DNA from: a virus | IMG/VR virus record: IMGVR_UViG_3300020281_000094 | Span: 1 to 29,986 of that record | Strand: one strand, 5' to 3' | Length of the DNA: 29,986 nucleotides | Shown: piece by piece, positions 1 to 29,986 of the stretch | How the letters are laid out: the number at the start of each line of letters is the position of its first letter | Position numbering within the stretch: position 1 is the first letter of the stretch | Translations under genes and position numbers: made by a program | Notes under the pieces: model-generated | Databases searched by the model: none | What the model saw: only the letters and a program-made list of their open reading frames with translations | Told to the model about the DNA's origin: nothing

Positions 1-2342
1 AATATAATTTGCAGAACATCAGGTTTAATCATGATTTCTTTGTTGCTGTACTTTGTAAACCAACCTTTAACGTATCGCTTGGATGTTTCTAAATTTGAAA
101 TCATATCGATGTCACTTGCGCGAGGAACGATATCAAACACTTGGAGAAAATATTCAATGTCTGCATCTTTAATGGCTTGGAAAAACTCTTCATAGTCATC
201 CATTGCAAGCTGTCGCATTTCTTCTTTAGATACGTTAACGATTGGAGTTCTGATAAATTTTTCAACGTATTCAAAATTAGATAAGTAATTAGCAAAGTCT
301 TGTAGTTCTGATTTTATTTCTTCGAGGTTGTCTACTAACTTGGGATGGGCGTCAACAAGTTTGGTTTCTTGCCGTGGGGCAATGTTGTATCGTCGATCCC
401 CCTCTTCCAACCGAATAGCATCTCGCTTGTTAGTTAAAAAGATAAAATTGGTATAGGACTTTTGTTCCCGCTGGTCGGTACGCATTTCTCGGATAGTGAT
501 TGTGTTTTCAGTGATTTGATTCTTGAGTTTTGCAGCCATTTTGTTTGCACCTTGATGAGCAGATGCCATGTGAAACTCGTCAACTACCAAGAACATTGCC
601 CTGGTCATGAATCTGTTAAATTGCTCTTCAATATTTTCTAGGGCTTTCATGGGAACTTGCCCTTCGTCACCGAAGATTGGTCGCAGTATTCGATAGTAAA
701 ATTGACCTTTACCTGTGCCTTGAACTCCGGTCATGACCCAAGCGGTTCCGGTTTTTTCTTTTGTTTGGTAGATAAATGCTAACCAGTTAATGAAGCGTTC
801 AAATTCGGGTTTGCCATTGCCAAGCATGTGATCGATGAGGGTATATATCTTTGGGCATTTCTTTTTAATTTTTATAGCTTCGCCAAACTTGAGAGGTTTA
901 GCTGGAAGTGTATGATTTTGTTCATAAATTGAGCGTTGGTATTGATTTATCTGGTATGTATTTGTCTGTGGATCGAGAACAATACCTTCTTTTTGAGTGT
1001 CTGTAGGATCAAAAAACACATTACCCTCTGGCATGTAGCGTGGTGCAGGTGCTCCATGAGCATACATAAACGATTCCACGTTTTCTTTTTTGATTGGCAC
1101 TAGATCAAAATGATTTAGAAACTGTCGTTCATCAGGATTGTAAATTCCACCCATGATTCGATCTGTGTTGTAGTCTCGAAAGACTACTGGGTACGAGTTT
1201 TTCTTTTCTTTGCTTTGGAATTTCTTGAAACGATCAAAAATACTTTGATAAAAATCGCTATCCATTTTTTCAATCTCAAAGATTGGTTCCCCCTTAAAGT
1301 TGTGCATGAAACGAGGGTCGGCAAGGTCAAACCAGTAGGCGTTGCTATTACCATTATTGATATTGCAGCGCACTATGGTTCTCTCGATGACCTTGCCATC
1401 TTTCGTTGCAGATTCTATTTTAGTGATATCGACTACATGAATGCTGCCTTTGTCTGGATTTTCCAAAATAGAATGTATTTGGCCGTGGACAGCACCTGAT
1501 GTAATCTTTTCCCTGGACTGGTTGAGACCTGCTGTTTTTCTAAGTTCATTTTTAATTTTTGTTTCTAGTTGAAAGTTAGTCTGTGCATTAATTTTTGATG
1601 AGTTAATGAGTTTGGCTAGATCGAGCCTGTCTGATTTTTTGTTGACTAGAACAATGCGATCATCACTATTTGCAAATGGGTCTTTTTTGCTGTCATGAAA
1701 AACTGGTGGTGCAATAAATATTAGTTTTGAGTTGTCAGCCACTGAGATATCAAGTGTGTGCTTCAAACTGTGTCCGTTAACTGACAATTCAATTTGCTCT
1801 TCGAATGTTGGTATTGTGTAATTACAAAATTTGAGCCAGAGTTTTAAAGTCTTTGGTTCAACAGGTATGGTCAGCAACATAATAATGTGCAGAGATATTT
1901 GATTCTTTTTAAAACCTGTCGATGCACTAGCTTGTGCTATGTATGATGTATTTTTAATTGCAGTTGGGAATAGATTAACAACCTGCTCTGCCATCTGCTT
2001 TACATCAGACCTTTTGTATTTCTTTTTGGTCACATATCCGGGGACTTCAAGCCCATCGATATCCAAAACCATTGTGCTAGTGTATTCATGTCTTGCAATC
2101 TTTCCTGCCCTACTTTCATTTGAGAGAGGTTCATTTACGTGACCTTTTAATAGGCAATGGCCTTGATGAGCATGGTCTAAGATTGCTGTATGTGCGTCTG
2201 TTAGCGTCACAATCGTTTTATCATGTGACGTAACATTTTTAATCATTGGATACGGTTGGAACTTGTCGTCTACGAATTCCTTTGCGAGACTTCTTTTACC
2301 TTCGCCATCTGACAGAAATGTGACCGATATAGGAGTAGTCAT
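1..2342 (-). CDS. Primase-helicase (AEP-like primase + SF3 helicase, DUF5906-type), 3' end outside window
   Basis: The reading frame is open from ATG at 2342 to the window edge (780 codons, no stop), so the C-terminus is missing. It should prime and unwind DNA at the phage fork. The N-terminal part shows archaeo-eukaryotic primase-like motifs: VLDID near residues 92-96, SLHI near 150-153, and a D-containing segment before KLIFIAP near 198-212. The C-terminal part has Walker A (GVQGTGKG, about 539-546), Walker B (FLVVDEFH, about 584-591), an SF3 motif C ending in LTNK (about 634-637) and a GDRR arginine-finger candidate (about 647). It starts 10 nt after the csrA-like gene, downstream of DNA polymerase, in one leftward operon. 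The helicase assignment is strong. The primase domain rests on motifs only. No clear Shine-Dalgarno sequence precedes the ATG. Confidence 0.88.
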   Translation of the reverse strand, partial: MTTPISVTFLSDGEGKRSLAKEFVDDKFQPYPMIKNVTSHDKTIVTLTDAHTAILDHAHQGHCLLKGHVNEPLSNESRAGKIARHEYTSTMVLDIDGLEVPGYVTKKKYKRSDVKQMAEQVVNLFPTAIKNTSYIAQASASTGFKKNQISLHIIMLLTIPVEPKTLKLWLKFCNYTIPTFEEQIELSVNGHSLKHTLDISVADNSKLIFIAPPVFHDSKKDPFANSDDRIVLVNKKSDRLDLAKLINSSKINAQTNFQLETKIKNELRKTAGLNQSREKITSGAVHGQIHSILENPDKGSIHVVDITKIESATKDGKVIERTIVRCNINNGNSNAYWFDLADPRFMHNFKGEPIFEIEKMDSDFYQSIFDRFKKFQSKEKKNSYPVVFRDYNTDRIMGGIYNPDERQFLNHFDLVPIKKENVESFMYAHGAPAPRYMPEGNVFFDPTDTQKEGIVLDPQTNTYQINQYQRSIYEQNHTLPAKPLKFGEAIKIKKKCPKIYTLIDHMLGNGKPEFERFINWLAFIYQTKEKTGTAWVMTGVQGTGKGQFYYRILRPIFGDEGQVPMKALENIEEQFNRFMTRAMFLVVDEFHMASAHQGANKMAAKLKNQITENTITIREMRTDQREQKSYTNFIFLTNKRDAIRLEEGDRRYNIAPRQETKLVDAHPKLVDNLEEIKSELQDFANYLSNFEYVEKFIRTPIVNVSKEEMRQLAMDDYEEFFQAIKDADIEYFLQVFDIVPRASDIDMISNLETSKRYVKGWFTKYSNKEIMIKPDVLQII

Positions 2343-2352
2343 ATCGGAGTCT

Positions 2353-2541
2353 CTATCGTGGAAAGTTAATTTTATAGATTTCTTCGCGGCTGATCTTTAC
2401 ATCCTTTTCAGCTTCGAAGGTGAGTACAACGCTGCCGTTGTCTTTAATTTTATTTAAGCGAACAACACATGATATCTCTCCCTGGTCGTTGTGGATGATA
2501 ACTTTCTGGTCACAAAATCTTGTTAAGCTAAGTCGTCCCAT
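2353..2541 (-). CDS. csrA: CsrA/RsmA-like RNA-binding regulator
   Basis: A 62-aa protein that aligns by eye along its length with CsrA, the dimeric post-transcriptional regulator that binds GGA motifs in mRNA leaders. The N-terminal LTR (residues 6-8) matches the LTR of beta-strand 1. The C-terminal part, KDVKISREEIY (46-56), matches CsrA's KEVSVHREEIY, including the RNA-contacting arginine (R44 in E. coli, R52 here). The middle carries about six extra residues, so the strand 1-3 region is longer than usual. Its ATG overlaps the polymerase stop (TAATG), and the primase-helicase follows after 10 nt, so it is co-expressed with replication genes. Likely roles (inference) are redirecting host Csr targets or timing phage translation. 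The family call is fairly firm; the targets are unknown. Confidence 0.8.
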   Translation of the reverse strand: MGRLSLTRFCDQKVIIHNDQGEISCVVRLNKIKDNGSVVLTFEAEKDVKISREEIYKINFPR

Positions 2542-4355
2542 TATTTGCTGTACCTGTCGGCATAGCCTCCTTCAACTGCAAGCGGTAAAGTGCTTGCCCA
2601 AGGTGGACGAACTTCCATCATCTTCGTGATGGTTTCCATTGTGGTGTCTGGGTCTTGTTTTGGACCAACTGCAATAATCTCGTCATGCACAGTGAAAGCG
2701 ACTTTGAGATTGTTTAGTTGGTTTATTTGTAGGAGTGCATCAGTAATGACGATCCGTGCAAGCGCCTGAATGATGTTTTCGACGAGCTTACCACCATAAA
2801 TTTTAATCGGTTTACCATGACGCTCGTATTCGTATTCACCATTGACGTTGCGTAAGTTGGTGTAGTTCAGCGACATCCCGTTAGGAAGACGGATGCTGTT
2901 CTTTTCAATACACAATAAATCGTCAGGCCCGTAAGTATTTCCGTGATAGGCTTCGTTTATCATCCACGCAAGCATCTGATCTGCGACTTTCCACAGACGA
3001 GCTATTTTGTAAAACTTGCTGCGGTAATTAGAAACAACTGACATTGCTTCGCTGTCAGGCAATTCAACAACAGGACCACTCGATCCGCTAGACAGGGTAG
3101 CTTGGAACTTACGCCATCCCATGCCGTAACCGAGGCCGAGCACGGCTGTCTTACCTACGAATCGTTCAGTGGGATCGGTTTTCCCATTGATTTCGCGGTT
3201 ATATATAGTAGAAGCAAACGCTGCATACACATCCGTCCCGCTGGCAAATTGCTGTAAGAGGTCTTGTTCATCCGCAAGCCACGCTAACATCCTGGCTTCG
3301 ATGTTGCTGTAATCAGCCACATACACAAGATGCCCATCAGGGGCTGCAATACACTTACGAAGTTCTGAACCGCGAGGCATGTTCTGTAGATTGAGTCGGT
3401 CAACACCGCCAAACCTGCCAGTATGAGCTGCGTAATACTTCAGTGGTATATTGAGCTTGCGATCTGATCTTGCTGCTGCAAGCAAACGAGAGGCGCGGGT
3501 TTCTTTCAGCCGCGACTTAACTGTGAGCCTTGCATCCCAAATGCTTTTATATTGGGGATACATTTCTTGCATTTGAATAAACGCTGGATCAGATTTGCCA
3601 AAGGCAAAGGTTTCCTTGTTGGTTTGCAGACTGGTCTTGGTAGGTGGCACGATGCCTAGTTCATCTTGCAGGTATTCAGCAAACTTAGGATTGCTGGCGA
3701 GAACAGCACGTTCAACGCCCGCAGCTTCAATCTTCTTTTCTTTATTGGCAATCTCATCGTTGAGCGATTGGATCAATCGTTCTCTATCTAGGACGAGACT
3801 GGGCTGACAAAACATGCGAGTTGTTGCATCAATTAAATTTAGTTCAGATTGTGGAAATCCAGGCAACAGTTTGTTGTAGATTGCATAAGTTAAATCAACA
3901 TCTTGGATGCAATACTTGGCAATTTCTTCTTCGATTTCTGGCGGTAGATCGACGATGCCCTTGGCTTTGACAAGTTCATCGCCTTTTCGCATTGACTCAT
4001 CATCAAACAACCGCTTGGCAACTTCAGCCAGCTTTGCCGATGTATTGGGCGACAAACCACGAGCCATGCAAGCGGTATCGTAATAATAGTTAGGAAAAAT
4101 ATTGAATCGTTCAGCCAATATAGCTGCATCGAATAGTGCATTGTGACAAACGAGGTCTGCTTCTTGCCAATTGATAGCTGCCAAGCAGTCTTCTACTTCG
4201 TCATGGCTGTACCATTCGGTGTCGTTGTTGTCGATCTTGATGCCTACGCCCCAAATCTTAAATTTATCGGAGCGTATGTATTCCATAGTAGTCAGTTTAC
4301 TTAGCTGATACTCGACAGAGTAATATGTTTCGAAATCAAGTGTTATCAGTGTCAT
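2541..4355 (-). CDS. DNA polymerase, family A, with 3'-5' exonuclease
   Basis: A 604-aa phage replicative polymerase. The proofreading domain has Exo I DFETY (residues 7-11), Exo II HNALFD (71-76) and Exo III YCIQD (148-152). The polymerase domain has HTGRFGG (311-317), motif A DYSNIEAR (348-355), motif B from R398 through K402 to YG (410-411) and motif C HDE (557-559). All catalytic residues looked for are present, so it should be active. The length is slightly below T7 DNA polymerase, and no DnaJ-like or other insert is seen. Its start overlaps the preceding small gene by 20 nt and its stop overlaps the csrA-like start, within the leftward replication operon. Confidence 0.96.
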   Translation of the reverse strand: MTLITLDFETYYSVEYQLSKLTTMEYIRSDKFKIWGVGIKIDNNDTEWYSHDEVEDCLAAINWQEADLVCHNALFDAAILAERFNIFPNYYYDTACMARGLSPNTSAKLAEVAKRLFDDESMRKGDELVKAKGIVDLPPEIEEEIAKYCIQDVDLTYAIYNKLLPGFPQSELNLIDATTRMFCQPSLVLDRERLIQSLNDEIANKEKKIEAAGVERAVLASNPKFAEYLQDELGIVPPTKTSLQTNKETFAFGKSDPAFIQMQEMYPQYKSIWDARLTVKSRLKETRASRLLAAARSDRKLNIPLKYYAAHTGRFGGVDRLNLQNMPRGSELRKCIAAPDGHLVYVADYSNIEARMLAWLADEQDLLQQFASGTDVYAAFASTIYNREINGKTDPTERFVGKTAVLGLGYGMGWRKFQATLSSGSSGPVVELPDSEAMSVVSNYRSKFYKIARLWKVADQMLAWMINEAYHGNTYGPDDLLCIEKNSIRLPNGMSLNYTNLRNVNGEYEYERHGKPIKIYGGKLVENIIQALARIVITDALLQINQLNNLKVAFTVHDEIIAVGPKQDPDTTMETITKMMEVRPPWASTLPLAVEGGYADRYSK

Positions 4356-4542
4356 TACTATTGTTATCCGTGAACAATTTATCGTGAAGTATTTTTTGAA
4401 TAGCGATTGCTCGACTTTTTCTATGTGTTAGGTGCGGATTAACTGTGCTATATCCTTTAGGTACTTTTTTAATCACGCCACCTTTTGCTAAAAACTCAGC
4501 GATATCTTTTTTAATTTTTATTCTGACTTCATCTTTTTTCAT
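4336..4542 (-). CDS. Small basic protein, FLAKGG motif (possible SutA-like)
   Basis: A 68-aa Lys/Arg-rich protein just upstream of DNA polymerase, overlapping its start by 20 nt, so probably translationally coupled. Residues 14-27 read IAEFLAKGGVIKKV. This resembles the conserved segment of SutA-like RNA-polymerase-binding regulators (FLxxGGxI followed by a basic or hydrophobic stretch). That match is short and from memory, so function stays open. The C-terminus is Asn/Asp-rich and probably disordered. Position in the replication operon fits a DNA- or RNA polymerase-associated role. Confidence 0.6.
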   Translation of the reverse strand: MKKDEVRIKIKKDIAEFLAKGGVIKKVPKGYSTVNPHLTHRKSRAIAIQKILHDKLFTDNNSNDTDNT

Positions 4543-4616
4543 AAATTTGGTGCTGCTTGTGGAACTACCAGTGCAGCAGACTGGACTGCATCAAACTAGG
4601 AAGAGGTAACAAGAAA

Positions 4617-5084
4617 CTAGTTTGGTTCCATCCCATCGCAGGGCGGGGGGTCCGGTGGATTAAATTTATCATCAACAAGAATAGGAGGTGTTTCTCCGGC
4701 AATCATTTTTGCAGGGTCAAACCAAGTCCATTCATCGGAATAATTTGTGTAATTTTTATCTAGCTGATTTGTCATGGATATGTGAATTGCAGAGAAATTA
4801 TGATTTCTGGCTGAACGCATTAGATAACAGAAGTTGAAGCTGTATCCTTTATGAATAAGCCCTTCATAAACTTCAGCATCCCCTTCTGGAACAGTTACAA
4901 ATAACTGAGTTCGTTCATTGTCAGATAACACGTTCAGTTCATTAGTGCTAATTAACAAATGCCAATCATTTGGTTTTAAATGATGGGTGTTAATTAACAA
5001 ATGTTTACCGACAAAATTAGAACGGGATGTCTCCAAATTCTTCTTGTGCTCTGGCGTTTGCGGCTTCTGATTCTCTGGCTGCAT
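4617..5084 (-). CDS. Hypothetical protein (replication operon), start uncertain
   Basis: An open frame of up to 155 codons. I do not recognise the family with confidence. The core (about residues 28-130) looks like a small alpha/beta domain with the segments WHLLISTNEL, VYEGLIHKGYSF and FSAIHISM; there is a weak resemblance to DUF5983-type proteins. The tail is Pro/Asp-rich. The ATG at 5084 lies 68 nt inside the upstream gene and lacks a clear ribosome-binding site. An in-frame TTG near 5037, preceded by AAGAAG, is an alternative that would cut the overlap. The 3' end contains the G-rich element duplicated at 17131. Confidence 0.55.
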   Translation of the reverse strand: MQPENQKPQTPEHKKNLETSRSNFVGKHLLINTHHLKPNDWHLLISTNELNVLSDNERTQLFVTVPEGDAEVYEGLIHKGYSFNFCYLMRSARNHNFSAIHISMTNQLDKNYTNYSDEWTWFDPAKMIAGETPPILVDDKFNPPDPPPCDGMEPN

Positions 5085-5250
5085 AAACTTGACTATATAA
5101 GTTATTAAATTTTTCTTTTAAGTCCTTATATGCCTCTGCATGAGTTTGTTTGAACCACAAAAATACATACTCTTCGAAATCAGATCGAAGAGGGTCTAAA
5201 TGTTTGGCTCGATTTTCTTTAGAGGCAGAAAGGAATTCATGAATATCCAT
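5017..5250 (-). CDS. Hypothetical protein, first gene of replication operon
   Basis: A 77-aa charged, mostly helical protein (HAEAYKDLKEKFNNLYSQVY in the middle) with no recognised domain. It is the first gene behind the promoter at 5274-5302, with CGGAG about 10 nt before the ATG. The gene heads the series that leads to DNA polymerase, the CsrA-like protein and the primase-helicase, so an early replication-related or regulatory role is plausible but not shown. Confidence 0.65.
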   Translation of the reverse strand: MDIHEFLSASKENRAKHLDPLRSDFEEYVFLWFKQTHAEAYKDLKEKFNNLYSQVYAARESEAANARAQEEFGDIPF

Positions 5251-5273
5251 TGTGTGTTACTCCGTATAGAACA

Positions 5274-5302
5274 ATATTAGTTGGACTAATCAAGCAGGTC
5301 AA
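5274..5302 (-). promoter_or_regulatory. Promoter with embedded palindromic operator (replication operon)
   Basis: On the minus strand, -35 TTGACC (5302-5297), a 17-nt spacer and -10 TAATAT (5279-5274). The palindrome ATTAGT-TGG-ACTAAT (5276-5290) fills the end of the spacer and overlaps the -10. The predicted start is near 5267, 17 nt before the first gene. The same geometry recurs at 18209 and 24410. A second copy of the palindrome lies 37 bp upstream. Confidence 0.78.
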
Positions 5303-5312
5303 CAAAAATTTT

Positions 5313-5327
5313 ATTAGTTGGGCTAAT
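5313..5327. promoter_or_regulatory. Palindromic operator copy, upstream of replication promoter
   Basis: ATTAGTTGGGCTAAT. Its centre is 37 bp from the operator inside the promoter at 5274-5302, and no -35/-10 pair surrounds it. It overlaps the stop codon of the VWA gene (5323-5325). An auxiliary site for cooperative binding is the simplest reading (inference). The same 15-mer occurs in reverse complement at 24422. Confidence 0.65.
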
Positions 5328-6465
5328 CAATTTTAGGGGGCATGTAGATAACGTCACCAAAGGGAACATTTGCACTCACATCGCGTTGATGGCAGCTTAC
5401 CCATAGCACAGGACACTGTGGTACGTCTTTTCCTCTGGGGTATATATTACATTCCATGTCGGTCAAATAGACGATAGCTTCGAGATCATGGGCGTTTTCA
5501 GCAAGCCAATGGAAGCCAGGGACGAAACTTGTACCACCTCCTCCACCTGCTTCGAACTTGTGTAACCGCAGATCATCTTCGGGTGTAAAAATTATTGGTG
5601 GCCTGTCTTCTGGGATTTGAGTATCGACCTGCACGAGATACAGTTTTTCGGGTCGTACTTGTTGCATGATGGCAACGATCTCACCCCAGAACTGTTCGAC
5701 ATGCTCGAACGTAGAACCAGAAACATCAATAATAATCCCGACGGGTCCACAGAGGTCGCTGTCAATTGACGGCAGATAGATGTCTTCGCCAATGTATCCA
5801 CGATTGGGCCGTCGCCAGTTGAACTCTTCACCGCCTCTGCTGGTAAAGAAAGGCCATAGTACAGAAGTCCAGTTAACCAGCGGCTTGAGTACGTTACCGA
5901 AGATACGTTCGATGTCGCCTGGAAGTTTGCCAGCCTCTTTTGCTTGCTGTAGTGCTTGGTTTATTTTGATGCGAACATTTGTTTCGAACTCGGCTGGATT
6001 AACCTTTGCTTCTGGTGGTAGGTCGTTTACTGCCCCCCAAGTAGGAACATCGTATTTCTCGCGCCAGTCGTCAGGTAGGTCGTTGTATATGTCATCAGCG
6101 GTCCATGTGCAGTCAGCGTATTTGTCATCCCATAGTTTGTCAGGTGGCAATTGAAAGCCGTACTTGATAACGATGGGGTTGATTGCCAAGTCACAAGCGA
6201 CATTCCATTTATCAGGATCGCGCCCATTACGCCTTATTGGATGCAATAACATAACGTGCAAAACTTCATGCACAAGGACACCGACTAGTAAAAGTTTGAA
6301 TAATCCAGCAACAAATTTCTCGTTATAGAACAGGGATTTACCGTCTGTTGCCATTGTTTTAATACGTTTTGAGTCGTGGATCAGTGCAAGACCTAGCAGT
6401 AACGTACCGAAGAACGGCTCGGTAAACAGCAGGTCGGACCTTGCACGGACAATGTGTTCATTCAT
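5323..6465 (-). CDS. VWA-domain metallopeptidase-like protein (DUF2201 type)
   Basis: A 380-aa, two-domain protein. The N-terminal putative metallopeptidase domain has HEVLH (66-70) followed by H75, and the typical WNVACDLAIN segment (87-96). The C-terminal von Willebrand A-like domain has a MIDAS: DVSGS (247-251), Thr in GGTSF (312) and Asp in LTDM (336). Such proteins are usually encoded beside MoxR AAA+ ATPases, and the pair is thought to act as a chaperone or remodelling machine on target proteins. Here MoxR lies one gene upstream. AAGGAG precedes the ATG by 8 nt. It is the last gene of the operon starting at 9838. All metal-binding residues seem intact; the substrate is unknown. Confidence 0.9.
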   Translation of the reverse strand: MNEHIVRARSDLLFTEPFFGTLLLGLALIHDSKRIKTMATDGKSLFYNEKFVAGLFKLLLVGVLVHEVLHVMLLHPIRRNGRDPDKWNVACDLAINPIVIKYGFQLPPDKLWDDKYADCTWTADDIYNDLPDDWREKYDVPTWGAVNDLPPEAKVNPAEFETNVRIKINQALQQAKEAGKLPGDIERIFGNVLKPLVNWTSVLWPFFTSRGGEEFNWRRPNRGYIGEDIYLPSIDSDLCGPVGIIIDVSGSTFEHVEQFWGEIVAIMQQVRPEKLYLVQVDTQIPEDRPPIIFTPEDDLRLHKFEAGGGGGTSFVPGFHWLAENAHDLEAIVYLTDMECNIYPRGKDVPQCPVLWVSCHQRDVSANVPFGDVIYMPPKID

Positions 6466-6477
6466 CCATTGTTCTCC

Positions 6478-7335
6478 TTATAGTGACGCTTTAACAGCAG
6501 TCTTGTTGAGGTTGTGCATGTCGATGTTTGCAAACACTTCTTCGCGTTGGGCAGTGTTGTTTGATCGTGTTGTTTTAGATGCGAGTTTTTCTTTCACGTT
6601 TTGAGGCAAGTATTTGTCTGCCCCAGGCCACTTATCCAGCAGTTGTTTTACTGAAGTACAAGCGCCTATTAATTTAGTAACTGTGCCTCGATATTCGCGT
6701 CTTGAAATTTCTCGTGTTTCTTTTGAGGTATTGTATTTTTGAACAAGTTTCTGCAATTTCTCAAAGCGTTTCCAAGACATACTGCACTCAAAAAGCAAAG
6801 AACCATTCATTGGGGCGCTCCAGTTTTTCTCAGTTTTTAGTAAGTATTTATTATGAACTTCGTTTGTATTAGTTGCGTTTGGATGAGAAAGTGCAAAATT
6901 TATTGGAAACGGGATAGCTTGATGGTCTTCAGTATTGCCGAAAAAATATAAGGTTTGGTTGTAATTTTCAGAATTACATTCTGTAGCAATGTTGATTTCG
7001 ATATTGTTAAACCAAGTGGTACAGCCTTCGAAACCTTCGAGATCATTTTTCTCTATTAAAGCATCTATATACTCACTCGCGTTTGAACCAGTGTAGTTGT
7101 AGTTCATCCAGTAATCGAAATCTGTATAGTTCTCTTCTTTAAATTGTGCAAACTTTTTCGCTAGTTTCCATTGCTCGCTGTCTTGTATATAGGGTGTTAC
7201 TTTTCTAGCGAGTTTTGAAAACAGTTTTGATGTTTCTTCTTTGTATTTTGATTTTGGATTAGCGTTGTCCCAATCAAGCAGACAACTAGCGATAATTTCA
7301 TCTCTGAGCATTTGTGACATTCGTACTGAAGCCAT
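6478..7335 (-). CDS. Unknown protein between MoxR and VWA genes (Nmad5-like features)
   Basis: A 285-aa protein. The start RMSQMLRDEI (5-14) and a C-terminal segment VKQLLDKWPGADKYLP (about 227-242) resemble the pattern I recall for Nmad5, a domain linked to phage nucleotide modification. The match is by eye and weak, and no catalytic motif is obvious. The centre is Asn/Tyr/Trp-rich. The gene is sandwiched between MoxR (18-nt gap) and VWA (12-nt gap), so the three are almost surely co-translated and may act together. It could be a substrate, adaptor or third subunit of the ATPase/VWA machine. Confidence 0.7.
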   Translation of the reverse strand: MASVRMSQMLRDEIIASCLLDWDNANPKSKYKEETSKLFSKLARKVTPYIQDSEQWKLAKKFAQFKEENYTDFDYWMNYNYTGSNASEYIDALIEKNDLEGFEGCTTWFNNIEINIATECNSENYNQTLYFFGNTEDHQAIPFPINFALSHPNATNTNEVHNKYLLKTEKNWSAPMNGSLLFECSMSWKRFEKLQKLVQKYNTSKETREISRREYRGTVTKLIGACTSVKQLLDKWPGADKYLPQNVKEKLASKTTRSNNTAQREEVFANIDMHNLNKTAVKASL

Positions 7336-7353
7336 ATCGATCCTCCACTGTGT

Positions 7354-8439
7354 TTAATTTAATATGCCAGCGTTTTTATCAATCCACTTCTCAACTACTT
7401 CGTGTTCTCTGTAGTCTTTATCCTTCTGGCAAAGGTCTTTGAAGTAGACAACTTGCATTTCTGTTTCTAGCTTTTTGATCCACTTACTTATGGACTTAAT
7501 TGTTTTGTCAGTAGTCTCGTTAATCAACGCACCAACTGTTGAGTACACAACTGACATTGAGTTAGGCACTGGTGTACCTTTTGGATCAGCAATAAGATCA
7601 TCCAGGTCAGGCATCTGTTTGGCATCTTTGCAGAACGCAATGAACTCACCTGCTGGTCCGTCACCAATCTTGGATGCTATTGCGTAGTGCATGAATCCAT
7701 CTGCTTCGGCTGGTGTCATGTCTTTGATTTCTTTCATCATCAAAGGCAAGCCGTGACCGATGTTTTCCCAAGTACGTGGTGTTGGGAATGCGTACTGAGT
7801 GTGATCTATTTGATGGCAAAGGTTGGGCTTGAAACGTAAGAATGAACAAACGTCTTCTGTTATCCCCTTGTTACGCAGATAATGAATACAATCTTCTGCT
7901 GAAGGCATTAGAGAGTAATGGTCAAACCTGTTCTTGAGTGCTGTTGGCATCTCGTTAGCACCTGTACGATCTTCTGCACGATTGCCACCTGCCAGTATTT
8001 GTGTATGTATTGGTAATGTGTATTGACCAATAGCTCCGTCGAGTGTTACTTGCAGAAAAGCATTCATGGTTGCACGGGTTGCTTGAGGTAGTTCGTCGAT
8101 AAGCAGTGCAACTTTTTCTGTCGTGTCTGATGGAGGTAAATCCTCTGGTGTGCCATAGACAGTGCGGTATGTGCCGTTATCTAATTCGATAATCTTAATA
8201 CCGCCACGCACATCGATAGGGTCATAAAGGTTTGCCCGCATTTCATACACTTTGTAGCCCGCAGTAGTTAGCTGTTGGTACATAATTTCTGATTTACCGA
8301 CTCCTGGTGGACCCCAGACCATCTGTGGTTTTTTCCTGTAGCCTTGGGCTTGTAGTTGCTCATTAGCTTTGATCTTGTAATGAAGCTGTTGCTCAAACTG
8401 CTTTGGTCGTATCTGTTGAATTTTGTCCATGTCCGTCAT
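7354..8439 (-). CDS. MoxR-type AAA+ ATPase
   Basis: A 361-aa ATPase. Walker A GPPGVGKS (43-50), Walker B LLIDEL (111-116), a sensor-1 Asn in GGNR (150-153) and an arginine-finger candidate ALKNRFD (166-172) are all present. MoxR proteins work with VWA-domain partners to mature or remodel other proteins. The partner here is the VWA metallopeptidase-like gene at 5323-6465. AGAGAGG precedes the ATG at 8439 by about 10 nt. The start lies inside the end of a 56-codon frame. Expected location is the cytoplasm. The ATPase call is firm; the cellular role is not known. Confidence 0.93.
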   Translation of the reverse strand: MTDMDKIQQIRPKQFEQQLHYKIKANEQLQAQGYRKKPQMVWGPPGVGKSEIMYQQLTTAGYKVYEMRANLYDPIDVRGGIKIIELDNGTYRTVYGTPEDLPPSDTTEKVALLIDELPQATRATMNAFLQVTLDGAIGQYTLPIHTQILAGGNRAEDRTGANEMPTALKNRFDHYSLMPSAEDCIHYLRNKGITEDVCSFLRFKPNLCHQIDHTQYAFPTPRTWENIGHGLPLMMKEIKDMTPAEADGFMHYAIASKIGDGPAGEFIAFCKDAKQMPDLDDLIADPKGTPVPNSMSVVYSTVGALINETTDKTIKSISKWIKKLETEMQVVYFKDLCQKDKDYREHEVVEKWIDKNAGILN

Positions 8440-8563
8440 GTATTGGTTTCCTCTCTAAGTGGTTATTTGCGTTATGTATGAATTGTTTTAAGTTGCTGTT
8501 GTAATTATTCAGTTCCTCGATTAATTCTTTTATTTGTTCTCTTTGTTCTGGTGTTGGGTTCAT
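8393..8563 (-). CDS. Small hypothetical protein, 56 aa
   Basis: ATG at 8563 follows the stop of the 424-aa gene directly (TAAATG), and the frame runs 56 codons to TGA at 8393, overlapping the MoxR start by 47 nt. The product begins MNPTPEQREQIKELIEELNN and is predicted to be a single amphipathic helix with a polar tail. It may be a real, coupled small gene or only a spacer frame. No homology is recognised. Confidence 0.45.
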   Translation of the reverse strand: MNPTPEQREQIKELIEELNNYNSNLKQFIHNANNHLERKPIHDGHGQNSTDTTKAV

Positions 8564-9838
8564 TTAAGCTGCCTTTTTCTTTTGAGTTTTAAGGTAATCA
8601 TCACTTTTAGTAAGCGTGTAATCTTTGTGAACAGTGCCGTATTTCGCATCGCCGCGTTTATGTTCGTCTATCCAAATACGCACACCAGTCTTTTTATAAA
8701 AACGCCAGTGTCCACGAACGCTATGTTCAGCAGTCCCAAATGCCCTGGTACGTGCTTTTTGTTTATTGAATGCAGCGATAGCTTTGTTTTTAGGTAGGTT
8801 GATGGTTACTCGTTTGTAAACATCTTTGCGTAAGGTGTTTGTGTTGACTGACTTAGTGCCTTTTCCTAGAATGCCTTCCTCTTCTTCCACAACCCAGTCG
8901 TAATTTAAAAGAGAAACTGCACCGCAGTAGATTAAAAGAGAAACAAATTCGTGACCCTCTAATATGGTTTGTGCTTCTAAAGCATTCTTTGTTACTTTTT
9001 TTGCATCGGCTGAAATATGACAAGTCATGCCAATATATTCAGATACATCTGCTAATCCAGATTTTCGAAAATCGACATCATTTTTAATATCAAACCAGTC
9101 TTTTATTATTTGAGGATGTGATACTGCTTCTCTAGCAATTGGATCGTTGTTTTCGTCAATATTAAAAATACTCATTGTTTGTGGACACATTTTAATTTCG
9201 CCAGATTTTTGCACTAACTTTCGAAATTCTCGATTGTTGCTGTCAATGGGTATTTTTTTGTCGTCTGTTTCTATAAATCTTCCTTCATTTTCATTTAATA
9301 TTTCTTCTAATCCGGTTTCTTGAAAGAAAATAAGTTCTGTAGATGCGGGAACTGTGCTTTCTGTTAGTTTTCCAGCCGGAACCATCCGTATTTCTTCTGA
9401 TTCTTTTGTCCTATTCATGTGTTTTGCTTGTTCTTTGTTAATACAAAAAGTTACTTTCCTACGGGGCTTTTCAATGGAAGAAACACCTGCTCTATAAGAA
9501 AGTGGCGGGTCAGTCCAATCTAATTTTTTTGCTGCATAACCCATATCCCATTCAATAAAAAATTTTTTGTGTGGGGGTTTAGCATTCCAAAAAGCGTTTA
9601 CAAAATGCCTAGCGGATAATTTTTTGATTGATGGAATAAGTACATCTAAAAATTCGTTGTCTAGCACGTAATGGGTACTTGTGCTGATGTCTTTCGCTAA
9701 GAGTTTTAATACTTCTTTACCTCTTTTTTTGTGAGGATGAAGTGGAAAACGACGCTGTTGGTGTAGTCTGATATACGGTGAATTCAGCGAGTAAACGACT
9801 TCATCTTTTAAATGTGGATATTTTTCATGGTTAAACAT
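8564..9838 (-). CDS. Conserved-looking phage protein of unknown function, 424 aa
   Basis: A large protein with no recognised catalytic motif. The C-terminal part carries SVRGHWRFYKKTGVRIWIDE (around residues 370-390) followed by HKRGDAKYG; I recall this VRGHW...RGD type of ending in phage hypothetical proteins without assigned function. A Glu-rich stretch (VVEEEEGIL) lies near 315-323. GAGGAAGAACA before the ATG is a good ribosome-binding site. It is the first gene of the operon behind the promoter at 9932-9960 and leads into MoxR, the 285-aa gene and VWA, so it is a candidate partner or substrate of that machine. Confidence 0.8.
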   Translation of the reverse strand: MFNHEKYPHLKDEVVYSLNSPYIRLHQQRRFPLHPHKKRGKEVLKLLAKDISTSTHYVLDNEFLDVLIPSIKKLSARHFVNAFWNAKPPHKKFFIEWDMGYAAKKLDWTDPPLSYRAGVSSIEKPRRKVTFCINKEQAKHMNRTKESEEIRMVPAGKLTESTVPASTELIFFQETGLEEILNENEGRFIETDDKKIPIDSNNREFRKLVQKSGEIKMCPQTMSIFNIDENNDPIAREAVSHPQIIKDWFDIKNDVDFRKSGLADVSEYIGMTCHISADAKKVTKNALEAQTILEGHEFVSLLIYCGAVSLLNYDWVVEEEEGILGKGTKSVNTNTLRKDVYKRVTINLPKNKAIAAFNKQKARTRAFGTAEHSVRGHWRFYKKTGVRIWIDEHKRGDAKYGTVHKDYTLTKSDDYLKTQKKKAA

Positions 9839-9871
9839 TGTTCTTCCTCATAAAAAAAGTCTGGGCAGGGT

Positions 9872-9888
9872 GACAGGAATTGCCTGTC
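9872..9888 (-). other. Hairpin in leader of the 424-aa gene
   Basis: GACAGG and CCTGTC pair across a 5-nt loop. On the transcribed (minus) strand the nearest T-run (9858-9852) is about 14 nt further on, so it is not a typical intrinsic terminator. It lies in the leader between the promoter at 9932 and the gene start at 9838 and could be an attenuator or a translation-control element. Confidence 0.4.
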
Positions 9889-9931
9889 CCAAGCATCCGG
9901 TGGAGGCTACGCATTACTGCAAGCCATACCC

Positions 9932-9960
9932 ATATTAGCTGTGCTAATCACTACAGACAC
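9932..9960 (-). promoter_or_regulatory. Probable promoter with palindromic operator (MoxR/VWA operon)
   Basis: The palindrome ATTAGC-TGT-GCTAAT (9934-9948) is followed on the minus strand by -10 TAATAT (9937-9932), exactly as at the other promoters. The -35 at 17-bp spacing is GTGTCT, only 3 of 6 matches, so it may need an activator or be weaker. It sits between the stop of the 59-aa gene (9963) and the 424-aa gene, 94 nt before the ATG. Confidence 0.6.
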
Positions 9961-9962
9961 AG

Positions 9963-10142
9963 CTAAACCTTGTAATCGGGATCGCGGTTCTCCACGAGGC
10001 GATCTTGTTCTTTGTCATAGACAACTCCACATCTGTCCATGATGGTGTCGAGTGCTTTGGTCCATTTGTCAAAATTTTCTTGATGGTCTTGACTTACAAA
10101 AGCCAAATTACTGATTGTTTCTATTGCTTCTACTACGTTCAT
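9963..10142 (-). CDS. Small hypothetical protein, 59 aa
   Basis: ATG at 10142 overlaps the stop of the upstream 137-aa gene (ATGA), and the frame ends in TAG at 9963. The product begins MNVVEAIETISNLAFVSQDH and is acidic, with a likely helix around KWTKALDTIMDRCGVVYD. The overlap and the absence of other coding frames support it. It is the last gene of the small-gene operon. No function is recognised. Confidence 0.65.
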   Translation of the reverse strand: MNVVEAIETISNLAFVSQDHQENFDKWTKALDTIMDRCGVVYDKEQDRLVENRDPDYKV

Positions 10143-10552
10143 GCTGTTCTCCTCTTTTCAGCTTCTACTGATTTTTGAATGTGTTGAGCGATAAGCTCTG
10201 ATTTGTGTTCGTTCCTAGTATCTATGTAATCTTTTGGCAAAAACTTTCGTGTGACTATTTCTAGGGTTTTTTCGTTTACGATATATGTGCCGTTGTCCCA
10301 ATTGTCTGTGTCGGCTTTGGCATACTCTTCTCGGTAAATGGTAAAACCTACTTCGCCTTCAAAATAATGTTTAGCTATGAGATGCGCTAAATCATCCATA
10401 AGTTTTGTTGCATTTGTTCTTTTCAAAGGCTGAAGGCAGAGTTGCCCTGCTTTTAGAAAACCTTCGACATACTCTCTGCTTCCTTCCCAATGTAGATAAA
10501 TACAAGGGGCTTTGTCGTACTCGTTAAATGTTATTACTGCTCTGTCACCCAT
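10139..10552 (-). CDS. Phage protein of the MGDRAVITF family, unknown function
   Basis: A 137-aa protein starting MGDRAVITFNEY and followed by IYLHWEGSREYVEGFL (18-33). I recall this N-terminal pattern from conserved hypothetical proteins of phages and bacteria. The rest is alpha/beta with a charged C-terminal helix. GGAGAGCGCAAC before the ATG is a good ribosome-binding site. It overlaps the following 59-aa gene by 4 nt. Confidence 0.75.
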   Translation of the reverse strand: MGDRAVITFNEYDKAPCIYLHWEGSREYVEGFLKAGQLCLQPLKRTNATKLMDDLAHLIAKHYFEGEVGFTIYREEYAKADTDNWDNGTYIVNEKTLEIVTRKFLPKDYIDTRNEHKSELIAQHIQKSVEAEKRRTA

Positions 10553-10563
10553 GTTGCGCTCTC

Positions 10564-10761
10564 CTAAAATAAAAATAATCCGGCTGAATCAGTTTTCTTT
10601 AACTTCCCATTTGTGAATACATATATTGGAATACAATCTAATGGTTCTTTGTCTTTTCTAGTGTGTACAAAGTATTCGTATCCTTCTACACCTCTGAAGT
10701 CTCTTAATCGTTTGACTCCGATTGTTATTTTTCCTCCACGCTGTCGTATAAAATATCTCAT
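10564..10761 (-). CDS. Small basic hypothetical protein, 65 aa
   Basis: A Lys/Arg-rich protein predicted to be mostly beta strand (YFIRQRGGKITIGV, IPIYVFTNGKL). The ATG overlaps the stop of the upstream gene (ATGA at 10761-10758), and GGAGG lies 4 nt before it. No known domain is visible. Confidence 0.65.
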   Translation of the reverse strand: MRYFIRQRGGKITIGVKRLRDFRGVEGYEYFVHTRKDKEPLDCIPIYVFTNGKLKKTDSAGLFLF

Positions 10762-10940
10762 ACTTCCTCCAATCTCTCGCCAGCTTCTACGTGATAATTG
10801 ATATCGGTAAATATCTCTGGTCTGTATTGTTTGCGTACTGCCGCTTCACATTTGTCACAGACTCGTGCCACGAAAATACCGTTAACATCGAGTAGCTCCC
10901 AGGAGTCTTCTCTGCTGTGCATACAATCGTTAAATGCCAT
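10758..10940 (-). CDS. Small zinc-knuckle-like protein, 60 aa
   Basis: C6 and H8 (CMH) and C28 and C31 (CDKC) are placed to bind one zinc. The sequence between (WELLDVNGIFVARV) and after (KQYRPEIF) matches a pattern I recall from small phage proteins of unknown role. GAGGCAGACG before the ATG is the ribosome-binding site and lies inside the end of the upstream gene (11-nt overlap). Confidence 0.7.
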   Translation of the reverse strand: MAFNDCMHSREDSWELLDVNGIFVARVCDKCEAAVRKQYRPEIFTDINYHVEAGERLEEV

Positions 10941-11130
10941 CGTCTGCCTCCTCTTTAAATGCTTCGATTATTTTCTCTAATCCACGCAAGTAGGTTTCTG
11001 CTTCTTCAATGGTTTCAAATGTCGGCGTACCGTTAGTTACATGATTGATAGAGTCTACTTCTTCGTTTCCTATCCAATATTCCAAGTCCTTCGAATAATT
11101 AAATAAATACTCTCGTATTTGTTTATTCAT
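10930..11130 (-). CDS. Small acidic hypothetical protein, 66 aa
   Basis: The longest frame begins at 11145, but that ATG is inside the acidic tail of the upstream gene. GAGG about 6 nt before the ATG at 11130 marks the likely start (an adjacent ATG at 11133 is possible). The start overlaps the upstream stop in ATGAATAA. The product is helical and acidic (FETIEEAETYLRGLEKIIEA). No domain is recognised. Confidence 0.65.
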   Translation of the reverse strand: MNKQIREYLFNYSKDLEYWIGNEEVDSINHVTNGTPTFETIEEAETYLRGLEKIIEAFKEEADDGI

Positions 11131-11155
11131 CATCGTCCTCTTCATCGCTGTCTAT
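11122..11155 (-). repeat. Repeated gene junction (acidic tail / ribosome-binding site), copy 1
   Basis: 22 nt (11122-11143) are identical to 11309-11330, and 20 nt (11136-11155) are identical to 11660-11679. In the minus strand the shared part reads GATGAAGAGGACGATGATGA. It encodes the Asp/Glu tail of one gene and supplies GAGGA and ATG for the next. Confidence 0.8.
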
Positions 11156-11317
11156 GTCGCAAATGTCACTTCGTTCAATCTCAAATAACCCTGCACCTGC
11201 TTCGTTGTATTCATTAAGTATTTCTTCAATAAATTCTTCTTTGCTTTCACAATATCGTACTGGATTAGTTTCACCGAGTTTTACTGTGCATTCGTATCTA
11301 TACTTTTTTTTATTCAT
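11123..11317 (-). CDS. Small acidic-tailed hypothetical protein, 64 aa
   Basis: The start is taken at the second ATG of ATGATG (11317), the one well spaced from GAGGA; an in-frame ATG at 11341 lies inside the upstream coding tail. The C-terminus is DSDEEDDDE, and its codons also provide the ribosome-binding site for the next gene. The core begins NKKKYRYECTVKLGE and looks like a short beta hairpin plus helix (SKEEFIEEILNEYNE). Function unknown. Confidence 0.62.
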   Translation of the reverse strand: MNKKKYRYECTVKLGETNPVRYCESKEEFIEEILNEYNEAGAGLFEIERSDICDIDSDEEDDDE

Positions 11318-11330
11318 CATCGTCCTCTTC
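11309..11330 (-). repeat. Repeated gene junction, copy 2
   Basis: Identical over 22 nt to 11122-11143. It joins the 114-aa gene to the 64-aa gene and adds a further in-frame GAGGACGA-type unit upstream, which lengthens the acidic tail. Confidence 0.8.
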
Positions 11331-11654
11331 GTCCTCTTCATCTATTCGTTTCATATCGGGGGCAGTTAATTGGCCTACACGCCCTATTAATGTATGCAAT
11401 CTCCAGCCGCACACATAAGTTAGTACATCGTCAATGAGTTTTTGTGATTCGGGCGTTGAATTAAAATATTTTGTAGCAAGTCGATTCATTGATTTGGAAT
11501 TTTCATCGTCATCATTAACAGCTTCGAAAAATACTTCTGCTAGGATTACATCCCAGTGCGAGTGTTCTTTGTCTTCTGAATATTTTTTTAGATTGGTTAA
11601 GTATTTTTTACCAAGTTCAAAATCTTTTTTTGTGGGGTAATCTAAGCTCATCAT
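11310..11654 (-). CDS. Acidic-tailed hypothetical protein, 114 aa
   Basis: The start is placed at 11654, where GAGGAGAACA gives good spacing; an in-frame ATG at 11669 is inside the upstream gene. The protein is helical with a strongly acidic end (IDEEDEEDDDE). Its last codons carry GAGGA for the next gene. No known domain is visible; a nucleic-acid-mimic tail is possible but only a guess. Confidence 0.65.
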   Translation of the reverse strand: MMSLDYPTKKDFELGKKYLTNLKKYSEDKEHSHWDVILAEVFFEAVNDDDENSKSMNRLATKYFNSTPESQKLIDDVLTYVCGWRLHTLIGRVGQLTAPDMKRIDEEDEEDDDE

Positions 11655-11793
11655 TGTTCTCCTCTTCATCGCTGTCTATTGTCATACATTCGGCACAAGC
11701 CCATCCGTCGTCGTATCCTATGCGATCTACAAACCTGCCGCTTCCAAACGCTGTTGATTTACCGCAATGCACACAGGGATCTTTAATTTCCAT
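11617..11793 (-). CDS. Small zinc-ribbon-like protein, 58 aa
   Basis: ATG at 11793 overlaps the end of the upstream gene by 11 nt, and the frame ends with TGA at 11617. The product has two CxxC pairs (C7/C10 in PCVHCGK and C33/C36 in ACAEC), the hallmark of a zinc ribbon or knuckle, followed by an acidic stretch DSDEEENNDE and a basic end. It overlaps the next gene by 38 nt. The family is not identified. Confidence 0.68.
   Translation of the reverse strand: MEIKDPCVHCGKSTAFGSGRFVDRIGYDDGWACAECMTIDSDEEENNDELRLPHKKRF
11660..11679 (-). repeat. Repeated gene junction, copy 3
   Basis: Identical over 20 nt to 11136-11155. It lies in the 3' part of the zinc-ribbon gene and supplies the ribosome-binding site for the 114-aa gene. 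Confidence 0.78.
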
Positions 11794-12106
11794 CGTTGTC
11801 TTCGTTTTCTATAAATTCAATTCGGACTGACGTAACACGCTCACCCCAACCGGGGACTTCTTCAATGTTGGCGTATACTGGATATAGTCCATCGCCTACT
11901 CCAGTGCTCACGCACACACCAAGTCCTTCAGCACCGCTTGTATGTTCAAAAGCATGTGTTGTTGGGCGTGTTGTTCCAATTGCTTTTACGAAAGAGACCC
12001 AATCAGTAATTTCTTCGGGTGGGTTTAAACCTTGTATGAAATAGCAAGGATCGCCTAGCCAGCATAGACCTGCATCTACACTAATGTTGCCTACATGTTT
12101 CTCCAT
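11783..12106 (-). CDS. Conserved phage protein with DPCY and GDGLYPVYA motifs
   Basis: A 107-aa protein. VDAGLCWLGDPCYFI (10-24) and GVGDGLYPVYANI (69-81) match a pattern I know from small proteins of phages and bacteria related to DUF4241, with no established activity. The fold is predicted to be mostly beta. GGAG lies 7 nt before the ATG, inside the end of the upstream gene (26-nt overlap). Confidence 0.75.
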   Translation of the reverse strand: MEKHVGNISVDAGLCWLGDPCYFIQGLNPPEEITDWVSFVKAIGTTRPTTHAFEHTSGAEGLGVCVSTGVGDGLYPVYANIEEVPGWGERVTSVRIEFIENEDNDGN

Positions 12107-12332
12107 GATACATCTCCGTAATGTATTGTTGTTTGTGGTCTGATTTGTTTGAGTCGAGGAACGCGGGAAGGTCTTCGTTGCACTTCATACAGCGAAGTTG
12201 TTTTACCTTTAAACGATTGCTGTTCTTTACAACCCCAATAGAGTGGTAGCCACAGTTCACAATGTGGTGTACCAGAGGTGTGTGTTGTGGATTTATACAG
12301 TCAAAAATCCACACCATAAGATTATGAAGCAT
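12081..12332 (-). CDS. Hypothetical protein with CxxC, 83 aa
   Basis: C12, C27, C48 and C51 (CMKC) plus several His residues (H17, H22, H23, H30) could hold zinc. GAGGG lies 8 nt before the ATG at 12332. The gene overlaps its neighbours on both sides by 11 and 26 nt, as is usual in this cluster. No family is recognised. Confidence 0.6.
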   Translation of the reverse strand: MLHNLMVWIFDCINPQHTPLVHHIVNCGYHSIGVVKNSNRLKVKQLRCMKCNEDLPAFLDSNKSDHKQQYITEMYHGETCRQH

Positions 12333-12612
12333 CTGTTGTTCCCTCCATATTTATAAAGTCGTTTATATCAACCACGTTGTACTCTGCCTCACGCACGATG
12401 TTCTCAGGCGTACCGATTAAATGTGCATAGATAGTGTGGATGAAATGCTCTGCTGCACCGGGTGATTTGAATGTTGTTTTTATGAGCGCATTAAAGCCGC
12501 ATGGTTTTTTGTTGTAGAGTTGTACTTCACCAATGCAGTAAGTATCTTCGGACAGTTTTACAATTTTTATGCGACTACCGTTAGGTATTGGAAAATCATT
12601 TACTGTGCTCAT
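12322..12612 (-). CDS. Hypothetical protein, 96 aa
   Basis: The frame opens at 12642, but AAAGGA six nt before the ATG at 12612 marks that codon as the start, and the earlier ATG lies in the upstream gene. The product begins MSTVNDFPIPNGSRIKIVKL and looks like a small beta-rich domain followed by a helix (GAAEHFIHTIYAHLIG). Function unknown. Confidence 0.65.
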   Translation of the reverse strand: MSTVNDFPIPNGSRIKIVKLSEDTYCIGEVQLYNKKPCGFNALIKTTFKSPGAAEHFIHTIYAHLIGTPENIVREAEYNVVDINDFINMEGTTDAS

Positions 12613-12625
12613 AAATATTCCTTTA

Positions 12626-12904
12626 CTAATGGAGAGTCTCACTTTCTATTTCTGGAGAGACTTCTTGATACATCTGTGTAAGCATCTGCACTAAATTTTC
12701 TTTTGAGATGGGCAAACTCATTGCTTCTGTGATTACTCCACCCATATACATTGCAATAATCTCCAGCGTCTGCTGAATTTGTTTCCTTTTATTTGTTGTT
12801 TTGCATTGTTCTGGGTAATATTTTTCTACAACACTCTCAACTTCTCGTACAAATTTGTGCCAAGTTTCTTCATCCATACCGCTTGGTGTGACATTGTTAT
12901 TCAT
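12626..12904 (-). CDS. Hypothetical helical protein, 92 aa
   Basis: A mostly helical, acidic protein (ETWHKFVREVESVVEKYY, QIQQTLEIIAMYMGG). GGGGAAACCACTA precedes the ATG. It ends 13 nt before the next start. No domain is recognised. Confidence 0.62.
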   Translation of the reverse strand: MNNNVTPSGMDEETWHKFVREVESVVEKYYPEQCKTTNKRKQIQQTLEIIAMYMGGVITEAMSLPISKENLVQMLTQMYQEVSPEIESETLH

Positions 12905-12928
12905 TAGTGGTTTCCCCTGGACTTGCCG

Positions 12929-13225
12929 TTAAAGTGATGTTGTAGTTTTAACTTTCAGTTCTCGGATGTAATCTGCTGCTTGCCACATGCCAATTGTCAA
13001 TAAGATGTACTCAACCTGTGAAGGCAGCACACCGCTTATTGATGTAAAGTCATGCGCTTCTACGATCTCGATCCCTGCTGCAATAGCAGTACCGATAGCA
13101 CCTGCGCCTAACAGAATTACAATCCCTGCTTGAATTTGCTCACGCCAGTTGCCAGTTCTTATGATCTGTTCTTGAGCACGAGCCTCTTCGTAAATAGCAG
13201 TAACGCTGTTAAAGATTTTTCTCAT
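12929..13225 (-). CDS. Small membrane protein, 98 aa
   Basis: A Gly/Ala/Ile-rich hydrophobic segment at about 33-55 (AGIVILLGAGAIGTAIAAGI) and a second, weaker one at 71-86 (VEYILLTIGMWQAADYI) suggest one or two membrane passes with a charged N-terminus. It could be an inner-membrane effector. A holin is possible but the gene is in the early arm, far from virion genes. GGAGGAACTCCAAC precedes the ATG. Confidence 0.65.
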   Translation of the reverse strand: MRKIFNSVTAIYEEARAQEQIIRTGNWREQIQAGIVILLGAGAIGTAIAAGIEIVEAHDFTSISGVLPSQVEYILLTIGMWQAADYIRELKVKTTTSL

Positions 13226-13481
13226 GTTGGAGTTCCTCCGTTAAGTGAGAGTTGATGTCATCAAGAAGACTATATAAGTCTTCAATTAAAAAATCGTATG
13301 GACGTTGTAGTTGTTCGTTGCCCTGTTTTCTGGCTGCACACTGCTTTTTTGCTCGGTGTATGCGACCAATCAATAAAGACAGCGGAGTGCTGAAAGGTTT
13401 GTTTATGCAGTATGGATTAAGTCTGTGTAAGAGCATTTCTGTCTTAGCGAGCATGTTTATTGTCTCTTCCTTGGTGGTCAT
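13209..13481 (-). CDS. Hypothetical protein, 90 aa
   Basis: A helical, basic-centred protein (LIGRIHRAKKQCAARK) with an acidic C-terminal helix. GGGGAGGCGGT before the ATG is a strong ribosome-binding site, and the ATG overlaps the upstream stop (ATGA). The end overlaps the membrane-protein gene by 17 nt. Function unknown. Confidence 0.62.
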   Translation of the reverse strand: MTTKEETINMLAKTEMLLHRLNPYCINKPFSTPLSLLIGRIHRAKKQCAARKQGNEQLQRPYDFLIEDLYSLLDDINSHLTEELQHEKNL

Positions 13482-13816
13482 ACCGCCTCCCCTAATAGAT
13501 TTTTTGCTTCCTTTAGTTTCGCTACTGCTGCATCTACGCGAATTACTAAATTATCTGTTTGGTTGTTATGCCATATTGTGCATTCTTCTAAATTGATAAC
13601 TTCTATTCCTAAAGTTTCACTGAAATAGTTAACTGCTTCTTCATGCCACCCGGCTTCATTTGCATCTGGGTCAATTTCTTCCAGATAGTCTGCTGTTGCT
13701 TCGTTAACCAAGTTGGTTTCACGTATTATTTTTGCGGCATCCATCCCCATTTTTATTGCAAGATCAACCAACTGGTATGTAGCGCAATCATCTCCACTTA
13801 AAACTAGTGTTTTCAT
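13478..13816 (-). CDS. Hypothetical acidic protein, 112 aa
   Basis: The frame opens at 13855, but the ATG at 13816 follows AAAGGATAACGGAT and comes just after the upstream stop, so it is preferred. The product begins MKTLVLSGDDCATYQLVDLA, which resembles an alpha/beta start, and ends in a helix (VDAAVAKLKEAKNLLG). No domain is recognised. Confidence 0.65.
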   Translation of the reverse strand: MKTLVLSGDDCATYQLVDLAIKMGMDAAKIIRETNLVNEATADYLEEIDPDANEAGWHEEAVNYFSETLGIEVINLEECTIWHNNQTDNLVIRVDAAVAKLKEAKNLLGEAV

Positions 13817-13821
13817 ATCCG

Positions 13822-14091
13822 TTATCCTTTTGGTAGTCCGTAACGTGGTCGCCATTCGTTTAACAGCACCTTATTGCTTCGATCAAAGTTCGCTGTAATA
13901 CCTACAATGTCGTGATCGACATGTTGTGTATTGTTAGATGCCAAGTCTTTAATCATTCTGTCGAAATCTAACGGGCAAATATCGTTAACCGCGTCAATGT
14001 CCATCATCAGAGACAGCGGATCCGTAAGGCGGGCCCGCTGTCCTACATTTTTGACGATCTGACCTATCTGTTTAAAATTAGTGCTATCCAT
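13822..14091 (-). CDS. Small phage protein (DUF6874-like pattern), 89 aa
   Basis: LMMDIDAVNDICPLDFDRMI (28-47) followed by HDIVGITANFDR and a PRYGLPKG end matches, from memory, the DUF6874 family of small phage proteins (MMDxxxxxxxCPLD, HDxxGI, PRF/Y). The assignment is tentative and the function unknown. Confidence 0.65.
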   Translation of the reverse strand: MDSTNFKQIGQIVKNVGQRARLTDPLSLMMDIDAVNDICPLDFDRMIKDLASNNTQHVDHDIVGITANFDRSNKVLLNEWRPRYGLPKG

Positions 14092-14140
14092 TCTGTTTTC
14101 CTTTAGTCATGCACACAGTGTTTTTTTGTTGTTGAAAGAA

Positions 14141-14179
14141 TCCCACCAACTAGCCGAGGAACATGACTAGAAGGTGGGA
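14141..14179. other. Nested hairpin, possible structured RNA element
   Basis: TCCCACC (14141-14147) pairs with GGTGGGA (14173-14179). Inside it CTAG (14150-14153) pairs with CTAG (14167-14170), separated by a symmetric AA/AA internal loop, leaving a 13-nt terminal loop. Further pairings exist with 14180-14210 (GTGGG/CCCAC; ACATGA/TCATGT), so alternative folds are possible. There is no T-run, so it is not a simple terminator. It lies in the only sizeable gap (14092-14214) inside the small-gene operon. Confidence 0.5.
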
Positions 14180-14214
14180 GTGCGCCCACTCATGTAGCGA
14201 GCGCGGTTGCCGTT

Positions 14215-14292
14215 TTACTTAACTCGTTGCCATACAACTGTGTTGCCTTGTATGACATACCTCCAAGTTGGGTGGTTATTGTGATTTTCCAT
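14215..14292 (-). CDS. Micro-ORF, 25 aa, strong ribosome-binding site
   Basis: GGAGAGTAAAG precedes ATG at 14292, and the frame runs 25 codons to TAA at 14215. The product starts MENHNNHPTWRYVIQ and ends VVWQRVK: polar, basic, no membrane segment. The position directly after the 264-aa gene and the good ribosome-binding site favour translation, either as a peptide or as a control ORF for the structured stretch beyond it. Confidence 0.4.
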   Translation of the reverse strand: MENHNNHPTWRYVIQGNTVVWQRVK

Positions 14293-14310
14293 CTTTACTC
14301 TCCTTTCTAT

Positions 14311-15105
14311 CTAACATTGATATTTTGCATCCACGAATTTCTTCATGTCAGATACAGTTGCTCTTTCCATATCGCTGTAAACATGCTGCGTAAACAGGTA
14401 ATTACCCAGATTGCGTAATCTCTGTGTTACAGCATAGTTGGTGTAATAACGTGGTTCTTTGTTGTAACTCACGTAAGTCCATAACTGCTTGTGTACATCC
14501 ATCCACTTACCTGCCTGGGCTGACGCTTCACGCTTTTTATCGAGTGTTACTTTGAACCATTCGGGTGTTTCGTCGTGACCAGATAAGTCTGTGTTGTTGA
14601 TGCGTATTTCCTGTATTGCGCGATCTGCTAGAAACATAGTGACCATATTTCCTACAGACGACATCACCTGAAATACTTCCTGACTTGTGCAGTTATCAAT
14701 AACTTCTTGATAGGAAGACACTAATGAATCAATAGCTGACGGATGATCGATTGTTGTGGTCTTGCCATTCGATGCCTTGGTAGTCTCCTGTCGTATCTGA
14801 CCGTAATCTTCCAAAGCAGCTTCTCGCATACCTTTGCGTTGTATGTCGGTCATGTTCTCAACACGAGCTTCGTTGGACACTTGAGCATAATAAGTATCAG
14901 TTGGTATCAAGCCGTCGAGTGTGTCATTCAAACGCCAATCAGCAGCGAGCCAGTTAGGAAGTCTGTAGTTGTTAGGCTTCGCTATCTGAGTGTTGTCTGG
15001 GTCAGTAGTTGGATCAACACCTACATCATTAAGTGTTGAATGTACTGGGTAAGTGAGTTCTTTTGTTTCTGCTTCTGATGGATCAGTATGATTTACATTT
15101 GTCAT
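14311..15105 (-). CDS. Hypothetical protein, 264 aa
   Basis: The largest protein of the small-gene cluster. The N-terminal 45 residues are polar and low-complexity. The rest is mostly helical and rich in Asp, Asn, Trp and Tyr (QVMSSVGNMVTMFLADRAIQ, GKWMDVHKQLWTYVSYN). No motif is recognised. CGGAG lies about 11 nt before the ATG, and two palindromic operator copies lie 37 and 57 nt upstream, so its expression is probably controlled there. Confidence 0.72.
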   Translation of the reverse strand: MTNVNHTDPSEAETKELTYPVHSTLNDVGVDPTTDPDNTQIAKPNNYRLPNWLAADWRLNDTLDGLIPTDTYYAQVSNEARVENMTDIQRKGMREAALEDYGQIRQETTKASNGKTTTIDHPSAIDSLVSSYQEVIDNCTSQEVFQVMSSVGNMVTMFLADRAIQEIRINNTDLSGHDETPEWFKVTLDKKREASAQAGKWMDVHKQLWTYVSYNKEPRYYTNYAVTQRLRNLGNYLFTQHVYSDMERATVSDMKKFVDAKYQC

Positions 15106-15141
15106 GATTAAGTTTCTCCGTAAAACTTGTGTATGTATTTG

Positions 15142-15156
15142 ATTAGTTGTGCTTAT
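15142..15156. promoter_or_regulatory. Palindromic operator copy (one mismatch)
   Basis: ATTAGTTGTGCTTAT, upstream of the 264-aa gene and 20 bp centre-to-centre from the next copy, about two helical turns. No convincing -35/-10 pair at 17-bp spacing surrounds it. Confidence 0.5.
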
Positions 15157-15161
15157 TTTTG

Positions 15162-15176
15162 ATTAGTCTAGCTAAT
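15162..15176. promoter_or_regulatory. Palindromic operator copy
   Basis: ATTAGTCTAGCTAAT. It overlaps the stop codon (15168-15170) of the 47-aa gene, as the 5313 and 18221 copies also overlap stop codons. It pairs with the copy at 15142. Confidence 0.58.
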
Positions 15177-15311
15177 ATCGTCATCCATAGGAAAACTTGA
15201 GCTTCTATCCATAAGTAAGTCGTCAAGTCGTTGGTTAATGTCTGTCACTTGCATTTCCTGATCGTCAGTTACCAAGTGCCAATTTTCAATGTTAAAGTCT
15301 AGCGATGCCAT
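15168..15311 (-). CDS. Small acidic hypothetical protein, 47 aa
   Basis: The frame opens at 15356, but CAGGAG six nt before the ATG at 15311 marks the start and an operator lies in the longer version. The product starts MASLDFNIENWHLVTDDQEM and is Asp-rich throughout. It sits between palindromic operators on both sides. Function unknown. Confidence 0.58.
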   Translation of the reverse strand: MASLDFNIENWHLVTDDQEMQVTDINQRLDDLLMDRSSSFPMDDDIS

Positions 15312-15323
15312 AAACATCTCCTG

Positions 15324-15338
15324 ATTAGTTGTACTAAT
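15324..15338. promoter_or_regulatory. Palindromic operator copy before 47-aa gene
   Basis: ATTAGTTGTACTAAT, directly upstream of the CAGGAG ribosome-binding site. On the minus strand TTGACA (15356-15351) lies 17 nt before TACAAC (15333-15328), a possible promoter whose -10 is inside the palindrome. Confidence 0.58.
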
Positions 15339-15368
15339 AGTTGCTGTTGTTGTCAAACGATTTCTTAT

Positions 15369-15620
15369 TTAACTCATAAAGTCCTCTGACAAGTCTTCGA
15401 TAGCATCAAGACTTCCATCCACATCTACCATCAGAATGGCGATTGTGGTCAAAAGAATCTCTGAAGGATTGTCACGGATATAGTCGCGGATCGAACTACC
15501 TGCTCTTTTGAGTTTTGTGAACAGATTGATCGGACCGGGTTTCTTCTTGCTGTTCTTTTTCTTCTTTTTCTTAGGCTTCTCGATAACTTCGCCTGTGTCT
15601 GTGTCAATTGTATCGGTCAT
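15369..15620 (-). CDS. Small Lys-rich membrane-associated protein, 83 aa
   Basis: The N-terminal half has a run of lysines (about 16-27). A hydrophobic segment EILLTTIAILMVDV (54-67) could dip into or span the membrane, followed by an acidic tail. The segment resembles the C-terminal one of the 78-aa gene at 17188 (E-[VI]-L then IAI then acidic D/S). Its ATG overlaps the upstream stop (ATGA). Confidence 0.62.
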   Translation of the reverse strand: MTDTIDTDTGEVIEKPKKKKKKNSKKKPGPINLFTKLKRAGSSIRDYIRDNPSEILLTTIAILMVDVDGSLDAIEDLSEDFMS

Positions 15621-15745
15621 ACGTGTTGCTCCTTTTTGGTTGGAATGATTGCTATTGCTATTAATGTGGCAATTCCGATGATGATTATTGCTGTGCGTAT
15701 TTCATTTGGTACTGGGTAATTTGCGATGTTAATTAGTGTTTCCAT
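15617..15745 (-). CDS. Single-pass membrane micro-protein, 42 aa
   Basis: ATG at 15745 follows AGAGGATAACTGA; TGA at 15617 overlaps the next start (ATGA). The product has one clear membrane segment (about 18-35, TAIIIIGIATLIAIAIIP) and a short basic end KKEQHV. It is one of three such tiny membrane proteins in 1.1 kb. Function unknown. Confidence 0.68.
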   Translation of the reverse strand: METLINIANYPVPNEIRTAIIIIGIATLIAIAIIPTKKEQHV

Positions 15746-15763
15746 TCAGTTATCCTCTTCAGT

Positions 15764-16081
15764 CTATTTGTAGATGGTGAAATCCCTAGGTCGGGTCTTA
15801 AAACTATTCTTAATGTTTTTTACCATACGTTTGATGACGTAGTGTTTGAAATACTCCCAGCTTTGTAAACGCCATCGCCAAGTGTGGTATGGGCCTTTAA
15901 CATAGTCTTCAACAAGGTCTTCAAACCAAGTGGTCTCTGTGCAATAAACAGCATCAGCATCTGGTTCAAAATAGTCTGCGTCTGCATAGGGGCAATGAAG
16001 TACTATAGTGAATCCATCCCCAATTAAGTCTTCACCACAGGTTTTACATGTTCCATTTCCGTACCTTCCGTAATCTTCCAT
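15764..16081 (-). CDS. Zinc-binding small protein, 105 aa
   Basis: C12 and C15 (TCKTCGEDLIGDGF), C30 in LHCPYAD and C47 in VYC, plus H29, form a likely zinc site. I recall the CxxCGEDLIGDG type of start from small phage proteins. The C-terminal half is basic and aromatic (WRWRLQSWEYFKHYVIKR), perhaps nucleic-acid binding. GAGGAACTAAAT precedes the ATG. Confidence 0.7.
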   Translation of the reverse strand: MEDYGRYGNGTCKTCGEDLIGDGFTIVLHCPYADADYFEPDADAVYCTETTWFEDLVEDYVKGPYHTWRWRLQSWEYFKHYVIKRMVKNIKNSFKTRPRDFTIYK

Positions 16082-16091
16082 ATTTAGTTCC

Positions 16092-16226
16092 TCAAGTTAT
16101 TTGTAATGCGATTAAATAGCCAAGTGATAGGCCAGTAATTAGTGGTATGTAGATCATCACTGTTGCTTTGATCCATTCTTGCTTTACACGTTCTCGCGTT
16201 CGGTAATACCGTCTGTATTTGTACAT
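16092..16226 (-). CDS. Single-pass membrane micro-protein, 44 aa
   Basis: ATG at 16226 shares a base with the upstream stop (TAATG), and the frame ends in TGA at 16092. The N-terminus is very basic (MYKYRRYYRTRERVK), followed by a hydrophobic segment (22-43, TVMIYIPLITGLSLGYLIAL). Positive-inside logic places the N-terminus in the cytoplasm. Function unknown. Confidence 0.68.
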   Translation of the reverse strand: MYKYRRYYRTRERVKQEWIKATVMIYIPLITGLSLGYLIALQIT

Positions 16227-16534
16227 TAGATATCTACCCCGTTGTCACAAGCGCGATGTTCTACTTCCAAGTGCCAAGCCCATTCAGCGTTTATGAAAGC
16301 CTCCAGGCAATGGTATTTGGTCTGTTTCTCGAACTGACGTTCTAACATTTCAGCGCGGGTTTCAGTTTGGTTAGGCCAAGTTTCTTCCAGCCACTCGCCA
16401 AATGATGTACCAGAACTTATTGGGTTCTGCATTTCATCCGCCAGGGAACGGTTTGTTAATGTGTCAGGGAACAAGTCGTTTATGTGTTGAGTTATCTTTG
16501 CTGTTTGTCGTTGTAATTCTTCGTTGATGTCCAT
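16226..16534 (-). CDS. Hypothetical protein, 102 aa
   Basis: AAGGACAAAACA before the ATG at 16534 fixes the start; the frame extends further upstream into the 36-aa gene. The protein is helical and acidic with Trp and His residues near the end (AFINAEWAWHLEVEHRACD). No domain is recognised. Confidence 0.65.
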   Translation of the reverse strand: MDINEELQRQTAKITQHINDLFPDTLTNRSLADEMQNPISSGTSFGEWLEETWPNQTETRAEMLERQFEKQTKYHCLEAFINAEWAWHLEVEHRACDNGVDI

Positions 16535-16544
16535 TGTTTTGTCC

Positions 16545-16655
16545 TTATAGATAGGTGAATGCTGCGTAAATGAATAGATAAGTACCAACTGCCAATCCGA
16601 CACTGAAAAGTGCCAAACAAGACCAATAAAGGATGGAATAAGCGAGATTTCGCAT
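16545..16655 (-). CDS. Single-pass membrane micro-protein, 36 aa
   Basis: AAGGAG lies 6 nt before ATG at 16655, and the frame ends in TAA at 16545. Almost the whole product is hydrophobic (SILYWSCLALFSVGLAVGTY), with one Arg near the start. It resembles small phage proteins that act on host inner-membrane targets, but no family is identified. It is the first gene after the gene-free repeat region. Confidence 0.68.
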   Translation of the reverse strand: MRNLAYSILYWSCLALFSVGLAVGTYLFIYAAFTYL

Positions 16656-16667
16656 GTTTTACTCCTT

Positions 16668-16800
16668 AAAAAGTGCGTTTTTTGATGAAAAAAGTGTGTT
16701 TTTTGCGGTTAAAACTGTGTTTTTTTGCTTTTTTGAGCCAAAAACTGACTAAAACGAGCGGAGCGAGTGTGTTTTTTGATGTTTTTTCCGGGTTAAAACT
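16668..16800. repeat. A/T-tract repeats, probably bent DNA
   Basis: Units of the form AAAA, then CTG or GTG with T/CG, then TTTTTTG begin at 16668, 16688 and 16711, with a partial copy near 16766. Spacing is 20-23 bp, about two helical turns, so the A- and T-tracts are roughly in phase and the DNA is probably curved. No gene is seen here. The curvature is inference. Confidence 0.6.
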
Positions 16801-16846
16801 GGCTGTTTTTGCTTAAAACTAGTGATTTGTCACAAAACCAAGCGAT

Positions 16847-17170
16847 TTGTCCCAGTTGTACCGCTGTACTGGTACAAGTGAAAAGTGTTAAATAACAAGT
16901 GCTTAGATGCCTTGTCCCAGCTGTACCACCTGTACCACCTTTTTTTGTAAGCAGGTCAGAATTGATTTTGGTGTTTTTGATTTTCTCAAGATTCAACCCA
17001 AAACACTGGTACAACTGGTACAACTGGTACAGATTTGCTCTAGCCCAGTAAGTACGTGGCTTGTAGCCTGTCCCAGCGTTTTGAATTTACTGGTACAACA
17101 CTGGTACAACTGGTACAAGACCGACGTTCCTCCCATCGCGGGCGGGGGGTTGTTACTTGGCATGTACCAG
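16847..17170. repeat. Iteron-like repeats in gene-free region (candidate origin/control)
   Basis: The 9-mer CTGGTACAA (last copy CTGGTACAG) occurs three times in tandem at 17006-17032 and again at 17090, 17101 and 17110. Inverted copies (TTGTACC, TGTACCACC) lie at 16855-16862, 16922-16939 and near 17163, and TTGTCCCAG occurs at 16847 and 16912. Together with the adjacent bent-DNA candidate this resembles a replication origin or multi-site operator. The reading frames through it are only translations of the repeats (LVQLVQ) and are not called as genes. Confidence 0.65.
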
Positions 17171-17187
17171 TTATCAGGTGGCAATTG

Positions 17188-17424
17188 TTAGCTGTCAGTA
17201 TCGAATACAGCAATGGCTATGCCTACCATCAATACCTCTGTAAGTGTCACCTCTTTGAGTAGATCAACAACCTTGTAAGTTGCTACGTCCCAAGCGATGT
17301 CTCCCCAAGTCTTGTTTGAATCTATTTCTTGTTGCTTCTTGATAGATGCGATGTGTTCTTTTGATCCGTAATAAACTTCTTCATTGTCTAATCGATTGTG
17401 TGTGTGTTTGTTGTTCATAGTCAT
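17188..17424 (-). CDS. Small protein with C-terminal hydrophobic segment, 78 aa
   Basis: First gene of the leftward arm. The N-terminal half is polar; the end LTEVLMVGIAIAVFDTDS (61-78) is a short hydrophobic anchor. A weak promoter candidate lies upstream on the minus strand (TTGTTA, 16 nt, TATTAA). The ribosome-binding site is poor (AAGAGACAA), and an alternative ATG is two codons in. Function unknown. Confidence 0.58.
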   Translation of the reverse strand: MTMNNKHTHNRLDNEEVYYGSKEHIASIKKQQEIDSNKTWGDIAWDVATYKVVDLLKEVTLTEVLMVGIAIAVFDTDS

Positions 17425-17715
17425 TTGTCTCTTGTCAATTAATAATTAATAACTTCCAAATAACAACTGACTACGAGCGAGGGACGAGTGAGTGCTGTTT
17501 TCTGGACAAGGTTCCAAGAGTTGAAATCAAAAACAAGGTTCCAAATGTCGAATTCCGGTTTGGGGTTGGGTTTTTGCTTGTAGGGGGAGATAGTGTCTCA
17601 GTGATTCTGATATAAAAATCACAAAAATTTTTTCAAAAAATGCAACAGCAAAGATACCCCAGGACGAGTTATTGCTGTATCGTGGCAGTTGGCTCTAAGG
17701 ATTGGAGGCTGTCAC
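17425..17715. promoter_or_regulatory. Divergent intergenic region between the two arms
   Basis: About 290 bp without a gene, where leftward and rightward transcription part. It holds a direct repeat ACAAGGTTCCAA at 17506-17517 and 17533-17544 (27 bp apart), and a hairpin GTGATT/AATCAC at 17601-17622 followed by A/T-rich sequence. Promoters are expected here, but none with a good -35/-10 pair is visible for the rightward side. Confidence 0.5.
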
Positions 17716-18225
17716 TTGTCAATTGACACCAAGCTGTGCAAAGGCTGCAATCAACGATTACCACTTAGCAAATTCGAAGTTGGTAAAAACACCAAAGGAA
17801 CTTATACACGACAAACTTGCAGAAGTTGTGTCGGTATCCAACGTCGCAAGCGTTTTTCGTCAAATCCGCGTGGCTATTTTCAGCAAGCACTCCAGTATTC
17901 AAAAAGTTCCTATAAAAAGAACAACAAAAACACCCCGGACTTACCTGCGTATGTACTTACAGTTGAAGACTGTTTGCAGCTATGGGATCAGCAAAATGGT
18001 AAGTGTGCTTTATCCGGTGTGCAGATGACACATCATCGAGATGGTTCGGGTAAAAAGGAATTTAATGCCTCGTTAGATCGTATAGAACCAAAAGGTGCGT
18101 ACAGTAAAGCGAATGTACAGCTAGTTTGTTACCGCATAAACATCATGCGACATGTGCTGGATATCGACATGTTCTTCTGGTGGGTCAAGAACATACATGA
18201 TTTTTCGGTTGAAAATAAAGATTAG
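17716..18225 (+). CDS. HNH endonuclease-like protein with N-terminal zinc ribbon
   Basis: A 169-aa protein. GGAGG (17704-17708) lies 7 nt before TTG at 17716, so a TTG start is preferred to the upstream frame extension. The N-terminus has C8/C11 (CKGC) and C35/C38 (CRSC), a zinc ribbon. The C-terminal half has the phage HNH-like pattern NGKCALSG (94-101), NASLDRIEP (117-125) and NVQLVCYRINIM (133-144); a canonical catalytic HH pair is not obvious, though HH occurs at 106-107. HNH proteins next to terminase genes often assist DNA packaging. The stop lies inside the operator at 18221. Confidence 0.8.
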   Translation: MSIDTKLCKGCNQRLPLSKFEVGKNTKGTYTRQTCRSCVGIQRRKRFSSNPRGYFQQALQYSKSSYKKNNKNTPDLPAYVLTVEDCLQLWDQQNGKCALSGVQMTHHRDGSGKKEFNASLDRIEPKGAYSKANVQLVCYRINIMRHVLDIDMFFWWVKNIHDFSVENKD

Positions 18226-18237
18226 TGGGACTAATAT
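18209..18237 (+). promoter_or_regulatory. Promoter with embedded palindromic operator (packaging genes)
   Basis: -35 TTGAAA (18209-18214), 17-nt spacer, -10 TAATAT (18232-18237). The palindrome ATTAGT-GGG-ACTAAT (18221-18235) fills the spacer end and overlaps the -10, as at 5274 and 24410. The expected transcript start (about 18244) coincides with the ATG of the next gene, which would make that mRNA leaderless or nearly so. Confidence 0.72.
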
Positions 18238-18243
18238 TCTCAA

Positions 18244-18537
18244 ATGAAACATACAGTGGAAGTGTTGTGTCTTGATGGGCTTGAAGCGGCCATTATTGGT
18301 CAGACCACAAGAGATGGAAAAACAGAAGTGCTGGTTTACGATGCCACAGTAGTAAACAAGTTGTTAGTCGAGCTTGGTTACGTTGATTTTGATGCTTTCG
18401 ATTTTGAACGACAGCTTATTGAGACAGGGGGTGTCGAGAGTCGAAGACGACCTGTGTTTGTTTATTTAGATGATAACGTAAAGGACAGAATTTTTGGCAC
18501 TCCATCAGTCAGAGGAAGAAACACTCCCCTCCATTAA
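18244..18537 (+). CDS. Hypothetical protein before small terminase, 97 aa
   Basis: An acidic alpha/beta protein (HTVEVLCLDGLEAAIIGQ, GKTEVLVYDATVVNKLL) with no recognised family. It has no ribosome-binding site; the ATG lies 7 nt after a -10 box and may be the transcript's first codon. The last 44 nt overlap the small terminase start. Position suggests a packaging or late-control role (inference). Confidence 0.65.
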   Translation: MKHTVEVLCLDGLEAAIIGQTTRDGKTEVLVYDATVVNKLLVELGYVDFDAFDFERQLIETGGVESRRRPVFVYLDDNVKDRIFGTPSVRGRNTPLH

Positions 18538-19039
18538 CATTGATTCAGAAATGTCGGAGGCAGAGTTCAAATCACACTTGCCATATGCGGGTCTTAATTA
18601 TGGTTCGCTGACTGTGCAGCAGGAAAAGTTTGTCTTGTTACATGTCAGTGGCATGAGTCTCGCGGCAGCAGGTAGGGCAGCAGGTTATTCAACGCGAAGA
18701 CTGGCTTACGAAACGGCCAAGAAGCCCAATGTGCAAAAAGCCATTGAGTATTTTAGAGAGCAGATGCGCGAAGAAGTGAAATTCACAACAGCAAACGCTC
18801 ATCACATGTACATGGAGTCGTACACCGCAGCAGCAAATTCTACAGAAATGAGAACAACAGTTGATTCCCTGGTCAAACTGCATGGGTTGGCGCAACCGGA
18901 GCAGCAGACTCAGGTGAACATACAGATTAATGGTACAAAACAGCTCGAACGGATGACTGACGAAGACCTTCTTAAAATCGCTGGTAAGGATACAGAATAC
19001 TTGGAACCTAAAAGTACCAATGGAGATAGCGAAGGCTGA
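18494..19039 (+). CDS. terS: Terminase small subunit
   Basis: A 181-aa protein (from TTG 18494) that should recognise phage DNA and load the large terminase. LTVQQEKFVLLHVSGMSLAA (39-58) followed by AGRAAGYS and VQKAIEYFREQM is the classic helix-turn-helix start of small terminases. AAGGA precedes the TTG by about 10 nt; ATG at 18551 is an alternative start that would shorten it by 19 residues. It overlaps terL by 20 nt. Confidence 0.85.
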   Translation: MALHQSEEETLPSINIDSEMSEAEFKSHLPYAGLNYGSLTVQQEKFVLLHVSGMSLAAAGRAAGYSTRRLAYETAKKPNVQKAIEYFREQMREEVKFTTANAHHMYMESYTAAANSTEMRTTVDSLVKLHGLAQPEQQTQVNIQINGTKQLERMTDEDLLKIAGKDTEYLEPKSTNGDSEG

Positions 19040-20660
19040 GTGTAAGAGATGTAAAAATCTCTACAATGAAACTTTGGTCAACAGTAAGCGGTTGTGTGTG
19101 TATTGCAAAGCCGATGAAGTTGACAAGTTACCCTCGCCAGTTGTTAAAGAAGAAGTGCCAGTTGCCAAGAAATCCGAAGCGGATATGGCAAGAGAAGAAT
19201 TAGCACTTCGTATTCTCACACGTAAAAGATTACTCCCGTTTGTTGAAAGATTTAATCCTGAATATCTGGCAGGTTGGGTACATAAAGATGTATGTAAACG
19301 CCTGGAAGATTTTTCCCGTGCTGTTGTTGCTAAAGAATCTCCGAGGTTGATGCTGTTCTTGCCACCTCGACATGGCAAATCGACACTTGCCAGTATTGCT
19401 TTCCCTGCTTGGCACTTGGGACGTAACCCCGAACACGAGTTTATTAGCTGTTCTTATTCTGGCTCATTGGCAATGGGGTTCAGTAGAAAAGTGCGTAACC
19501 TGTTAAGAGAGCCTAGTTATAAAACGGCTTTTGATAAAACCCGCCTCGATCCTGAAAGCCAGAGTGCCGAAGCATGGCTGACTACGCAAGGTGGCGGATT
19601 TGTCGCGGCAGGTGTTGGTGGTGGTATTACAGGTAAAGGTGCTCACGTTTTAGTGATCGATGATCCGGTAAAAAACCGCGAGGATGCCGAATCGCAAAAC
19701 AACCGCGATGCCAATTGGGATTGGTATACGTCAACTGCCTACACACGTTTAGCCCCAGGTGGAGGAGTGCTTGTCATTCTGACGCGGTGGCACGATGACG
19801 ATCTGGCAGGTCGGTTATTAAAAGGTACTTCTGAAGGGGGTGACGAATGGGAAGTAGTTCGCTACCCCGCTATCGCTGAAGAGGAAGAAGAATTTAGAAA
19901 CTCTGGTGAAGCACTGCACCCAGAGCGTTATGACGTAAAAAGTTTAGATCGAATCAGAAAAGCAGTCGGGCCGCGAGACTGGTCTGCGCTGTATCAACAA
20001 AACCCTGTTGCAGATGACGGGGACTATTTTACCCGCACGATGATTAATTATTACCACGCGGAGGATGTTGATGAAGAACGACTCAGGTATTACCAAGCAT
20101 GGGATTTGGCAATCGGTCAGCGTGATCGCAATGACTATAGTGTGGGTATGTGTATCGGTGTTGATGAGCATGATCGTCTTTTTGTTATGGACGTTGTGCG
20201 CGGTCGCTATGACGGTTTCGAACTGGTTGAGCAGATTCTGGACTTTTATGAGCAGTGGAAGCCTTCGATCATAGGTATTGAAAAAGGTCACATCGAAATG
20301 GCACTTGGACCATTTTTAGAAAAACGTGTTCGAGAGAGGGGCTTGTACGAAGCCTATTTTAAAGATTTAAAGACAGGAAGGCGTGATAAAGAAGCAAGAG
20401 CGCGAGCGATACAGGGTCGTATGCAACAAGGGATGGTTTACCTTCCTAAAGATGCGCCTTGGGTCGGTCCACTGATAGCAGAACTTTTACGTTTCCCCAA
20501 TGGTACACATGACGATCAGGTTGATGCGTTAGCTTGGCTCGGTCTCATGATGACGGAGTTTGCTACTTATCAAGCTCCGATAATTAAAGAACCCAGTTGG
20601 CGAGATCGGCTTGTCGGTATGACACAAGGTGATCGACGCAAATCAGCGATGAGTGCATAA
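19020..20660 (+). CDS. terL: Terminase large subunit
   Basis: The 546-aa packaging motor. ATPase: Walker A LPPRHGKST (114-122), Walker B VLVIDDP (210-216), coupling motif LTRWH (254-258). Nuclease: D362 in AWDLAIG, E421 in GIEKG, and HDDQVDALAW (497-506). An N-terminal extension has C8/C11 and C26/C29, a zinc-ribbon-like unit not usual in this family. The rest fits the Terminase_6/P22-like group in length. Portal follows after 3 nt. Confidence 0.95.
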   Translation: MEIAKAECKRCKNLYNETLVNSKRLCVYCKADEVDKLPSPVVKEEVPVAKKSEADMAREELALRILTRKRLLPFVERFNPEYLAGWVHKDVCKRLEDFSRAVVAKESPRLMLFLPPRHGKSTLASIAFPAWHLGRNPEHEFISCSYSGSLAMGFSRKVRNLLREPSYKTAFDKTRLDPESQSAEAWLTTQGGGFVAAGVGGGITGKGAHVLVIDDPVKNREDAESQNNRDANWDWYTSTAYTRLAPGGGVLVILTRWHDDDLAGRLLKGTSEGGDEWEVVRYPAIAEEEEEFRNSGEALHPERYDVKSLDRIRKAVGPRDWSALYQQNPVADDGDYFTRTMINYYHAEDVDEERLRYYQAWDLAIGQRDRNDYSVGMCIGVDEHDRLFVMDVVRGRYDGFELVEQILDFYEQWKPSIIGIEKGHIEMALGPFLEKRVRERGLYEAYFKDLKTGRRDKEARARAIQGRMQQGMVYLPKDAPWVGPLIAELLRFPNGTHDDQVDALAWLGLMMTEFATYQAPIIKEPSWRDRLVGMTQGDRRKSAMSA

Positions 20661-20663
20661 ATT

Positions 20664-22793
20664 ATGGCCTATTCAAAATCGAAGAACCTAGCTCCAGAAA
20701 AAGAGATGCAAATTGCAGACACACAATGGCATCGGTACGTTCGTGCGCGGGATAACGGGCATACTGATTATATTGAGATGGCACGTAAATGTGACTCGTA
20801 TTATCGCGGGGAGCAATGGGATGCAAACGATATTGCAACCCTTGATGCAGAAGGTCGCCCTGCTCTGACTATTAATACTATTTTGCCTACAGTGAATACG
20901 GTATTGGGCGAGCAGTCATCGAGGCGAGCAGATATTCAGTTTAAACCCCGACGCGGTGGCGATCAGGAAACAGCAGACGTACTGACCAAGTTGTACTTGC
21001 AGATTGCAGACAACAACAAACTCGACTGGCTGGAGCAACAAGTATTTTCTGACGGTTTGATTATGGATGGCCGTGGATATTTTGATGTGCGGATTGATTT
21101 TACAGATCACACACAGGGCGAAGTGAGAATTACAGCGAAAGACCCCTGCGACATTTTGCTCGACCCTGATGCAAAAGATTATGACCCTGCTTCTTGGACA
21201 GAATTTTTTGAGACTCGGTGGATGACACTTGATGAGATTGAAGAGTTATACGGCAAGAAGCAAGCAGAGCGATTAACTTTTATTGCTGAGAACGGCAACT
21301 CTTATGGGCGCGATTCGATTGAATACGAAGAAACACGTTTTGGTGATGTCGATACACACGAAGAACATATCCCAGGCGATGACGAGTACAGGAAGGTTCG
21401 AGCGTTACGAGTTATTGAAAGGCAGCATAAAAAGATGTCGCGCTGCGATTATTATGTTGACCCACTGACTGGCGACCAAAGACCTGCACCTGCGAACTGG
21501 TCTGACCAGAAGAAGAAAAAATTTGGCAAACAGTACGGGCTAAGTTTAATTTCCAAAGTTGTTCCTAAAGTTCGATGGACTGTTACTTGCGATAAGGTAG
21601 TGCTGCATGATGATTGGTCGCCCTACCCTGAGTTTACGATTGTTCCTTATTTTGCTTACTTCCGTCGTGGCAGACCTTTCGGCATGGTACGCAACTTATT
21701 ATCTCCGCAAGAACAACTGAACAAAATTGCTTCTCAGGAATTGCATATTGTAAATACAACAGCAAACAGCGGCTGGATGGTTGAGTCCGGTTCGCTTGTT
21801 GGTATGACTCCTGATGACTTGGAAGAAAGTGGCGCACAGACTGGTTTGGTAGTTGAGTATGCCAGAGGTACTAATCCACCTACTAAGATACAGCCCAATA
21901 CAATTCCGACAGGTCTGGATCGTATTAGTCAGAAAGCAGCGGGAAATATCAAAGCTATTTCTGGCGTGAATGATTCAATGCTAGGTAGTGACGGACAGGA
22001 AGTTTCTGGTGTTGCGATCCAAGCAAAACAAAATCGTGGCGTTATCATGATTCAAGTGCCACTGGATAATTTGCGAAAAACCAGACATTACCTTGCTGAA
22101 AAAATATTACGATGCGTTCAGCAGTTCTATACCGAAGAGCGTCTTATACAAATTACAGACGAGACTGATCCGATGAAACCCCGCGAAGAATTACGCATCA
22201 ATGAGATGTCACCGGAAGGTCGCGTTATAAACGATCTGACTATTGGTGAATACGATGTGGTCGTAGCGACTGCTCCCGCACGGGATAGTTTTGATGAGGT
22301 TCAGTTTGCTGAAGCATTGAATCTAAGGCAGGTCGGTGTAGCGATCCCTGATGATGCCATTGTCGAATACAGTCATTTGACTAAGAAAGGTGAGCTTGCA
22401 AAACGCATACGCGAGCTAACTGGACAAGAGCCGCCTACTCCAGAACAGGCTGAAATGCTTGCAATGCAGAATCAGCTAGAAATGATGAACATACAGCTTG
22501 AGATTCAAAAGCTCGAAGCCGAAGTACAAAAACTCCAGTCTGAAGCTGCCCTGAATATGGCGAAGGCTACAGACACTGCCGAAGTGCAACCACAGCTACA
22601 GATTGCAGAAATACAATCTAAGCTGGCAATGAAGCAGCAAGAACTTGAGTTGAGAAGGGAACTTTCTGCAAACACCAATGAAATCCGCAAAGGACAATCG
22701 GATACTCAGGCCGCAACTAAGATTGCGTCAACTGCCATGCAAATGGCAAACAAGCAGCAAACTAATCCCCCCACTGATACAGGAGTCAACTAA
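20664..22793 (+). CDS. Portal protein (P22-type)
   Basis: A 709-aa protein forming the dodecameric vertex channel. The start region (SYYRGEQWDANDIATLDAEG, then RPALTINTILPTVNTVLGEQ around 68-87) and the downstream DILLDPDAKDYD segment are typical of P22-like portals. The C-terminus (about 600-690) is a long Gln/Glu-rich coiled coil (QLEIQKLEAEVQKLQSEAAL), the barrel region. Its stop shares a base with the next ATG (TAATG). Confidence 0.92.
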   Translation: MAYSKSKNLAPEKEMQIADTQWHRYVRARDNGHTDYIEMARKCDSYYRGEQWDANDIATLDAEGRPALTINTILPTVNTVLGEQSSRRADIQFKPRRGGDQETADVLTKLYLQIADNNKLDWLEQQVFSDGLIMDGRGYFDVRIDFTDHTQGEVRITAKDPCDILLDPDAKDYDPASWTEFFETRWMTLDEIEELYGKKQAERLTFIAENGNSYGRDSIEYEETRFGDVDTHEEHIPGDDEYRKVRALRVIERQHKKMSRCDYYVDPLTGDQRPAPANWSDQKKKKFGKQYGLSLISKVVPKVRWTVTCDKVVLHDDWSPYPEFTIVPYFAYFRRGRPFGMVRNLLSPQEQLNKIASQELHIVNTTANSGWMVESGSLVGMTPDDLEESGAQTGLVVEYARGTNPPTKIQPNTIPTGLDRISQKAAGNIKAISGVNDSMLGSDGQEVSGVAIQAKQNRGVIMIQVPLDNLRKTRHYLAEKILRCVQQFYTEERLIQITDETDPMKPREELRINEMSPEGRVINDLTIGEYDVVVATAPARDSFDEVQFAEALNLRQVGVAIPDDAIVEYSHLTKKGELAKRIRELTGQEPPTPEQAEMLAMQNQLEMMNIQLEIQKLEAEVQKLQSEAALNMAKATDTAEVQPQLQIAEIQSKLAMKQQELELRRELSANTNEIRKGQSDTQAATKIASTAMQMANKQQTNPPTDTGVN

Positions 22794-23863
22794 TGGCTAA
22801 GAAAGAAGCTGAGAAAGAAGAACTACAATTCGAAAGGATGCCAGGGTCTGAAGAGATGGAGCAACCTGAAAACATAGACTTGAATTTTGGTCTTGGTGAA
22901 GAGACTGAAGTAGAGCAGCCCCAAGAAGAACAGCAAACTCAAGAGGTCACTGAGGATGCTGTTGTAGAAGAAGAACCTGCTGAAGAAACTACTCAAGAAA
23001 CGGAGGAAGTTAGTGCTGAATCTGAGGAACCTGCTGAGACCCAAGAAGAACAACAGGAAGAAACAGTTGCCGAGCAGCCTGAAGAGGCAGAACCTGCTCA
23101 AGAAGAAGTACAAGCTAAAGAGCCAGAGCAACCTAAGAAACCAATGGTTCCTAAAACACGGTTAGATGAAGTCCTTCAAAAGAACAAAGCTATGCAAAAA
23201 GAGCTTGAAGAACTTAAAGCAAAGGAACAAGCACCAAAAGAAGCACCTAAATACGATTTTGATGCCGAAGAAGTCAAACTTCAGAACTTAATCTTGGACG
23301 GACAGGCTGAAGCGGCTGCAAAAAAACGAGCCGAGATACGTGCAGCCGAGCGTGAGCAGATTACTTTTGAAGTTGAGCAGAAAATGCGCCAAGAAATAAC
23401 TATGTCTAACCAACAAAACGCAATATTGGACGCAAGTAAGCAGATCGAGGCCGAATTTCCTGTATTTGACCAGAATTCCGAGCACTATAACGAGCAATTA
23501 ACGAACGAAGTTGTCGATTTGGCCGAGGCTTTGGGCTTAAAAGGCTACGATGGCGCAGATGCTATGCACAAAGCGGTGAAATACGTGGTTGCAGAGCATA
23601 ATTTAGCAGCCCCTGCCCCTGAACCTACGCAACAAACTCCATCTGCACCTAAAAAAGCGCAACCCGCAGTTGATGAAGTGGCTAAAAAACGTAGTGAGGT
23701 TGCTAAAAAGCTCAAAACTGCCGAACAGCAACCACCTAATCTCCCTGGCGAAAGCAGTTCAGCGCATGGGGAGCAACCTTTGGACATTAGCAACATGTCT
23801 GAAGAAGAGTTCAATGCCCTACCCCCTGCCACAATAGCCCGATTACGAGGAGATGTTTTGTAA
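22793..23863 (+). CDS. Scaffolding protein (probable)
   Basis: A 356-aa protein placed between portal and capsid. Residues 1-120 are extremely Glu/Gln-rich (QEEQQTQEV repeats), followed by Pro/Lys, a coiled coil (LDEVLQKNKAMQKELEELKA, about 125-145) and a C-terminal part with another charged helix. Composition, length and position fit a head assembly scaffold, which rarely shows sequence similarity. The function is inferred, not shown by a motif. Confidence 0.75.
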   Translation: MAKKEAEKEELQFERMPGSEEMEQPENIDLNFGLGEETEVEQPQEEQQTQEVTEDAVVEEEPAEETTQETEEVSAESEEPAETQEEQQEETVAEQPEEAEPAQEEVQAKEPEQPKKPMVPKTRLDEVLQKNKAMQKELEELKAKEQAPKEAPKYDFDAEEVKLQNLILDGQAEAAAKKRAEIRAAEREQITFEVEQKMRQEITMSNQQNAILDASKQIEAEFPVFDQNSEHYNEQLTNEVVDLAEALGLKGYDGADAMHKAVKYVVAEHNLAAPAPEPTQQTPSAPKKAQPAVDEVAKKRSEVAKKLKTAEQQPPNLPGESSSAHGEQPLDISNMSEEEFNALPPATIARLRGDVL

Positions 23864-24147
23864 TGACTAGGAAAAAAGACCCACGATTGGAAAGAGCAGG
23901 TGTTTCGGGCTACAACAAGCCAAAAAGAACACCTAACCATCCGACAAAAAGCCACGTTGTAGTTGCTAAATGCGATGGCAAAGTTAAAACCATTCGTTTT
24001 GGGCAGCAAGGTGTAAAAGGGGCAGGTAAAAATCCTTCTAGCGCATCAGAAAAAGCAAGGCGTAAGTCTTTTAAGGCTCGACACGCTAAGAACATTGCAA
24101 AAGGGAAATGTTCGGCTGCGTATTGGGCCAATAAGGTCAAATGGTAA
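23863..24147 (+). CDS. Small basic protein of phage head module
   Basis: A 94-aa, highly basic protein ending with SEKARRKSFKARHAKNIAKG and AAYWANKVKW. I recall this K/R-rich RRKSFKARH...YW...KW ending from proteins next to phage head genes, with no firm function. It starts within the scaffold stop (TAATG). A DNA-binding or head-associated role is plausible. Confidence 0.75.
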   Translation: MTRKKDPRLERAGVSGYNKPKRTPNHPTKSHVVVAKCDGKVKTIRFGQQGVKGAGKNPSSASEKARRKSFKARHAKNIAKGKCSAAYWANKVKW

Positions 24148-24153
24148 TGAACC

Positions 24154-24426
24154 ATGTACCCAATCTGTGAAGTGATATGGAAAGATGCTTGGATAGATAC
24201 AGATGATATAACTGTAGCTGATGCCAAAGAGTTAAAAGCCATTGTTCGTCACACGGTTGGGTATCTTATCGAGATTAAAGAAAACGAAGGGCTAATTCTA
24301 TGTACAGATTGGTATCCTGATGAAATAGAGTATGTAAATACACCAATAGTCATACCTTGGGGCATGGTCATTAACTATAAAACTATTGATAACACTATTA
24401 CTAATTCATTTGACAAGATTAATTAG
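24154..24426 (+). CDS. Hypothetical protein, 90 aa, before capsid
   Basis: An acidic alpha/beta protein (EVIWKDAWIDTDDITVADAK, then RHTVGYLIEIKENEGLILC) ending near IPWGMVINYK. Small proteins of this type occur in many phages without known function. The ribosome-binding site is weak, so translation may depend on coupling to the preceding gene (6-nt gap). Its last codons contain the -35 box of the capsid promoter. Confidence 0.68.
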   Translation: MYPICEVIWKDAWIDTDDITVADAKELKAIVRHTVGYLIEIKENEGLILCTDWYPDEIEYVNTPIVIPWGMVINYKTIDNTITNSFDKIN

Positions 24427-24438
24427 CCCAACTAATAT
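24410..24438 (+). promoter_or_regulatory. Strong promoter with embedded palindromic operator (capsid gene)
   Basis: -35 TTGACA (24410-24415, consensus), 17-nt spacer, -10 TAATAT (24433-24438). The palindrome ATTAGCCCAACTAAT (24422-24436) lies between and over the -10; it is the exact reverse complement of the copy at 5313. It is the best -35 of the set and drives the most highly needed virion gene. Confidence 0.82.
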
Positions 24439-24659
24439 ATCTTTTACGCATGATAGAGCGATACTATCCGTGTCGTACACGTAAAAAACGTCTTATCTCG
24501 TCCGTAATGACGTAAAACTTACCGAGGTCGCACCTCGTTCTAAATGCGCTAAGTCGTTGCAGCACGATACGTTGCAAGGGTTTAGCCGCACCTAGTCGGC
24601 TGAGATTGGCAGGTTATGCCTGTTTATTTATAACTTTCATTTAACAATGGAGGCCGATT
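24439..24659 (+). other. Structured leader of the capsid mRNA, no gene
   Basis: About 220 nt without a coding frame. It has hairpins CGTGT/ACACG (24469-24481), CGAGGT/ACCTCG (24523-24537) and AGCCG/CGGCT (24584-24601), a small CAGG/CCTG hairpin near 24610-24622, and a repeat CGTTGCA at 24555 and 24570. The leader ends in GGAGGCCGATT before the ATG, a strong ribosome-binding site. Roles in mRNA stability or translation control are inference. Confidence 0.6.
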
Positions 24660-25811
24660 ATGGCTTTAACGAATTTTGCATCGTTAACCAGTAATCAGTT
24701 AACTGCATGGAGCCGTGACTTCTGGCGTGTTGCTAGAAATATGAGCTTTATTAATCAGTTTGCTGGCACTGGTTCTAACGCTATGGTTCAAAGAATCACT
24801 GACTTAACTAAGTCTGATAAAGGAACCAAAGCAGTCATCACATTGCTTGCTGATATGACAGGTGATGGTATCACTGGGGATAACACCCTAGAGGGTAACG
24901 AAGAAGCACTTCGTGCCTACGATATCACCATCGAGCTAGATCAGCTTAGATTTGCTAACAGAATCGCTGGTCGTTTAGCCGATCAAAAATCTGTTGTAAA
25001 TTTCCGTGAAAATTCTCGTGACGCTCTTGCTTATGCAATGGCAGATCGAATGGATCAACTTGCCTTCTTAACATTGGCGGGTCTTGCATATACAAACAAG
25101 ACTAACGGTGCGTTGAGAACTACTTCAGCTACAACAGGTCACGAGCTTGTTGATTTGGAGTTTGCTTCTGACGTTTCAACTCCAACTACTAATCGTCACC
25201 GTCGTTATGACGCAGGTACAACAAGTCTTGTCGCAGGTGACACTACTGCTGTTGACTCTGCGGATACGATTAACTACAGAGCGATTGTCGAGTTGAAAGC
25301 GTATGCCAAGGATAACTATATCCGAGGTATTCGCAGCGCTGGCAATGAAGAAGTGTTCCATCTGTTTGTTACTCCACAACAAATGGCTGATCTCAAGCTA
25401 GATTCAGATTTCCTAGCGAACGTGAGAAACGCAGGTGTTCGTGGACCAAGCAACCAGTTGTTTGCAGGTTCATCTTCACTGATGGTAGATGGCGTGATGG
25501 TACATGAGTTCCGTCATGTTTTCTCAACCGAAGGCGCAACTTCTGGAACTAGCACAAACGCTGGTTCTGCGGGTTACAAGTGGGGCGCAAATGCTGACCA
25601 AGACGGTGGAAGAGCACTGTTCTGCGGAGCGCAAGCTCTAGCAATGGCCGACATTGGCAACCCAGAAGTAGTTGAAGAGACTTTTGACTATGGAAACCAA
25701 TCTGGTATTTCCATAGGCAAGATTTTCGGTCTACGGAAGCCTAAGTACAACAGTGACCATAACGGTTCCACTGAAGACTTTGGTGTAATCTGCTTAGACA
25801 CTGCTGTTTAA
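24660..25811 (+). CDS. Major capsid protein (N4-gp56 / DUF4043-like)
   Basis: A 383-aa protein. DNTLEGNEEAL, then RFANRIAGRLADQKSVVNFR and DALAYAMADRMDQLAFLTLA, follow the N4-gp56/DUF4043 capsid pattern, and the length fits. It has GGAGG before the ATG, its own strong promoter and a terminator just after the stop, giving a mainly monocistronic, abundant transcript. Position after scaffold supports the call. Confidence 0.88.
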   Translation: MALTNFASLTSNQLTAWSRDFWRVARNMSFINQFAGTGSNAMVQRITDLTKSDKGTKAVITLLADMTGDGITGDNTLEGNEEALRAYDITIELDQLRFANRIAGRLADQKSVVNFRENSRDALAYAMADRMDQLAFLTLAGLAYTNKTNGALRTTSATTGHELVDLEFASDVSTPTTNRHRRYDAGTTSLVAGDTTAVDSADTINYRAIVELKAYAKDNYIRGIRSAGNEEVFHLFVTPQQMADLKLDSDFLANVRNAGVRGPSNQLFAGSSSLMVDGVMVHEFRHVFSTEGATSGTSTNAGSAGYKWGANADQDGGRALFCGAQALAMADIGNPEVVEETFDYGNQSGISIGKIFGLRKPKYNSDHNGSTEDFGVICLDTAV

Positions 25812-25821
25812 GTAAAGTAGT

Positions 25822-25868
25822 AACCCCCTCCCTCCCTCCTGACTCCTGGGGAGGGTGTGGGGTTTTTT
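25822..25868 (+). terminator. Intrinsic terminator after capsid gene
   Basis: AACCCC...GGGGTT with inner CCTCCC/GGGAGG pairing, followed by six T (25863-25868). It lies 10 nt after the capsid stop and 23 nt before the pqqA-like gene, so downstream genes depend on read-through or a separate promoter that is not visible. Confidence 0.82.
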
Positions 25869-25890
25869 AAATTTACGAGAGGACAAAGTT

Positions 25891-25962
25891 ATGTGGACAA
25901 AACCTACATTCGAAAACGTAAGACTTGGCTTTGAAATCACTATGTATTTCAGCAATAGGTAA
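25891..25962 (+). CDS. pqqA: PqqA-like PQQ precursor peptide
   Basis: A 23-codon gene with a good ribosome-binding site (AGAGGACAAAGTT). The peptide begins MWTKP and has [10 protein letters not shown] at residues 11-20. This is the pattern of PqqA, the ribosomal peptide from which PqqE (with PqqD) and later PqqB/F, PqqC make the cofactor pyrroloquinoline quinone. The Glu and Tyr that are cross-linked are in the required E-x-x-x-Y spacing (E15, Y19), and the length is typical for bacterial PqqA (about 23-24). Similarity to Pseudomonas-type PqqA covers nearly the whole peptide. No pqqB, C, D or E is in the window, so host enzymes would have to process it. It lies in the virion operon right after the capsid terminator. 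Confidence 0.88.
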
Positions 25963-25968
25963 ATCTTT

Positions 25969-26415
25969 ATGAAAATAATCTCAGATAAAAACCTCCGCGT
26001 GGCAACAACCTGGGGAGCTGTAGTTGTTTTGGAAGCGGGAAAAGAAAGGGAACTGAGTGAAGAAATTGGACTTCTGGCATTACAACAAGGCGCAAAAGAA
26101 GTTGGCGCGAAGAGTAAAAAAGAATCAGTGAAGATTGAAGAGACTACACTGGTATCCATACGAGCAAGAAATGAAGACGGTCACTTTATTGCCGACGATC
26201 CTTCGACACCAGATGTAGATGAAGCATTTGTTGAAGTAGCAGTTGGCGATGTTACAGAAGTAGTTGTGGCTATTGAAAAACTTGTGTCGGATGGCGATCC
26301 CGCTAACTTTAAAAAGAATGGTGAACCAAAAGCAGCAGCTATTAACAGCGCGGTTGGCCGAACAGTAGCACCGGAAGAACGCACTAAAGCGTGGGATCAA
26401 GTTATTAATGGTTAG
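25969..26415 (+). CDS. Phage structural-module protein, unknown, 148 aa
   Basis: It starts MKIISDKNLRVATTWGAVVV, with LEAGKERELSEEI next, and ends with a helical part (FKKNGEPKAAAINSAVGRTV, then EERTKAWDQV) that may be a small DNA- or protein-binding domain. I recall this two-part pattern following DUF4043-type capsids in phages, probably a head or head-tail component. It starts 6 nt after the pqqA stop and may be co-translated. Confidence 0.7.
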   Translation: MKIISDKNLRVATTWGAVVVLEAGKERELSEEIGLLALQQGAKEVGAKSKKESVKIEETTLVSIRARNEDGHFIADDPSTPDVDEAFVEVAVGDVTEVVVAIEKLVSDGDPANFKKNGEPKAAAINSAVGRTVAPEERTKAWDQVING

Positions 26416-26423
26416 GTAAAGCA

Positions 26424-27122
26424 ATGGCGACTTCGGTTCAAAGTATAGTAGATAAAGCTCAGATAATTTTACAGGACACATCTGCTATACGATGGCCTGA
26501 GTCTGAACTTGTTAGTTGGGTAAATGATGCTCAACGGGCAATCGTTCTTATCAAACCTGATGCTAGTGCTACGAATGAGACAGTTACTTTAGCAACTGGT
26601 ACTAAGCAGTCCATCCCATCGGGGGGTAATAGACTTCTTAGTGTTATTCGTAATATGAGTGCAGCCAGTGCGGGTAATGGTGGTAGAACTATCCGTATTG
26701 TTGATAAGGAAGTTCTTGATGCACAAGCACCTAGTTGGCATGACCCTGCCGCAACTGGTCTATCAAAGCATGGTACGACGGTTAAACATTATGTCTATGA
26801 AGAAAGTGATCCACGTACTTTTTATGTTTATCCAGGTGTTGCTGGTAATGCTTATTGTGAGATTGTCTACAGTGCAAACCCTGCCGCAGTTACCATAAGT
26901 GATGATATAGGTTTACCAGACATCTATTCTGTTGCAATCATGAATTACGTTGTTTACATGGCGTACATGAAAGACGCAGATTTTGCAGGGCATCAACAGC
27001 GAGCAGCTTCGCATTTTCAATTGTTCATGACTTCAGTAAGTGGTAAGTCGCAGTTAGACATACTGACTTCTCCAAATAGTGAACGCCCCGATCCGACTTT
27101 AAATCCAATGATGGGTAATTAA
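26424..27122 (+). CDS. Head-tail adaptor-like protein (DUF6682-like), 232 aa
   Basis: The N-terminus, IVDKAQIILQDTSAIRWPES, followed by WVNDAQRAIVLIKPDA and GTKQSIPSGGNRLLSVIRNM, is the pattern I know as DUF6682, found next to portal/capsid modules in podovirus-like phages. An adaptor or stopper role at the portal is likely (inference). It is followed after 2 nt by another connector-like gene. Confidence 0.78.
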   Translation: MATSVQSIVDKAQIILQDTSAIRWPESELVSWVNDAQRAIVLIKPDASATNETVTLATGTKQSIPSGGNRLLSVIRNMSAASAGNGGRTIRIVDKEVLDAQAPSWHDPAATGLSKHGTTVKHYVYEESDPRTFYVYPGVAGNAYCEIVYSANPAAVTISDDIGLPDIYSVAIMNYVVYMAYMKDADFAGHQQRAASHFQLFMTSVSGKSQLDILTSPNSERPDPTLNPMMGN

Positions 27123-27124
27123 CT

Positions 27125-27814
27125 ATGGCAACAGTGAAATACGAAGACTTACTGCCTGACATCATTCCAATGGTTCCTGGCTGTACTGACACTCTGATTG
27201 AAAACACAATTCGCAATACCGTAATTGAGTTGTGTGAAAAAAGCGAAGTGTATCAGGCAGAACTTGATCCGGTGGATACTGTTGCTAATACCTATGAGTA
27301 TGATTTTGAGCCGCCTACGGGTACTGTGGTCCACAAGATATTGTGGGCTACTTACGACGGGAACGACCTCGAAGCAGTATCTTCTTCTTTGTTAGAAGAG
27401 CGAGAACCAAAATGGCGAGAGTCTACTTATGTTGGTACACCTACTTATTTCATCAAACAATCTTCTAGCCAGTTTTGGTTAGTGCCTATTCCATCAGTTA
27501 CAAAAGTAGGCAGCACGATTGTTAGAGCAATTTTAAAACCTACGCATACAAGTACAGCATGTGAAGCTGACATTATGAATGACTATCGTGACGCGATTGT
27601 TAACGGCACGTTATTTCGTTTACTGAGAATACCAAACAAAGACTGGTCCGATCTTACTGGCGCTGAAGTTTATGCACAGCTTTGGCAAGAAGGACTTAGT
27701 TTCGCAGACAGAAAAGCAAGATTTGCAGATAGCCCAGTGGCGAGGAAAGTAAAGTATGGCGGATATTACACCACTCCGTATAGAAGAAGACGAGCAACGT
27801 GGGAAAAGTATTAA
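27125..27814 (+). CDS. Tail/connector protein, probable, 229 aa
   Basis: A helical N-terminal part (DTLIENTIRNTVIELCEKSE) and beta-rich middle (VHKILWATYDGND, FWLVPIPSV) with an Arg-rich end (YYTTPYRRRRATW). Such proteins follow the DUF6682-type adaptor in related phages and are probably tail connector components. The 3' end overlaps the next start by 59 nt. Confidence 0.72.
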   Translation: MATVKYEDLLPDIIPMVPGCTDTLIENTIRNTVIELCEKSEVYQAELDPVDTVANTYEYDFEPPTGTVVHKILWATYDGNDLEAVSSSLLEEREPKWRESTYVGTPTYFIKQSSSQFWLVPIPSVTKVGSTIVRAILKPTHTSTACEADIMNDYRDAIVNGTLFRLLRIPNKDWSDLTGAEVYAQLWQEGLSFADRKARFADSPVARKVKYGGYYTTPYRRRRATWEKY

Positions 27815-28214
27815 TACACCTAAAGTAGCTGACATTCGTGAAGAATGGTCGTGGGTTAAAACTGGTGTTGATAAGATTTTGGAGGCTAATAAACATCTCA
27901 CTTACAGGCCGGAAGATGTTTATGCCGCATGTGTCGGTGGGCAAGCTGTTCTTTGGACTACTGAAGAAGGCTTTGCAGTTACTACGACGGAGGTGGACGA
28001 GTTTACCAATGATAAGACTTTATTGATTTGGATAGCTTGGGCAAAAAGAAAAGGTGGAAAAGTCGGTATTGTACATACTGATTTTTTTACAGAGCTTGCG
28101 AAAGAACATGGGTATACCAAGTTAGAAATTAGATCGAACGTCGAGACAGTCGGAACTTATTTAACTGGTAGTGGTTGGGCTATAGATACAGTTGTTTATT
28201 CGAGGGATGTATGA
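27756..28214 (+). CDS. GNAT-like or unknown virion-module protein, 152 aa
   Basis: It starts at ATG 27756 behind GAGGAAAGTAAAGT, overlapping the upstream gene by 59 nt. The fold looks alpha/beta with a possible acetyltransferase-like pattern (KTLLIWIAWAKRKGGKVGIV, FFTELAKEHGYTKLEIRSN), but a canonical acetyl-CoA loop is not evident. Similar small proteins occur between connector and ejection genes in several podoviruses. Function uncertain. Confidence 0.65.
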   Translation: MADITPLRIEEDEQRGKSINTPKVADIREEWSWVKTGVDKILEANKHLTYRPEDVYAACVGGQAVLWTTEEGFAVTTTEVDEFTNDKTLLIWIAWAKRKGGKVGIVHTDFFTELAKEHGYTKLEIRSNVETVGTYLTGSGWAIDTVVYSRDV

Positions 28215-28852
28215 GTTCAAAACCAAAGAGTAGCGATTACAAACCATCTGAGATGGAAAAGACAAGCGCAGCGGTAGCTAAAGCGCAGTACGACAATTTT
28301 AAAAAGAAATATGATCCGCTGTTGTTGAAGATGCGCGATCAGTCGTTGTCGGACGACCCAACCCGTATCGCAAGAGGTCGAGCTAATGCAGACACGATGC
28401 AAACATTAACTGCTCAACCTACGCTAAGACAGGCTACCGATGTGGGTAGCGCTGGAGCGTTGGCAGGTGGACTGACTTCACAACTAGGGCAAGCAACGGC
28501 AACAGGCAAAGCTATACAGGCAAGAGATCAGACGAATGTTTTAGGCACACGTTTAGGACAAGCGGCTGATGCACAAAGTGGTATGTCACAGCTTGCCCGG
28601 ATGCAGACTTCAGAAGGACTAGCCAGAGCAGCAAACAGACAGGCGGTAGCGCAGAGTAAATACGATGCCGCAGGTCAGATTGCAGGTACAGCGATTGGGC
28701 AAGGGTTAGGTAATCTCGGAAGTACCGGACGCGATCCTTACACTAATACACCTGGGGCTGTTCAAGGTAGTTTTTTTACACCTGTAGATTCACAAGGCAG
28801 AAAGGTAAAAGGGCTACGAGACAGATTTAGATATACGCTTGGCGGGCAGTGA
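28211..28852 (+). CDS. Ala/Gln-rich virion protein, probable ejection/internal protein
   Basis: GAGGG lies 4 nt before ATG 28211, which overlaps the upstream stop (ATGA), so 213 aa is preferred to the longer frame. The protein is rich in Ala, Gly, Gln and Thr with long helical stretches (QLGQATATGKAIQARDQTNV), typical of DNA-ejection or internal virion proteins. The family is not certain. Confidence 0.7.
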   Translation: MSSKPKSSDYKPSEMEKTSAAVAKAQYDNFKKKYDPLLLKMRDQSLSDDPTRIARGRANADTMQTLTAQPTLRQATDVGSAGALAGGLTSQLGQATATGKAIQARDQTNVLGTRLGQAADAQSGMSQLARMQTSEGLARAANRQAVAQSKYDAAGQIAGTAIGQGLGNLGSTGRDPYTNTPGAVQGSFFTPVDSQGRKVKGLRDRFRYTLGGQ

Positions 28853-28853
28853 C

Positions 28854-29432
28854 ATGGTTGATTTATACGATAAATACGATACAGCAATTAGCAAAGCAAA
28901 AACTAGCGGGACGTTACCTACTGTAGATGACCCAGAAAAAACTTTTGCGGATATGACTCGTGATGATTACCTGCGGTACGTCAAAGACTACAGCAAGTTC
29001 GAGGATGACTTAATTGCTAAAGCGACGACTGATACTTCCCTTGTTGACCAAGCAAGAGAAGATGCAAAAATTGCTCAAGGGCTTACACAAGGGATTGCAA
29101 GTAGAAATGCTCAACGCTATGGCGTAGGTCTGACTCCCGCACAGCGATTAGCACAGCAACGCAACATTCAACTGGGTACTACTTTAAGTGGTATTCAAGG
29201 CGTCGCTGATGCACAGATAGCGCAAAGAGAATTAAACAAATCAACATTGGCTGATCTAATTAATATCGGACAAGGTGTAAACAGAGCTTCTCAAAGTCAG
29301 ATGGGTAGTGCAGCAGGGAATCAAATTGACAGACGAATGGCTTATGACAGAGCTAAAGCACAATCCAAAATGAACACCTATAGCACACTAGGCAGTTTAG
29401 GCAGTTTAGCTCTTATAGCTACAGGCTTCTAG
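28854..29432 (+). CDS. Ala/Gln-rich virion protein, 192 aa
   Basis: The start is set at ATG 28854, one base after the upstream stop (a TTG frame at 28839 is less likely). It has an acidic N-terminus (MVDLYDKYDTAISKAK) and a helical Gln/Ala part (GLTPAQRLAQQRNIQLGTTL), ending with a short hydrophobic piece (LGSLGSLALIATGF) that may insert in membrane. It probably works with its neighbours in ejection. Confidence 0.7.
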   Translation: MVDLYDKYDTAISKAKTSGTLPTVDDPEKTFADMTRDDYLRYVKDYSKFEDDLIAKATTDTSLVDQAREDAKIAQGLTQGIASRNAQRYGVGLTPAQRLAQQRNIQLGTTLSGIQGVADAQIAQRELNKSTLADLINIGQGVNRASQSQMGSAAGNQIDRRMAYDRAKAQSKMNTYSTLGSLGSLALIATGF

Positions 29433-29444
29433 CAGGGAACTATT

Positions 29445-29986
29445 ATGGCACTCGGTGATGCACTTTTAAGTACGTTTCGTACACAACAAATAGCGAATCA
29501 ACAACGTCAGGCTAATCAGTTGGCGCAACAGCGACTTGATGTGAGTCGTCAGCAGCTTGGTCTTATGGAGCAGCAAGAAGCGCGACAGGCGCAACAGTTT
29601 GCCAATGAAGAAAAGGTTCGAATGAATGACGGCACATTCAACCAAATGCTTGAAAATGGCTATTTTGATATAAAAACCAACAGGTTTAATAAAGAAAAAT
29701 TTAGAACCGATATACAAAACGGTGTGCCAGCAGCAGATGCGCTTGCCCTTAGAATGGCGCAAGATAAGTTAGGCATGACTACACCCGAAGGCTTCGCACT
29801 CGACAAAGTGACCAGACTACCCAATGGGAAATTTGCTTTTGGTGGTAGTTACACTGATGGTCGAGGTGTGTTTGGTGAAGGAGTTTTAACTAAAGACGGC
29901 ACAAGTTTCCCAGATTCTGAAATAGCAACTTTTGAAAATGCTGGCGACATCGCAAATGCGGCTGAACTGTATTACAAAACAACTCT
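29445..29986 (+). CDS. Internal virion protein, N-terminal part, runs off right edge
   Basis: CAGGGAACTATT precedes ATG 29445, and the frame stays open to the last base (180 codons). The visible part is Gln/Arg-rich coiled coil (QQRLDVSRQQLGLMEQQEAR), then a mixed domain with GGSYTDGRGVFGEG. It probably continues as a long ejection protein; a lysozyme or transglycosylase domain could lie downstream, but none is visible. Confidence 0.75.
   Translation, partial: MALGDALLSTFRTQQIANQQRQANQLAQQRLDVSRQQLGLMEQQEARQAQQFANEEKVRMNDGTFNQMLENGYFDIKTNRFNKEKFRTDIQNGVPAADALALRMAQDKLGMTTPEGFALDKVTRLPNGKFAFGGSYTDGRGVFGEGVLTKDGTSFPDSEIATFENAGDIANAAELYYKTT

Follow-up and report, generated by a model that had tools for sequence, protein, structure and literature searches.

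The window analysed here is the whole of a linear marine phage record of 29,986 bases (IMGVR_UViG_3300020281_000094), itself a fragment, in which a 72-base gene for the PQQ precursor peptide, pqqA, is located between two virion genes. The genes to the left in the contig include DNA polymerase A, a MoxR-type ATPase and a VWA/metallopeptidase protein, and those to the right are the terminase, portal, capsid and SU10-like adaptor genes. The region around pqqA comprises the following features:

19020 to 20660, plus strand: terminase large subunit (phrog_38)
20664 to 22793, plus strand: portal protein (phrog_156)
24660 to 25811, plus strand: major capsid protein of the N4gp56/KPP25-like type, the upstream neighbour of pqqA (phrog_334, major head protein, E 1.3e-85)
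25822 to 25868, plus strand: GC-rich hairpin followed by a U run, terminator-like, 3' of the capsid gene (-25.9 kcal/mol, z -2.07)
25874 to 25890, plus strand: pqqA ribosome-binding site region, acGAGAGGAcaaagtt before the ATG (Shine-Dalgarno-like motif)
25891 to 25962, plus strand: pqqA, PQQ precursor peptide of 23 aa, above the PF08042 and TIGR02107 cut-offs, with codon changes that indicate purifying selection
25969 to 26415, plus strand: dn1, 148 aa, the downstream neighbour of pqqA (weak match to phrog_2498)
26424 to 27122, plus strand: SU10-type adaptor or virion structural protein

The capsid protein is 54% identical to those of the Pseudomonas phages KPP25 and phiR18 and 56% identical to the product of a Motiliproteus capsid gene. 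The hairpin behind it is missing from the list of a simple terminator scan because its predicted loop is 10 nt, and a hairpin is present at this post-capsid position in most of the capsid relatives. Elsewhere in the window, the VWA/metallopeptidase (DUF2201) and MoxR-type ATPase (phrog_1297) genes are encoded in the early region on the minus strand, two genes apart (5323–6465 and 7354–8439), with a gene for an Nmad5 nucleotide-modification-associated protein between them (6478–7335). A 94-aa phrog_7595 protein is encoded on the plus strand at 23863–24147, and its relatives occur near pqqA in the otherwise different phages L018, L025, L062, L071 and L081.

The pqqA gene begins with an ATG at 25891, contains 23 codons and ends with a TAA at 25960–25962, and GAGAGGA lies 7–8 nt upstream of the start; the small gene and ribosome-binding site proposed in the sequence-only reading were thus placed correctly. 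That reading had also called the peptide PqqA-like, and here the support is strong, with matches to the Pfam family PF08042 (E 2.7e-10, 40.4 bits, cut-off 21.1) and, over the full model length, to the NCBIfam equivalog TIGR02107 (E 3.4e-13, 49 bits, cut-off 20). The peptide has the same length as bacterial PqqA of the gammaproteobacterial type and shares its MWTKP start, R-x-G-F-E-x-T-M-Y core and N-R end, and residues E15 and Y19 stand in the E-x-x-x-Y spacing for the cross-link made by PqqE. A six-frame search of the window for the core motif G[FLMIV]E[VIA]TxY gave a single match, and 200 shuffled versions of the window gave none. No PHROGs family and no PDB sequence match was found for the peptide. 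A chance open reading frame is ruled out by the model scores, the shuffles and the selection described below, and at the level of sequence it is confirmed that 25891–25962 encodes a true PqqA. It could be argued that a different radical-SAM enzyme modifies the peptide, or that it acts unmodified, but a PQQ-specific equivalog model is matched from end to end, and such another product is highly improbable.

The phage gene differs from its bacterial counterparts in that it stands alone, is encoded by a phage and does not lie 5' of pqqB. It is located after the hairpin of the capsid gene and 6 bases 5' of the next gene. Among the best 80 capsid relatives this slot is filled in different ways: it may hold only the hairpin and a ribosome site (as in L124, capsid identity 91%), other genes (small and basic ones among them), or pqqA, the last in four of the 80 (L122, L123, L177 and L178). 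A search with the peptide type adds five more loci with pqqA at the same place (L284, L291, L294, L303 and L304). The varied contents of the slot therefore identify pqqA as cargo of a variable site between the capsid hairpin and the next virion gene. Since virion genes flank pqqA in several independent contigs, contamination with cellular DNA is ruled out, and pqqA is a cellular metabolic gene flanked by viral genes, the capsid and adaptor genes, as is expected of an auxiliary metabolic gene. The same patchy presence among close relatives, in a slot that unrelated small genes also occupy, is what would be seen if pqqA were a passenger, gained by recombination and expressed but inconsequential for infection. 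A passenger would not be expected to be maintained by selection or to recur widely, and both points can be addressed with the related copies.

The most informative of these is L291, where the PqqA peptide is identical to that of this phage although eight of the 23 codons differ, all eight changes being synonymous; the stop codon differs too. The 3' part of the capsid gene shows 89% DNA identity between the two and the downstream gene about 51%. Without selection, 18–23% of single changes in pqqA are expected to be silent, which gives a probability of about 1e-6 to 1e-5 for the L291 result. L304 has one further silent change, and in comparison with L177 and L178, whose capsid DNA identity is about 70%, dN/dS is about 0.15–0.2. 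The degenerate DNA patterns used in the wider searches demand E15, Y19 and other residues, so that conservation among the loci found with them is partly built in, and for this reason selection is argued from L177/L178, L291 and the tblastn matches. E15 and Y19 also occur in copies whose detection did not depend on them, namely the capsid-anchored L177/L178 and the tblastn-found cultured phages, and R11, G13 and F14 are kept along with them in phage PqqA. Taken together, the codon changes indicate that pqqA is under purifying selection. Random change of the peptide in related phages had been named beforehand as an outcome that would speak against the proposal, and a search at the same locus in related phages had been suggested; the gene was found there in independent contigs (L122, L123, L177, L178, L291 and others), with the L291 changes all synonymous.

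At least 120 viral stretches match the degenerate pattern and 62 match a narrower pattern for this peptide type; with the cultured phages, the two patterns yield at least 161 distinct viral pqqA loci. The matches listed comprise 72 different peptides and lie beside 59 families of upstream and 71 of downstream neighbours, and 157 of the 161 genes have a Shine-Dalgarno-like motif 5' of them. A tblastn search of a phage collection identified pqqA in nine methylophage records, Venkman, four Melnitz phages, MEP301, MEP401, MEP402 and P19250A (MT375522.1, MZ577095–MZ577098, MW452941.1, OP830906–OP830907 and KX815270.1), a count that covers carriers only and makes no claim for all methylophages. Like the copy described here, these genes stand alone and have their own Shine-Dalgarno sequence; they differ in peptide type (RFGFEVTMYV), in phage family and in locus. 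Their sites are either without annotation or have an unrelated hypothetical protein called there, in keeping with the earlier remark that so small a gene is easily overlooked, and a phage pqq gene goes unmentioned in the genome papers for Venkman, Melnitz, MEP301 and MEP401/402. In Melnitz-1 and in MW202481.1, which was assembled from a metagenome, the annotation places a hypothetical protein over pqqA on the opposite strand. As judged by these matches, pqqA occurs here and there in many unrelated viruses, and most copies lack annotation. Its recurrence in at least 59 neighbour contexts and in the nine methylophage records, together with the eight of eight synonymous changes in L291, makes an inconsequential passenger unlikely.

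PqqE together with PqqD cross-links a glutamate and a tyrosine of PqqA, the peptide is then trimmed, and PqqB and PqqC complete PQQ. PqqA is spent one-for-one per PQQ whereas the enzymes of the pathway are reused. Models of PqqB, PqqC, PqqD and PqqE detected no full relative in this record, in G001 or in the 51-kb relative G002, nor in six pqqA phage records, of which five are from cultured methylophages, or in the further IMG/VR records searched; most viral records are fragments, as is this contig. All four models matched in the positive control W07, a record listed as phage that contains an Acinetobacter pqq operon. The PqqE model also gave two weak matches, in two large phage records, which at 22–28 bits lie far below its 381-bit cut-off and are taken as generic radical-SAM matches. 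A complete pqq biosynthesis locus, with pqqB, pqqC, pqqD and pqqE on one genome, was not found in the phage records searched, and the claim that pqqA stands without its partner genes is borne out in this fragmentary contig and in its relatives. 'Acinetobacter phage MD-2021a' was dropped as a pqqA phage, since its record has all of pqqBCDE in one operon, together with ppk, and seems to be chromosomal DNA filed under the wrong heading; it was used as the positive control. The sequence in question, CAKLQF020000010.1, appears to be Acinetobacter chromosome; a further sequence filed under the same name, CAKLQH020000055.1, gave a pqqA match.

In seven large-phage loci (L007, L265, L272, L297, L309, L319 and L229) a pqqA of this peptide type is located 3' of one gene or two tandem genes for proteins of about 410–430 aa, and in five of the seven it starts 11–13 bases past the neighbour's stop codon. 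The neighbour proteins appear to have a signal sequence, and they contain a CxxCH haem motif and conserved histidines. No PHROG, NCBIfam or above-cut-off Pfam family was found for these genes; below the cut-offs they show weak Pfam matches to cytochrome c and to Cu2_monoox_C (copper type II monooxygenase). A structure model of the neighbour is of low confidence (pLDDT 50), yet the 29 top-ranked PDB entries are all of peptidylglycine monooxygenase or dopamine beta-hydroxylase. These PHM/DBH matches of the model agree with the weak Cu2_monoox_C and cytochrome c matches, and we read the pairing of pqqA with cytochrome c/PHM-fold genes as a putative periplasmic redox cassette. The seven loci fit a role of pqqA in periplasmic redox metabolism. 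One of them, L229 (G014:C57), is a 335-kb contig from PBPT01, a GTDB MAG labelled Neomarinimicrobiota, and it encodes PhoH, ThyX, ClpA/B-like, DnaJ and lysozyme-like proteins in addition to pqqA, which suggests a large phage placed in a bacterial bin. A cellular origin of the pqqA in this MAG was dropped in view of its phage-type neighbours (PhoH, ThyX, clamp loader-like and lysozyme-like genes).

The possession of the substrate alone would also suit a peptide that occupies host PqqD/PqqE and so lowers PQQ synthesis by the host or diverts radical-SAM chemistry, as surplus substrate could titrate PqqD. A decoy would not need E15 and Y19, yet both are kept with R11, G13 and F14; additional pqqA copies in bacteria are tolerated and productive, and the PHM-type neighbours in the large phages suggest support of redox metabolism instead. 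A decoy or redirector is accordingly quite unlikely. It is very unlikely that pqqA serves to block a surface receptor, with more PQQ, released or recaptured, closing the PQQ importer PqqU against other phages: no link was found between PqqU and this phage or the methylophages, and the large phages pair pqqA with oxidoreductases instead.

The best cellular PqqA matches, from sampled Gammaproteobacteria and Motiliproteus, are 70–74% identical, and by its sequence the phage peptide is of the gammaproteobacterial MWTKP type. The MAGs in which capsid relatives turned up carry the labels Gammaproteobacteria (TMED226), Verrucomicrobiales and Neomarinimicrobiota; these labels conflict, the contigs look like co-binned viral sequences, and a host call from them was dropped. 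The order of the TMED226 MAG is an unlikely host because pqqA is present in only one of its 199 genomes. Motiliproteus, in which the 56% capsid relative is found, has pqqE and pqqA while the MAGs with nearer relatives do not, and binning of viral contigs is weak evidence of a host. Several sampled gammaproteobacterial genomes contain 2–9 pqqA copies, and in one sampled gammaproteobacterium (G190) nine pqqA-like copies are scattered over the genome.

It is proposed, with a probability of about 0.7, that the phage supplies PqqA alone and relies on host PqqB–E to keep or raise the supply of PQQ. As cargo of the capsid-gene region, pqqA would be made late in infection, and host PqqE/PqqD, proteases, PqqB and PqqC would convert phage PqqA to PQQ. 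A 72-base gene may be the cheapest route by which a phage could maintain or boost PQQ supply, because PqqA is consumed with each PQQ and the enzymes are reused. The added PQQ would keep periplasmic quinoprotein dehydrogenases charged (methanol, glucose and other alcohol dehydrogenases), and these in turn would sustain respiration during virion production. The earlier reading had left three uses side by side, namely to raise PQQ supply, to redirect PqqE/PqqD or to act as a decoy; the first is now favoured and the other two disfavoured because both cross-link residues, E15 and Y19, are retained, the cultured carriers infect methylotrophs and pqqA has secreted oxidoreductase genes as neighbours in some large phages. 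The sequences themselves show the gene, its homology, its maintenance by selection, the lack of other pqq genes in the records searched and its spread over many phages, those of methylotrophs among them, whereas expression of pqqA, processing of its product by host enzymes, a benefit to the phage and any host assignment are inferred.

The arrangement would mirror the stand-alone pqqA copies of bacteria with a high need for PQQ; in methylotrophs, additional separate copies are usual and can rank with the most highly expressed. A PQQ-producing methylotroph has five pqqA copies, three of them stand-alone, and the most highly expressed are pqqA1 and pqqA3, one of which is stand-alone (PMC9851590). 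These are likewise extra genes away from pqqBCDE, but they are chromosomal, unlike the phage copy. Pelagic Methylophilaceae oxidise methanol with XoxF, and MOX-PQQ is among their mapped metabolic modules (PMC6794327). In Acetobacter, overexpression of pqqAB increased PQQ by 29% (1.3-fold) and that of the whole operon eightfold (PMC7936290), which weakens the proposal: raising pqqA alone may give little PQQ, and the size of the effect is uncertain. Also counting against it are the lack of any PQQ-dependent alcohol dehydrogenase (TIGR03075) in 30 pqqA phage records, the presence of pqqA in only four of the 80 close relatives with the best capsid matches and its near absence from the tested TMED226 order (1 of 199).

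Viral pqqA is already known as a kind because a viral PqqA was proposed as an auxiliary metabolic gene in 2020 for the Lake Baikal methylophage VP_266 (PMC7678222). The VP_266 population belongs to the T4-like phages, has a methanol dehydrogenase gene besides pqqA and is assigned to Methylophilaceae (PMC7678222), whereas the phage described here is KPP25-like and the TIGR03075 search found no PQQ alcohol dehydrogenase gene in it. Virus-encoded pqqA, pqqD and pqqE are also listed in a 2026 reservoir study (PMC13188868). As far as the literature consulted shows, the new elements are the capsid-slot location in KPP25-like phages, the evidence of selection, the unannotated copies in cultured methylophages, the wide range of gene contexts and the association with PHM-type genes.

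More tentatively, phages that infect PQQ-dependent bacteria might follow a general strategy of supplying PqqA, one gained on many occasions; among large marine phages, some may carry pqqA in an operon with secreted cytochrome c/copper-monooxygenase genes, a phage-run module for periplasmic oxidation of which PqqA would be the cofactor arm. In surface water, much carbon flows through the PQQ-dependent oxidation of methanol and sugars. The presence of pqqA in cultured phage-host pairs, such as Venkman on strain H5P1, makes the question directly testable. If phages do feed the PQQ pathway by means of an overlooked 72-base gene, their hold on methylotrophy would be wider than thought.
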